Assembly: GCA_021295755.1 (NCBI GenBank)
Contig: JAGWBT010000005.1
Coordinates: 1-52,689, forward strand
Reading direction: 5' to 3'
DNA from: Candidatus Poribacteria bacterium
GTDB lineage: Bacteria; Poribacteria; WGA-4E; PCPOR2b
Length of the DNA: 52,689 bases
The position numbers were made by a program, and so were the translations under genes. How positions within the stretch are numbered: the stretch's first letter is position 1; the number at the start of each line of letters is the position of its first letter. Below the pieces are notes generated by a model. That model did not search any database, was not told the DNA's origin, and saw nothing but the letters and a program-made list of their open reading frames with translations. This document shows, piece by piece, positions 1 through 52,689 of the stretch.

Positions 1-55
1 TAAAGTTAGGAATAGACGGAAAACTGATACATTTCACAAGGAAGGAGTGGGATAC

Positions 56-1057
56 ATGAAACTCGGCATTAACACATTTTTCATCATGAAGTTCGGGTTT
101 GAAGCAGGACTCAAATTTTGCCAAGATCTCGGGGTAAAGGCAGTTGAGGTGGATGCAACCGAATCCGACGTTAAGCGATACTGCGATGTGGACACGCTGG
201 TGGTAAACGAAGGGGAACGTGACCGCTGGCTTGACATCTACGCCAGCCACGGTCTTGAAATCTATTCCTTCGCCGCGCACGGTGCGCCGCTGTCGCCGGA
301 CAAAGAGGTCGCCGCAGAGTATTCGCGCCAATTTCGGCAGGCGTGCGCACTGATGGAAAAGATTGGTGTCAGCCGTTTGGTGGTCGTTGCTGGAGTACCA
401 GAGGGAGCGGAAGGGGACAAATCTCCGAATTGGATCGTCAACACCGATAAGGAAGGCTTTCCTGAAGCGCTCGAATGGCAGTGGGAGAAACGGTTGATCC
501 CGTACTGGAAAGAGCATGGAAAAATGGCTGCGGATCACGGCGTGACGTTGTGCTTTGAGATGCAAATCCTCGATATGATCCATACACCGGCGAAACTGAT
601 GCGGCTGCGCGATGAAATCGGTCCCGTTGTCGCCTGCAACTTTGACATCTCGCACATGTGGGTACAGGGAATTGACCCCTTCGCAGCGATGCACTATCTT
701 GGCGATCTCATCCAAAATGTCCATCTCAAGGACACGCTCATCCATGAACCCAACGCCCGACTCCACGGTCTTTTCGACTCAACAGATTCAATCTACCCTG
801 AACAGCGCAGCTGGTCATTTACGCTGCCCGGCTGGGGTCACGATGATCAGACGTGGCGCGAGGTAATTACGACGCTTCGTCTTCTCGGATACGAAGGTAT
901 CCTCTCGCTTGAGATGGAAAGTGAATTCATCGAAATTGAGGAAGGTTTGAAAAAGACGGCGGCGTTTATCCAACCGATGGTGTTAGAGCAGCCGAAGGGG
1001 CCGTCGTGGTGGCAGGCTGAGGAATTGCATGAGCGTTGGAAGGCGGATCAGTCTTGA
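56..1057 (+). CDS. Sugar phosphate isomerase/epimerase (xylose isomerase-like TIM barrel)
   Basis: A 333-residue protein of the AP-endonuclease-2 / xylose-isomerase-like TIM-barrel family, which isomerises or epimerises sugars or related polyols using a divalent metal. Candidate metal and catalytic residues lie where the family has them: Glu168 (CFEMQ), Asp197 and His200 (FDISH), His223 (VHLKD) and Glu286 (SLEME). I start at ATG 56 because GAAGGAG sits 8 nt upstream; the in-frame GTG at 47 overlaps that ribosome site. The TcuA-like flavoprotein gene follows 42 nt downstream on the same strand, suggesting co-transcription for a catabolic route. The substrate cannot be told from sequence. Confidence 0.85.
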   Translation: MKLGINTFFIMKFGFEAGLKFCQDLGVKAVEVDATESDVKRYCDVDTLVVNEGERDRWLDIYASHGLEIYSFAAHGAPLSPDKEVAAEYSRQFRQACALMEKIGVSRLVVVAGVPEGAEGDKSPNWIVNTDKEGFPEALEWQWEKRLIPYWKEHGKMAADHGVTLCFEMQILDMIHTPAKLMRLRDEIGPVVACNFDISHMWVQGIDPFAAMHYLGDLIQNVHLKDTLIHEPNARLHGLFDSTDSIYPEQRSWSFTLPGWGHDDQTWREVITTLRLLGYEGILSLEMESEFIEIEEGLKKTAAFIQPMVLEQPKGPSWWQAEELHERWKADQS

Positions 1058-1099
1058 ATTAATCATCGCTGATTTAGAAACATCCCCAAGGTAAAAATC

Positions 1100-2578
1100 A
1101 TGGATACTGAAGTTTGGACACAAGTAATCGTGGTTGGGGCTGGCAACGCTGCCCTTTCAGCAGCAGTAGCGGCACGGGAGCGGGGCGCAGATGTCGTCGT
1201 GCTAGAGAAGGCACCGCGTCAACACCGAGGCGGAAACAGTGCGTTGACCGTGCACATGCGGTTTCCTTATGAGGGCATGGACGATTTGACACCGCTGCTG
1301 TCCGGCATATCTTCGGCAGACCTGAGCCGTATGGCTGACCGGATCGGCCGGTACACTTCCGCTGACTACTACGACGACATTATGAGCGTGACAGAAGGCA
1401 GGAGCGAGCCGGAACTCGCGGAGATTTTGGTCGCTGAAGCTGCTTCGGTTGTCCGGTGGATGAGTTCCTATGGACACACTTGGGTTCCAACTTATGCCAA
1501 CCCGGTTTCTGCCAACGTGGTATCATTCAACGGTGGCGGCTATGGTCTCCAAGAACAGTGGTTTAGGACAGCTGAGCAGCAAGGGATATCTGTCCATTAC
1601 GACACCAGCGCAATCGGTTTACTACAGGATTCCCAAGGCAGGGTGACAGGGGTACGGACGAAAACATCTCAGGGTCATCGTAACTTTCACGGTGGGGCGG
1701 TGGTTTTGGCTTGTGGCAGCTTTGAGTCAAGTCCGGAAATGCGCGCCCGGCACCTCGGTCCTGACTGGGAGAGGGTAAAACTGCGGGGCGTTCCCTACAA
1801 CACCGGCGACGGACTCACTATGGCAATGGAGCGTGGGGCACTACCTTATGGGAGTTGGTCGAGTTGCCACGCCTCACCTCAGGATCTGAATCGTCCGCCC
1901 TTCGACGTTCCCGGCCCCGACATCAGAGGCGATTTCTGGAGTCGTTATTCCTATCCCTTCGGGATTATGGTCAATCTTGGCGGGCATCGATTCATAGACG
2001 AGGGCGAAACTTGGCGCGGACTTACTTATGCAAAGATTGGGAGAGCCATTCTCGCCCAACCGCAAGGTATAGCGCTCCAAATTTTTGATCGCAAACATCG
2101 AGAGTTGGAGGTTATCCGGGGGTACGAAAAAGCCACCGGCTTCGAGGCAAACACCCTAGAACATCTGGCACAACAGTTGGACATCTCAGACATCCCAGCA
2201 TTCATCCACACTGTGCACAAATTTAACGCCACTGTCCAGCAGGGCGAATTTAACCCTTTTCACCTAGACGGGAAAAGTGCTGTCGGTATCACTCCACCTC
2301 GAAGTAACTGGGCGCTTCCCATAGACACGCCTCCCTTTGAGGGCTTTCCGGTGGTATGTGGGATGACATTCACTTTTGGCGGTCTGCGCATTACGTCCGA
2401 GGCACAGGTAGTCCACACCATGGGCTACCCCATTCCCGGTCTCTATGCTGCTGGCGAGATGGTGGGCGGACTGTGGCACGGAAATTACCCCTCCGGGGCC
2501 GGGATGATGGCCGGCACGGTTTTCGGGCGTATTTCTGGGACAAACGCTGCTGAGGAAGCACTTCAAACCAACAGATGA
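1100..2578 (+). CDS. FAD-dependent dehydrogenase, tricarballylate dehydrogenase/fumarate reductase flavoprotein type (TcuA-like)
   Basis: A 492-residue flavoprotein of the succinate dehydrogenase/fumarate reductase superfamily. The N-terminal dinucleotide-binding loop is VVGAGNAALSAA (residues 10-21), followed by the acidic strand end VVVLEK that holds the FAD ribose. The C-terminal FAD-binding segment has PSGAGMMAGTVFGRISG, and the substrate-cap region lies between. The NAA variant of the glycine loop and the overall length fit TcuA, which oxidises tricarballylate to cis-aconitate; 3-ketosteroid dehydrogenases and other fumarate-reductase-like enzymes are alternatives. AAGG lies 8 nt before ATG 1100. 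It probably forms an operon with the upstream isomerase. Confidence 0.8.
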   Translation: MDTEVWTQVIVVGAGNAALSAAVAARERGADVVVLEKAPRQHRGGNSALTVHMRFPYEGMDDLTPLLSGISSADLSRMADRIGRYTSADYYDDIMSVTEGRSEPELAEILVAEAASVVRWMSSYGHTWVPTYANPVSANVVSFNGGGYGLQEQWFRTAEQQGISVHYDTSAIGLLQDSQGRVTGVRTKTSQGHRNFHGGAVVLACGSFESSPEMRARHLGPDWERVKLRGVPYNTGDGLTMAMERGALPYGSWSSCHASPQDLNRPPFDVPGPDIRGDFWSRYSYPFGIMVNLGGHRFIDEGETWRGLTYAKIGRAILAQPQGIALQIFDRKHRELEVIRGYEKATGFEANTLEHLAQQLDISDIPAFIHTVHKFNATVQQGEFNPFHLDGKSAVGITPPRSNWALPIDTPPFEGFPVVCGMTFTFGGLRITSEAQVVHTMGYPIPGLYAAGEMVGGLWHGNYPSGAGMMAGTVFGRISGTNAAEEALQTNR

Positions 2579-2609
2579 GCAAAACGCCCGATGATCACCG
2601 CCTTGGAAC

Positions 2610-3446
2610 TCATTGCAACGTTGTCCATCTTCCTGGATCCGATGCGCTAAAGGGCCAACCGGATCCACCAACGACGTGGAACTCATCCTTTTTTCCACAG
2701 AGCCAGTAGAACATCTCCGCCACTCGTAACACCGACTGCCATTTCCGTGTCGCACCAGAAAAATAACTGTTGGTGTACGAGTAGTCGGCACCAGCGAAAT
2801 CGAAGTTCGGATCTACAATCCAGTCCCGTCTGGGTGGGACCGTTCGCCAAAACTCCCACTTCAATAGGTTACGGGTTGACTGGTCAATCTTTTCGGATTG
2901 TCGATGCCAAATCGAATAGGCGGTAAAAAACACCGAACCCGCCGGTGCAACCGTTGCCGTTTGACCCGCCAAGTGACCGAAGTGATCCAGTTCCTCCCTT
3001 GCAACGGGGACGATGTGGGATCCCGGCAAAAACAGGGTCGGTCCCATCTCTTTGGTATTTGACTGAGGAATATAGAAAACTTGCAACAGATTGCATAATC
3101 GCTCAAATCCAGAACCGCCATCAACATGCCACTGTTTTGCTGGCATTGGTCCAACAAGACGATGGTTTGCCATCCAGTCCGGCAGCTGGACATTCTCTCC
3201 GAGCAGCGACCGCGCTGCGCCTGCGACCTCCGGATGCAACAGCACCTCCTTAATGTACCGTGGATCTCTAACTAACGCATTCGGGGTGGCATCTTCTTGG
3301 TCCAGATATTCGGTCACCCATCGGTTGGTTGCGTCTGGAATTACTCCTTCAAGCATGAAAATGCCCGTTTTACAAAAGTCGAGGACCATTTGGTCCGTCA
3401 TTGTTGGCTTCACGCCGCTAGCTGCGCGCTGTATCTCAGGTGTCAT
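2610..3446 (-). CDS. Phytanoyl-CoA dioxygenase (PhyH) family protein
   Basis: A 278-residue Fe(II)/2-oxoglutarate-dependent oxygenase of the PhyH family. The iron triad is visible: His107-x-Asp109 in QWHVDG and distal His181 in SIWHRQ. Arg192 (STRNLL) is a candidate 2-oxoglutarate anchor, and the PGSH turn characteristic of the family is present. I start at ATG 3446, which has GGGAG 8 nt upstream. The in-frame ATG at 3461 has no ribosome site, and its own ATGGGAG supplies the Shine-Dalgarno for 3446. The gene follows a 120-aa unknown gene by 5 nt, so the two are likely translated together. The substrate is unknown. Confidence 0.88.
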   Translation of the reverse strand: MTPEIQRAASGVKPTMTDQMVLDFCKTGIFMLEGVIPDATNRWVTEYLDQEDATPNALVRDPRYIKEVLLHPEVAGAARSLLGENVQLPDWMANHRLVGPMPAKQWHVDGGSGFERLCNLLQVFYIPQSNTKEMGPTLFLPGSHIVPVAREELDHFGHLAGQTATVAPAGSVFFTAYSIWHRQSEKIDQSTRNLLKWEFWRTVPPRRDWIVDPNFDFAGADYSYTNSYFSGATRKWQSVLRVAEMFYWLCGKKDEFHVVGGSGWPFSASDPGRWTTLQ

Positions 3447-3451
3447 TTGGT

Positions 3452-3814
3452 TTACTCCCATTTTTCGAGGATAAATTCACAGGTAATATGTGTGTCTTGG
3501 GTATGACCTACGGGTAACTGAACAGGAAACCGAATAACCCGCCAACCTTCGTTGATAGCGTCCAGCACGGTTTTGTACGGCCAATCGGCGTAATCGAACG
3601 GACCGTCGGAGACCGCTCCATCTGTGACCATTAGCATCCCAATCACTTCGGACGTGACTGCGGTGGTTGCAGTTTGCAGATACAGCAGATGCTGCAGTTT
3701 GGGCCTGTCGGTCGTTATCGCTGACCCCAAATCGCGCAGATGGGGCTCGGTTAATGTTCCTTGTCTCAACCGCTCGATACATTCCTCCAAGAGTTGTATG
3801 GCATTGGCACCCAT
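3452..3814 (-). CDS. Hypothetical protein, 120 aa
   Basis: I do not recognise this small acidic protein. It has no signal peptide or membrane segment. The first half looks helical (LLEECIERLRQG, LRDLGSAI), and the C-terminal half looks like mixed strand and helix around DYADWPYKTVL and GWRVIRFPVQLP. It is very likely real: AGGAGG stands 9 nt before ATG 3814, it lies in a divergent pair with the M19 dipeptidase, and its stop is 5 nt before the PhyH start. The tight coupling suggests a role tied to the dioxygenase, but nothing in the sequence says which. Confidence 0.7.
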   Translation of the reverse strand: MGANAIQLLEECIERLRQGTLTEPHLRDLGSAITTDRPKLQHLLYLQTATTAVTSEVIGMLMVTDGAVSDGPFDYADWPYKTVLDAINEGWRVIRFPVQLPVGHTQDTHITCEFILEKWE

Positions 3815-3944
3815 AGTAGGATTCCTCCTGCATCAAATTAAAATCGACATTGCTGACAATGTAAATCGGGTAAACGTTCTCAGCAATGGATACTGCTTTG
3901 GACGCTGCTGCGCCATTTCGGTTCAACCCAATTTAGACTATTTC

Positions 3945-3973
3945 TTGACTTTCGGATGAGGTCATGCCAAAAT
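3945..3973 (+). promoter_or_regulatory. Possible sigma70-type promoter for the M19 dipeptidase gene
   Basis: TTGACT at 3945-3950 and CAAAAT at 3968-3973 with 17-nt spacing, in the divergent gap upstream of the gene at 4032. The -35 is good and the -10 matches only four of six positions. Confidence 0.3.
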
Positions 3974-4031
3974 AGATAATCAAAGGAATTTCCGCGATAT
4001 CTCAGATCACAACGGCGATTGGAGAAACAAA

Positions 4032-5036
4032 ATGTCAGAGGAAGATACTGTGAAAGGTATCTATGATGAAGCAATTGTGATAGACGCACTAAATGTCAGC
4101 AACTGGGAAAGTCCCGCTGTGTATCAAAGTTTGCATACCGGTGGAATCACGGCTATCAATGCAACCAGCGCTGTGTGGGAAAACTACCCACAGGCGATGG
4201 ATAATATCGCAGCATGGTTGCGTCGGTTCAGAGAATACGATGAAATTTTGATTCCTGTCAAGACCGCAGACGACATCCTTCAAGCCAAGCAGGACGGGAA
4301 GGTGGGTATCATACTGGGGTGGCAGAACGCTTCCCCTATTGAGAATGATCTCTCTCGCCTTGACCTCTTTCATGCCCTCGGCGTTCGCATTATCCAGATT
4401 ACCTATAATGAGCGGAACTTACTCGGCAATGGCTGCTATGAGCGCAGGGACGAAGGCCTGACTAATTTCGGCGTAGACGTTATCAAGGAGATGAACCGTC
4501 TGGGCATCCTGATTGACCTGTCGCACGTCGGCGATCGTACAACGGTAGAAGCGATTGAATTATCGGAGAAGCCGGTGGCGATTACTCATGCCAATGCCCG
4601 CGCCTTTGTCAACCATGTTCGGAACAAAACCGATGAGGCACTTTCGCTACTCGCTGAAAAGGGCGGTGTCATCGGAGCGAATGCGTTCCCTGCTTTCTTT
4701 GAAAACACATTCGACGCAACGCTCACGGATTATGTAGACGCTATAGATGACCTCGTGCAGCGTGTAGGAATTGATCATGTCGGAATTGGCACGGACTATA
4801 CGCAAAATCAACCCAAGATGTTCTTTGATTGGATCTTTTCCCAGCAAGGAACAAAATATCAAGAACGCCCCATCGTCTATCCAGATCCGCTGATTCACCC
4901 TGAAGGAATGGAAACGCCCGACAAATTGTCAAACCTTGCAGCGGAATTGCTCAACCGCGGATACAGCGAGACGGACATAACCAGAATTTTGGGTAGCAAT
5001 TGGCTCCGTCTGTTTCAGCAGGTGTGGGAGGTATAA
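4032..5036 (+). CDS. Membrane dipeptidase-like amidohydrolase (peptidase family M19)
   Basis: A 334-residue protein of the renal dipeptidase family (M19), zinc TIM-barrel hydrolases that cleave dipeptides or related amides. Recognisable parts are the region around Glu104 (NASPIEND, candidate bridging carboxylate), His165 (DLSHVGD), His186 (ITHANAR) and Asp255 (GIGTDYT). The N-terminal His-x-Asp of classical renal dipeptidase is absent: the strand reads VIDALNVSNW, leaving only Asp18. As far as I recall, a bacterial M19 subgroup next to glycine-betaine/dimethylglycine catabolism genes has the same change, so this may be a subfamily trait and not decay. GGAG is 7 nt before ATG 4032. No signal peptide, so probably cytoplasmic. 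Confidence 0.82.
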   Translation: MSEEDTVKGIYDEAIVIDALNVSNWESPAVYQSLHTGGITAINATSAVWENYPQAMDNIAAWLRRFREYDEILIPVKTADDILQAKQDGKVGIILGWQNASPIENDLSRLDLFHALGVRIIQITYNERNLLGNGCYERRDEGLTNFGVDVIKEMNRLGILIDLSHVGDRTTVEAIELSEKPVAITHANARAFVNHVRNKTDEALSLLAEKGGVIGANAFPAFFENTFDATLTDYVDAIDDLVQRVGIDHVGIGTDYTQNQPKMFFDWIFSQQGTKYQERPIVYPDPLIHPEGMETPDKLSNLAAELLNRGYSETDITRILGSNWLRLFQQVWEV

Positions 5037-5077
5037 TCCTGTGGCTTATGTCAAAAGAAAGTGCAAAATGCAAATAG

Positions 5078-5150
5078 CGTGAGACGTAAAACGTGAAACG
5101 TGAAAACCATTGGTTCATTGATAAACTAGTGCGCTAATGAACTCAATCGG
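5078..5150. repeat. Intergenic repeat phrases: 7-nt ACGTGAA tract plus TTGGTTCATT-type dyad
   Basis: The 237-nt gap before 5274 holds two repeat types. Positions 5078-5107 are a 7-nt periodic tract (ACGTAAA, ACGTGAA, ACGTGAA). Positions 5108-5150 contain CATTGGTTCATTGATAAACT followed by GCTAATGAACTCAATCGG, a relative of the dyad at 25539-25587. Related 7-nt tracts occur at 9588-9621 and 13493-13512. Confidence 0.6.
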
Positions 5151-5273
5151 TTTCTGCTGCACGACTTCTTAACATGAGCCAATCCTGTTTTTCTTCTATT
5201 CTTCTACATCACACGAATTACTTATGAATTTATGTTTTGATAAAGGATTCATGTTGCAGTAAAGGAGTATACC

Positions 5274-6335
5274 ATGCCCTCGATTGAAATTCTTGATACA
5301 GGCTGGATAGATAGACGCGATTCGGCGTTTCCCCAAGCCGTGCAATTGCCTAACGGCGACATCCTTTGTTCGTTCAATGTCGGAGGCGGTCCGAATGTTC
5401 ATGGCGGCACAGATTGGGCGCGCTCCACCGATGGCGGTGCAACTTGGACGGTAGAAGGCACCATTTTGCCACTAACGAAAAATCCTGACACAACCAGCGC
5501 GCTCAAGCTGTCGCGCTCGGTCAATGGCGAAACTATTTTTGCGTACGGCTCACGAAGCTATCGCCAACCTGAAGAAAAGTTCGGTGAGGGACGCAACGAG
5601 CCAGTGCTCTGCCGATCCACTGATGGCGGACAGACTTGGTCTGCGCCACAAGTGGTCCCTATGCCAGCCGATTGTCCATTAGAGATTTCCCACGGGGTAC
5701 TACCGCTCGCTTCTGGACGTATCCTGGCACCGGCAGCGACCCTTCCGTCCTCAGAGCGGCTGGGTGAGCAGGTTCTGTTGGCTATCTCCGATGACAACGG
5801 ACAGACTTGGCAGCATACTGTAGCATTCCAAGACCCCGACGGGCAGCATGGCTACTTTGAACAGAAGTTCGCCGAGATCTCTCCGGACTATGTCATAGGT
5901 GTCTGCTGGACTGTGACGCTGGGCGATGTCGTTGATCTGCCGGATAGTTTCGTGCTTTCGCATGATGGCGGAGTCACGTGGAGCTCTCCACATTCGACAG
6001 GCATCCAAGGACAGACGATGACCCCAATCCCACTCGGCGATGACCGGCTGTTGGTATTGTACAATCGGCGTTATGGAGAGCAGGCTATCGTGATGTGTCT
6101 GGTAACGTTCACAGACGAGATGTGGACCCTCCACTACGAGGATATATTGTACGACGCAGGAACATCGCGTCAGCGACCGGAGGATATAGATTCCGGTGTG
6201 GAGGAACTGTATAGCTTCATGTTCGGTTTTCCGACAGCGATTCGGCTGCAGGATGGGACGTATCTGGCAACGCATTGGTGTCAGGAAGAGGGACCGTTCG
6301 GCGTCCGCTGGACGAAACTGCGAGTTGACTGGTGA
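5274..6335 (+). CDS. Sialidase-like protein (BNR/Asp-box beta-propeller)
   Basis: A 353-residue six-bladed propeller of the sialidase/neuraminidase superfamily. Four Asp-boxes of the S-x-D-x-G-x-x-W type are seen: STDGGATW (51-58), STDGGQTW (115-122), SDDNGQTW (172-179) and SHDGGVTW (near 230). There is no signal peptide, so it acts in the cytoplasm or is exported by an unseen route. The family includes exo-sialidases that release terminal sialic acids, but the catalytic Arg triad cannot be assigned by eye, so other glycan substrates are possible. AAGGAG lies 6-7 nt before ATG 5274. It converges with another Asp-box protein, 19 nt apart. Confidence 0.82.
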   Translation: MPSIEILDTGWIDRRDSAFPQAVQLPNGDILCSFNVGGGPNVHGGTDWARSTDGGATWTVEGTILPLTKNPDTTSALKLSRSVNGETIFAYGSRSYRQPEEKFGEGRNEPVLCRSTDGGQTWSAPQVVPMPADCPLEISHGVLPLASGRILAPAATLPSSERLGEQVLLAISDDNGQTWQHTVAFQDPDGQHGYFEQKFAEISPDYVIGVCWTVTLGDVVDLPDSFVLSHDGGVTWSSPHSTGIQGQTMTPIPLGDDRLLVLYNRRYGEQAIVMCLVTFTDEMWTLHYEDILYDAGTSRQRPEDIDSGVEELYSFMFGFPTAIRLQDGTYLATHWCQEEGPFGVRWTKLRVDW

Positions 6336-6354
6336 TTTAAGCAGCCCTAATTGA

Positions 6355-7488
6355 CTAAACCTCTTCGAGGATTGCCCCTTCAATGCCTCGGTGATTGTCC
6401 GGATAATGGTGCCAGTAGGCGACCAATACCCGACCATCGTTGAGTTCTACCGACCAAGGATAACCACAGTCTGCGCTCAACCCCTTGTCTTCTATCACAA
6501 ACTCAGGTGCCGTATCTAAATCACTTCCTTCCGGGTCTAATACCCTGCCGACGCAGCCGCGCTGTCCCTCCCATCGAGTACCTACGGTGAGGAAAATGCG
6601 GCCATCCCTTAATCCAAGCATGTGTCCCGGACTGCCGTGAATCATGGTTGGACGCCACGGCGACCATGTCTCTCCGTCGTCGTCAGAATAGACCAACACG
6701 AGGAGACGACCGACGAACGCTGGATCGTCTATGAAGGGACCTTCAAACCCCTGATCTCGAACGATGTCGGGTCCCAATCGTCCCGGATGACAACGAAAGA
6801 GTACCAAAATCCGGCCGCTCGGCGTCCTGTGGATCGTCGGCTCGCTGAAATGCGCAACCGGGTCTTCTGCAATCCGTCCGCCGTATTCCCACGTCTCACC
6901 CATGTCCTTCGACACGCGCATCATACCGAAATATCGAAATTCGCCGGTGGTGAGATCGGTTGCCTTGCTCGGCATCAGTAATCGTCCATCCGGCATTATC
7001 AACAAACCGCTGCGACTGACCCCTGAGTGCTGCGCGGGGTGCCCCCAGACTGCGTCAGGCAGCGGCGGAAAGCGTACAGGAGCGCTCCAAGTATGTCCAT
7101 CGTCGCGTGATCGCACCCAGAACGGTTTGCCATGCTGCACGACCCAACTCCCGCCATGCTCTACCGCATCCTCAGCAGGAACCAACTCGGTACAAGATGA
7201 GTGTAGAAAGATACTTCCGTCCGGAAGGGTGTGGACGCCGCGGTCCATGACTCCGCCGCGGGGATCGACGGTTACAAGGTGTGGTCCACTCCAAGTTTGC
7301 CCTTCGTCCTCGGACCTGCATGCCTGCACATTGAACAGAGGGTGTTCATGATGGGAATACCCCAGATGTGTTGCTCTTTGGAATGTTATCAACAGGCTAC
7401 CAGAGGAGGTGCGTGTCACAGTGGGGCTTAGGGCATACATACCCGATTCGTGATATATCGTCATGCGATCTACAACTTGCCAGCTCAT
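6355..7488 (-). CDS. Sialidase-like exo-glycosidase (BNR/Asp-box beta-propeller)
   Basis: A 377-residue sialidase-superfamily propeller with clear Asp-boxes: SEDEGQTW (near residue 59), SRDDGHTW, SKDMGETW and SDDDGETW. It is distinct in sequence from the convergent neighbour at 5274-6335, so this is not a recent duplicate. No signal peptide is evident. AAGGAG stands 6 nt before ATG 7488. The upstream Gfo/Idh gene ends 18 nt before, so the two probably form one transcript. A sugar-releasing propeller with a sugar-oxidising Gfo/Idh partner would fit glycan use. The exact sugar is not determinable. Confidence 0.82.
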   Translation of the reverse strand: MSWQVVDRMTIYHESGMYALSPTVTRTSSGSLLITFQRATHLGYSHHEHPLFNVQACRSEDEGQTWSGPHLVTVDPRGGVMDRGVHTLPDGSIFLHSSCTELVPAEDAVEHGGSWVVQHGKPFWVRSRDDGHTWSAPVRFPPLPDAVWGHPAQHSGVSRSGLLIMPDGRLLMPSKATDLTTGEFRYFGMMRVSKDMGETWEYGGRIAEDPVAHFSEPTIHRTPSGRILVLFRCHPGRLGPDIVRDQGFEGPFIDDPAFVGRLLVLVYSDDDGETWSPWRPTMIHGSPGHMLGLRDGRIFLTVGTRWEGQRGCVGRVLDPEGSDLDTAPEFVIEDKGLSADCGYPWSVELNDGRVLVAYWHHYPDNHRGIEGAILEEV

Positions 7489-7506
7489 GTGAATCTCCTT
7501 CCGCTT

Positions 7507-8637
7507 TCATCTTGCTGCCCACACAACGCCGCGCTGCGGGAACAGGATGTTTTTCTGTTTCTCAATAGGGGCGAACGGGTCAACGCCGTATTTTGTACGG
7601 TACTCCCGGTGCAGGCTTTCTTCGTATCCGGTGATTTCAGTCAGCGGCAAGTCAATCGGCTGCCCACCGGTCCGCGCAGACTCACGGATCGCGATAAGAA
7701 TCTCTTGATCCGTGCGTCCGTTGACCGCACCGTATTCCGGCTCAACCCCTTCAACAATTGCCCGGTAGATACTATGCAGCTCCGTACCCCGTGCGACATC
7801 GTCCACATCCGCCAGTCCAAACGCTTTTAGCGGATTCTCCCAGATCACCGGCGGATCGGTGTCAACACGAGCATGGTCAACGATCTCCACACCATCCACC
7901 TCCGTTGTGACGGTCTGTATCGGATAGGTTTCTGCACCCGTATCTCGGTAGAGCAGCAGTTCGTTACCGACGATTGCCCCTTCCGTTCCATCGATTTCCC
8001 AATAGTTGCCCCGTCGCCGTGTCGGCATCTCGTAGACGAGCGAGGCATCGTTCTCAAACTCGACGACCCCGACCTCCCATGAACTACCGCCAATCTCTTT
8101 GGCGTGTCCAACGACGCGTACAGCTTGATTTTGCACAAGTGTCCGAATAGCATTCATACCGTGATACGATCCGGAGGTATACCAAAGATGCGCGTGGGTA
8201 ATCTCGCCAATCAGACCTGCATCGACAATTTTGCGTTTGAGTCGCTCATGGGGCCAACGCCACACGTTTTCCGCGACCTCTAGCTTGACACCATATTGTC
8301 TGGCGGCATCAATCATACGATCTGCACAGGGGAGAGTTGTTGAAATCGGTGTCTCTGTGATGACATGAACGCCGTGGGACGCCGCAATCTCTGTGATGAC
8401 GTGGTGTCCGTCGGGGCCCACTGTGATCAGGATCACATCCGGTGATTCCATCTCAATCAACGTCTCAATATCTGTATAGCCAGAGACCGACAGCCGTTGA
8501 GCTGTCTCCGTGGCACGCTCACTGTCAATGTCGCAGACGCCAACCAGTTGATAAATCGGTTCTAGCTTGGGGATGGTGCTCAGGTGGGCTCTTGCTCTGC
8601 CTCCCGTGCCGACTACGGCTATTTTTAACCTTTTCAT
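7507..8637 (-). CDS. Gfo/Idh/MocA family oxidoreductase with ETP in place of EKP
   Basis: A 376-residue NAD(P)-dependent oxidoreductase of the Gfo/Idh/MocA family, which act on sugars, inositols or related polyols. The N-terminal Rossmann fold begins VVGTGGRARAH (8-18) with Asp36 of VCDID at the end of the second strand. The family motif EKP is here Glu95-Thr96-Pro97 (ITETPIST), so the lysine that normally supports hydride transfer and cofactor binding is missing. The alpha/beta domain follows. AAGGAG lies 6 nt before ATG 8637. It precedes the Asp-box protein in a two-gene transcript. The missing Lys raises the possibility of altered catalysis. Confidence 0.88.
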   Translation of the reverse strand: MKRLKIAVVGTGGRARAHLSTIPKLEPIYQLVGVCDIDSERATETAQRLSVSGYTDIETLIEMESPDVILITVGPDGHHVITEIAASHGVHVITETPISTTLPCADRMIDAARQYGVKLEVAENVWRWPHERLKRKIVDAGLIGEITHAHLWYTSGSYHGMNAIRTLVQNQAVRVVGHAKEIGGSSWEVGVVEFENDASLVYEMPTRRRGNYWEIDGTEGAIVGNELLLYRDTGAETYPIQTVTTEVDGVEIVDHARVDTDPPVIWENPLKAFGLADVDDVARGTELHSIYRAIVEGVEPEYGAVNGRTDQEILIAIRESARTGGQPIDLPLTEITGYEESLHREYRTKYGVDPFAPIEKQKNILFPQRGVVWAAR

Positions 8638-8711
8638 GGTGAACTCCTTGGAACAACTTTGGAAATCCGCAAACGATGTCTATAGGATACTCATCAAACA
8701 GGAAAACAATC

Positions 8712-8773
8712 CTAGTAGATCGAGATTCATGTCTCGACACAAGAATGTCGATTTTGGAAAATTGACCTACAAT
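8712..8773. repeat. Two-module palindromic repeat, copy 1
   Basis: Module A at 8715-8739 (GTAGATCGAGATTCATGTCT and on) is self-complementary around ATTCAT. Module B at 8748-8771 reads GTCGATTTTGGAAAATTGAC and on, also a dyad. Both recur, inverted and further apart, at 39083-39166. It lies in the 163-nt gap upstream of the Gfo/Idh gene and downstream of nothing coding on the plus strand. Confidence 0.75.
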
Positions 8774-8800
8774 ATCGGTAGTCTTTTAGGAAATCGCCCT

Positions 8801-9652
8801 TCAAAACCTTAATTCTGCCGAGATAAAATCCGAAGCGAAATCAGGCTCATAGATGCGTGCATAATCAACCCGTATCCACCGCCAATCGAATCCCAATCCC
8901 AACGTCCACCACTGATCCGACCGGCCTCCCCGCACACGAACAAAGCGTTGTGCTGTCCACTCAATACCATAGTAAAGCCCTGTTTCGTTGAGGGGCCCTC
9001 GTGGCACCATAAGATCGACCGCAAACAGCAGATTTTTCCACTGATATGCGGTGCCAAGTGTCAGCCAGCGAATCCCACGCTCGCCCGGCAGGTGCCCCGC
9101 CAACAGTCCAAATCTGAGATCGGAACGTGGTTTGACAAGTAGAGCGAGATCGTAGGACGGGGAATGACCGAAAAATTGGTAATAATCGCTTGGGTGCTTA
9201 CGTTTGAACTTCAGACTCGCACCAACTGCGACATACGGATGGATCTGGTGTGCGATCGAATAGTAGTTGAAGTCCGGTGTCCCCGATTCAACGCCGAGTG
9301 CAATCTTGTTGCCCCAGAATAGACCGTATCCACGATAAGCGTATCCGATCCCTTTCGGATCAAATCCGTAATCGGATCGATCGTGGAACTTATTAACACC
9401 AAAAAGCTTAACGCCCTGCCACTGAATCAATCCAGCGGGATTCCAAAACCCTGCCGTAGCGTCATCAGCGACAGCAGTAAACGCGTTGCCCATCCCCAAA
9501 GCCCGTGCTCCAACGTAGAGTGGACGGGCCGCTTCAAACGGAAACACTGAGGCGAAGACAGGGGACACAGCAAGGAATAACCCAAGGAACGTAAAGCGTG
9601 AAACGTAAAACGTAAAACTTAGGACATAGTGTGTTGAACCCTTGAACTTCAT
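8801..9652 (-). CDS. PorV/PorQ-like outer-membrane beta-barrel protein
   Basis: A 283-residue exported protein. A signal peptide ends near SPVFA-S (residues 30-34), followed by the PorV/UPF0164 hallmark ARALGMGNAFTAVADD leading into FWNPAGL. The rest alternates strands rich in aromatic residues and ends in LRF, as barrel proteins do. Family members are outer-membrane beta-barrels, some of them shuttling or anchoring type IX secretion substrates; that role is not shown here. The start of the signal peptide (YVLSFTFYVSRFTF) is encoded by the 7-nt periodic repeat at 9588-9621, which is odd. The upstream GT9 gene ends 19 nt before ATG 9652, so the pair is likely co-transcribed. Confidence 0.78.
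   Translation of the reverse strand: MKFKGSTHYVLSFTFYVSRFTFLGLFLAVSPVFASVFPFEAARPLYVGARALGMGNAFTAVADDATAGFWNPAGLIQWQGVKLFGVNKFHDRSDYGFDPKGIGYAYRGYGLFWGNKIALGVESGTPDFNYYSIAHQIHPYVAVGASLKFKRKHPSDYYQFFGHSPSYDLALLVKPRSDLRFGLLAGHLPGERGIRWLTLGTAYQWKNLLFAVDLMVPRGPLNETGLYYGIEWTAQRFVRVRGGRSDQWWTLGLGFDWRWIRVDYARIYEPDFASDFISAELRF
9588..9621. repeat. 7-nt periodic repeat inside a signal-peptide coding region
   Basis: Units GCGTGAA, ACGTAAA, ACGTAAA in tandem, of the same kind as the intergenic tract at 5078-5107. Here the tract is read on the minus strand as codons for the FTFYVSR-type segment of the PorV-like signal peptide. Confidence 0.7.
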
Positions 9653-9671
9653 TGTTTCTGAATTCCTGTCT

Positions 9672-10664
9672 TTATTGCGCCTTTAGATCGAGACCGGATA
9701 ACGACAGATCTGCCGCCTCCAACACATCTTCGACGGTAATCTCCTCCATACTTTCGCGAGCAATTATCGTGTGTGGCTTCCAGTGTGGTCCCCACTGCCG
9801 CGGATTCGACGCGCCAAATAGCGCAATCGTTGGGGTTTTAACCGCTGTGCTCATGTGCATTGGACCTGTATCGTTGCTGATATAGAGGCGACATTTTTGG
9901 AGTATCGCTCCGAGCTGCATCGGGGTAATTCCTGTCAGGATAACTGGTGAACAGGACATCAGATCTGCAACGTCGTGAGGCAGGGAGCCTTCCGCATCGC
10001 CGGCGGTGATAAAAATCTGGGCATCGTATTTCTGATGCAGTTCGTCCCCCACGTGTGCAAACCCCGCTTTCGACCAACGACGGGACTCAGACCCCGACCC
10101 AGGGTTTAACCCGATTAGGGGTCGATCCAAGGAAACACCGGCACTAGCGAGAAGATTGTCCGCCCACCTCTGTGCCGCTGGGTTCACAAACATCTCCGGC
10201 TCCTCGCTATCCGGCTCAATCCCAGCCCCGCGTACAACGTCAAGGTATCTAGCGGTCTCGTGCTGGTTAATGTTATTGGGAACAGCAACATGGAGCAAAC
10301 GTCCTTTACCAGAGTTGGTTTCAAAGCCGATCCGAAATGGGATACGTGCAAGGAATGTGTGCATTACAAGGCGGAACGTCGGCTGAAGGATGACTACCAT
10401 CTGAAATGATCTCTTGGCTATCCCGTAAATTAGCTTGGGAATCGACACGTTGTAAGTAATCACTTCGTCCAGATTCGGGTTTTCGGAAACGAGGTCTTCG
10501 CGCCCCGGGGCGACCATGTAAGCGATGTATGCCTCCGGAAAACGTCGCCGCAACGCTCGTATCACAGGGGTGGTTAGGAGTGTCTCGCCGAGGGGCCCCA
10601 TGCGGAGGATTAGGATACGTCGGATCTGATCAAGATTGAATTGCTTGCTAGTTTGTTTATTCAT
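9672..10664 (-). CDS. Glycosyltransferase family 9 (heptosyltransferase-like)
   Basis: A 330-residue GT-B fold glycosyltransferase of family 9, the WaaC/WaaF/WaaQ group that adds heptoses to lipopolysaccharide core from ADP-heptose at the inner face of the membrane. Visible marks are ILILRMGPLGETLLTTPVIR at the N-terminus, GLNPGSGSESRRW in the middle and the donor-site segment SNDTGPMHMSTAVKTPTIAL near residues 255-275. Length fits the family. The ATG at 10664 has no clear ribosome site. Together with the PorV-like gene 19 nt downstream it supports a Gram-negative envelope. Whether the sugar is heptose is uncertain, since GT9 also covers other donors. Confidence 0.85.
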   Translation of the reverse strand: MNKQTSKQFNLDQIRRILILRMGPLGETLLTTPVIRALRRRFPEAYIAYMVAPGREDLVSENPNLDEVITYNVSIPKLIYGIAKRSFQMVVILQPTFRLVMHTFLARIPFRIGFETNSGKGRLLHVAVPNNINQHETARYLDVVRGAGIEPDSEEPEMFVNPAAQRWADNLLASAGVSLDRPLIGLNPGSGSESRRWSKAGFAHVGDELHQKYDAQIFITAGDAEGSLPHDVADLMSCSPVILTGITPMQLGAILQKCRLYISNDTGPMHMSTAVKTPTIALFGASNPRQWGPHWKPHTIIARESMEEITVEDVLEAADLSLSGLDLKAQ

Positions 10665-10741
10665 TTCAGGACTTACGTCCTTCCGGGATTTGCTAGGGTG
10701 TGTATGTGGGGTGTGTCCGTAATCTCCGATAAGTGCCTAAT

Positions 10742-10792
10742 CGTAGGGACGAAGTTTCCTCACCCAACGAGTTGGAAAACCCAACCCCTACG
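10742..10792. repeat. 51-bp palindromic repeat bounded by CGTAGGG/CCCTACG
   Basis: A 7-bp terminal inverted repeat (10742-10748 and 10786-10792) encloses an inner dyad CCAAC-GA-GTTGG (10764-10775). Shortened or variant members with the same CGTAGGGG border occur at 39026-39052 and 39215-39239. It lies in the 183-nt gap between the TolB-like and GT9 genes, where I see nothing else. Confidence 0.65.
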
Positions 10793-10847
10793 AGCTGCTA
10801 TTAGGTTCTATATTTTAAGAATTAAGTATAAAATTCAATAACCAATT

Positions 10848-11702
10848 TCATTGAAAACTTTGATTCGCCTTCAACTTGCCCCATTTAGTGAGTTTGTGAT
10901 GGCGCGGACTGACACTTGCTGGCTTTACCCCAATACAACACCAATCGGGAGAAAATCCATTGGCTTCATGGAGGCGGGTTAGCCGGAACACTTCCCGTGA
11001 ATCTACTGTGATACGATAGAGATCCAACTTTCCCTCCTCTCTCTCGGATTGAAACACAATATGTTTTCCATCCGGCGACCAAGCGGAGTTGCGGCGATCC
11101 CCTTCGTCCTGAGTCACCTGCCTTTTATATCCATCGGCTAAACGCAGTGTGTGAAAGTGGCCATCCCATGAAGAATACAGGATATGCGTCCCATCCGGAG
11201 ACCACGAGGGGACGCGTTCATGAATTTCCGGTGATTGGGTCAAATTGGTCAGATTCTCTCCCGAAACATCTATCACGAAAATGTCATCACGTCCGGGACG
11301 GTTGGAAAAGAAAGCGGTGCGGCTCCCATCCGGAGACCAAACTGGAAGGCCATCCTCTGTCTCCTGTAAATGTTGGGTACTTATCAGTAAACGCTGCCCG
11401 CTGCCATCGGCATTGATTATGAATGTTTCCGTGAATGGGTTTTTGCCCTGTGCTTTATCGCCGCGGTGGAAAACCGTAAACACAACCTGTCTCTCGTCCG
11501 GAGACCAACTCGGCTGAACCCCTTCAATACCTAGAGCGTGCTGATTGGTGCCGTCGGCGTTCATCGTCCATAACGCTCCCTTATGGCTGAAGATAATTTT
11601 ACCGTCCGCCCCAGCAGCGGAGACTAGGGTTTCCGCTATCAACAGTAAGAAGATAGAAAAAACAAAATAGAATACCCCTTTGCCATGGACTATCTTAAAC
11701 AT
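10848..11702 (-). CDS. TolB-like WD40/PD40 beta-propeller protein, exported
   Basis: A 284-residue protein. An N-terminal hydrophobic segment (VFYFVFSIFLLLIAETLVSA) is a probable signal peptide. It is followed by PD40-type propeller repeats in which WSPDG or WSPDE recurs: PSWSPDE, PVWSPDG, PSWSPDG, SAWSPDG and a degenerate last one (FSPDWCC). TolB itself is a periplasmic partner of Pal in outer-membrane integrity, but PD40 repeats alone do not prove a Tol role, and no tolA/Q/R genes are here. AGGAGG is 8 nt before ATG 11702. It follows the BamA/TamA-like gene by 16 nt, which suggests a periplasmic or outer-membrane function. Confidence 0.8.
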   Translation of the reverse strand: MFKIVHGKGVFYFVFSIFLLLIAETLVSAAGADGKIIFSHKGALWTMNADGTNQHALGIEGVQPSWSPDERQVVFTVFHRGDKAQGKNPFTETFIINADGSGQRLLISTQHLQETEDGLPVWSPDGSRTAFFSNRPGRDDIFVIDVSGENLTNLTQSPEIHERVPSWSPDGTHILYSSWDGHFHTLRLADGYKRQVTQDEGDRRNSAWSPDGKHIVFQSEREEGKLDLYRITVDSREVFRLTRLHEANGFSPDWCCIGVKPASVSPRHHKLTKWGKLKANQSFQ

Positions 11703-11718
11703 GGTGATTCCCTCCTAT

Positions 11719-13533
11719 TTAGAAGGACGTTCCAAGATTGACATGGATTTTCCCCTCCAAAGCGGAGCGTCCTTCGGCAAGTCCGTAATCCATTCGTAGC
11801 AGCCCGCCCTTTGACTCAAGCCGCATACCGAATCCGTACCCTACGCGGAGCGGGTCGAAGACGGTAGGTTGATCTACTTGGGTGACTGTCCCCAGATCGG
11901 TAAATACAAAGAACTGTGATGTGCGTCCAACCAACAGACGGTATTCGATGTTCGCATAGACGCGGCGGGGTCCGAAAAACCAGTCTTCGTCGTAACCGCG
12001 AAGTGTGTTGGCACCACCGAGATAAAAGAGCTCCGTTGGCGGGATGTTATCTCCCCACGCCGCCGCACCGTGTAAACCCAAGGCAATCACCTGCCGATGC
12101 CATGTCGGGAAGTATCCCCGCAGATCTATCCACAGTTTTCGCAGCTTGAAATCCCCTGTTGAAAACTCAAACGCTATACCGTCGAGCCGTCCGCGGGTTG
12201 GATTCAGAAAGTAATCCCTGCTATCGCGAGTCAGTCCCAAAGTCACACCGTATTTCACACCACTTTGTGATGTTGGATCTGCCATATCTGTGATCGGCAA
12301 ATCGACGGGAGGGAAGGTGGCAGGGAGAAAGAGGTCGTTCGTGGGCAAACCGATCTGTTTATAGGAAAATCCTAGCGAACTTTCAAATAATCTTCGGAAA
12401 CGGGCACTAACGGTCACAGCTGCGGCATTTTCATTTGACTCAGCATCGGTAAACTGGTTTCGCTGCTTTACCTGTGAGTATTCAACGCCGATTTTGATCG
12501 GCTTTCCAAACGCCCACGGTTCAACATAACCTATCCTTAACGTCCGAAGTAACCCAGATTTCCACAGAAAATTTACACCCCGCCCTGTGCCCAAAAGATT
12601 GGTTTCCGTCGCTTCAATCACGCCTGTCAGTTGTGGTGCACCTTCAAACTCTGTTGTTGGCGGGGCATAGCCGATGACACCGCTGAACCTGCCAGTTCGT
12701 GCCTCTGTCACCTTCGCATTAAAGATGATCTCCGCTGGCGTCTTACCCTCCTCAAGCAGGGAGGGACTGACCTCGTAAAAATAGCCGAGGTTCACCAAAC
12801 GGTGGAAACTCTGATCGACTTTGCGCTGATCAAAAACGTCGCCTGCTTGCACAGGTAACTCGCGGAGGACTACTTCAGGCTTTGTTTTCTGTAGACCGGT
12901 CAGTTTCACCGCTCCGATCCGAACCTGATCGCCTTCACGAATTTGCAAACGCAGGTCAATCGTCCCTTGTTCCTCTGACAGATTGAAGTCGTTTGGCTCG
13001 ATTTCCGTCTTGGGATAGCCGCGCTCGCTGTACAAGGTTAGAATCTTGTCGATCCCCCCCTCAAAGGCATCTTGACTGAAAGGTGCTCCTTTCCGCAAAC
13101 CGAGCGTACGACGGAGGTCATTAGTCGAAAGTAGGTGGTTCCCTTCAACTGTGATCTCGCCTATGCGAGCCCGTGTTCCTTCGTGGATGTGGAGGTGGAT
13201 CTGCACCTGATCGGGAGGGATGGTCGTAACTTTGGGTTCAATTGAGGCGAATACAAACCCGTCTTCACGGTATTTTTCCAGCATCCGATTGAAACCTTCA
13301 AGCATTTCCGCTTGAAGGTAGGGTTGTCCTGCATCAATACCGATTAGCTTGGATAGCTGCTTCCAATCAAGGCGATCAATCCCGTCAAAGGTGATCTGAC
13401 GAATCAGGTAGGGATTTTCAGCGTTGTCAGAGGGTGTGGGAGCGAGCTGCTCTGAATCGCCAATTGCGAACGGGGAAAGGAGTAGGTAGAATAAAATGTG
13501 AAACGTGAAGAAAAATCGGTGAAATGGATTCAC
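11719..13533 (-). CDS. BamA/TamA-like outer-membrane assembly protein (POTRA repeats plus Omp85 barrel)
   Basis: A 604-residue Omp85-superfamily protein. A signal peptide (FHILFYLLLSPFAIG) is followed by about three POTRA domains (roughly 35-110, 110-190, 190-270; ARIGEITVEGN and VRIGAVKLTG mark two of them) and a 16-strand-type barrel ending in Phe. The Omp85 signature GGANTLRGY occurs near residue 540. It inserts or translocates outer-membrane proteins. With three POTRAs rather than five it is closer to TamA or a specialised paralogue than to the main BamA. Start is GTG 13533, with GGAGG 9 nt upstream; that ribosome site lies beside the palindrome at 13554-13574. The TolB-like gene follows. 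Confidence 0.87.
   Translation of the reverse strand: MNPFHRFFFTFHILFYLLLSPFAIGDSEQLAPTPSDNAENPYLIRQITFDGIDRLDWKQLSKLIGIDAGQPYLQAEMLEGFNRMLEKYREDGFVFASIEPKVTTIPPDQVQIHLHIHEGTRARIGEITVEGNHLLSTNDLRRTLGLRKGAPFSQDAFEGGIDKILTLYSERGYPKTEIEPNDFNLSEEQGTIDLRLQIREGDQVRIGAVKLTGLQKTKPEVVLRELPVQAGDVFDQRKVDQSFHRLVNLGYFYEVSPSLLEEGKTPAEIIFNAKVTEARTGRFSGVIGYAPPTTEFEGAPQLTGVIEATETNLLGTGRGVNFLWKSGLLRTLRIGYVEPWAFGKPIKIGVEYSQVKQRNQFTDAESNENAAAVTVSARFRRLFESSLGFSYKQIGLPTNDLFLPATFPPVDLPITDMADPTSQSGVKYGVTLGLTRDSRDYFLNPTRGRLDGIAFEFSTGDFKLRKLWIDLRGYFPTWHRQVIALGLHGAAAWGDNIPPTELFYLGGANTLRGYDEDWFFGPRRVYANIEYRLLVGRTSQFFVFTDLGTVTQVDQPTVFDPLRVGYGFGMRLESKGGLLRMDYGLAEGRSALEGKIHVNLGTSF
13493..13512. repeat. 7-nt periodic repeat at the signal-peptide coding end
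   Basis: AAAATGTGAAACGTGAAGAA, a short member of the ACGTGAA family, read on the minus strand as part of FFFTFHILF in the signal peptide of the BamA/TamA-like protein. Confidence 0.5.
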
Positions 13534-13553
13534 AACGACCTACCTCCCGCGTG

Positions 13554-13574
13554 GGCGGGGCAAGATGCCCCGCC
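13554..13574. repeat. GC-rich hairpin GGCGGGGCA-AGA-TGCCCCGCC
   Basis: A perfect 9-bp stem with a 3-nt loop in the 86-nt gap between the DUF35 gene and the BamA/TamA-like gene. There is no T-run after it on either strand, so it is more like a mobile palindromic phrase or RNA-stabilising hairpin than a terminator. Confidence 0.7.
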
Positions 13575-13619
13575 TACCCACAAAACAGGCAGCATAGCGG
13601 GGGCAAGATTCCCTGTCTA

Positions 13620-14048
13620 TCAGCAACTTTCATCAATCGGTGTGAATCCCAAGACGGTTTTGCGGTTCTCATCTGCCCCTCGATGCCAAAAGGTGGCTTT
13701 CACCGGCATCCCTATCTTTATCGTTTCAGGGTTAAGTGTGTCAACGCCTGCAATCTGTGCGACCACCCGCGGCCCCTCCACTAACTCGACCGCCCCTGAG
13801 CAGTATGGGTTGTTCCTATCATACCCCTCCGCGATCATCGCAGGGGGACCAATCGAGATACAGGTAAACGCGACCAGTCGCCCCTCTCCCTCTGTTTCCG
13901 CCCATTCCATCTCTGAGCCGTGGCATTTCGTACAGATGGCGCGTGGAGGAACGAAAAGCGCACCACACCCGGCGCACCGAGCCCCCATCAGTTTTTCTTC
14001 GTCCAAAAACCGCTCAAACTGGTAATCGCTTATCGGTCTGTCCGCCAC
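13620..14048 (-). CDS. DUF35 / OB-fold acyl-CoA-associated protein with zinc ribbon
   Basis: A 142-residue partner protein of the DUF35 family. The rubredoxin-like zinc ribbon is CAGC then CTKC with 10 residues between the pairs (about residues 24-41), followed by an OB fold (RLVAFTCISIGPPAMI and on). DUF35 proteins bind thiolases or HMG-CoA synthases and support acyl-CoA channelling. The start is GTG 14048: GAGGAG stands 6 nt upstream and the thiolase stop is 2 nt before. Longer in-frame starts up to 14177 would overlap the thiolase by more than 100 nt and read out of frame through it, so I rejected them. Confidence 0.87.
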   Translation of the reverse strand: MADRPISDYQFERFLDEEKLMGARCAGCGALFVPPRAICTKCHGSEMEWAETEGEGRLVAFTCISIGPPAMIAEGYDRNNPYCSGAVELVEGPRVVAQIAGVDTLNPETIKIGMPVKATFWHRGADENRKTVLGFTPIDESC

Positions 14049-14050
14049 GG

Positions 14051-15316
14051 TTATCTCCTCTCCAGAATGGTAAATGTACAGGTGCCGCCGGTTCCGCCCA
14101 AATTGTGAGCGGCACCGATACGCAGGTCTTCGATCGGCACGCCTCTGTCTTCTGCTTTGTACCTCAACTGCTCCCATACCTCTATTAACTGCGCCGCACC
14201 TGTTGCCCCGACCGGATGCCCCTTACATTTGAGTCCTCCGGATGTATTAATCGGCTTCTCGCCATCTAACTTTGTTAAACCGTCTGCCACCGCTTTGTAC
14301 CCTTCACCCGGCTTAAAAAATCCGAGGTCTTCAATATGCAAGAGTTCTGCAATCGAAAAGCAGTCGTGCACCTCTGCAAACTGAATATCCGCCGGCACCA
14401 ACCCGGACATTTCGTAAGCCTCGTTGGCGGCGTGTCGTGTCGCTTCAAAATATGTTAGATCATCGGCGGCATTAAGCCCCCGTCCACTTGCCTGACCAAC
14501 CCCAGCGACATATAACGGGTCATCAGTAAAGTGCTTGGCAAGTTCTTCACCGACCAACAGGATGCACGCAGCGCCGTCGCTGATCGGGCAGCAATCGAAA
14601 AGGTGCATGGGCCAAGCAATCGCGGGATTGGCGATCGGGTCGCGCAGGAAGTCCTTCTCATCGCTCCAGTCTGGCACCGCACCCCCTTTCTCTTTCGCCC
14701 GTTTGACTTTTGACGCCATGAGATCACGGATTGTGGCTTTATACTGTGCTTTTGGATTCAACGGCGCGTTATCGTGACTCTTGATAGTAATGTCCATCAG
14801 GTTTTCGCGGGAGGCACCATATCTCTCAAAATATGCGGTCGCGATCGCTCCGAAAACCCCCGGAAACGTAAAGCCCGCCTTCCGCTCGTACGGGATTGCC
14901 GCCAGCGCTAACCCCTCGGCGACTGTCTCGGTGCTCCCTTTCGACATATCCTCAACGCCACCGACCAAGACCACATCATAGAAACCGGAGGCGATGGCGA
15001 AAACACCCTCCCGAAAAGCGAGTGCACTTGAAGCACAGGCACCCTCAATCCGTGTCGCCGGTTTAGGAACAAGCCCAAGGGAATCCGAGAGGATTGCGCC
15101 CCAATGGGACTGATGGGCAAAAAAGTCGTTTGTGAAATTGCCGATGTACAACGCATCAATGTCAGCCGGATCGAGTCCTTTATCCACAGAGCCGCTCATT
15201 TCCACAAAGGCTTCGGCAAATAGATCTTTCGAGTCCCGATCCTTGAACATATTGAACGCCGACATTCCCGCGCCGACCATTGCAACGCCGCGTGCCAATT
15301 TTCGTTTTGTATTCAT
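14051..15316 (-). CDS. Thiolase (acetyl-CoA acetyltransferase / SCP-x type)
   Basis: A 421-residue thiolase. The acyl-accepting cysteine is Cys94 in EGACASS; the C-terminal motifs are VHDCFSIAELL and LKCKGHPVGATG, carrying the catalytic His and second Cys region. It condenses or cleaves acyl-CoAs with CoA. The sequence is of the SCP-x/archaeal-like type that works with a separate DUF35 protein, and the DUF35 gene follows by 2 nt. AAGGAG is 6 nt before ATG 15316. An acyl-CoA synthetase is encoded just upstream. The chain length of the substrate is not determinable. Confidence 0.9.
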   Translation of the reverse strand: MNTKRKLARGVAMVGAGMSAFNMFKDRDSKDLFAEAFVEMSGSVDKGLDPADIDALYIGNFTNDFFAHQSHWGAILSDSLGLVPKPATRIEGACASSALAFREGVFAIASGFYDVVLVGGVEDMSKGSTETVAEGLALAAIPYERKAGFTFPGVFGAIATAYFERYGASRENLMDITIKSHDNAPLNPKAQYKATIRDLMASKVKRAKEKGGAVPDWSDEKDFLRDPIANPAIAWPMHLFDCCPISDGAACILLVGEELAKHFTDDPLYVAGVGQASGRGLNAADDLTYFEATRHAANEAYEMSGLVPADIQFAEVHDCFSIAELLHIEDLGFFKPGEGYKAVADGLTKLDGEKPINTSGGLKCKGHPVGATGAAQLIEVWEQLRYKAEDRGVPIEDLRIGAAHNLGGTGGTCTFTILERR

Positions 15317-15337
15317 CTCAATCTCCTTTGTACGTTA

Positions 15338-16903
15338 TTATATTACTTGACTCGCTTTTCCTCTCCAATATTTTTCTCTCAACTCCCGCTTGAGGATTTT
15401 TCCGTAGTTATTCTTAGGCAGGTCCTCCACAAAATCAATTGATTTGGGTCGTTTGTAGCGGGCGATATGATCTGTGCAGAAGTTGATTAGCTCCATCTCT
15501 GTGACCTCTTTCTCAGCCGCAAGGGAGACGACCGCTTTTATCGACTCACCCCACGTTGGATCCGGAACACCGATAACGGCGACTTCTCGGACCGCTGGAT
15601 GCTGGACGATGACCTCCTCAATTTCCCGCGGATAGACGTTTTCGCCGCCGCTGATAATGAGGTCCTTTGACCGATCCATCAGAAAGAGGTAGCCAGATTC
15701 ATCGATATATCCTACGTCTCCGGTATGCAGCCATCCATTCCGCAGCGTCTCAGCGGTGGCTTCAGGATCTCGCCAGTACCCTTTCATCACCAGATCCGAG
15801 CGCGTAACGATTTCCCCCATCTCACCGGGTGAGAGTTCATTATCGTCGGGATCGACAATCTTCACTTCTACATCGGTACGCGGGATACCCGCTGATGCGA
15901 GTCGCTTCATCTGATCCGGATCCCCATCAAGGACGTGGTCATTGTGAGAAAGATAGGTGATGGTCATAGGAGATTCCGCCTGCCCATAAAGTTGGACGAG
16001 GCAGGGGCCTAGTTTTTCCATCGCCTGCATCAGATCCTCGACCAACATGGGCGCGCCGCCGTAGTTTAACGCCTTCAAGGAACTGTGATCGTATTTGTCT
16101 ACCGCCGGGCTATCTGTCAATAGTTTGATCATGGTCGGCGCAGCGAACATATTTGTCACACGGTACGCCTCGATCGTTTTCAGCGTCTGCTCCGGATCAA
16201 AGGACTTTGCCTCCAGAATGATGTTAGCCGCCGCCTTGCCGACGTTAGGCAGGGCGTAGCATCCACTTCCGTGCGATAAGGGAGCAGCGTGGAGTGCAAC
16301 GTCGTTGGGACCAAATCCCGGGCACATGTCAGCATAGAAATTCATCGTCATGCCGAGTAGATTACGGTGCGTCAGCATCGCGCCTTTGGGTTGACCCGTC
16401 GTACCGGAGGTATAAAAGAGCCACGCCACATCATCGGGCGCAACCTCCGCATCCTCAAAACGATCTGATTCGGCGGATAGCACGCTCTCGTAATTCAAAA
16501 ACGGTTCCTGTGCTTCGGACACGCTGATAATACAACTGACTTGTGGAATGGCGCCACGGATGTCGCTGATTGCCTCGTTGAATTCAGGCGAGATGATCGC
16601 TACTTTGGCTTCGGAATGGTTGATGATAAAGGCAAACTCTCTGGGGTGTAGCCGGAAATTAATAGGTATAGTACCGCAACCCGCCTTGAAGCAAGCAAAC
16701 ATCGACTCCAACATTTCAGGACAGTTATACATCAACACCGCCACGTTATCCCCCTGCTGGACACCGAGGCGATTCAATCCGTTTGCCAGACGGTTGGCTC
16801 GCGCGTTAAATTCGGCATATGTAGATGCCTTGGAGCCATATGCAATTGCGAGGTTTTCAGGAAAACTTCGAGCAGATTTTGTCAGTAGGCTACCGATATT
16901 CAT
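15338..16903 (-). CDS. AMP-dependent acyl-CoA synthetase/ligase
   Basis: A 521-residue member of the ANL superfamily that activates a carboxylic acid with ATP to acyl-AMP and then acyl-CoA. Motifs: the P-loop YTSGTTGQPKG (164-174), the LHTGDVGYIDESG hinge region and GGENVYPREIE, and the C-terminal lysine in NNYGKILKREL. Length and motifs fit a medium- or long-chain fatty acyl-CoA synthetase. I chose ATG 16903; an in-frame TTG at 16927 directly abuts the stop of the upstream gene. It supplies acyl-CoA for the thiolase encoded 21 nt downstream. Confidence 0.88.
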   Translation of the reverse strand: MNIGSLLTKSARSFPENLAIAYGSKASTYAEFNARANRLANGLNRLGVQQGDNVAVLMYNCPEMLESMFACFKAGCGTIPINFRLHPREFAFIINHSEAKVAIISPEFNEAISDIRGAIPQVSCIISVSEAQEPFLNYESVLSAESDRFEDAEVAPDDVAWLFYTSGTTGQPKGAMLTHRNLLGMTMNFYADMCPGFGPNDVALHAAPLSHGSGCYALPNVGKAAANIILEAKSFDPEQTLKTIEAYRVTNMFAAPTMIKLLTDSPAVDKYDHSSLKALNYGGAPMLVEDLMQAMEKLGPCLVQLYGQAESPMTITYLSHNDHVLDGDPDQMKRLASAGIPRTDVEVKIVDPDDNELSPGEMGEIVTRSDLVMKGYWRDPEATAETLRNGWLHTGDVGYIDESGYLFLMDRSKDLIISGGENVYPREIEEVIVQHPAVREVAVIGVPDPTWGESIKAVVSLAAEKEVTEMELINFCTDHIARYKRPKSIDFVEDLPKNNYGKILKRELREKYWRGKASQVI

Positions 16904-16927
16904 GACTGCCCCCGTCACTTTTTGCAA

Positions 16928-17467
16928 TCAATCATCCTGCACCACTTCCAGCACAGATCCCGCGGTCACCTCATCGCGAGAGGCTTTGACTTCGATTTTA
17001 TCTGTATCCGCCTGATTAAAAATTCTAACAACGACTACATCGCCCCCAACTTGGCATCGGATGGCGTTCCCAACCACTAGTACAGAGTCTGGATTCCATA
17101 CAAACTCTAGGCGTTTGGCATAAGCCGCTAGAGCGGCGAGGATGGTTGCTTCAGCGCTGCCACCCTCAAGGAGGGTCGTGCGTCCAACGTGCGCGGCTTC
17201 GTTTGCTGCGCTCGCTAAACGATCCTGTTCGGATTCATGCGTCCGTTGGCTCTCCCGTTTTTCATTGCGTAACACCATATAGAAGATGGCACCCAACAGA
17301 ATGACAAACCCAGCGGTAATGAACACCACAGTCAGTCGTGCTTCTTCCTTGCGAAGATCCTCGCGGTGATGTGGATAGAACGCATCGTGTGAGTACGCCA
17401 GATATACCGAAAGCGTTAAACAGAGCAGCATTATAAACGCAACAGCAAAACATAATTTTTTGGTCAT
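16928..17467 (-). CDS. Hypothetical membrane protein with two transmembrane segments
   Basis: I do not recognise this 179-residue protein. It has two hydrophobic helices (about residues 5-25, AVAFIMLLCLTLSVYLAY; and 47-67, VVFITAGFVILLGAIFYMV), joined by a charged loop (HHREDLRKEEAR), and a soluble C-terminal domain of about 110 residues. The tail has a beta-rich part, LVVGNAIRCQVGGDVVVVRI. The start is ATG 17467 with GGAG 8 nt upstream; the ATG at 17497 has no ribosome site. It is the first gene of the acyl-CoA operon and could anchor the complex or be unrelated. Confidence 0.7.
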   Translation of the reverse strand: MTKKLCFAVAFIMLLCLTLSVYLAYSHDAFYPHHREDLRKEEARLTVVFITAGFVILLGAIFYMVLRNEKRESQRTHESEQDRLASAANEAAHVGRTTLLEGGSAEATILAALAAYAKRLEFVWNPDSVLVVGNAIRCQVGGDVVVVRIFNQADTDKIEVKASRDEVTAGSVLEVVQDD

Positions 17468-17528
17468 CAAGTTGACTCCTCTGTGTCCCTCTATCATCGA
17501 AGAAAAAGATAAGAATAGGACGAAATTC

Positions 17529-17558
17529 AGTATATCATACTATGGCAAGAATAATCAA
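17529..17558 (-). promoter_or_regulatory. Sigma70-type promoter for the acyl-CoA operon
   Basis: Read on the minus strand: TTGATT (17558-17553), 18-nt spacer, TATACT (17534-17529). It lies about 60 nt upstream of ATG 17467 in the divergent gap with the CPBP gene. Confidence 0.5.
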
Positions 17559-17580
17559 TTGCAATGTGGAGGGCCTTTTC

Positions 17581-18408
17581 ATGTCCTCCATTAAGTGGAA
17601 AGTGATAAATACGCTGTTGAAAGCCCTTGAGAGATATGCTATACTAACCGCGGGGAGGCAAGATCTGAGGAAACGAGGACAACCTGTGAACCCTTGGACA
17701 AAAGAACAAAGGGAAAAATACTTACGTGGCTGGGACCGGCAGACGACAATTGTCTTGCTTGGCGCGTCTGTACTATTGACATTATACCGCTTTATCGGAC
17801 GCAGAAGGGTCTTTACTCAGTACTTTGGAAAGTTTTTCGTTCAGCATCCGCTCAAGAGAATTTTTCCGTACTTCTATTGGTTCTGGATGAGTGCGGTCAC
17901 GCTGCTGTTGTTGCCAATCCTTGTGGTCAAATTCGGCATAAAGGACAAAGTCCGTGACTATGGCTTTCACTTGACTCACGGAAAGTTGGGTTGGGGATTT
18001 GTCCTCGGTGGCTGGCTACTCATGCTGCCACTGATTGTCCTAGTCCTACAAATTTTCCCTGCCTTCCAACAGAAATATCCGCTTTCCCCTATTGCTGGAA
18101 CCAACTGGAAAGTGTTTATTGCGTACGAAATTTCTTACGGCGTTTACATGTTCTGTTGGGAGTTCTTTTTCCGTGGCTTTATGCTTTTCGGGTTGGAGAA
18201 ACGGTTTGGCAATTATAGCATTCTCATTCAAACTATCCCGTTCGTTGTCAAGCACGGCACCAAGCCCTTTGCAGAAGCGATGGGTTCAGTTGTTGCGGGA
18301 TTTGTGCTTGGCGTCCTCGCTCTGGAGACACGGTCATTTATCTACGGCGCAGCAATCCACTGGCTTGTCGCCATGTCGATGGATGTCCTCGCTCTCGCAT
18401 GGAAATGA
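17581..18408 (+). CDS. CPBP-family intramembrane protease-like protein
   Basis: A 275-residue membrane protein of the CPBP (CAAX protease / Abi) family with at least six hydrophobic segments. Family motif 1, normally EExxxR, is here WEFFFR (193-198), with the first Glu replaced by Trp. Motif 2 FxxxH is FVVKH (221-225), and the third motif His is His260 in AIHWL. The family includes prenyl-protein proteases and bacteriocin-immunity proteins; the altered first Glu leaves activity in doubt. The start is ATG 17581 with GGAGG 8-9 nt upstream; the ATG at 17542 is a less likely alternative. A transposon remnant begins 10 nt after the stop. Confidence 0.78.
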   Translation: MSSIKWKVINTLLKALERYAILTAGRQDLRKRGQPVNPWTKEQREKYLRGWDRQTTIVLLGASVLLTLYRFIGRRRVFTQYFGKFFVQHPLKRIFPYFYWFWMSAVTLLLLPILVVKFGIKDKVRDYGFHLTHGKLGWGFVLGGWLLMLPLIVLVLQIFPAFQQKYPLSPIAGTNWKVFIAYEISYGVYMFCWEFFFRGFMLFGLEKRFGNYSILIQTIPFVVKHGTKPFAEAMGSVVAGFVLGVLALETRSFIYGAAIHWLVAMSMDVLALAWK

Positions 18409-18418
18409 GAAGAGACGG

Positions 18419-18766
18419 TCAGTTACCCCACCCTGAAGGGATAGGGCTTGTTACCCGTTCCCCGGGACTTATTGGATTACGCGCTTCTGTCCCCGTCTGA
18501 GCAGGGGTTTCGGGGGTGTTAGTTACCACCGCACCTCCACGCAAGGCTACAGCGTGAAGCCCGGCAAATGCCTTAGATTCTCGCTTAAAATCTGGTAAAG
18601 CGGTGGCTTGTGTCGTCCATTTCACTGTTAGCCCGGCGGTTTCGTATGCTTCGATACGCCACGCAAGGGCTTGGTTGTAAAGAGAGCGCAATAATGCTAA
18701 CCAGACGGTAAAGAACTTTCGTTGTTTCGTTGTAGGATAGGCGTGATATTCATAAGTCTTTTTCAT
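18419..18766 (-). pseudogene. TnpB (OrfB, IS605) with the nuclease core deleted
   Basis: The 115-codon frame begins with the N-terminal domain of IS605-type TnpB (YEYHAYPTTKQRKFF, then LYNQALAWRIEAYETAGL and WTTQATALPDFKRE). It then jumps, after about residue 62, to a TnpB C-terminal tail (GLHAVALRGGAVV, then TPAQTGTEARN). Full-length TnpB is near 400 residues; the whole RuvC nuclease with its DED residues and the zinc finger are missing, in frame. The start ATG 18766 has AAGGA 7 nt upstream. The product, if made, cannot be a nuclease. The retained 3' part overlaps where TnpB elements encode their guide RNA. Decay of the element is the simplest reading. Confidence 0.72.
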
Positions 18767-18902
18767 AGTATTGTCCTTGCCCTTCATATCCGTTTCAGTG
18801 GATGTGTGTGGGAGATCCTAACGGGTGTTAGGGCTGAAACCCTTCCACGAAGGACAGGACAATTTTAACAGACTCACAATATGTTTCAAGCAAAAGAGAA
18901 GG

Positions 18903-18943
18903 CGGGATTTCCTCACACACTGGAGTGTGGGGGCTCCATCCCG
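18903..18943. repeat. Imperfect hairpin between the TnpB remnant and nnr
   Basis: Outer stem CGGGAT (18903-18908) with ATCCCG (18938-18943); inner stem CACACT (18916-18921) with AGTGTG (18924-18929) and a GG loop. It could be the subterminal hairpin of the IS605-type end, and it forms the leader just before the nnr start at 18954. Confidence 0.6.
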
Positions 18944-18953
18944 AAGAATTCTG

Positions 18954-20513
18954 ATGAAAGTTGTCACCGCACAAGAGATGCGTCAAATCGATCAGCAGAC
19001 CATTGAGGAAATTGGTATTCCCGGTGCTGTGCTGATGGAACATGCGGGGACCGCTGTTGTCCGAGCGATCTGGAAACATTTTCCTAAATGCCGGCGTATC
19101 GTGGTTATCGTTGGCAAGGGAAATAATGGTGGCGATGGATTGGTCGTTGCTAGACAACTTGCACACGCCGGTCAACCGATTCAGATTTTTCTCGTTTCGC
19201 CTCCAGAGAGTTTCGCCGGTGATGCGTTAACCAACTTGCAAATTGCACAAAATTTGAATTTGCCAATCACCTCGGTTCTTGCTGAAGACACACTAGAAGC
19301 GGCGAAAAGCCAAATTGCGTCCGCCGATCTGATTGTGGATTCTATTTTCGGCACTGGGTTGCGGGGCGGCGTACACGGTTTTATTGGAGATGTCATTACC
19401 TATATCAACAAAACGGAACTTCCGGTGATAGCTATCGATCTCCCCTCTGGGTTGTCAGCAGATACCGGAATGGCGGAAGGCGCATGTATCCAAGCATCCT
19501 ACACCGTCACCATGGGACTTCCCAAGCGGGGAAATCTTATCCATCCGGGTGCAACCTTCACAGGCAAACTTGAGGTTACCGACATCGGTTTTCCTGCGAG
19601 CGTTATTGACGCCCAAAGCATTGAGATTAATTGGACGCAACCGTCCGATGCGGCGCGACTCTTACCGCTGCGTCCGACACACTCCCATAAAGGCACCTAC
19701 GGGCGTGTTTTTGTCGCCGCTGCGTCCACGGGTATGACCGGTGCTGCAGCCTTGACGAGCGCAGGCGCATTGCGCGTTGGAGCAGGCCTGGTAACGCTTG
19801 GGGCCCCAAAAAGTCTTAACGCGATTTTGGAGATGAAACTCACCGAAGTGATGACGCTTCCGCTGCCCGAAACAGCGGAGGGATCTTTGGCGTTGGACGC
19901 AAAATCACACATTATTGAAGCAGTTGAGCGGACCAAATCGGTTCTCGCGATTGGGCCTGGACTTTCACAACACTCCGAAACCGTTGCACTCGTTCACAGC
20001 TTAATCCGCGAAAGCGATGTCCCAACCGTGATCGACGCCGATGGGATAAACGCGCTTTCAAAATCGACAGAGATCCTTTCATCACTATCACCTCAAACAG
20101 TGCTCACGCCCCATCCGGGCGAAATGGCAAGACTCATCGGTAGAACCGTCGAAGCGTTGGAACGAGATCGGATTGGAATCGCCCAACGATTCGCACAGGC
20201 ACACAACGTTACGCTCGTCCTCAAGGGGGCACCGACGGTCGTCGCACGTGGAAATGGAGACATATGGATTAATTCAACCGGAAATGCCGGTATGGCGACC
20301 GGTGGCATGGGAGATATACTAACAGGCCTTATTGCGGGGTTGATAGCACAAAAAGTTTCCCCCTTTGATGCGGCCGTGTTAGGTGTCTACCTTCACGGAC
20401 TTGCAGGGGACATCGTCACCGAATCAATCGGAATGCACGGATTAATGGCGGGCGATGTATTGAATAACATCCCCAAAGCGATAAAACTGTGTGGTGCGCA
20501 TCATCAAGCATAA
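18954..20513 (+). CDS. nnr: Bifunctional NAD(P)H-hydrate epimerase / ADP-dependent NAD(P)H-hydrate dehydratase
   Basis: A 519-residue two-domain repair enzyme that restores hydrated NADH and NADPH. The N-terminal YjeF_N epimerase domain (about 1-215) has GKGNNGGDGLVVARQ, DSIFGTGLRGG and IDLPSGLSADTG. The C-terminal ribokinase-like dehydratase domain (about 230-515) has VIDADGINALS, LTPHPGEMARLIG, LKGAPTVVA and the GMGDILTG catalytic turn. I start at ATG 18954 (MKVVTAQEM), where the YjeF_N family begins. The longer frame back to 18825 reads through the transposon remnant and hairpin. No strong ribosome site is seen, so the insertion may have changed expression. Confidence 0.93.
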   Translation: MKVVTAQEMRQIDQQTIEEIGIPGAVLMEHAGTAVVRAIWKHFPKCRRIVVIVGKGNNGGDGLVVARQLAHAGQPIQIFLVSPPESFAGDALTNLQIAQNLNLPITSVLAEDTLEAAKSQIASADLIVDSIFGTGLRGGVHGFIGDVITYINKTELPVIAIDLPSGLSADTGMAEGACIQASYTVTMGLPKRGNLIHPGATFTGKLEVTDIGFPASVIDAQSIEINWTQPSDAARLLPLRPTHSHKGTYGRVFVAAASTGMTGAAALTSAGALRVGAGLVTLGAPKSLNAILEMKLTEVMTLPLPETAEGSLALDAKSHIIEAVERTKSVLAIGPGLSQHSETVALVHSLIRESDVPTVIDADGINALSKSTEILSSLSPQTVLTPHPGEMARLIGRTVEALERDRIGIAQRFAQAHNVTLVLKGAPTVVARGNGDIWINSTGNAGMATGGMGDILTGLIAGLIAQKVSPFDAAVLGVYLHGLAGDIVTESIGMHGLMAGDVLNNIPKAIKLCGAHHQA

Positions 20514-20578
20514 CAACCTAAAATCCGGTCGTCTGAAACGGGCGGAAATTTAACACACCCAAAAGAGAGGAGTAAACC

Positions 20579-21523
20579 GTGAAAATTATTACCCATCATT
20601 TTAGTGAAGAACAACTCGCAGCTGCTCAGGCAATCGCCCCTGATGTCACTTTCGTGACGCCGGCAACGGACGCGGAAATGCAACGTGAGATTGAGGATGC
20701 AGATGCCATTTTTGCCGGCGTAACACCCGAATTGATCCGTCGTGCCAAAAAACTCCGTTGGATTCAAACTGGAGGCGTTGGCGTTGAAGGTCTTAGATTT
20801 CCTGAGTTAATCAATAGTGATATCGTCCTTACAAACGCACGTGGCACAACCGCGGTCAACATTGCAGAGCATGTCATGGCGCTTATCCTCGCCTTCACAC
20901 GCACACTGAATATTACGATTAAGCGGCAGATGGAGAAGGTGTGGGAAAGTCGTGCGAATATGCCGGTGCTTGAAATCGCAGGAGAAACCATCGGGATTCT
21001 CGGTCTTGGCAGTATCGGGCTACAGGTCGCCAAGCGTGCAACCGCTTTTGATATGCGTATCCTAGCCGTTGATCCAACGCAGACACAGAAGCCTGATTAC
21101 GTCGAGTCACTCTGGAAGACCGATAGGCTGCACGACATGCTAAGTCAATCGGATTGGGTTGCCATCTGCTGTCCGCTAACGACCGAGACAGAGGGCATCA
21201 TGGGTGCGGCTGAATTTCGCGCGATGAAGCCAACGGCATTCCTGATCAATATTGCGAGAGGAAAAATTGTCAATCAAGCCGAATTGGTTGAAGCTCTGCG
21301 CGCGAAAGAACTCGCCGGGGCCGGGCTTGACGCTTTGGAACCAGAACCACTCCCACAGGACAGTCCACTTTGGGAAATGGAAAATGTTATCGTCACACCG
21401 CATCACGCCGGTCAATCCCCGAAAGCACCCAATCGGGTCTTTGAACTCTTCTGTGAAAATCTCAAGCGTTTCGTTGCCGGTGAACCGTTGATCAATGTGG
21501 TTGATAAGACACGGTGGTATTAA
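20579..21523 (+). CDS. D-isomer specific 2-hydroxyacid dehydrogenase
   Basis: A 314-residue NAD-dependent D-2-hydroxyacid dehydrogenase, which interconverts 2-oxoacids and D-2-hydroxyacids. The Rossmann loop is GLGSIG (142-147); catalytic residues appear as Arg227 (NIARGK), Glu256 (LEPEPLP) and the His of TPHHAG (275/276). Start is GTG 20579 with AGGAG 6 nt upstream. The sequence resembles the glyoxylate/hydroxypyruvate or phosphoglycerate dehydrogenase-like branch. It lies 65 nt after nnr and is followed by pdxA. An erythronate-4-phosphate dehydrogenase (PdxB) role next to pdxA is an attractive guess, but the length fits generic members better. Confidence 0.88.
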   Translation: MKIITHHFSEEQLAAAQAIAPDVTFVTPATDAEMQREIEDADAIFAGVTPELIRRAKKLRWIQTGGVGVEGLRFPELINSDIVLTNARGTTAVNIAEHVMALILAFTRTLNITIKRQMEKVWESRANMPVLEIAGETIGILGLGSIGLQVAKRATAFDMRILAVDPTQTQKPDYVESLWKTDRLHDMLSQSDWVAICCPLTTETEGIMGAAEFRAMKPTAFLINIARGKIVNQAELVEALRAKELAGAGLDALEPEPLPQDSPLWEMENVIVTPHHAGQSPKAPNRVFELFCENLKRFVAGEPLINVVDKTRWY

Positions 21524-21555
21524 GACGGCGAAGCCGAGAGGAAGACCCCTCTGAT

Positions 21556-22614
21556 ATGGAAAATGAAACATTACCAACAATTGCAATCACTACCGGCGAT
21601 CCGGCTGGTATTGGTCCTGAAGTTGTCCTCAAGGCATTAGCAGATCGGGAGTTATTCAACACCGCTCGCTGGCTGGTCATCGGCGACGCCGCCATCCTAA
21701 GCATGGTGGGAAAGCAGATCGGTCTGGAGCCACCGAACTGTATCGTCCAAGATAGCGCACAAATCTCTGCCGAATGGTCCTGTGACAAAACGGCGCGGCA
21801 ACTTGTCGAAACGGCACAGGTCTGTCTGCTAGATTTACGTCAACTAGAGCCTTCCCAGTTTGCTGTAGGAAAACTCAATGCCGTCTGTGGTCGTGCCGCC
21901 CTCGAATATGTCCGTATGGCAACGCAGCTTTGCCTTGATGGTCAGGCGGCTGCTATGGTTACTGCCCCTTTGAATAAAGAAGCGGTGTCCTTAACAGGGC
22001 AAAATTTCACGGGCCATACAGAATTTATCGCTGATTTATCCGAAGCAGCAGAGTCACGGATGTTGCTCGTCAACGATCGCCTCCGGGTCATTCACGTCTC
22101 CACCCACTGCTCGCTGCGGAATGCCTGTGAGTTAGACGCTCCTAGAATCCTACGTACCATTCAACTCGGTAACGAAGCACTTGAATCGCTCGGCTTTGAC
22201 CAACCGAGAATTGCTGTGTGTGGTCTCAACCCGCATGCCGGCGAAAATGGTCTGTTTGGAACTGAGGATCTTGAACGAATCGTCCCTGCAATCCAAGCGG
22301 CTCAACATATGGGAATGGTGTGCGAGGGGCCGTTCCCTGCCGACACAATCTTCATACAGGCGGTCAGGGGTGCATATGACCTAGTGGTAGCGATGTACCA
22401 TGATCAAGGACATGTGCCTATGAAGCTGCTAGACTTTGAAAACACCATCAACGTCTCCCTAGGGCTTCCCATTATTCGGACGTCCGTCGACCACGGCACA
22501 GCGTTCGATATCGCAGGAAAGAATCAGGCAGATCCCAGCAGTATGAAGGCAGCGATGAAACTAGCAGTGACGATATCCCAGAACCGGCGCAAAGAGGATT
22601 TCGCTTCTGTTTAG
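21556..22614 (+). CDS. pdxA: 4-hydroxythreonine-4-phosphate dehydrogenase
   Basis: A 352-residue PdxA-family enzyme that oxidises 4-phosphohydroxy-threonine in pyridoxal phosphate synthesis. Marks: TTGDPAGIGPEVVLKAL at the N-terminus, LNKEAV, and the metal ligands His in NFTGHTEF, His in GLNPHAGENG and His in MYHDQGHVPMK. TSVDHGTAFDIAGKNQAD near the C-terminus is typical. I start at ATG 21556; the ATG at 21514 overlaps the upstream gene by 10 nt and adds residues the family lacks. PdxA2-type paralogues act on other phosphorylated acids, so a catabolic role is possible. It follows the hydroxyacid dehydrogenase by 32 nt. Confidence 0.92.
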   Translation: MENETLPTIAITTGDPAGIGPEVVLKALADRELFNTARWLVIGDAAILSMVGKQIGLEPPNCIVQDSAQISAEWSCDKTARQLVETAQVCLLDLRQLEPSQFAVGKLNAVCGRAALEYVRMATQLCLDGQAAAMVTAPLNKEAVSLTGQNFTGHTEFIADLSEAAESRMLLVNDRLRVIHVSTHCSLRNACELDAPRILRTIQLGNEALESLGFDQPRIAVCGLNPHAGENGLFGTEDLERIVPAIQAAQHMGMVCEGPFPADTIFIQAVRGAYDLVVAMYHDQGHVPMKLLDFENTINVSLGLPIIRTSVDHGTAFDIAGKNQADPSSMKAAMKLAVTISQNRRKEDFASV

Positions 22615-22648
22615 TCGCACTGTGACAGTAATAAGGAGCAAAAGACAG

Positions 22649-25522
22649 ATGAAATCAACGCAGTCGATGCTATTTCGATATCTACTCCTGATGTTGATAC
22701 TTTCAATCGTAGCGGCTACGATTGCGGCGGGGAGCGAACAGTCGCGTGAGGCAATTCAAAAAGATTACCGTAACGTCCTCAAGGAGAAGAAGCCCGAAAA
22801 ACAGATAAAGAAACATCGAGACTTGGTCAACAAGTGGAAAGAGAAGGGCCATCTCGAAGATCTGATTTCCCTTTACGAAGCCGATGCAGAAACAGAACGC
22901 GCCAATGCAGGTCTACACTATGGTCTGGGTTACGCTTACGCCAACCAAGGGCGAATAGACACGACGCAAACTGCCCTTCTATTTGAAAAAGCTGCGAACC
23001 AATTTGAACAGACTATCTCGCTTGAGCCAACCCTGTCGCAGGCACATTTCAGCCTCGGCGCAATCTATCAAGAACAGAATAAGTTAGAACTCGCAGCCCA
23101 AGCGATGGAGGCGTGCTTGCAATTGAATCCCAAGTATTATCCCGCCTACTATCGGCTCGGTGAAATCCAACTCCAACAGGATGACCCCGGCGCTGCGCTT
23201 GAATCGTTTCAGGCAGTGCAGAAAATGAGCTCAAAATGGGCGCGTCCTTACTACGGAATTGGATTGGCTCACTTCAAACTTGGGAACGATGACGCTGCCA
23301 GAGAAGCATTGGAGGAAGCAATTAATCGCGATCCTAAATTTGCACCCGCTTATTTCAAACTTGGTCAAGTCCTCGCCAAGGATGGCTTTTTCGACGATGC
23401 ATGGGGAGAATATGAGGCAGGACGGAAATACCAGCCTTACACCTCAGAAGATCTGTATGAACTTGGCACGATTTTCGTCCAATCAGGGAACCAAGCGGGA
23501 GCAACCGACATATTTCGGCGTATTATCGACAGCATAGATCCAAGGCACACCGCCGTGCTCCTCCAACTTGGTGAACTCTATTACGCCACCGGCGAGGAAG
23601 CGGCTGCAATTGAGCACTATAAGCAAGCGATCGAGACAGATCCGTCGCTCAAAAACTACTTCATGGAACAGCTAGCACCTTATCATGCCGGGTTGATGGG
23701 TAGGAGTGAGGCAAAATCTATCCTCAAGCGGTTTTTGGCGGTGCTCCCCGATGATCCACGGGCAACCTTCCATTACGCTCAAATCGAAGCTGACACGGGC
23801 AATCTAACTGCTGCTATCCAATACTATGAAAAGACCCTAGCGTTGATTGGCTCTAAGAAGACCCAACCGGATATCGAGTTCGCACCGGAGCACTTGCTAG
23901 ACACCTATAGGTTTTTAGGAGACGCTTACTACCAACAGGAAAATCATGAACAGGCAAGAGCCTCCTATAGACGTACAATTGAACTGGATCCGGAGCTGGA
24001 ACGGTATTTCTTTAGTCAGGGCAAATCCGTCTTCGATGCCGAGCAATTTGATTTGGCAGTTGAGCCTTTCAGCAAATTCCTTCTCATCTACCCGGAAGAT
24101 GTCGAAGCGACATACCTGCTTGGACGCAGCTTCGAAGCATTGGGCGACACCGAAAATGCACTGCGCCTTTATGCCCGTATCCATGAACTTGATCGAAACC
24201 ATACAGATGCCCTAATGCGTTCAGCGCAGATCTTTAAGTGGCAGAAAGAACCACAGAACGCGCTGACAATGCTGACAAAGTTAATAGCAATCGAACCAAC
24301 GAATGCTGAGGCGTACTATCTCGCCGGCATATTGCACCTTGAATCAGGGGACTCTGAAGAAGCGCTCGATGCCTTCTTGGAAACCATCCGCCTGGATGTG
24401 AGTCGCCTTGATGCTCATTATCGAATCGCGGACCTGTATGAACAACGGGGGGATATTGATAACACCATCAAACGGTATGAGACAATAATCGGACTCGATT
24501 CATCTAGGGCGGATCCGTTCCTTCGCCTAGGCGCGTTCTATCTGCGACGAGGCGAGAAAGATCACGTTATCCGCGTGTATGAGCCGGGATTAGAGATTGA
24601 ACCAAACCATCCCTATGCACAGTACAGCCTCGCAGTAATCTTTGAAGAACGCGAAGATATTCAGAAAGCAATCAAGCGCCTCGAACTCGCAAACCGATAC
24701 GATGACAGCAATTATGATTGGCACTTCCGCTATGCCCGTCTGCTAGACCGCTACGCCCAAACATTGGAGGATTTCGACACCTATGCGGCAATGGCAGTAG
24801 AGGAATACAACAAAACCATCAGTCTAAAAACCGACTATGCACCAGCCTACCTATATCGCGGGTTAATCACTCGTCGCTACAAACAGATTGGTGACACACT
24901 CTACCGATATGGCCAGATCGTGAAGGATTTCAAAAGGGTAATCGCGTTAGAACCGAACAATTCTGATGGATACTACTACCTCGGCATGACGTACGTAGAT
25001 TTGGATCAACGCGAGGAGGCCAAAGATATACTGCTGAAAACCCTTCAATTCAAGAAACAGTACAAAGAGGTATATCTGCAGCTTGGGTTGATTGCAGAAT
25101 CGGAGGGTGACCATGCCAAAGCGATCAGTCACTTTGAGAAGGAATTGGCAATCAACCCTGAATCCGTCAGAGCCTATCAGCGGCTTGGCGATCTCTACAG
25201 CAGTTATAGCACCGACTTTGGGCGCGCTAAAGAAACATTGGAGAAAGCACTAGAGTTACAACCGAACCATGTTTCAACGCTGCTTAGCTACGCAAGTACA
25301 CTTTACTATCTAGATCAGCTGGGTGCAGCGACCGAGCAGTTTGAAACGGTGATTCAGATAAATCCCAAGAATTTGACGGCAAATTATAATCTTGCCCTGA
25401 TGTATGAATACACCGGCAAAACACAGCAAGCTATTAATCGATGGAAAAAATTCCTTGAACTCGACCCACCCGCCGAATGGAAAGAAGATGCTGAACAACA
25501 CTTACGACAACTTCAACCGTAG
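22649..25522 (+). CDS. Large exported TPR-repeat protein
   Basis: A 957-residue protein with a probable signal peptide (SMLFRYLLLMLILSIVAATIAA, about residues 5-26), followed by tetratricopeptide repeats to the end. Typical units are AHFSLGAIYQEQNKLELAAQAME, AYYRLGEIQLQQDDPGAALE and AYYLAGILHLESGDSEEALD. About 20 repeats fit in the length, giving one or more long superhelices for protein binding. No enzymatic domain is seen. The start ATG 22649 has AAGGAG 10 nt upstream; the GTG at 22622 lies before that site. It likely acts in the periplasm or at the envelope. Confidence 0.88.
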   Translation: MKSTQSMLFRYLLLMLILSIVAATIAAGSEQSREAIQKDYRNVLKEKKPEKQIKKHRDLVNKWKEKGHLEDLISLYEADAETERANAGLHYGLGYAYANQGRIDTTQTALLFEKAANQFEQTISLEPTLSQAHFSLGAIYQEQNKLELAAQAMEACLQLNPKYYPAYYRLGEIQLQQDDPGAALESFQAVQKMSSKWARPYYGIGLAHFKLGNDDAAREALEEAINRDPKFAPAYFKLGQVLAKDGFFDDAWGEYEAGRKYQPYTSEDLYELGTIFVQSGNQAGATDIFRRIIDSIDPRHTAVLLQLGELYYATGEEAAAIEHYKQAIETDPSLKNYFMEQLAPYHAGLMGRSEAKSILKRFLAVLPDDPRATFHYAQIEADTGNLTAAIQYYEKTLALIGSKKTQPDIEFAPEHLLDTYRFLGDAYYQQENHEQARASYRRTIELDPELERYFFSQGKSVFDAEQFDLAVEPFSKFLLIYPEDVEATYLLGRSFEALGDTENALRLYARIHELDRNHTDALMRSAQIFKWQKEPQNALTMLTKLIAIEPTNAEAYYLAGILHLESGDSEEALDAFLETIRLDVSRLDAHYRIADLYEQRGDIDNTIKRYETIIGLDSSRADPFLRLGAFYLRRGEKDHVIRVYEPGLEIEPNHPYAQYSLAVIFEEREDIQKAIKRLELANRYDDSNYDWHFRYARLLDRYAQTLEDFDTYAAMAVEEYNKTISLKTDYAPAYLYRGLITRRYKQIGDTLYRYGQIVKDFKRVIALEPNNSDGYYYLGMTYVDLDQREEAKDILLKTLQFKKQYKEVYLQLGLIAESEGDHAKAISHFEKELAINPESVRAYQRLGDLYSSYSTDFGRAKETLEKALELQPNHVSTLLSYASTLYYLDQLGAATEQFETVIQINPKNLTANYNLALMYEYTGKTQQAINRWKKFLELDPPAEWKEDAEQHLRQLQP

Positions 25523-25538
25523 ACGGGGAGGGACTGTT

Positions 25539-25587
25539 CATTGGTTCAAAAGTTCATGAGTACATTAGTGAACTAATGAACCAATTT
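25539..25587. repeat. Intergenic dyad repeat of the ATTGGTTCA type
   Basis: ATTGGTTCA at 25540-25548 pairs with TGAACCAAT at 25577-25585. Inside it is TTAGT-GA-ACTAA (25565-25576). It relates to 5108-5150. It lies between the TPR gene and a Gfo/Idh gene. Confidence 0.6.
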
Positions 25588-25647
25588 ATTCGCTGCCATA
25601 CCCACAACGGGCAGATGAACAATAACGAGATATGGAGGCAAAAATTC

Positions 25648-26598
25648 ATGTCGAAATTACAGGTTGCCTTAATCGGCTGCGGTGGACGTGGTCTTGGGCA
25701 CGCACGGGTGCTCCAAGAATTTGATGATGTAGACATGGTCGCTGTTTGTGATCCGATTGAAGCATCACGAAACGCCGCTGGCGATGAGTTCAATGCAGCG
25801 GGACGTTATGCTAGTGTCGATGAGATGCTAGAGGCCGAGTCGTTGGATGCGGTATTCGTTGCAACGCCGGCACATCTCAACGGGCAGGCAGCGTTACCTT
25901 GTCTAGAACGCGGTGTCAACACCCTGATGGAGAAACCGCCGGGGATGAGCGTCGCAGAAACAACCGCTTTGCGCGATGCCGCCGCCCGCACAGGCGCCAA
26001 AGGCATGGTCGGTTGGAATCGCCGTTTCCACCCCATAATCGTCAAAGCGCGAGAGATGGTCGAGGCACGCGGCGCTGTGACCCAACTTGTCGGGGAGTTC
26101 CACAAGAGTGTTACCGGATTCATAAAATCAGGTCGCTTCCCCGAACATCTGATGGACAATCTGTTTCTTGAAACTCCTATACACGCGCTCGATATCGTTC
26201 GCGCCATCGCAGGGGCGGAGGTAGAGGAAGTACATAGCGTCGTGCGTCGCACAATCTCCGATTACAAAGATGTCCACGCCGGACTCATCCTCTTTGAGAA
26301 CGGTTGTGTTGCACACCTTGCCGCTAACTACACGACGGACGCCCGCCTCGAACGTTATGAGATTCACGGACGGGACATCTCCGCCTATCTCGAAGGGGTG
26401 TCGCAGGGAACTGTTTTTTGCGATGGCAAACAGCATCAGTTGACCGGCAGAGGCACTAGTGGTACAGAGGAGCAGAACCGATACTTCTTGGATTGTATCA
26501 AAGCAGACCGCCCGGTTTCACTCCCTGCAGCGAACCTGGATGAGGCGATTAAGACAATGGAGTTGGCGGAGGCCATTCTGTCCGGATTGCGATCCTAG
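25648..26598 (+). CDS. Gfo/Idh/MocA family oxidoreductase
   Basis: A 316-residue NAD(P)-dependent oxidoreductase. The Rossmann loop is LIGCGGRGLGH (8-18), Asp35 ends the second strand (AVCDP), and the family motif EKP is intact at 95-97 (MEKPPGM). ETPIHALDIVRA carries the candidate catalytic His in the C-terminal domain. It belongs to the sugar or polyol dehydrogenase group. The start is ATG 25648 with GGAGG 9 nt upstream; the ORF extends upstream to 25576 through the dyad repeat, which is not part of the protein. It is followed 78 nt later by a PhyH gene. Confidence 0.9.
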   Translation: MSKLQVALIGCGGRGLGHARVLQEFDDVDMVAVCDPIEASRNAAGDEFNAAGRYASVDEMLEAESLDAVFVATPAHLNGQAALPCLERGVNTLMEKPPGMSVAETTALRDAAARTGAKGMVGWNRRFHPIIVKAREMVEARGAVTQLVGEFHKSVTGFIKSGRFPEHLMDNLFLETPIHALDIVRAIAGAEVEEVHSVVRRTISDYKDVHAGLILFENGCVAHLAANYTTDARLERYEIHGRDISAYLEGVSQGTVFCDGKQHQLTGRGTSGTEEQNRYFLDCIKADRPVSLPAANLDEAIKTMELAEAILSGLRS

Positions 26599-26676
26599 TT
26601 CGGCTAAAGCGCGCGGACCCACCCCGACTTGTGGGAAAGCCAACAAAATGAGATTGCGTTCAGAGAGGGCTTATCG

Positions 26677-27570
26677 ATGAGTCTCACCCAAGCACAGGTC
26701 CAAGCCTTTCACCAAAACGGCTATCTGGTAGTGGACAATGCTTTAAGCGACGAAGACCTGAATCCATTGATTGCGGACTTTGAGGAACTTATTGATACTA
26801 TCGCCGACGAGCTATATGCCGAAGGAAAAATAAGGGAACGTCATAAAACTCAACCCTTCGAGCGGCGTATCGCTTGGCTGACCAAGGAGGCAGGCGATCC
26901 CTTGCAGGGACAGGTATCATTTCCGGTGAATCTTCGCCGCCCAATCTTCGACTTCCTGCATAACGCGAATCTACTAGATCTACTTGAATCACTTGTTGGT
27001 CCAGAGATTTACTGCAATCCAACGCATCATGTGCGTCCAAAATTACCAGAACCCCTGATGGACGAAGGGTTCGACAACTGGATCCAACAGTCGCCCTTCC
27101 ATCAGGATGCCGCCGTGCTCCTGCCGGAGGCGGACGACACGCTCGTTGTGACGACGTGGATTCCGCTTATAGACGCGACCAAAGAAAATGGAACAATACA
27201 CCTCTATCCGGGTCTACATCAGGGCGAGATTCGGAGGCATGTGCGGTGTCCCTATGGCTGGCAGATTGCGCCAGAGGTAATGCCCGAAGGTGGACCGGTG
27301 ATGCTACCAGTAAAGAAGGGTGGGGTGATTTTCATCCACTGTCGAACTCCACACGGCTCACTTCCGAACCTGTCGGGTGAGGTTCGCTGGAGTTTAGATC
27401 TCCGCTGGCATGATGCGCGGAAACCGGGGGGTAGACCGCTGCCCGGAATTCAGGTACGCAGCGGGGAACATCCGGGGAAGGTAACGCGCGACCATCAAGC
27501 TTGGATAGACGCTTGGGAAGCGGCAAGAGCAGATTCGACACCGAGGAAGATGTATCGTTGGGAAGAATAG
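26677..27570 (+). CDS. Phytanoyl-CoA dioxygenase (PhyH) family protein
   Basis: A 297-residue Fe(II)/2-oxoglutarate oxygenase. The triad is His142-x-Asp144 (PFHQDA) and His226 (CRTPHGS), with Arg237 (EVRWSL) as the candidate 2-oxoglutarate anchor. The family's N-terminal FHQNGYLVVDN is present. I start at ATG 26677 with GAGAGG 8 nt upstream; the upstream ATG at 26629 has no such site. It follows a Gfo/Idh oxidoreductase, a common pairing in genomes rich in PhyH genes. The substrate is unknown. Confidence 0.88.
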   Translation: MSLTQAQVQAFHQNGYLVVDNALSDEDLNPLIADFEELIDTIADELYAEGKIRERHKTQPFERRIAWLTKEAGDPLQGQVSFPVNLRRPIFDFLHNANLLDLLESLVGPEIYCNPTHHVRPKLPEPLMDEGFDNWIQQSPFHQDAAVLLPEADDTLVVTTWIPLIDATKENGTIHLYPGLHQGEIRRHVRCPYGWQIAPEVMPEGGPVMLPVKKGGVIFIHCRTPHGSLPNLSGEVRWSLDLRWHDARKPGGRPLPGIQVRSGEHPGKVTRDHQAWIDAWEAARADSTPRKMYRWEE

Positions 27571-27587
27571 AGTAGCGACCATAGACA

Positions 27588-27652
27588 CAGGTTTCCCGAC
27601 CTGTGATCGCGGGCAGAGCCTGTCCTCAATGAAATCGGGGTGAGGAAACCTG
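27588..27652. repeat. Intergenic inverted repeat CAGGTTTCC/GGAAACCTG
   Basis: Nine-base arms at 27588-27596 and 27644-27652 enclose 47 nt with an inner CAGGT/ACCTG dyad. It fills most of the 126-nt gap between the PhyH and M20 genes. Confidence 0.55.
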
Positions 27653-27696
27653 CCCCAACAACAAAGGATTCATACTTTACATAAAGGAGAGATTTG

Positions 27697-28860
27697 ATGA
27701 GCCAATCGTGGGCGCGTAGTGATAATGAGGTCCTTGCCACGCTGCAAGATGTTGTAGCGATTGAGAGCATAAACGCCAGTCTACCCGGCGGGGAGCGCGG
27801 TGAGGTTGGTATGGTTGAATATCTTGCCGATTTCTTCGATGCCGTAGATATCCCCTACGAGACAGACGAAGTGTTACCGGGGCGAAGCAATATCATCGCC
27901 ACACTAGAAGGTGAGAATCCAGATCGTGTGTTACTATTTGAATGTCACATGGATACTGCTTCCGTCAGCGTTATGACTATACCACCTTATGAGCCGCATA
28001 TCCGCGACGGTCTGCTCTACGGACGCGGTGCATGCGATACCAAAGCCGGCGGCGTGGCCATGATACACGCGATGAAGCGCTTCAAGGACGCGGGAATTAA
28101 ACCCCCGTGCACCATCAAATACGCCGGTGCCGTAGATGAGGAGTACAGTTTTCAAGGCGCAATACGATTGGCAAAAACTGTCAAGGCGGATGCAGCAGTC
28201 GTCTCCGAACCAACCGAGTTGGAGGTCATCCGCGCACACAAAGGGTTGGCACGTTTCCACATCGTCGTCAAAGGGGTCGCTGCACATAGCGCCAAGCCGT
28301 ATCTTGGTATCAATGCTATTTCAAAGATGACGCGACTGGTTCGGGCGATTGAGGAGGAAATCGCACCGACCTACGATTCCATGAGCCATCCACTCACCGG
28401 CAGTCCAACACTCAATATCGGCGTGATTTCCGGGGGCGTGCAGGTCAACTTTGTGCCAGACGAATGCATTATTGATATAGACCGTCGTGTCATCCCCGGC
28501 GAAACACCGGACGAAGCCCTTGTACCGTTTCAAGAACGGCTAGAGCGCGCCCAAGCCGCCGACCCTGACTTGGATGTCAGAATGGAAACACCGTATCTCA
28601 AGGATAACCCGATGGAAACACCCGAAGATGCACACATCGTGCAGGTCGCTGTCCGTGCGTGTGAATCCGTAATTGGGAAATCAGCGATCACAGGTGTTCC
28701 CTACGGTACTGACGCCAGCAAGTTCACCTCTGTTGGTATTCCATCGATTGTCTTTGGTCCCGGGAGCATTGATCAGGCACATGCCGCAGTTGAGTGGGTT
28801 GATTGTGAACAGGTCTTGAAAGCAGTTGACATCTACTATGAGATCATGACACGATTTTAA
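27697..28860 (+). CDS. M20-family peptidase/deacylase (ArgE/DapE type)
   Basis: A 387-residue dizinc amidohydrolase of the M20 family, which includes acetylornithine deacetylase and succinyl-diaminopimelate desuccinylase. Visible metal and catalytic segments: ECHMDT near residues 87-92, GRGACDTKAGG (His/Asp region with the bridging Asp), DEEYSF (catalytic Glu-Glu), and SEPT. The dimerisation domain follows around HKGLARFHIVVKG. Which acyl substrate is used is not determinable. The start is ATG 27697 with AAGGAG 7 nt upstream. Its stop overlaps the convergent ceramidase-like gene by 4 nt. Confidence 0.88.
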   Translation: MSQSWARSDNEVLATLQDVVAIESINASLPGGERGEVGMVEYLADFFDAVDIPYETDEVLPGRSNIIATLEGENPDRVLLFECHMDTASVSVMTIPPYEPHIRDGLLYGRGACDTKAGGVAMIHAMKRFKDAGIKPPCTIKYAGAVDEEYSFQGAIRLAKTVKADAAVVSEPTELEVIRAHKGLARFHIVVKGVAAHSAKPYLGINAISKMTRLVRAIEEEIAPTYDSMSHPLTGSPTLNIGVISGGVQVNFVPDECIIDIDRRVIPGETPDEALVPFQERLERAQAADPDLDVRMETPYLKDNPMETPEDAHIVQVAVRACESVIGKSAITGVPYGTDASKFTSVGIPSIVFGPGSIDQAHAAVEWVDCEQVLKAVDIYYEIMTRF

Positions 28861-30197
28861 GCCTCGACCAATTCCCGTATTACTGATTTGACGGCTTCCT
28901 CAACCTCAGGCGCAAATGGTGCACTTTGCCTCCAGCGCTTGTAAGCGTTCGGCTCATAGCCACCCTCGACCAAGGCTTGTGCAGTCGGCACATAGGTCTG
29001 GCAACCCTGCGTGTAACCGAGCGTGAACGTTCGATCCGATCCTAGCAGTGACTGGGCATACAACCCGTACTCTAAGAAGAACTCACCCGAAAAAGTTATC
29101 AGGTGAACATCGCCAATGTCCCAGCGCGAGAAGGTATAGTTCACCGCTGTTGGGACACGGCGCTCCACCCCTTCCAACTGGATCTGTTGCACCCACTGAC
29201 GCATCGCCAGTTGATAGCCTGCATGGTACAACGACTGCCCCGCTTTTTCTTCGTCGCTCGCCTGCGCGGATTTGACCGCTTGGGCGGCAATCTCATCAAG
29301 CGTCTGACACGATGGCGGCTTATTAAGTGGAAGCGGACGGTGTAGCCGTTGGGTGCGAATCGCATCCACCGAAACTGGGTCGCAAACCTTTAGAGCACCA
29401 TCTACCGCATCCGCTAACAGACTCCCGCAGCGCAGCGCGTCAATAGGGGTGCCTTTCCTAAATCTGCCATCTCCGTCCGACAAGTTTGGACGTACATTTC
29501 CGAACATACCGGGTAGGTACAGTGCAACTGCCTGCCGGTATCGTGCTTCCAACGCCAGTTGGGTTTGTCCGGGATAATCCCCTGAAACCTCTGGACCTAA
29601 CAGAATTGTCGGATGACAACAATAGCTGAAGAACACCCCCGCCAACGAACCATCTGCACGATGACATGCGAGAATTGGGACGCTTTTATCGACCACTCCA
29701 TCCGGATTTGGACCCGATACGCACGTTCCTTCGGGAGTTATCAGGCGTCTGTTCACATTAAAATCACATCTCGACTTCCCGAACGAGAGCGTAGCAGGTT
29801 CCATGCGGGATAGCAGATCTCTTGCCAGTTCGGCCACGCGATCACACAGACCATCAAAGTAGGGGCTAAACCCACCAAACAGGTCAATTGGACACAAGAT
29901 TGGCGCCGAGTGGCTGTGGCTGCCTGTGATCAGGATGCGCGTTGGTGGAATGCCGGTTGCGTTACCAATCACCTCCTCAAGTGCCGAGATCTCAGCGACT
30001 CCAAATCCCAATGCGTCTACTGCAAGGACGAGCACAGGCGTGTCGGCAGCCCGGATAATTCCAATCCGTGCATAGACATCGTCCAGAACCCCAGAGGGGA
30101 TACCAAAGAAGAAATCTGGATACACGTCATTAATTGGCGGTGTTACCGAAACCTTTCCGAAAGCTGCCTCAATATCATTGAGAAGTTCAGTTTGCAT
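28857..30197 (-). CDS. Neutral/alkaline ceramidase-like hydrolase
   Basis: A 446-residue protein resembling the N-terminal catalytic domain of neutral/alkaline non-lysosomal ceramidases, zinc amidases that split ceramide into sphingosine and fatty acid. Seen: TGSHSHSAP (91-99, metal-binding His pair), NVNRR, CCHPTIL (another ligand region) and SGDYPGQTQ. The usual C-terminal beta-sandwich is missing, and there is no signal peptide, so this is a shortened, probably cytoplasmic relative whose amide substrate may not be ceramide. I start at ATG 30197, with GAGGA just upstream and 11 nt after the acetyltransferase stop. Longer starts overlap that gene. Confidence 0.75.
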   Translation of the reverse strand: MQTELLNDIEAAFGKVSVTPPINDVYPDFFFGIPSGVLDDVYARIGIIRAADTPVLVLAVDALGFGVAEISALEEVIGNATGIPPTRILITGSHSHSAPILCPIDLFGGFSPYFDGLCDRVAELARDLLSRMEPATLSFGKSRCDFNVNRRLITPEGTCVSGPNPDGVVDKSVPILACHRADGSLAGVFFSYCCHPTILLGPEVSGDYPGQTQLALEARYRQAVALYLPGMFGNVRPNLSDGDGRFRKGTPIDALRCGSLLADAVDGALKVCDPVSVDAIRTQRLHRPLPLNKPPSCQTLDEIAAQAVKSAQASDEEKAGQSLYHAGYQLAMRQWVQQIQLEGVERRVPTAVNYTFSRWDIGDVHLITFSGEFFLEYGLYAQSLLGSDRTFTLGYTQGCQTYVPTAQALVEGGYEPNAYKRWRQSAPFAPEVEEAVKSVIRELVEA

Positions 30198-30208
30198 TTT
30201 ATCCTCGA

Positions 30209-31444
30209 TTAGAATCGGTCTGTCCGCCACATAAACAGCTCACCGGCTGGGAAAAGTGCATCAAGCAGGCCGATTTCGTTGATCCTCAAACCGTTGGAAA
30301 ACACGATCTGTTCGGCGCTAATATTTCCAAATAGGAGCTTCAGCAGCTGCGTTTGACTAACGCAGAGGTCGATCTCCGGCGACACGCTCTCGTGAGCGAT
30401 ACTGAGCGCCCCGTCCTCAATAACCAACATCTGTTCACCGGCTTCATAGCGCACGCGAATAGCACCTCTCCACGCCGAAAAGTCCGAATCCCTGAGCCTC
30501 ATCTCCAACAACGGCTTAATCTTTCTCAATAGCGATCCAAAGTTGGTTATCAAAAACATAGCGTTGTTGTTCTCTCGCCTCCGAACGGAGCAACCCATCC
30601 CCTCAAACATTTTTCGACTCTGGGCGGGCGCTGGCGCACCGATTACCTGCACACCCGCCGCCTGCGCACGATGGAAGAAGCGGTAAAATAACGCAGTCAT
30701 CGCCTGCTCCGCATCGGGTAGATAGCCAAATTCGCCTATTTCCCACTGCTTTGCTAGCAGATAGGCAACGGTTGTTCCGCCCTGTTTAGCAATCCAATAC
30801 AACGACGGATCATATGTCCTCCACTTAGGTCGATTAGTCCAATACTCAGCATTTTTCACAAACGTACCTGTTCGATTGGCGTTAAAGTGATCGAAGATCG
30901 CTCGCAACATAGGCATATCTCGATCCGGTTCGCACAACTCAATAGTCACGTCAGGGGGCACTTCCCCAAGTGTCGGAGGCAGGGTCAGTTCCATACTGTA
31001 GGTGGGATGCATTACCCAGCCCGCCCTTGCGTAGTGCGATTGGACGCCGGTACCAAGAATCGAGAGATCATAGCCCGCTGCTTGCATATACCGGACGCTA
31101 TCTCGCAGTACTCCCGATGAATACCCGGCGCGAAGATGGGATGGATCTGTGCCGACACTGCCGACACCGCCCATCCGCACAACGCAATTCCCGATACGCA
31201 TGGGACGTTCAAAAATCTGTACAACACTAGCAGCCTTACCATCTACAAAGCAGGCACGTGTGTTATTGAGGTCAAACCATGGATCATGTTCGACAATATT
31301 TACGAAGAGATGTTGGATATGCTCTGAGCCCCCAAAAGCACGAATACTGCACTGAATCGTATCGTCAAGCTCAGTTGTATTATGCGGGGCACGATATTCA
31401 ATATTAATAAATTTCTCCAAACACAGAAAGAGACGCCGATCCAA
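30209..31444 (-). CDS. Eis-like GNAT N-acetyltransferase, copy 1
   Basis: A roughly 400-residue Eis-type acetyltransferase with two GNAT-like halves and a C-terminal SCP2-like domain. The acetyl-CoA motif region is VVRMGGVGSVGTDPSHLRAGYSS, and the protein ends LFPAGELFMWRTDRF in the SCP2-like part. Eis proteins acetylate amines such as aminoglycosides or protein lysines. The start is uncertain: the ORF opens at TTG 31444, but alignment with the next copy puts the start at 31408, where the codon is ATT (FINIEYRAP, against FMDIEYRAP) behind GGAG. It is a tandem duplicate of the gene at 31560-32759. Confidence 0.8.
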   Translation of the reverse strand: MDRRLFLCLEKFINIEYRAPHNTTELDDTIQCSIRAFGGSEHIQHLFVNIVEHDPWFDLNNTRACFVDGKAASVVQIFERPMRIGNCVVRMGGVGSVGTDPSHLRAGYSSGVLRDSVRYMQAAGYDLSILGTGVQSHYARAGWVMHPTYSMELTLPPTLGEVPPDVTIELCEPDRDMPMLRAIFDHFNANRTGTFVKNAEYWTNRPKWRTYDPSLYWIAKQGGTTVAYLLAKQWEIGEFGYLPDAEQAMTALFYRFFHRAQAAGVQVIGAPAPAQSRKMFEGMGCSVRRRENNNAMFLITNFGSLLRKIKPLLEMRLRDSDFSAWRGAIRVRYEAGEQMLVIEDGALSIAHESVSPEIDLCVSQTQLLKLLFGNISAEQIVFSNGLRINEIGLLDALFPAGELFMWRTDRF

Positions 31445-31559
31445 TATAATCCAAGTTGCTATCTATTGAAGAGTGGGTATGTTGTATTTTTCTTGGAGCT
31501 ATGTATTTGTGGCCTATTTACTGGACCCCCTCGGCTTGGATAGTAGGCCAGCTGGCCGA

Positions 31560-32759
31560 TTAGATTCGGTCCAGCCACCATATGAATAGTTCACCTGCCG
31601 GGAAAAGTGCATTGAGCAAACCAACTTCGCGAATCTGCAAACCGTTGGAAAAAATCAGCTGCTCGGCGCTCATATTCCCAAATAGCAGTTTCAGCAGCTG
31701 CGTTTGACTGACATAGAGGTTGATTGCCGGCAATGCTCTGTTTTGCGCAATACTGATTCTTCCATCCTGAATAACCAATGTTCGTTCGTCGGCTTCGTAA
31801 CAGATGCGAATAGCACCAGTCCACGCCGAAAGATCTGAAGCCCTGAGCCTCGCCTCCAACAGCGGTTTAACTTTTGTCAATAACGATTCAAAGTTGGTGA
31901 TTAAAAACATAATATTACTCCGTTCGCGTCTCCGAACAGAGCACCCCATCGTCTCGAATATCTTTCGGCTCTCCGATGGTGCTAGTCCGTCGATTTCCTG
32001 AACGCCCTCCGCCCTCGCACAACGGAACAAGTGACAGAATAACGCAATCATCGCCTGCTCCGCATCTGCAAGATAGCCGAATTCAGCTATCCTCCATCGT
32101 TCAGCTTGCAGATAGGCAACGGTTGTTCCGCCCTGTTTAGCAACCCAATACAGCGATGGATCGTACGGCCTCCACGTCGGTCGGTTGCACCAGTATTCAG
32201 TGTTTCTTATAAAAGTCCCCGTTCGATTGGTATTAAACTGATCGAAAATCGCTTGCAACGCCGGCAGATCTCGATTAGGCTCATACTGTTCGATAGCCAC
32301 ATCAGCAGGCAATTCCCCAAGCGTTGGGGGTAGGGGCAGCTCCATGCTGTAGGTCGGATAGATTACCCAACCTGCCTTGGCATAATGCGATTGGATGCCT
32401 GTAGACAACATCGAGAGATCGTAACCCGCCGTTCGCATATACCGGACAGTGTCCCGTACCACCTTCGATGAATAGCCAGCGCGACGATGTACTGAAGGTG
32501 TACCGACGCTGCCGACTCCACCCATCCGCACGACACAATTCCCAATACGCATAGCGCGGTCAAAGACCTGTACAACGCTAGCAACCTTCCCGTCTATAAA
32601 GCAGGCACGCGTATTATTGAGATCAAGCCACGGATCCTGTTTGACAAAGTTTGTGAAGCGATATCGTCTATCCCCTAAGTCCCCGAAAGCACGAACACTG
32701 CAGTCAATTGTATCGTCAAGTTCAGTTTCGTTACGCGGCGCGCGATATTCAATGTCCAT
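31560..32759 (-). CDS. Eis-like GNAT N-acetyltransferase, copy 2
   Basis: A 399-residue paralogue of the neighbouring gene at 30209-31444, sharing NNTRACFIDGK-type, RMGGVGSVGT and LFPAGELFIW segments over its whole length. The acetyl-CoA loop VGTPSVHRRAGYSSKV matches Eis-type GNATs, and the C-terminal SCP2-like domain is present. The start is ATG 32759 (MDIEYRAP) with AGAGGAG close upstream; the longer ORF start at 32789 is unlikely. The rlmD-type gene ends 45 nt before, so the four minus-strand genes from 34097 to 28857 may share a transcript. Confidence 0.85.
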   Translation of the reverse strand: MDIEYRAPRNETELDDTIDCSVRAFGDLGDRRYRFTNFVKQDPWLDLNNTRACFIDGKVASVVQVFDRAMRIGNCVVRMGGVGSVGTPSVHRRAGYSSKVVRDTVRYMRTAGYDLSMLSTGIQSHYAKAGWVIYPTYSMELPLPPTLGELPADVAIEQYEPNRDLPALQAIFDQFNTNRTGTFIRNTEYWCNRPTWRPYDPSLYWVAKQGGTTVAYLQAERWRIAEFGYLADAEQAMIALFCHLFRCARAEGVQEIDGLAPSESRKIFETMGCSVRRRERSNIMFLITNFESLLTKVKPLLEARLRASDLSAWTGAIRICYEADERTLVIQDGRISIAQNRALPAINLYVSQTQLLKLLFGNMSAEQLIFSNGLQIREVGLLNALFPAGELFIWWLDRI

Positions 32760-32804
32760 AAACTCCTCTAAGCACAGACGGAAACGCAAATCTAAGGTGA
32801 TTTT

Positions 32805-34097
32805 TCATAGTCGTTGCAACCCAACCACCGTTTCAAAATGATAGGTCATCGGAAAGAGATCCACAAGGTCCAAGGACGCGACTTCATACTTCGCACTGAG
32901 TTTAGACAGATCACGAGCAAGGGTAGTGGGATCACAAGAGATGTATAGGATGTGCTGCGGAGCAATTCGATCGAGGGCTTCCAGATCTTCCGACCAACAC
33001 CCGCCTCGTGGCGGATTGAGAAGCACTAAATCCGCCTTGACGCTGCCTAGCTTGGCAAGATGCCCAGCGCGGAAGTTTGCATTTGTAATATCGTTGGTCT
33101 TAGCGTTACTGGTCGCCAGCGCAACCGCCCCCCTTTGGAGGTCCAGTCCAAAGGCAGCTTTCGCAGTTTCGGCAACCGGCAACGTAAATACCCCAACACC
33201 ACAATGTGCATCAATAGCCACGGTCGGGCGGTTCACTTGAGCGTGGCGCTGCACAATTCTGACAAGCTGTTCTAGTCCAGCGAGGTTGTTCTGAAAGAAG
33301 GTATCAGGGCCAACCTCGAAATATAGACCGCTGACGGTTTCGGATAGTGTTTCTCTGCCTGCAATCTGTACAGGCTGCCCTCGCACCCCGGTCTGAATAT
33401 AGATCGAGTGGATCGCCGGATAGTTCTGCAAAACTCTGTCAGTGACTTTAAGGCGCGGTTTGTACCCCTTCGGAAAAATCAGGATAAGCATGACCTCGCC
33501 CGTTGTGGCAGAAGTCCGCAGTGTCAACTCAGCCGCCCGAAAGCACCGGAGATCTTTTATTAAATCGGCAATCTGCGACAGGGCTCGGTTGATTGCTGGC
33601 AGCGCGATCTCGCACCGGTCAATCGGAAGCATATCGTGGCTTCCTTCTTGCTTGAATCCGAATTCAACCTGAGGTCGGACCGCAGTGATAGCTAGACGGA
33701 TGTGATTCCGATAGGCAAGCGGTTGAGGTGCGGGATGGCACATTATATCAGGCAGAGATGATAGTCCGCCAATTCGATTCAACGCCTCAATGAGCACTCG
33801 CTCCTTTGCATCAAGTTGGGCATCAACGTCGATATGCTGCCATTGGCAGCCACCGCACCCGGCATCAAAGTAGGAACAGGGTGCAGGACAACGATCTGCA
33901 GAGGGCGAGATGATTTCGTTAATTCGGGCGTGCAGATGCCGCTTCTTCACTTCAGTAATCTCGACTTGCGCCGTTTCACCCGGTCCCCCTCGGCGGACAA
34001 ATGTGACAATCCCGTTAATGCGGCCGACAGCGGCTGCAGAATAGCTCAAATCGGTCAACTGAATTTCGTATCGATCGCCGATATACGGTTTTGTCAT
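32805..34097 (-). CDS. 23S rRNA (uracil-C5)-methyltransferase, RlmD/RumA type
   Basis: A 430-residue TrmA/RumA-family enzyme. An N-terminal TRAM domain (about 1-60) is followed by an iron-sulfur cysteine set, Cys74, Cys81 and Cys84 (APCSYFDAGCGGC), with the Cys of PIDRCEI as probable fourth ligand. The SAM-binding domain has IDAHCGVGVFTLP and LLNPPRGGC, and the nucleophile is the Cys of YISCDPTTLARDL. It methylates uracil C5 in 23S rRNA or tRNA; the Fe-S cluster favours the RlmD/RlmCD group over TrmA. I start at ATG 34097; the ORF opens at a TTG at 34118 with no better site. Confidence 0.88.
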   Translation of the reverse strand: MTKPYIGDRYEIQLTDLSYSAAAVGRINGIVTFVRRGGPGETAQVEITEVKKRHLHARINEIISPSADRCPAPCSYFDAGCGGCQWQHIDVDAQLDAKERVLIEALNRIGGLSSLPDIMCHPAPQPLAYRNHIRLAITAVRPQVEFGFKQEGSHDMLPIDRCEIALPAINRALSQIADLIKDLRCFRAAELTLRTSATTGEVMLILIFPKGYKPRLKVTDRVLQNYPAIHSIYIQTGVRGQPVQIAGRETLSETVSGLYFEVGPDTFFQNNLAGLEQLVRIVQRHAQVNRPTVAIDAHCGVGVFTLPVAETAKAAFGLDLQRGAVALATSNAKTNDITNANFRAGHLAKLGSVKADLVLLNPPRGGCWSEDLEALDRIAPQHILYISCDPTTLARDLSKLSAKYEVASLDLVDLFPMTYHFETVVGLQRL

Positions 34098-34210
34098 AGC
34101 AGTTAATCTCACAGCCAAGGCATGGCGGAACTTGCTCCATCGTAGTCCTGCTTAACACAGTTTGCCGACCACATGACTATTCAAGAGAATCACTTGGAAT
34201 TAACTGATTC

Positions 34211-34858
34211 CTAGTTCTCCGCCGCCACAACCCAGCGGATCCCCTGATCGACCAGTGAGCGATACCCCGGATTGCCGTAGGCGAGTCCGTCGTGGCCGAG
34301 CTGGATGTATACAATTTGGGAATTACCGTATCGATGGGTCCAACCAATCACCGGGGCACTCTCCGGATGTTCTGCTCTGAGTAGAACATGTACGTCGGGA
34401 TTGGCGTCGAAATTCCCGTACGTTTCATCTTCAATCTCGAAATCCTGCATCTCTTTCGTCGCCGGATGAGTGGGATCTGCAATCTGGATGGTGTACTGAA
34501 CGTTGTGCTTCACCGTGCCTTTGCCTTCCTCCCACACGCCACCGACGATTCGGTCGAATTCATCCCAGTCTTGGAATGAAATCAGGGCGTGATGCAGATA
34601 GACAATCGGTTTACCACGATTTAGCAGTTCAAGGTATGCCGCCTGCTGATCAGTAGTGATTTCTTGCCACATATCGTAGAAAACGAGCGCATCGTAATTC
34701 TTTGCCGCTTCAACGTTCAAGTAATTGAACGCATCTGGAAAGACAACGGTATCATAACTGAAATTATCAAAACTATTGAACATCTCCCAAAACGGTTCTT
34801 GCTCAAAACCGTGTCCTCCGGTAATCACTAAAGCGTGGATGTTTGCGTCTGTCGCCAT
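34211..34858 (-). CDS. ThuA-like domain protein
   Basis: A 215-residue class-I glutamine-amidotransferase-like fold protein of the ThuA family, first known from trehalose utilisation. Characteristic segments: ALVITGGHGFEQEPF at the N-terminus, YDALVFYDMW, GKPIVYLHHAL, and near the end IGWTHRYGNSQIVYIQLGHDG. The family is common next to Gfo/Idh and sugar isomerase genes; its chemistry is unclear. GGGGA lies 7 nt before ATG 34858. It diverges from the WD40 gene. Confidence 0.83.
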   Translation of the reverse strand: MATDANIHALVITGGHGFEQEPFWEMFNSFDNFSYDTVVFPDAFNYLNVEAAKNYDALVFYDMWQEITTDQQAAYLELLNRGKPIVYLHHALISFQDWDEFDRIVGGVWEEGKGTVKHNVQYTIQIADPTHPATKEMQDFEIEDETYGNFDANPDVHVLLRAEHPESAPVIGWTHRYGNSQIVYIQLGHDGLAYGNPGYRSLVDQGIRWVVAAEN

Positions 34859-34921
34859 GGTCTATCCCCTGTTGTTTAAGTGACTATAGTGGACCTTAGA
34901 ATTAATGAGACACTCCAAACC

Positions 34922-34943
34922 GGTGCGGTTTCCTAACCGCACC
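34922..34943. repeat. Hairpin GGTGCGGTT-TCCT-AACCGCACC
   Basis: A perfect 9-bp stem with 4-nt loop in the 351-nt gap 34859-35209. The same gap holds the dyad at 35079-35096 and the promoter at 35104-35132; otherwise I see nothing there. Confidence 0.7.
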
Positions 34944-35078
34944 TACCGGGGGGCGAAAGTGTCTATTTATTTTATATATAGGGTATCATCCCGTTGGCAT
35001 AAATTGAAATAGAAATTTTCCATAAAACAGAAACCGTGGTCTTCAGGAAAATCGGTTTCCGCGCATAATTTCTTAACA

Positions 35079-35096
35079 TGCACAAAAGTTTGTGCA
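35079..35096. promoter_or_regulatory. Perfect dyad TGCACAAA-AG-TTTGTGCA, possible operator
   Basis: An 18-nt perfect palindrome that ends 7 nt before the -35 element of the WD40 gene. Its position suits a dimeric regulator; a role as hairpin in a read-through transcript is the alternative. Confidence 0.4.
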
Positions 35097-35103
35097 GTTT
35101 TGT

Positions 35104-35132
35104 TTGTATCCTACTTCTGCCTGTGTTATAAT
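35104..35132 (+). promoter_or_regulatory. Sigma70-type promoter for the WD40-repeat gene
   Basis: TTGTAT (35104-35109), 17-nt spacer, TATAAT (35127-35132), about 77 nt before ATG 35210. Confidence 0.5.
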
Positions 35133-35209
35133 TTATGATGTTTAGATGCTGTTGAATCTTTCTACAATCCTCGACCCCTTTTAATCACGCTCAGCAAAAG
35201 AATAAACTG

Positions 35210-37279
35210 ATGACAAAGCGACGGTTTTTCGATCTCGCCCTTCCGCTTTTTTTCATTCTATTTCTTCAACCAAACGCCCTCGCCCAAGACCACACCCAAT
35301 GGGGTTTACCCGTCGGTGCCAAAGCCCGCCTCGGCAAAGGTCGAATCCTCGATATAGTGTATTCACCAGATGGCACCCAGCTCGCCGTAGCAAGTACCAT
35401 CGGTATCTGGCTCTATGATGTCGACGCCGGCGCCGCAGTCACGCTGCTTAGGGGGCATACAGATTGGGTGCTTTCCGTAACTTTCTCTCCGGACGGAAAA
35501 ACGCTTGCCAGTGGAAGTCTCGATGAGACAATACGGTTGTGGGAAACTTCCAACGCACAGCATAAAGCAACCCTCAATGGACATGGGCATGACGTGCGTT
35601 CTGTGGTGTTTTCCCCAGACGGCAAAACGCTTGCCAGCAGTGGCGGTTATGATGGGACGATCCGGCTGTGGGATATGGAGACTGGCAAAATCAGGACAAC
35701 CCTTGAAGGACATGGTCACGATGTCAGTTCCGTAGCGTTTTCCCCAGACGGAAAGACGCTTGCCAGTGGGAGTTGGGACGAGATGATTCGGTTGTGGAAT
35801 GCTGACACTGGAGAGCACCAGCAAACCCTCTTTGGGCATCAGGGAGCCGTTTATTCAGTGAACTTCTCCCCCGATGGAAAGATGCTTGTCAGTGGCAGCG
35901 AAGACGATACGATTCTATTGTGGGATATAGAGACCGCAAAGGTTAAAATGACCCTGACGGGACATACAGATTCCGTCTTCTCCGCGGCGTTTCTGCCGGA
36001 TGGGCAGACGCTTGCCAGTGGGAGTTGGGATAATACGATTCGGTTCTGGAAGATCGCAACTGGAACAATCAAGATGACCCTTGAAGGGCATACCGATCGG
36101 GACAGTGCTGTGGCATTTTCCGCAGACGGCAAAACACTTGCCAGCAGTGGCGGTTATGATGGCATAATTCGGCTGTGGGACATGGAGACGGGAAAACTCA
36201 AGACAACTCTCGAAGGACATACGTATGATGTGCAATCAGTAGTGTTCTCTCCGGAGGGTAGCACGTTAGCGGGTAGGAGTCAAGACTCCATGATATTGAT
36301 GGGAAAAACCAACACCGGAAAACACAGTACAGCCCTTTTGATCTCTACAATCCGGTTATGGAATGCTAATACAGGCAAACATAAAGCAACCCTTGGGGAG
36401 CATATAACTCGCATGCCCTGCGTAGTGTTCTCTCCAGATGGCAAGACATTTGCCACCGGCAGTGATGACCACACAATTCGACTGTGGAATGCCGACACCG
36501 GAGAACACAAAAATTCCCTTCAAGGCCATACAGACTGGGGCACTGCCGTGGCGTTTTCGCCGGATGGCAAAACGCTTGCTAGCGGGAGCGATGACTATAC
36601 GATTCGGCTATGGAATGCTGACACCGGAGAAATCAAGGTGGTCCTTGAAGATCACACAGATCAGATTAGTTCTGTGATGTTTTCACCAGATGGCAAAACG
36701 CTTGCTAGTGGGAGCGATGACTATACGATTCGACTGTGGGATGTTGACACCGGGGAACAGAAGGCAACGCTTAAAGGACATACAGATCGGGTTACATGTG
36801 TAGTTTTCTTCCCAAAGGGTGACACGTTAGTAAGTATAAGCCAAGACCATACAATTCGGATGTGGGATGGTAGCACCGGGACACATAAGGCAACCCTTGC
36901 CGGAGAGACGGATTGGGTCACTCTCTTGGTGTGCGCTCCAGATGGCAAAACGCTTGCCGGTGGAGGGTACAGACACACAATTGGCTTGTGGGAGGCTGAC
37001 ACCGGAGAACTCAAAGCAACCTTTGATGGACACACAGATCATGTCTTTACCGTGGCATATTCTCCCAATGGCAGAACACTTGCTAGCGGAAGTTGGGACC
37101 ATACAATTGGCTTGTGGGATACTAACACCGGAAAACACAAAGGCACCCTAGAGGGGCATACCGCCGGCGTTCATTCTGTTGCATTCTCGCCCGATGGAAC
37201 GACGCTTGCTAGTGGAAGTGAAGACGGGACAATCCTACTCTGGCAGTTCAACTCCCCTACAGCAGACTTCACCGAGTAA
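35210..37279 (+). CDS. Secreted WD40-repeat protein with 15 repeats
   Basis: A 689-residue protein with a signal peptide (LALPLFFILFLQPNALA, about residues 9-25), followed only by WD40 repeats of about 42 residues. I count 15: each has FSPDGKTLASGS, then TIRLW and GHTD. Repeats 2-7 and 9-15 are regular. Repeat 8 is longer and disordered (SQDSMILMGKTNTGKHSTAL then ISTIRLWNANTGKHK), as if two repeats had been joined by a deletion. The DNA repeats, near 126-129 bp, are very similar, so units can be gained or lost by recombination. The likely fold is two seven-bladed propellers plus one unit. No enzymatic domain is present. No strong ribosome site precedes ATG 35210. Confidence 0.92.
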   Translation: MTKRRFFDLALPLFFILFLQPNALAQDHTQWGLPVGAKARLGKGRILDIVYSPDGTQLAVASTIGIWLYDVDAGAAVTLLRGHTDWVLSVTFSPDGKTLASGSLDETIRLWETSNAQHKATLNGHGHDVRSVVFSPDGKTLASSGGYDGTIRLWDMETGKIRTTLEGHGHDVSSVAFSPDGKTLASGSWDEMIRLWNADTGEHQQTLFGHQGAVYSVNFSPDGKMLVSGSEDDTILLWDIETAKVKMTLTGHTDSVFSAAFLPDGQTLASGSWDNTIRFWKIATGTIKMTLEGHTDRDSAVAFSADGKTLASSGGYDGIIRLWDMETGKLKTTLEGHTYDVQSVVFSPEGSTLAGRSQDSMILMGKTNTGKHSTALLISTIRLWNANTGKHKATLGEHITRMPCVVFSPDGKTFATGSDDHTIRLWNADTGEHKNSLQGHTDWGTAVAFSPDGKTLASGSDDYTIRLWNADTGEIKVVLEDHTDQISSVMFSPDGKTLASGSDDYTIRLWDVDTGEQKATLKGHTDRVTCVVFFPKGDTLVSISQDHTIRMWDGSTGTHKATLAGETDWVTLLVCAPDGKTLAGGGYRHTIGLWEADTGELKATFDGHTDHVFTVAYSPNGRTLASGSWDHTIGLWDTNTGKHKGTLEGHTAGVHSVAFSPDGTTLASGSEDGTILLWQFNSPTADFTE

Positions 37280-37306
37280 ACTGATCACAAACGATGCGTT
37301 TCTGCT

Positions 37307-38896
37307 TCACTCAATCGGCTCCGTACTTCGTTCCTTAAAACGTGCTGCCTGGTTCACGAGGTGCAGCAACTCATCGCTTCGCTCGTCACGGATTTGAGGC
37401 AGGAGCCCTTCGATGACCTGATTTACGGTCTCTAAACTACCCTCCTGCGCCCAGAAACTGTCTCGCAGGATTTCCGCGAATTCTGCAACCGCAGCAGCTA
37501 ACTGGAACTCTGGAGACGTATCTTCAAACGCATCTGTCAGTTCTGCAGCGAAGATATCCTCGCTGATTTCTGTGACTTGACGCGTGTCCGGATCCTCGTG
37601 CCGTATAAAAACAGTTGCGAGTTGTCCCACCGTGCCCTCATGGAGTTTGATCTCGTAGAGTGCCGTCACACTGTGTCCTGAACCAATTTCCCCGCCATCC
37701 GCATCGTCATCCCGGAAATCATCATGATCGAGCCGCCGGTTTTCATAGCCGAGCAAACGAAAGCGACTGACGACCCGCGGGTTGAAATCGACCTGAACCT
37801 TGGCATCTCTGGCAATAACCTGCAAAGTGCCAGTCAGGTTCGCCACAAAGATTCGTTTTGCTTCGTAGAGGGTATCGACATAGGCGTAGCTGCCATTTCC
37901 CTTGTTGGCGAGTTGTTCCATCAGGATATCGTTGAAATTACCCATGCCGAAACCGATCGTTGTTAATGTTATTCCTTCTTCAACGTGGGCACGAATCTCT
38001 CTAAGAATGGAATCGTGACCCGTTTCCCCGACATTGGCAACGCCATCGGAACAAAGAATGACGCGGTTGATGCTACCGAACCGTGCATTTTTTAGAGCGA
38101 GATCGTATCCTATGCGAAGCCCTTCCTCGGCATTTGTTGCGCCTTCCGGTGCGAGTGAATCAATTGCCCATAAGATTTCCTCGCGCCCCTCAACGCCCGT
38201 GTGCGGGAGTAAGACCTTCGCACGCGAACCGTAAGTAACGATGCCTACCTCGTCACCGGGGCGGAGTTGGCCAACCAGAAGCCTCAACGATCGCTTCACC
38301 AATCCCAACCGGTTCTCCATTGCCATTGAGCCGGATACATCAATTACAAACGTCAATATCGCGTCCTTACGGTTCTCGGTTGGAACGACTCGTCCTTGAA
38401 TGCCGATTCGTAGTAGTTGCAGTCGCTTGCCTTCGCCAAATTTGGATGGCGCGCCTTCAATATGGACTGCGAATGCATCATGTAACGGTGCCTCATAATC
38501 GTAATCAAAGGCGTTGACAAATTCCTCGACACGCACGGCTTCCGGTGGAGGTAGGAGACCATCTCGCAGATAGCGTCGCGTGACCGAGTAGGAGGCGGTA
38601 TCCACATCCATACCGAACGTCGAAAAGTGGTCGTCCTCCGTATCAATAAAGGGGTTAGTGCCATAATCCTTAAAGAACACATCATCAAAGGCTGCACCGT
38701 TTGGGGGATTCAATCCCGGAGGGAAAGAGTCGAACGCCGAATCAGCGTAGCCGTAGGCATCACCAGACTCAGCGTAAGAAACGTCATCATCGTCATCGTC
38801 GTCACTAGCACCGCAACCCATGTAGATAAGGACCACAAGACTGCACACTGCCAAGACAATCAGAAGTTGACAGAGAGATATGAACTTTGCTTTCAT
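37307..38896 (-). CDS. VWA-domain protein of the YfbK type, envelope-anchored
   Basis: A 529-residue protein. The N-terminal hydrophobic segment (LLIVLAVCSLVVLIYMGC, ending at Cys28) resembles a lipoprotein signal, although the lipobox is poor (Y-M-G-C). A run of seven Asp residues follows (DDDDDDD, 32-38). Then come the YfbK-type N-terminal domain (TFGMDVDTASYSVTRRYL), a von Willebrand A domain with MIDAS motif DVSGSM (186-191), a Thr in EGATNAEE and Asp in CSDGVANVG, and a DUF3520-like C-terminal part. It probably binds metal-dependent partners at the cell surface or in the periplasm. I start at ATG 38896, with AAGGAG upstream; the ORF runs on to 39058 without support. Confidence 0.85.
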   Translation of the reverse strand: MKAKFISLCQLLIVLAVCSLVVLIYMGCGASDDDDDDDVSYAESGDAYGYADSAFDSFPPGLNPPNGAAFDDVFFKDYGTNPFIDTEDDHFSTFGMDVDTASYSVTRRYLRDGLLPPPEAVRVEEFVNAFDYDYEAPLHDAFAVHIEGAPSKFGEGKRLQLLRIGIQGRVVPTENRKDAILTFVIDVSGSMAMENRLGLVKRSLRLLVGQLRPGDEVGIVTYGSRAKVLLPHTGVEGREEILWAIDSLAPEGATNAEEGLRIGYDLALKNARFGSINRVILCSDGVANVGETGHDSILREIRAHVEEGITLTTIGFGMGNFNDILMEQLANKGNGSYAYVDTLYEAKRIFVANLTGTLQVIARDAKVQVDFNPRVVSRFRLLGYENRRLDHDDFRDDDADGGEIGSGHSVTALYEIKLHEGTVGQLATVFIRHEDPDTRQVTEISEDIFAAELTDAFEDTSPEFQLAAAVAEFAEILRDSFWAQEGSLETVNQVIEGLLPQIRDERSDELLHLVNQAARFKERSTEPIE

Positions 38897-39025
38897 TATG
38901 GAATAGTCTCCTTTCTTTTTGACATAAAGCACCCGAACGTAAGAGCTAACCCATTGTATTACTAGATTCTGTTGACGTTTCATCGCAACTAGACAATCAA
39001 GAGGGTACACAAACGCATGATCCTT

Positions 39026-39052
39026 CGTAGGGGTTGGATCTCCCAGCTCTTT
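39026..39052. repeat. Partial copy of the CGTAGGGG palindromic repeat
   Basis: CGTAGGGGTTGGATCTCCCA and on matches the reverse complement of the start of 10742-10792, then diverges. It is one of three repeat segments in the 463-nt gap 38897-39359, which holds no gene I can support. Confidence 0.55.
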
Positions 39053-39082
39053 GTCCACACGTCAGAGACCATTTGGGCTTCT

Positions 39083-39168
39083 GTAGGTCGATTTTCCAAA
39101 ATCGACAATACCTAGAACATCGCGCTACAGTCCGGGTGTTTTGTCGAGATATGAATCTCGACCTACAA
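39083..39168. repeat. Two-module palindromic repeat, copy 2 (inverted)
   Basis: Module B' at 39083-39106 (GTAGGTCGATTTTCCAAAAT and on) and module A' at 39142-39168 (TGTCGAGATATGAATCTCGA and on) are reverse complements of the modules at 8748-8771 and 8715-8739. The match is 23 of 24 for B and 23 of 25 for A. The spacer is 35 nt here and 8 nt there. Confidence 0.75.
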
Positions 39169-39214
39169 TCTGCTCAACTGTATGGTTAGGGAGTCTCATT
39201 TTGCCTAGAACGAA

Positions 39215-39239
39215 GGGCGAGGGAACCTCGCCCCTACGA
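39215..39239. repeat. Hairpin GGGCGAGG-GAA-CCTCGCCC with CCCTACG border
   Basis: A perfect 8-bp stem (39215-39222 with 39226-39233) and 3-nt loop, followed by CCTACG as in the other CGTAGGGG-type repeats. Lies downstream of rsmI. Confidence 0.65.
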
Positions 39240-39359
39240 TTACGGATAGCCTATAAATGCCAACACGTTCTAATGACTTACTCTATGATTAGTTAGCCAT
39301 TTCATGGAAATTATTCAGTTTATTTTGATTTTCGTTAGATAGGTATGTGCTCAGGTCCG

Positions 39360-40079
39360 CTACTCCTTGCTTGAAAGGAACCCCTCAATCACGATGGTAA
39401 ACTCCCCTCGTGGCGACGTTTCTTGGAATTTCTGGATCGCTTCGGTCACCGTGCATCGAACAACCTCCTCAAACTTTTTCGTCAGCTCCCGTGCAATGGA
39501 AACTCGCCGATCTCCGAATACCTCGAGCACATCTTGCATGAACGCAACTATCCGGTGCGGAGATTCGTAGAAGATGAGGGTTCGCTTTTCTTCACGCAGC
39601 TCTGTGAGTTGGCGCTTCCGTCTCCCCGATTTCGGCGAAAGAAAGCCTTCAAAGACGAAATTGTGCAGGGGCAGCCCTGCAATCGAAGCCGCCGCAATGC
39701 ACGCTGAAGGGCCGGGAATCGGTATGATAGGGATATCTGCTTCGATGCACTGGATTAGCAGCCGATACCCCGGATCCGATATTGTCGGTGTGCCGGCATC
39801 GGATACAAGTGCGATTGACTCTCCCGCCTTCAACCGCGCGACTAACTTTTCGCCCTTCTGGATCTGGTTGCCTTCAAAATAGCTAGTGGTCGGCGTACCA
39901 ATCTCGTAGTGGGCAAGTAAGCGGCGGGTGTGGCGGGTGTCCTCGGCAGCGATCAGATCAACCTCTTTGAGGGTCCGCAATGCGCGAAGCGTGATGTCTT
40001 CCAGATTGCCGATCGGCGTGCTCACAATGTATAGGATACCCTCTGTTGATTTGACATCGGTGGGTTGTGCCATTTTCAT
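39360..40079 (-). CDS. rsmI: 16S rRNA (cytidine-2'-O)-methyltransferase
   Basis: A 239-residue SAM-dependent tetrapyrrole-methylase-fold enzyme that 2'-O-methylates C1402 of 16S rRNA. Family marks in order: VSTPIGNLEDITLRALRTL (near 19-37), AAEDTRHTRRLL, LVSDAGTPTISDPGY, PIPGPSACIAA and the C-terminal IVIEG. Length fits. ATG 40079 directly follows the TAA of the upstream dehydratase gene with no clear ribosome site, so translation is probably coupled; ATG 40073 is an alternative. Confidence 0.93.
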   Translation of the reverse strand: MKMAQPTDVKSTEGILYIVSTPIGNLEDITLRALRTLKEVDLIAAEDTRHTRRLLAHYEIGTPTTSYFEGNQIQKGEKLVARLKAGESIALVSDAGTPTISDPGYRLLIQCIEADIPIIPIPGPSACIAAASIAGLPLHNFVFEGFLSPKSGRRKRQLTELREEKRTLIFYESPHRIVAFMQDVLEVFGDRRVSIARELTKKFEEVVRCTVTEAIQKFQETSPRGEFTIVIEGFLSSKE

Positions 40080-41204
40080 TTAAAAGTCTGCAAAAGAACC
40101 GTCGTCCTCGTGCCAGAACATCCCCCGCAACCGGTAGGTTTCGTCCCGAAATGCTTCGATGGCTTCATCTTCCATATCCACGCCTAGCCCTGGTGCTGTC
40201 GGCAGCTCGATAAATCCGTCCTTCAGGATTAGTGGCTCGTTAAACAACCCCTGTCCGCGATTGTGACCGCCTTCGCAAATAAGTAGGTTAGGTATAGTCG
40301 CTATCACGTGCACCGACGCTGCGACCCCGATAGGACCGGCTGCGTTGTGTGGGGCAATCGCCATGTTGTGAATCTCCGCCATCGTCGCAATCTTTTTTAA
40401 CTCCATTATCCCGCCGGAGTGTCGAATATCGGGCTGCAAGATGGCGCACATCTCGCGCTCGATTACTTCTCGGAAACTCCACCGCGTCAGGTGGCGTTCC
40501 CCTGTCGCAATCGGTACTGTCGTTGACTGTGACAACGCCAACAGCGGTTCGTTGTTCTCTGGATGGCACGGTTCCTCGGCAAATAGTGGTCGTAGCGGTT
40601 CCAATTCTCTCACGAAGATCTGCGCCATCGTGGGACTGAAGCGGCGATGGAGATCGACGGCGATATCCACCTCGTCGCCCACCGCTTCGCGCACCGCTGC
40701 CACCCGCGCCACCATGGAATCAATTGCTTTCGGTGTATCCACAAAACGCACGGGACCTTGCGAACCGCCCATCTTCACTGCGCTGAAGCCTTTCTCAACT
40801 GCAGCTTTCGCGTTCTCCGCGCACTCCTGCGGCGTCGATCCTCCCGATGCCGTGTATACACGGACGCGTCGACGTACCGATCCGCCTAGCAGTTTCCAGA
40901 CCGGCAACCCCACCGCTTTGCCGAATACATCCCACATCGCCATCTCGATTCCGCTTAGCGCACCGACCAGTACCGGCATACTCCGGCTGTAACTGGATCG
41001 GAACATGGCTTGCCAGTGGTCTTCGATTTGCAGGGGGTCCCTGCCTACCAGATACTCTGCCATATCGTCTACTGCTTGCGCAACTGGACGCCAATGTTCG
41101 TAGTTCATCGGTTCGCCGAAGCCGACTAAGCCTTCGTCGGTGAACATCTTCAGAACCATCGAGCGTCCTCGTATCGGAATCGTTTCAAACCCTGTTATTT
41201 TCAT
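40080..41204 (-). CDS. Mandelate racemase/muconate lactonizing enzyme family (enolase superfamily) dehydratase
   Basis: A 374-residue enolase-superfamily protein, probably a sugar-acid dehydratase. Capping-domain N-terminus MKITGFETIPIRGRS, then barrel residues: Asp in IAVDLHRRF, Glu in FAEEPCHPE and Glu in ATGERHLT as the three Mg ligands, and His in IAPHNAAGPIG as catalytic base. The HN-GP-type arrangement resembles the galactonate/gluconate dehydratase group, but the substrate cannot be told from this. AGGAG is 6 nt before ATG 41204, and a near-consensus promoter lies 44 nt further up. Confidence 0.88.
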   Translation of the reverse strand: MKITGFETIPIRGRSMVLKMFTDEGLVGFGEPMNYEHWRPVAQAVDDMAEYLVGRDPLQIEDHWQAMFRSSYSRSMPVLVGALSGIEMAMWDVFGKAVGLPVWKLLGGSVRRRVRVYTASGGSTPQECAENAKAAVEKGFSAVKMGGSQGPVRFVDTPKAIDSMVARVAAVREAVGDEVDIAVDLHRRFSPTMAQIFVRELEPLRPLFAEEPCHPENNEPLLALSQSTTVPIATGERHLTRWSFREVIEREMCAILQPDIRHSGGIMELKKIATMAEIHNMAIAPHNAAGPIGVAASVHVIATIPNLLICEGGHNRGQGLFNEPLILKDGFIELPTAPGLGVDMEDEAIEAFRDETYRLRGMFWHEDDGSFADF

Positions 41205-41254
41205 AGTGTTCTCCTGTGTGTCGCCAAGATTGAATAGAAGAAATCCTGTCGTAC

Positions 41255-41283
41255 ATGATAATACATCGGGGATGTGGTGTCAA
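41255..41283 (-). promoter_or_regulatory. Strong sigma70-type promoter for the dehydratase-rsmI transcript
   Basis: On the minus strand: TTGACA (41283-41278), 17-nt spacer, TATCAT (41260-41255). It gives a leader of about 45 nt before ATG 41204. Confidence 0.6.
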
Positions 41284-41329
41284 TGGTGGAAAGCGCAAAG
41301 CCCAAGACGCAACTGTTCTCAGTTTTCGA

Positions 41330-41359
41330 TTGAAGGCTCTGCTCGCAATCGGATATAAT
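41330..41359 (+). promoter_or_regulatory. Possible promoter for the AAA-DUF4276 island
   Basis: TTGAAG (41330-41335), 18-nt spacer, perfect TATAAT (41354-41359) inside the dyad GATATAATATC. The leader to ATG 41557 would be near 190 nt and includes the C/G-rich repeat. Confidence 0.35.
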
Positions 41360-41407
41360 ATCGCAAGTTGCCGTCTATCTTATAGGATTTACGCAGTTGG
41401 TTCATAA

Positions 41408-41481
41408 GTCCCCCTGATTTTCCAAAGTCCCCCTGACAAGGGGGATTTAGAGGGTTGGGGATTTAGGGGGTTAAAAATAAA
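41408..41481. repeat. CCCCCT/AGGGGG repeat with hairpin, upstream of the defence-like island
   Basis: Runs of TCCCCCT-type and AGGGGGA-type words, with a 7-bp hairpin TCCCCCT-GACA-AGGGGGA at 41428-41445. The 352-nt gap 41205-41556 otherwise holds two promoter-like sites on opposite strands and no gene. Confidence 0.6.
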
Positions 41482-41556
41482 AAATCTCGCGCTGCGTGCT
41501 GAATTTGCACAAGTCCTGTCTTAGAAGAACTGATTTTTTAGCAATGGAGGAACACA

Positions 41557-41793
41557 ATGAGTCAAGACGGATTAAGTCCTGAGATTTACAAACAAACACT
41601 GGACTTCCTGCGAATCGGCAATCGTGCTGTCAAAAGGGCACAGGAGGAAGATCGAAAAAAAGGCATCCCAAATGTCTACTCTTTTAATGGGCACATCTAC
41701 TACGAACTACCAAATGGGGAATTGACGAAGGATAAAAAAATAATAGACGAACTGCTCTCAGCCGTTGAAAAGAAACTTCAAGGTAAACATTAG
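41557..41793 (+). CDS. Hypothetical small protein, 78 aa
   Basis: An unrecognised charged protein: a helical N-terminal half (SPEIYKQTLDFLRIGNRAVKRAQEEDRKKG), a short beta-like middle (VYSFNGHIYYELPNGE) and a helical Lys-rich tail. Strong ribosome site GGAGG 6-7 nt before ATG 41557. It opens the cluster that continues with a 27-aa peptide and an AAA ATPase. The size and charge are those of an antitoxin-like or accessory protein, which is only a guess. Confidence 0.7.
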   Translation: MSQDGLSPEIYKQTLDFLRIGNRAVKRAQEEDRKKGIPNVYSFNGHIYYELPNGELTKDKKIIDELLSAVEKKLQGKH

Positions 41794-41803
41794 AAAAATC
41801 GCA

Positions 41804-41887
41804 ATGTTCACTTCTGTATTGATGACTGCCGCGCTAATTGCAGGACTTTCCGCGATTTGGGCTGACAAGATTGGAACATTAACATGA
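41804..41887 (+). CDS. Putative 27-aa single-pass membrane peptide
   Basis: ATG 41804 opens a 27-codon frame, MFTSVLMTAALIAGLSAI then WADKIGTLT, ending at TGA 41885-41887. The middle is hydrophobic enough for one membrane helix. It starts 10 nt after the stop of the 78-aa gene, and its stop overlaps the start codon of the ATPase as ATGA. That overlap is the usual sign of translational coupling. It lacks a good ribosome site of its own, so it would depend on re-initiation. It could be a chance frame. Confidence 0.4.
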   Translation: MFTSVLMTAALIAGLSAIWADKIGTLT

Positions 41888-43065
41888 AAGATTCAACGTT
41901 TATCACAAGAGTTGCCCTAAGAAATTATAAGAGTATTGCCTCATATGATGTGCAGCTGCGCCCCCTGATGTTCCTCGTGGGGCCCAACGGCACGGGCAAG
42001 AGCAATTTTCTGGATTCTCTGCGATTTGTCGCTGATGGGTTGAATTCATCACTAGACCACGCCATACGTGATCGAGGAGGAATTAACGATGTTTACTGCC
42101 GCTCTAGCGGACGTCCAAAGTATTTCAGTATTCGCCTAGATTTCACCTTGCCCGAAGGTTCCACCGGACACTACGCTTTTCGTATCGGTGACTTTTCACG
42201 TGGCAGGTACAAAGTTCAAACGGAGGAGTGCGTACTTCAAAGCGTACAGCAACCTACACAGGAAGATTACTTCTATGTTGAAAACGGTACTGTAACTAAA
42301 ACCAATATGGAGGTGGCACCGGCTGCTGCGAAGGATCGACTTTACTTAGTCAACGCCTCCGGGCTGACAGAATTTCGCCCTGTCTACGAGGCGTTCTGCC
42401 GTATGGGATTTTATAGCCTCAATCTTGATAAAATCAAGGATCTCCAAGCACCCGACCCGGGTGACCTACTTACTCGTGACGGAAGCAACCTTGCAAGTGT
42501 TTTTAAGCAACTTTCACCGTCCGTGAAAGGACGCATTAAGGAATATCTAGCGGCGATTGTCCCCAGCGTGGATAAGATAGAAGCTAGAAAGTATGGACCT
42601 AAAGAGGGGTTAGTGTTCACGCAGGACGTTGCAAAAGCAACGGAGTCCCAACGATTTCTCGCAAATAATATGTCCGATGGCACCCTCCGCGCGTTGGGGA
42701 TTCTTGTCGCGCTGTTTCAGGGGAACTACGATCCGAAAAAGCGTGTGCTGCTTGTGGGAATCGAAGAACCAGAGAGCGCACTTCACCCGGCAGCGGTGGG
42801 GGTGTTGCTTGATGCACTCCGGGAGGCTGCTGACAAGACACAGATCATTATCACCAGCCACAGTCCAGACCTCCTTGATAACAAGGAGCTTGATCCTGAG
42901 TCAATTCTCGCGGTTGAAGCACATGATGGCATCACGGTAATCGCCGGTATAGATGAAGCAGGAAGGTCCGCAGTGCACGATCGACTGTATACAGCTGGTG
43001 AACTCCTACGCATCGATCAACTACAACCCAATCTGGACTCCATTGATACTGCAAAGGTGAAATAA
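41884..43065 (+). CDS. AAA family ATPase (AAA_21/AAA_15, OLD/RecF-like)
   Basis: A 393-residue ABC-type ATPase. Walker A is GPNGTGKSN (33-41), after NYKSIASYDV, the usual N-terminal strand of RecF/OLD-like proteins. The ABC signature is MSDGTLR (263-269), Walker B VLLVGIEEPES (288-298), and the switch His is His326 (ITSHSP). The insert between is short, so there is no large coiled coil, and no fused Toprim nuclease. Such ATPases sense or gate a separate nuclease in anti-phage systems; the partner would be the DUF4276 gene 64 nt downstream. The start overlaps the 27-aa frame by ATGA. Confidence 0.88.
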   Translation: MKDSTFITRVALRNYKSIASYDVQLRPLMFLVGPNGTGKSNFLDSLRFVADGLNSSLDHAIRDRGGINDVYCRSSGRPKYFSIRLDFTLPEGSTGHYAFRIGDFSRGRYKVQTEECVLQSVQQPTQEDYFYVENGTVTKTNMEVAPAAAKDRLYLVNASGLTEFRPVYEAFCRMGFYSLNLDKIKDLQAPDPGDLLTRDGSNLASVFKQLSPSVKGRIKEYLAAIVPSVDKIEARKYGPKEGLVFTQDVAKATESQRFLANNMSDGTLRALGILVALFQGNYDPKKRVLLVGIEEPESALHPAAVGVLLDALREAADKTQIIITSHSPDLLDNKELDPESILAVEAHDGITVIAGIDEAGRSAVHDRLYTAGELLRIDQLQPNLDSIDTAKVK

Positions 43066-43129
43066 CGCTGTTTGTTTAGTTTTAAGAACGGAAAATTCTA
43101 AACCGAATGCAAAAGAAGGGAAGTTGCAG

Positions 43130-43750
43130 ATGATAGTCAGAATCAGCTGCATTGTTGAAGGACATGGCTAAGTAAAAGCTGTACCAACCCTGATTACACG
43201 AATCGCAGCAACCCTTTATCCAGAATTGGTGATTGTTATACCGGAACCTATCCGCACTTCCAGAAGTAAAATTGTTCGGAAAGGTGAACTTGAGCGAAGG
43301 GTAGAATTAGCAGCTCAAAAAATTAAAGGCCAAGGTGCTATATTAATTCTCATCGACAGCGACGATGACTGCCCGGCAAAACTGGGGCCTGAGCTAGTCT
43401 GTCGCGCGTCAGAGGCTCGTAGCGATCTGCCGATTGCTGTCGTCTTGGCAAAATGCGAATTTGAAGCATGGTTCCTCGCAGCAGCCGAGTCACTTCGTGG
43501 CTATAAAGGGTTAAAAAACGACCTAACCTCTCCCCATAATCCAGAGGAGATACGTGGTGCAAAAGAGTGGTTGGGGCAACGGATGGAGGGCAACAGAAAA
43601 TATAGTCCAACAGCTGACCAACCCGCGCTCACAGCCAGTTTCGATCTTGATCAAGCGCGTTACGCAGATTCGTTCGATAAGTGCTATAGGGCTATCGCTC
43701 ACCTCCTCGACGAATTACAAAAAGCAGGCAGTTCACTACCTGCAAAGTAA
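43130..43750 (+). pseudogene. DUF4276 (Toprim-like) gene with an in-frame TAA at codon 14
   Basis: From ATG 43130 (AAGGGA 8 nt upstream) the frame reads MIVRISCIVEGHG-stop-VKAVPTLITRIAATLYPELV and continues open to 43750. DUF4276 proteins normally start with a strand ending in an EGHGE-like motif, then the IDSDDDCP-type acidic motif and EFEAWFLA; the last two are here as LILIDSDDDCPAKLG and CEFEAWFLAA. So the family is clear, and a single TAA (43169-43171) stands where Glu is expected. One change, GAA to TAA, would explain it. A start at GTG 43226 would give a 174-residue product lacking the first motif. It is either recently inactivated, read through, or a sequence error. Confidence 0.75.
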
Positions 43751-43894
43751 GTTTGTGGCGTTGAGATTCATATTCCATCGCCCAAAAATGAATTCCAACC
43801 AACAACGCGTAAAGAATCAACATATTAGTGTAATCAGTCCGGGGCACCTTCCACTCCACCCTGCTTGTTAGGTCAGTTCCCCACACCAAAACCC

Positions 43895-43923
43895 TTGACA
43901 AATTTACGATTTCATGCCATAAT
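43895..43923 (+). promoter_or_regulatory. Strong sigma70-type promoter for the PhyH gene at 43990
   Basis: TTGACA (43895-43900), 17-nt spacer, CATAAT (43918-43923), about 67 nt before ATG 43990. Confidence 0.6.
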
Positions 43924-43989
43924 CTCCATGGAGCACCAAGCAATCCGCTCCGATTAACCCCGCCTTCAAATGAATAAGGAGGAATGACA

Positions 43990-45165
43990 ATGAGTACCGA
44001 CCAATCAGCAGCGAAACCGTATCGTGCTACCGCCTTTGCCGACTTCAAACCCGAACTCTCAGCACCCGGCGCCACACCAGAGCGTTTGGAACACCTGAAG
44101 GAGCACGGCTTCCTCATCATCAACGACTTTGAAGATAACCCGTGGATCCCGATTCTGCGCGACGCGGGTCGCCGTATCACTGAGGCGTGCGCACCTGCCA
44201 ACGGCTACAGCGTAATCGACTGTTCAAAAGCCTACGTGCACCGCACAGGCGACGATGAACCGTGGGCAATTCGGGGTCTCATCCATCCCGCTTTCAAGGA
44301 GCCCTGCTTTGCTGAATTCCACGGTTCTCCAGAGTTCCTGAACTTCGTTTCCTCTTGGTGCGATGGACTCGGACCGGAAGATATGGTGATGGGTGGGATG
44401 CTGCTGTGGTGCAACCCCCGTCTGCGTGAGAACGGACCGAGTTGGCACCGAGACGTGACATGGTGGGGCACCGGGAAGTCATACTTTGCACAGCGCGAAG
44501 TCCGAGGCGATGGGCCCGAGGCGTATACCGAAGAGATTGAAAGAATCCGCTGGGCAGAGATTCAAGAAAGCAATGAGAAGTCCCCCACTGAACGGAACGG
44601 CGTGAGCATGTTCTTGGCGCTGGTGGACGACGAATGCCATGAGCTGATACCGGGTAGCCATACGCGATGGCGCACGCCGTATGAACACGATGTGCTGCTG
44701 CCACAAGCGATGAAGGATGCAGGTGTGCCGCACACGCCGAGTTGGAATGGTAAGGATCCATTACCGGGGCAAGTTGCAATAAGACTCAAACCGGGGCAAG
44801 CGCTCATTCGCAACGGTGCGACGATTCACACGGGGCACGCTGTCCCCGAACGTGAACGGAACACGTTGTCAATCGGTTGGTCGAAATGGTCGGGCGAGTC
44901 TACCGAGGAACCATCGGTGGCGGACGTGCGAAATGCGTGGCAGCTCGATCCTGTGGTGCGCGAAGCATTGCCCCACGAATGGATGAAGACCACATGGGAC
45001 CGTTGGGCGGAAACACAGAAGTTGGGGGACACGCTTGAGGATCGGTACCCGGGGTTCGACATCAATCGGATCAAAGCTGGGGAGGTTATCGGCTGGCGGA
45101 CTGAGTTGGAACGTCAAGCCGCAGCGGCAGGCGAAGCGTGGGAACCCTTCCAAACAGCGAAATAG
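43990..45165 (+). CDS. Phytanoyl-CoA dioxygenase (PhyH) family protein, long form
   Basis: A 391-residue Fe(II)/2-oxoglutarate oxygenase, longer than its neighbours. Iron ligands His153-x-Asp155 (SWHRDV); distal His from IHTGH (His280 or His283) with Arg288/290 in the following loop. ELIPGSH is the family turn. An insertion of about 45 residues lies between them (YFAQREVRGDGPEAYTEE and on). The start is ATG 43990, since AAGGAGG is 7 nt upstream; ATG 43984 is too close to that site. It has its own near-consensus promoter. Substrate unknown. Confidence 0.88.
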   Translation: MSTDQSAAKPYRATAFADFKPELSAPGATPERLEHLKEHGFLIINDFEDNPWIPILRDAGRRITEACAPANGYSVIDCSKAYVHRTGDDEPWAIRGLIHPAFKEPCFAEFHGSPEFLNFVSSWCDGLGPEDMVMGGMLLWCNPRLRENGPSWHRDVTWWGTGKSYFAQREVRGDGPEAYTEEIERIRWAEIQESNEKSPTERNGVSMFLALVDDECHELIPGSHTRWRTPYEHDVLLPQAMKDAGVPHTPSWNGKDPLPGQVAIRLKPGQALIRNGATIHTGHAVPERERNTLSIGWSKWSGESTEEPSVADVRNAWQLDPVVREALPHEWMKTTWDRWAETQKLGDTLEDRYPGFDINRIKAGEVIGWRTELERQAAAAGEAWEPFQTAK

Positions 45166-45229
45166 AAACCGAAAAATGTAATCCTAAAGTTCGCCTCCAC
45201 GTTTTATCCCTTGATGGAGGGAAATAGCT

Positions 45230-46129
45230 ATGAAAGTTCTCATAAGCGGCTCAACGGGCCTCATTGGATCTGCACTGGTTACACTGCTCACCGAAGCGGG
45301 AGATGATGTTGTCCGGTTGGTTAGATCTGCACCAAGATCGGATGGATCGGAAGTCCACTGGGATCCAGAATCAGAACGGATTGATACCGTCGGCCTTGAA
45401 GGGATGGATGCGGTGGTCCATCTCGCCGGGGAGAATATCGGTTCGGGTAGATGGACCCGCAATAGAAAAGCACGGATCTTTGACAGCCGCGTCAAAGGGA
45501 CCCGGTTGCTCTGCGAATCGCTCGTCAATCTCAACCACCCGCCACAGGTACTAGTATGTGCATCGGCTATCGGCTACTACGGCAGTCGTGGGGCGGAAGT
45601 TATGAATGAGGAAAGTGAGTCGGGTGCAGGTTTCTTAGCAGACGTGTGCAGAGAGTGGGAAATCGCCACAGAGTTCATCGGTCAGGCCGAAATCCGCGTC
45701 GTCAACCTCCGAATGGGCATCGTCCTGAGTCTGGCAGGGGGACCGTTGCAAAAGATGCTGCCTCCCTTCAAAATGGGAGTTGGCGGGATATTGGGTAATG
45801 GACGGCAGTATATGAGTTGGATCACGTTAGATGATGCTGTGACTGCTATCCACCACACACTGATGACGGATAGTTTAGAGGGACCAGTCAACAACGTCGC
45901 TCCCCACCCGGTCACCAACCGTGAATTTACAAAAGCACTCGGACGCGTTCTGAGGCGTCCGACCCTTTTTCCGTTGCCGAGCTTCGGGCTTCGCCTTATG
46001 TTCGGAGGGGAGATGGCGAATGAACTCTTTCTCTCTAGCACCCGCGTAGAGCCTGTCCGTCTCTTGGAAACCGGCTATACGTTTCAGTATCCTGAACTTG
46101 AGGGCGCCTTGCGGCACGTTCTCGGCTAA
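45230..46129 (+). CDS. TIGR01777-family epimerase (YfcH-like short-chain dehydrogenase)
   Basis: A 299-residue extended SDR protein. NAD(P)-binding loop GSTGLIGSAL (7-16); VVHLAGENI; and the YxxxK-type region in ASAIGYYGSRG. The C-terminal DUF1731-like part includes FPLPSFGLRLMFGGEMANELFLSS. Such proteins are annotated as NAD-dependent epimerases; the substrate is unknown. GGAGGG is about 8 nt before ATG 45230. It converges with the ABC exporter gene, 28 nt apart. Confidence 0.88.
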   Translation: MKVLISGSTGLIGSALVTLLTEAGDDVVRLVRSAPRSDGSEVHWDPESERIDTVGLEGMDAVVHLAGENIGSGRWTRNRKARIFDSRVKGTRLLCESLVNLNHPPQVLVCASAIGYYGSRGAEVMNEESESGAGFLADVCREWEIATEFIGQAEIRVVNLRMGIVLSLAGGPLQKMLPPFKMGVGGILGNGRQYMSWITLDDAVTAIHHTLMTDSLEGPVNNVAPHPVTNREFTKALGRVLRRPTLFPLPSFGLRLMFGGEMANELFLSSTRVEPVRLLETGYTFQYPELEGALRHVLG

Positions 46130-46157
46130 CCTGCAACCTGCGAACGATAATTCGGCG

Positions 46158-48422
46158 CTATCTCCTGCCTTGGGAGGGGTCATTTCTGCCACCACCGACT
46201 GCTATGATCGCCGATGTTTGCTGCTGCGTATGGACAAGATTATAAAAAATCCCCTTCCGATGCATCAGTTCTTCGTGCGTACCCACCTCTGCAACCTTAC
46301 CGTCATCCAACACAACGAGCCGATCCGCGTTGCGCAGGGTAGAGAGCCTGTGTGCAATCGCAAAAGTTGTTCTTCCCTTGACTAGCCGGGCGATAGCTGC
46401 CTGAATCTTTTTCTCCGTGGCACTGTCAAGGGAGGAGGTCGCCTCATCGAGGATCAGGATCTTCGGGTCGTGCAGAATCGCTCGGGCGATGGCGATCCGT
46501 TGCTTTTCGCCGCCGGAGAGTTGTCCCCCGCGCTCACCCACCTTTGTGTCATATCCATCTGGCTTGGCAGCGATGAACTCATGCGCTTCTGCCGCAATCG
46601 CCGCGTTGACGATCTCATCCAAGGTCGCCCCTGGCTTACCGTAACCGATGTTTTCAGCGATTGTGCCATCGAAGAGAAAAACGTCTTGATGGACCATGCC
46701 GATATGACGGCGTAGATCTTCCAACCGAATCTTCCGGATATCCACACCATCAATATCCAAGTGCCCGCGATTTACATCGTAGAACCGGCAAATCAGGTTA
46801 ATCATGGTGCTTTTACCGACCCCAGATTTGCCTACCAATCCGATCATCTCGCCCGGTTTTACATCCATGTTAATGTCGTTGAGCACCGGTTTGCCTGGAT
46901 CATAACCGAATGTAGCGTCCCTAAACGCCACCCGCCCTTCCATTTGGGGCATGGCGGTCGCCTCTGGATCCTCAGCTAACTCAGACCGTGTGTCCAAAAT
47001 CTCGAAAATCCGCTCGGCACCGGCGAATGCACGGGACATAAAGTTATTGATTTGACTGAAGAACTGCAAAGGTTGATAAAGTTGGTAGAAATAACGGGTG
47101 AACGCTAGGAGTGTGCCGAATGTGAGTACCTCGTGTATAATATCCAGTCCGCCAAAGTACCAAATGAAGAACATCCCGAAACTGAGGACGAAATTCATCA
47201 CGGCATAAAAGATGTGCCAGCTTCGTTCACCGGTAACACTCACAGACCAGAGTTCTTCGTTCCGCGCATTGAACCGCATTGCCTCCCGGTCCTCCTGTGC
47301 GAAGGCTTTTACGACTCGGATGCCGGAGATAGACTCATTCAGGTGTGAAGATAGCTGTGACCACTTGGCATGCCAACGGGGCCATATACGCCGCATGCGC
47401 CGCCAGATTAGCACACCTCCAAACAGAATCAACGGCACCGGGATTAGCGCACAGATAGTTAACTTCCAACTCAGATAGAGACACACGAAGAAAGTACCTA
47501 TCAACATCAGCACGTTGCGCAACATGAAGGGCAGACCGAAAACCAAAAACATCTCCAGCCGATCAGCATCATTGGTAAATCTAGAGATTAGGCTACCTAG
47601 CTGCCGTTTGCTGTAGAATCGCAGCGGCATATACTGGACGTGCTGAAAGAGCTGCGTTCGGATATCTTTGCAGGTTCGGCTGGAAACATCGGACCTCAGT
47701 AAGCCACCCATAATCTCAAAGAGGAAAGTCACGAAGAGGATCCCGAAGAGTTTGGCTATGGGCAATCTCAGCATCTCAAAGCCTTCGGTCAGTGTGAGAG
47801 CGGAGTCTGCCATCGGCGTGAGAACCTGATCGATCATATCTCGAACAATCAGCGGTGAATATAGGTTGATTAAGGGGCTCGCCGCAACGAAGATCATGAG
47901 GATGACGACCTGGGACCGGTACGGAGCCAAGTAACTCAGGATTCGCTTCATTGTATCCCATGTCTTCACGCAAGCGAGGCAGATACCATCTTTCTCCGGC
48001 AGCAGCTGTCCGCACGTATCACACCGTGAGCGTTCCATCTCCGTCGGCAGCGTAGGCGGTTCCCCCTTGGTGAGCTGTTTGATCGCTTCGGCGACCTCAG
48101 CAAACTTGGGACTCAACGAGTTAGAGTAGTATAGATAGGTGGGTTCACCCCTTCCATGTTCCACCTCCAGGCGACCGGCCCCGATCAGCTCCTCAATCTT
48201 TGTTTCTGTAATGACTTTGAGCGGCACTTCCACAACGCCGTCGGCTCCCTCCGTAGGGATAACGAACAAGTGTTCGTCGGTTACCACCAGCCACTGTTCC
48301 CCAAAAGATCCGTCGCCAATTAGATCGGTCGCAACTTGAATATGTGTTTGTTCTTCCGGGGGTTTTATATTTTGGAGTTTGGTGTCTACCTCAGGAGGCA
48401 GCGTTTCGAGAAACGGTTTCAT
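46158..48422 (-). CDS. ABC exporter with N-terminal PH-like domain and zinc ribbon
   Basis: A 754-residue fused ABC exporter half (permease plus ATPase, MsbA/multidrug type). The ATPase has Walker A GKSGVGKST, signature LSGGEKQRIA, Walker B ILILDEATSSLD and the His switch AIAHRLS. The permease domain spans about 155-470 with six membrane helices. The unusual part is the first 155 residues: a PH-like or bacterial-PH segment (WLVVTDEHLFVIPTEG, then LEVEHGRGEPTYLYYS), then a zinc ribbon Cys134, Cys137, Cys148, Cys151 (CDTCGQLLPEKDGICLAC). It probably exports a lipid or a drug as a dimer; the extra part could sense lipid or a partner in the cytoplasm. Confidence 0.9.
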   Translation of the reverse strand: MKPFLETLPPEVDTKLQNIKPPEEQTHIQVATDLIGDGSFGEQWLVVTDEHLFVIPTEGADGVVEVPLKVITETKIEELIGAGRLEVEHGRGEPTYLYYSNSLSPKFAEVAEAIKQLTKGEPPTLPTEMERSRCDTCGQLLPEKDGICLACVKTWDTMKRILSYLAPYRSQVVILMIFVAASPLINLYSPLIVRDMIDQVLTPMADSALTLTEGFEMLRLPIAKLFGILFVTFLFEIMGGLLRSDVSSRTCKDIRTQLFQHVQYMPLRFYSKRQLGSLISRFTNDADRLEMFLVFGLPFMLRNVLMLIGTFFVCLYLSWKLTICALIPVPLILFGGVLIWRRMRRIWPRWHAKWSQLSSHLNESISGIRVVKAFAQEDREAMRFNARNEELWSVSVTGERSWHIFYAVMNFVLSFGMFFIWYFGGLDIIHEVLTFGTLLAFTRYFYQLYQPLQFFSQINNFMSRAFAGAERIFEILDTRSELAEDPEATAMPQMEGRVAFRDATFGYDPGKPVLNDINMDVKPGEMIGLVGKSGVGKSTMINLICRFYDVNRGHLDIDGVDIRKIRLEDLRRHIGMVHQDVFLFDGTIAENIGYGKPGATLDEIVNAAIAAEAHEFIAAKPDGYDTKVGERGGQLSGGEKQRIAIARAILHDPKILILDEATSSLDSATEKKIQAAIARLVKGRTTFAIAHRLSTLRNADRLVVLDDGKVAEVGTHEELMHRKGIFYNLVHTQQQTSAIIAVGGGRNDPSQGRR

Positions 48423-48496
48423 CCTTGTATGCAGTCTCCCCTAAGGGTGGAGGGTGCGGTGTAACTTGTGCAAAGTGACATACAAATTTCTCACAT

Positions 48497-49297
48497 CTAG
48501 AGATAATTGAGAAAGCCGAGTTCCCGCTCCCGATCAATCCAGCGCTGACGTTTTTCGCTGCCTTCATGATTGGCAGCCCAATAGGTCATGATGTCACGAT
48601 GCGTCTCAAACGGCAGCCCAGAATTATTCGGCTCTTTCACACTGTTGGAGGCTCGCTTTCGGGTTGCGGCCTCCTCTTCGGGTCCTTCGGGATTTTTATA
48701 ATAAACAACTGTACACATCCGGCGGTCGACCGCACCGCCCCAACTCGCATGCCAACAACGCACATCAAATGCAACTACATCGCCCGGTTCCGATTCACAG
48801 ATGTAAGCTGGGACATCGCAAATATCGAGTCCATAGCTGTCTAGATTGTCTCGCAGCTCGCTGTGTAGTGGATTCTTGTGCGATCCCGGAATCAGTCGCA
48901 ATGCGCCGGTTTCTGCCCCGACTGGTTCAAGGTAGTAGGCAAATTTGACACCATAGCAATCCTCAGTCGGATCCACATAATGGTCGGGATGCCAGCGCGT
49001 GTGACCGACATAGCGATTGGCATCGGAAACGATACCAAGGGCATCTTCACCATACAGTTGTTCTGTCGGTTTATAAAAGCGGGGATCCTCAAGTAGCCCT
49101 CCGAAGAATGGAGTCTCAGGTCCCATGGTCCGTACCCAATGCCTATACGTCCCATCAAATGGAGCGTGACGGTAGGCGGAAGTTAAGGCGTGTTCAAACT
49201 CAGCGTTGATGGTTTTGATCTCCTTCGGGCTAAACAACTGACGGAAGATCAGGAATCCGAAGGTATTAAAGTGATTCACCTGTTGTTCTGTGAGCAT
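48497..49297 (-). CDS. Phytanoyl-CoA dioxygenase (PhyH) family protein, tandem copy A
   Basis: A 266-residue Fe(II)/2-oxoglutarate oxygenase. Triad His103-x-Asp105 (RWHPDH) and His183 (CWHASWGG), Arg192/193 for 2-oxoglutarate. The N-terminus MLTEQQVNHFNTFGFLIFRQ and the PGSH turn match the neighbouring gene at 49411-50229, so the two are tandem duplicates. AGGAGG is 7 nt before ATG 49297, in a leader almost identical to that of its partner. The substrate is unknown. Confidence 0.9.
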   Translation of the reverse strand: MLTEQQVNHFNTFGFLIFRQLFSPKEIKTINAEFEHALTSAYRHAPFDGTYRHWVRTMGPETPFFGGLLEDPRFYKPTEQLYGEDALGIVSDANRYVGHTRWHPDHYVDPTEDCYGVKFAYYLEPVGAETGALRLIPGSHKNPLHSELRDNLDSYGLDICDVPAYICESEPGDVVAFDVRCWHASWGGAVDRRMCTVVYYKNPEGPEEEAATRKRASNSVKEPNNSGLPFETHRDIMTYWAANHEGSEKRQRWIDRERELGFLNYL

Positions 49298-49410
49298 AGT
49301 ATACCTCCTGTGTCAAAGGATTTAGGGCAGCGTTCAGATCAGGAATGAAAAGCGATTCATATTCCTTGAATACCTACAGTTTCTGTCCTTGCCCGCGCGG
49401 TCAACATTTG

Positions 49411-50229
49411 TCACGCCGTTGTCTCAGGTTGAGGCGCGTCCAGATAGCCCAGTTTTCCCATCCGATCTATCCAGTGCTGACGCTTGGGGCTTTTTCGCGG
49501 ATTTTCGAGCCAGTGCGGATGGTATTCGGGTCCAGGTGTATCAAAGGTATTCCGAGCGAGTGTCGCCCGGAGTTGTACATTTCCCGCCGCCGCTTTACGA
49601 GTCGCCTGCTCTTCCTCTGGAGTGTGAGGATTCTTGATAAATATAATAGAGACCATCCGCCGATCTGTCGAACCACCCCAACTAGCATGCCAGAGATGAA
49701 AGTCAAAGGCGACCACATCACCCGGCTCCGTCTCGCAGCTATAGGCTGGAACAGCACAGACATGGTCCGCAGATTCGCCTATATTCCGATGAACTTCATC
49801 GTGGAAGGGCCTCCGATGCGACCCTGGAATGAATCGTAGCGCACCGTCGTCCGCAGCCAAAGGTTGTAGATATATGGCAAACTTGAAACCGTTTAGCTGG
49901 AAGTCATCGGCGTCGGGATGCCAGCGTGTCTCGTTCACAAAGCTGCCGGCATTACAAGAAAGTCCAACAGCATCTTCACCGTAAAGTTGCTCCGCTGTGC
50001 TGTAGATGCGCGGGTCCTCTGGTAACCCGGCTAGGAAGGGGGTCTCGGGTCCCAAATTAGGCCAGCTCATATATGCAGGCTCATCATCGGGTGATGTATA
50101 CCGTTTCGTAAACGAGAGTCTCAACTCAACTTCAGCGTTGATGGTATTTAGTTCGTCCGGATTCAACCACTGCCGCAAGATTACGAATCCATAGGTATTA
50201 AAGTGACTGACCTGTTGCTCTGTGAGCAT
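49411..50229 (-). CDS. Phytanoyl-CoA dioxygenase (PhyH) family protein, tandem copy B
   Basis: A 272-residue paralogue of the gene at 48497-49297. Triad His104-x-Asp106 (RWHPDA), His181 (LWHASWGG) and Arg190. The substrate-facing segments differ (RYTSPDDEPAYMSW against HAPFDGTYRHWV), so substrates may have diverged since the duplication. AGGAGG lies 7 nt before ATG 50229. The 93-nt gap to leuS has no clear feature. Confidence 0.9.
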   Translation of the reverse strand: MLTEQQVSHFNTYGFVILRQWLNPDELNTINAEVELRLSFTKRYTSPDDEPAYMSWPNLGPETPFLAGLPEDPRIYSTAEQLYGEDAVGLSCNAGSFVNETRWHPDADDFQLNGFKFAIYLQPLAADDGALRFIPGSHRRPFHDEVHRNIGESADHVCAVPAYSCETEPGDVVAFDFHLWHASWGGSTDRRMVSIIFIKNPHTPEEEQATRKAAAGNVQLRATLARNTFDTPGPEYHPHWLENPRKSPKRQHWIDRMGKLGYLDAPQPETTA

Positions 50230-50322
50230 GGTGTACCTCCTATCTCGAAAGGTTTTCGCTTATTCCTACTTCCCGTATGCGTGCCGGGGTGACACGTTAA
50301 ACACGTACAGCGCTAGCTCAAT

Positions 50323-52689
50323 TCAAACCACGATATTCGCCAGTCGATTGGGCACAACGATGAACTTCCGCACTGTTTTGCCTTCAATATGTTTCTGGAT
50401 GCGTTCATCAGCAAGGGCAGCTTCCTCAACCTCCTCATTACTTGCATCAACAGTAAGCTGGATTCGGCTGCGTAATTTTCCGTTGACTTGGACAACGATG
50501 GTAACCTCTTCACGCTTGAGGACTTCTGGATCGTAGGTGGGCCAAGTTGCGTGAGCGATCAACTCCGCTTCTCCGAAATGGTCCCAGATATCTTCGGCGA
50601 TGTGCGGCGCATAGGGCGCAAGCACTCGTAGGAACATCTTCATCGTTTCTTTCGGCACTGTCGCCGCCTGTGTCGCCGCATTGACAAATACCATCATATG
50701 ACTGATCGCTGTATTCATCTTGTCGATCGATTCCGTATCCTCGGTGACATCCTTTATAGTCTGGTTTATCACCTTCCATAGCTCCGGATCGCTATCGACA
50801 GGCGCATCGGTCAGCTTACCGCTCAGCTCACCTGTATCTTCATCAATCGCCAGACGCCACACCCGCTGCAGGAATCGATAAACACCTTCCACGCCCCGCG
50901 TCTGCCACGGCGCACTGACACTCAGCGGACCAATAAAGAGTTCATAGAGACGCAGGGCATCCGCTCCATACGCGTCAATGACCTCCTCCGGCGTTACGAC
51001 ATTAAACCGAGACTTTGACATCTTTTCAATCTGTGTGTTCGTCCGCACTCCGGACGCTTTGACGAACCATTCTCCCTCCCGCTCCTCCACCTCACTCGGC
51101 GAGTAATATTTACCGTTATCATCCTGATAGGAATAGGCGAGGATCATGCCCTGATTAAAGAGTTTCTGAAACGGCTCTTTCGTGGAAACTAACCCACAAT
51201 CGTACAGCACCTTGTGCCAAAAGCGTGCGTAGAGCAGATGCAGCACAGCGTGTTCCGCTCCACCCACATAAAGATCCACCGGCATCCAGTAACGCTCCGC
51301 CTCGGTCGACCACGCTTCGGCTGTGTTGTGCGCGTCCATATATCGCAGATAATACCAGCAGGATCCCGCCCACTGGGGCATTGTGTTTGTTTCCCGTATT
51401 CCTTTCCGTCCGTCCGGCAGCGTTATCATCAGCCAGTCATCTGAAGCACGCGCGAGGGGCGGTTTGCCATCGGGGGTCGGCTTATATTCATCGATAGGCG
51501 GTAATTCCACTGGAAGTTCGCTCTCAGGTACGGACATAATTGTCCCATCTTCTAACTGCACAGTGGGGAACGGTTCTCCCCAATAACGTTGACGGGAAAA
51601 AAGCCAATCGCGTAAGCGGTACTGTACCTGCACTTTCCCCTTCCTTTTATTTTCGAGCCATTCAGTCATCCGTGCTTTTGAATCTTGAATATTAAGTCCA
51701 TTCAGGAAATCGCTGTTAATTGATGGACCGTCGCCGAGGTAAGGTTCGTCTCCGTGATCACTCGGCGGTTGCACCGTGCGAACAATTGGCAGATCAAACG
51801 TTTTGGCGAATTCCCAGTCGCGATCATCTTCAGCGGGCACCGCCATGATTGCACCTGTACCATACCCCATCAGTACGTAATCGGCAACCCAAATTGGGAT
51901 TTCTTTGTCATTTGCTGGGTTGATTGCATAGGCTCCCGTAAACACGCCGGTCTTCTCCTTGGCGAGATCTGTTCGCTGCAAATCGGTTTTGTTCCTCGCC
52001 TCGTCAACGTAAGCCTGCACCTCTGACCTGTGCTCGTCTGTCGTGATCTGTTCAACCAACGGATGCTCCGGTGCAAAGACGCAGTACGTTGCGCCGAACA
52101 GTGTATCCGGTCGGGTTGTGAAAACGGTAAATGAAGCGTCCGTGTCTTTAATCACAAAATCTACATCTGCCCCCTCCGACCTTCCAATCCAATTCCGCTG
52201 CATCTCCTTGATACCTTCGGGCCAGTCCACATCTTCAATATCCTCTAGAAGCCGATCGGCATAAGCGGTAATCTTCAGCATCCACTGTCGCATCAGCCGC
52301 CGTTCAACAGGATCACCGGTTTCAACGTACTTCCCATCCTTAACCTCTTCATTAGACAGAACTGTTCCTAGCGCCGGACACCAGTTTACAGGCACATCCG
52401 CGAGGTACGCTAACCCTTTCTCATAAAGCTTGAGGAAAATCCACTGTGTCCATTTGTAGTAATCAGGTGCCGAGGTACTTACCTCCCTATCCCAATCATA
52501 CGAGAAACCGATCTGTTTAATCTGCTGCCGAAATTTGTCGATGTTACGTTCCGTAACAATAGCAGGATGAATATTCTCTCGCTCGGCGGTGCGTTCAATG
52601 GTTAGCCCAAACGAATCCCAACCCATCGGGTGCAGTACATTATAGCCCTGCATACGCTTCATACGTGCCAGCACATCGGTAGCCGTGTA
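50323..52689 (-). CDS. leuS: Leucyl-tRNA synthetase, 5' end beyond the window
   Basis: The C-terminal 788 residues or so of a class-I leucyl-tRNA synthetase, which charges tRNA-Leu in the cytoplasm. The frame is open to the window edge ([21 protein letters not shown]), so the HIGH motif lies just outside. The editing domain has [15 protein letters not shown] and [15 protein letters not shown]; the KMSKS loop reads [12 protein letters not shown]; the anticodon-binding and C-terminal parts end in [15 protein letters not shown]. Near the edge, [20 protein letters not shown] replaces the usual GWDAFGLPAEN-type stretch next to the active site. Apparent start codons inside the window (52674 and later) are internal. 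Confidence 0.95.

Follow-up and report, generated by a model that had tools for sequence, protein, structure and literature searches.

The two genes at 41884-43065 and 43130-43750 (both on the forward strand) of the window, by which we mean the whole stretch of 52,689 nucleotides analysed here, are probably a degenerate copy of HEC-01, a candidate anti-phage two-gene system, lying in a Poribacteria chromosome at a variable slot for defence genes. The window is contig 5 of a 5.03-Mb assembly in 257 contigs from a sponge-associated Candidatus Poribacteria. The first gene, HEC-01A, encodes a RecF/SMC/OLD-type ABC ATPase (AAA_21/AAA_15) of 393 residues with intact catalytic motifs, and the second, HEC-01B, which would encode a Toprim-like DUF4276 effector, is a pseudogene in this genome, with a nonsense mutation at codon 14. 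Residues 1-388 of the ATPase align with positions 1-388 of the 399 in the PADLOC HEC-01A model (PDLC04178; 507 bits, E 7e-153), and the DUF4276 gene matches HEC-01B (PDLC04196) with an E value of 8e-60 for the remnant, or 2.6e-74 once the stop is read through, the score rising from 200 to 248 bits. In all 80 relatives fetched with the DUF4276 alignment, which span more than ten phyla (Poribacteria, Acidobacteriota, Planctomycetota, Chloroflexota, Gemmatimonadota, Latescibacterota and others), the ATPase gene lies directly 5' of DUF4276. A first-pass annotation of this DNA had not recognised the layout as that of a described system. Such novelty is ruled out by these matches, which for both proteins stand far above those to other systems, the best of which gives the ATPase about 100 bits. 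HEC denotes Hma-embedded candidate, for genes located between Hma genes (PMC12111858, PMC12988326). The window shares both proteins and their order with the HEC-01 of PADLOC-DB 2.0, and in the sister genome G020 the pair has a direct Hma neighbour, but the window copy differs in its broken HEC-01B and in that Hma genes do not adjoin it. HEC-01 with both genes intact is not what the window holds, given the TAA in HEC-01B, and as sequenced the locus is a degraded copy of the catalogued candidate and no working system.

The ATPase carries every motif of the RecF/OLD/SMC type, which bears out the first-pass reading of its motifs. Walker A (GPNGTGKSN), the signature (MSDGTLR), Walker B (LLVGIEEPE) and the switch histidine (TSHSPDLL) occupy invariant or near-invariant columns among 48 relatives, and the family matches are strong (AAA_21, E 9e-29; AAA_15, E 2e-21). 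The predicted model (pLDDT 91.4) has a fold resembling the heads of PtuA, SMC, Rad50 and OLD, and when the PDB was searched by sequence, an OLD nuclease, PtuA and GajA were among the high-ranking hits. Between the strongly conserved motifs lie variable lobes, at about residues 101-145, 231-260 and 281-290 of the window protein, which from their sequence variation are candidates for a sensing surface.

Read from its ATG at 43130, the DUF4276 frame gives MIVRISCIVEGHG-stop-VKAVP. The in-frame TAA (43169-43171, forward strand) is codon 14, four residues past the invariant E10, and coincides with the second acidic position in VEG-x-x-E/D, so that the complete catalytic motif is missing from the window protein. 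Every other sequence in alignment A1 has E or D at residue 14, the sole exception being that of G021, a genome of the same genus, which has K. Reading through the TAA raises the Pfam DUF4276 score from 41.8 to 52.1 bits. The earlier assignment of this gene to DUF4276 therefore stands as a family match, but the 174-aa ORF on which it was based (43226-43750, forward strand) is only the 3' remainder of the gene. Its TTG start falls after the lesion and it is without the first strand, the first helix and the VEG motif; the break had gone unnoticed in the first-pass annotation. A few other genomes bore internal-stop marks in a phylum-wide search. In three of them (G081, G079 and G037) the annotated DUF4276 frames are full length from a normal start, and as such the mark reflects a stop near the C-terminus, and a fourth (G075) holds a frameshifted copy; the N-terminal nonsense codon of the window is therefore unusual. 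Within the window genus, represented by six genomes, DUF4276 is frameshifted in G020 and carries the E-to-K change at codon 14 in G021, and G018, G019 and G022 are without the pair, so that none of the six has a pair with the canonical residue. We considered whether the TAA is recoded as glutamate, or whether this is a genuine split gene, but relatives have sense codons at this position and lesions have arisen independently in the genus, so that loss of function is the simpler explanation.

DUF4276 is likely, with moderate confidence, to be a Toprim-type nuclease, an assignment based on the order of its motifs, its predicted topology and a profile match of moderate strength. The family conserves VEGxxE/D, DSD(D) and KxExEAWF in that order (V9, E10 and G11, E/D at residue 14, D76/D78, and K108, E110 and E112), and the OLD Toprim of G015 has the same three motifs in the same order (LEGKSD, LDSDKG, KRELENYI). 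Alignment of the DUF4276 profile with seven OLD Toprim domains (hhalign, E 7e-5, probability 63%) brings motifs I and II into register, and the predicted order of strands and helices, E-H-E-H-E-H-E, is compatible with a Toprim core. The assignment is no more than moderate because Foldseek found no convincing PDB match for DUF4276, the best hit (E 4.5e-3) belonging to an unrelated fold family. A PDB sequence search with DUF4276 and a viral scan for OLD relatives returned nothing useful.

AbiL and RloA/RloB consist of an ATPase plus a separate Toprim-like partner; the AbiLi model matches the window ATPase with E 1.5e-21, and the RloB family was found in none of 83 genomes of the phylum searched. 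The first-pass comparison of the pair with PARIS and split OLD systems, with an effector family other than DUF4435, proved sound. PARIS likewise pairs a separate ABC ATPase (AriA) with a Toprim-type partner (AriB, a DUF4435 Toprim tRNase), but the AriA models match the window ATPase with only 100 bits (E 5e-29), as against 507 bits for HEC-01A, and the window effector matches DUF4276 only. With the OLD nucleases of classes 1-3 (P2 Old, GajA, retron-Eco8) the ATPase shares its head fold and motifs, and DUF4276 repeats VEGxxE/D and DxD of the OLD Toprim domain, as well as KxExE, which is present in one OLD protein, although here the Toprim-like part is a separate polypeptide and no Pfam family other than its own matches DUF4276. 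HEC-04 (IbfA), of the same HEC series, follows the same functional logic (PMC12111858), but is a single fused ABC ATPase-TOPRIM protein, unlike HEC-01. A literature search on DUF4276 and HEC-01 found no mechanism. In PARIS, AriA keeps AriB sequestered; an infection trigger then brings about its release or its activation, and AriB acts as a tRNase (PMC12409363). By analogy, the OLD/SMC-type ATPase of intact HEC-01 copies may act as an infection sensor that restrains or activates the separate, putatively Toprim-type nuclease HEC-01B, and the activated nuclease would cleave nucleic acid and halt phage growth with an abortive outcome, as AriA/AriB would suggest. In the window genome the stop falls at an active-site position of the effector, leaving the ATPase as the only protein that could be produced; the system is probably inert. 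HEC-01 is a catalogued candidate, and its conserved motifs offer a testable claim of a split OLD/PARIS-like ATPase-Toprim system.

In the window the flanks of the pair are metabolic, with a mandelate-racemase-like enzyme (40080-41204, reverse strand) at the left edge of the variable slot and a PhyH-like dioxygenase (43984-45165, forward strand) at the right edge, followed by an epimerase-like gene. Sister genomes have a defence slot in this interval. In G020 the orthologous site reads HEC-01-HmaA-PtuA-PtuB-HmaB-HmaC-PhyH flank (E values 6e-197, 6e-129, 4e-34, 9e-126 and 1e-103 for HmaA, PtuA, PtuB, HmaB and HmaC, respectively), and after HmaC the same PhyH (94%) and epimerase-like (82%) genes resume; the association of HEC-01 with HmaA, B and C is therefore seen at this site and not in the window. 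We note that the Hma system at this locus (L206, G020 C71:26000-45000) is complete, and that Septu (PtuA-PtuB) is nested within it, after HmaA and before HmaB. HmaB and HmaC also lie beside an ATPase copy in G013. At the site of G021, HEC-01 is joined by an HTH-AbiV protein and a nucleotidyltransferase-like frame, and in G018 (L184) the interval between the mandelate-racemase-like and PhyH-like genes holds a nucleotidyltransferase-like gene, a second small frame and a 3' remnant of DUF4276; in G019, which has no pair, about 0.4 kb separates the flanking genes. Empty or scarred sites occur in G018, G019, G073 and G074. In several genomes of the Poribacteria family f4 the pair adjoins type III or type IIG restriction genes or an SNF2/PLD helicase, as with the type IIG enzyme and SNF2/PLD helicase of G027 and the type III restriction enzyme near the pair in G070 and related loci. 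An Eco57I-type restriction-modification gene stands in place of DUF4276 in G039 (L082) and after DUF4276 in G027 (L043). Whether AAA-DUF4276 pairs lie in defence islands had been posed as a check on the first-pass annotation, and with Hma, Septu, AbiV-like and restriction genes nearby they do. Neighbours outside the phylum were mostly metabolic, a point against the favoured explanation, in a scan that had no matched control, and as such we make no claim of enrichment from them.

Across the 85 Poribacteria genomes surveyed the ATPase is present in 61, including 55 of the 59 of family f4, where it lies between a PhyH-like gene and a sulfatase in nearly every genome. At this PhyH-sulfatase junction a scar of the ATPase 5' end remains in two of the four f4 genomes without the gene, whose absence there is therefore a loss. 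A near-universal, position-fixed pair in one Poribacteria family is unusual for a mobile defence system, and this counts against the explanation that we favour. The alleles occupying the slot are not vertically inherited, and the two genes are exchanged together as a cassette. Eight genome pairs, the closest available, have a median flank dS below 0.35, and in every one of them the dS of the ATPase was high, at 0.79-1.76 against a median of 0.12-0.26 for the flanks, and the dS of DUF4276, in those genome pairs where both copies are intact, was 0.78-1.67. DNA identity, mostly 85-98%, falls to about 60-80% near the ATPase start and recovers near the end of DUF4276, and one allele in the slot is mosaic. 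Fast protein evolution was rejected as the cause of this divergence, since synonymous divergence is also raised and the edges are sharp. The f4 alleles form one group (82% SH-aLRT) inside the Poribacterial clade, and exchange therefore appears to take place within the family. Import of alleles from other phyla was discarded, as the copies of families f1, f2 and f4 cluster in a single clade (98% SH-aLRT); that of G005, from another family, falls elsewhere. In the window genus the ATPase dS between the window and G021 (0.49) is below that of the flanking genes (0.72-1.65), and is again discordant with the flanks. It is this family-wide cassette exchange, together with effector loss, that makes the locus worth pursuing, more than the locus as first described.

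The effector is lost preferentially. Of the loci whose state could be assessed, 12 combine an intact ATPase frame with a DUF4276 that is broken or missing (G000, G020, G013 C144, G075, G059, G062, G080, G029, G050, G072, G039 and G063), and three show the reverse, a broken ATPase next to an intact DUF4276 (G013 C167, G060 and G061; binomial p 4e-4, with gene length allowed for). The counts derive from MAGs, so that assembly errors may account for some of the lesions, and related genomes do not count as independent. When DUF4276 was searched for separately, every genome that had it also had the ATPase. A second, orphan ATPase lineage without its own DUF4276, which is monophyletic, occurs in five genomes and is maintained at a dN/dS of 0.11-0.27, in tandem ATPase-DUF4276-ATPase arrays in G070, G084, G053 and G078 and as the ATPase alone in G080 (L046, L050, L062, L065 and L069). 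These observations, the ATPase dN/dS of 0.15-0.17 among congeners that have no sound effector, which indicates purifying selection, and the presence of the ATPase in nearly all f4 genomes would fit an ATPase with a role of its own, in DNA maintenance or the cell cycle, which persists where the effector is lost because DUF4276 is an optional partner. A precedent is Cran1, an archaeal OLD-family ATPase reported to act in DNA maintenance or the cell cycle (PMC12796447). However, DUF4276 always accompanies the ATPase outside decayed copies, whole-pair deletions with scars show that the ATPase can be dispensed with, the two genes swap alleles together, defence genes are among the neighbours, and an abortive-infection system would also be expected to lose a toxic effector first; we regard an independent role as unlikely. 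Preferential loss of a putative toxin would likewise fit a toxin-antitoxin-like addiction module, in which a toxic DUF4276 is kept in check by the ATPase and the unit persists since losing it is costly; the frames overlap or abut in many relatives, and the slot also houses nucleotidyltransferase-like small gene pairs. Such a module is compatible with phage defence, the two not being mutually exclusive, but the association with Hma, Septu and restriction genes and the size of the ATPase, with variable lobes as expected of a sensor, make this reading more doubtful still. Returning to HEC-01 as a defence system, a bolder form of it, to which we give rather little credence, is that in Poribacteria HEC-01 may be a near-core, position-fixed, allele-swapping immune locus, with the ATPase kept for its own function after effector loss, including in the orphan lineage. 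With some 55 alleles, nearly all in one slot, and relatives null for the effector or for the whole pair, Poribacteria offer a natural experiment, and the pattern would reveal whether fixed-site allele swapping is how immune genes diversify in uncultured sponge symbionts.

Two further readings bear on the window copy itself. The stop codon rests on a single MAG, the remainder of the DUF4276 frame is open and the DUF4276 dN/dS between the window and G021, at 0.28, is still below 1, all of which would be consistent with a sequencing or assembly error in a window that carries an intact HEC-01. That such an error explains the stop is improbable, given that the other two congeners with the pair are also lesioned, one of them at the same codon, and that identity to G021 is low for DUF4276 (68%) relative to the ATPase (85%). 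The other reading is that of the first-pass annotation, a novel four-gene island in which a 78-aa protein (41557-41793, forward strand) and a 27-aa membrane peptide (41804-41887, forward strand) are functional components. The 78-aa ORF, which has no family match above cut-off in profile searches, is genuine, and is 83% conserved upstream of the pair in one sister genome (G021, L036), but it is directly upstream of the pair in no other relative, and is best described as a lineage-specific passenger outside the pair. The region of the 27-aa frame was found in no genome besides G021, where a 1-nt indel breaks the frame (MLLLY, then stop), and the peptide is therefore unsupported as a gene and already refuted as a component. 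The two frames are thus not conserved next to AAA-DUF4276 pairs, save the 78-aa gene in G021, and we rejected them as parts of the system; a four-gene island is exceedingly improbable. Two features together had been named as counting against that island, pairs lacking the small genes and pairs standing apart from known defence genes; pairs without the small genes are indeed found, while pairs do adjoin defence genes. Between the left flank and the 78-aa gene lies a dispersed repeat (41373-41534, unstranded; about 150 bp, AAGTCCCCCTGACAAGGGGGATTTAGAGGG...) with 61 matches in its own genome, which is missing at the same site in G021 and is a MITE/REP-like insertion. Shorter homologues of the 78-aa protein, a family with the core NVYSxNGHxYYELPNGELT, occur in G014 and G013 (L044 and L091) about 0.7 kb downstream of the pair, about 2.6 kb past the ATPase start.
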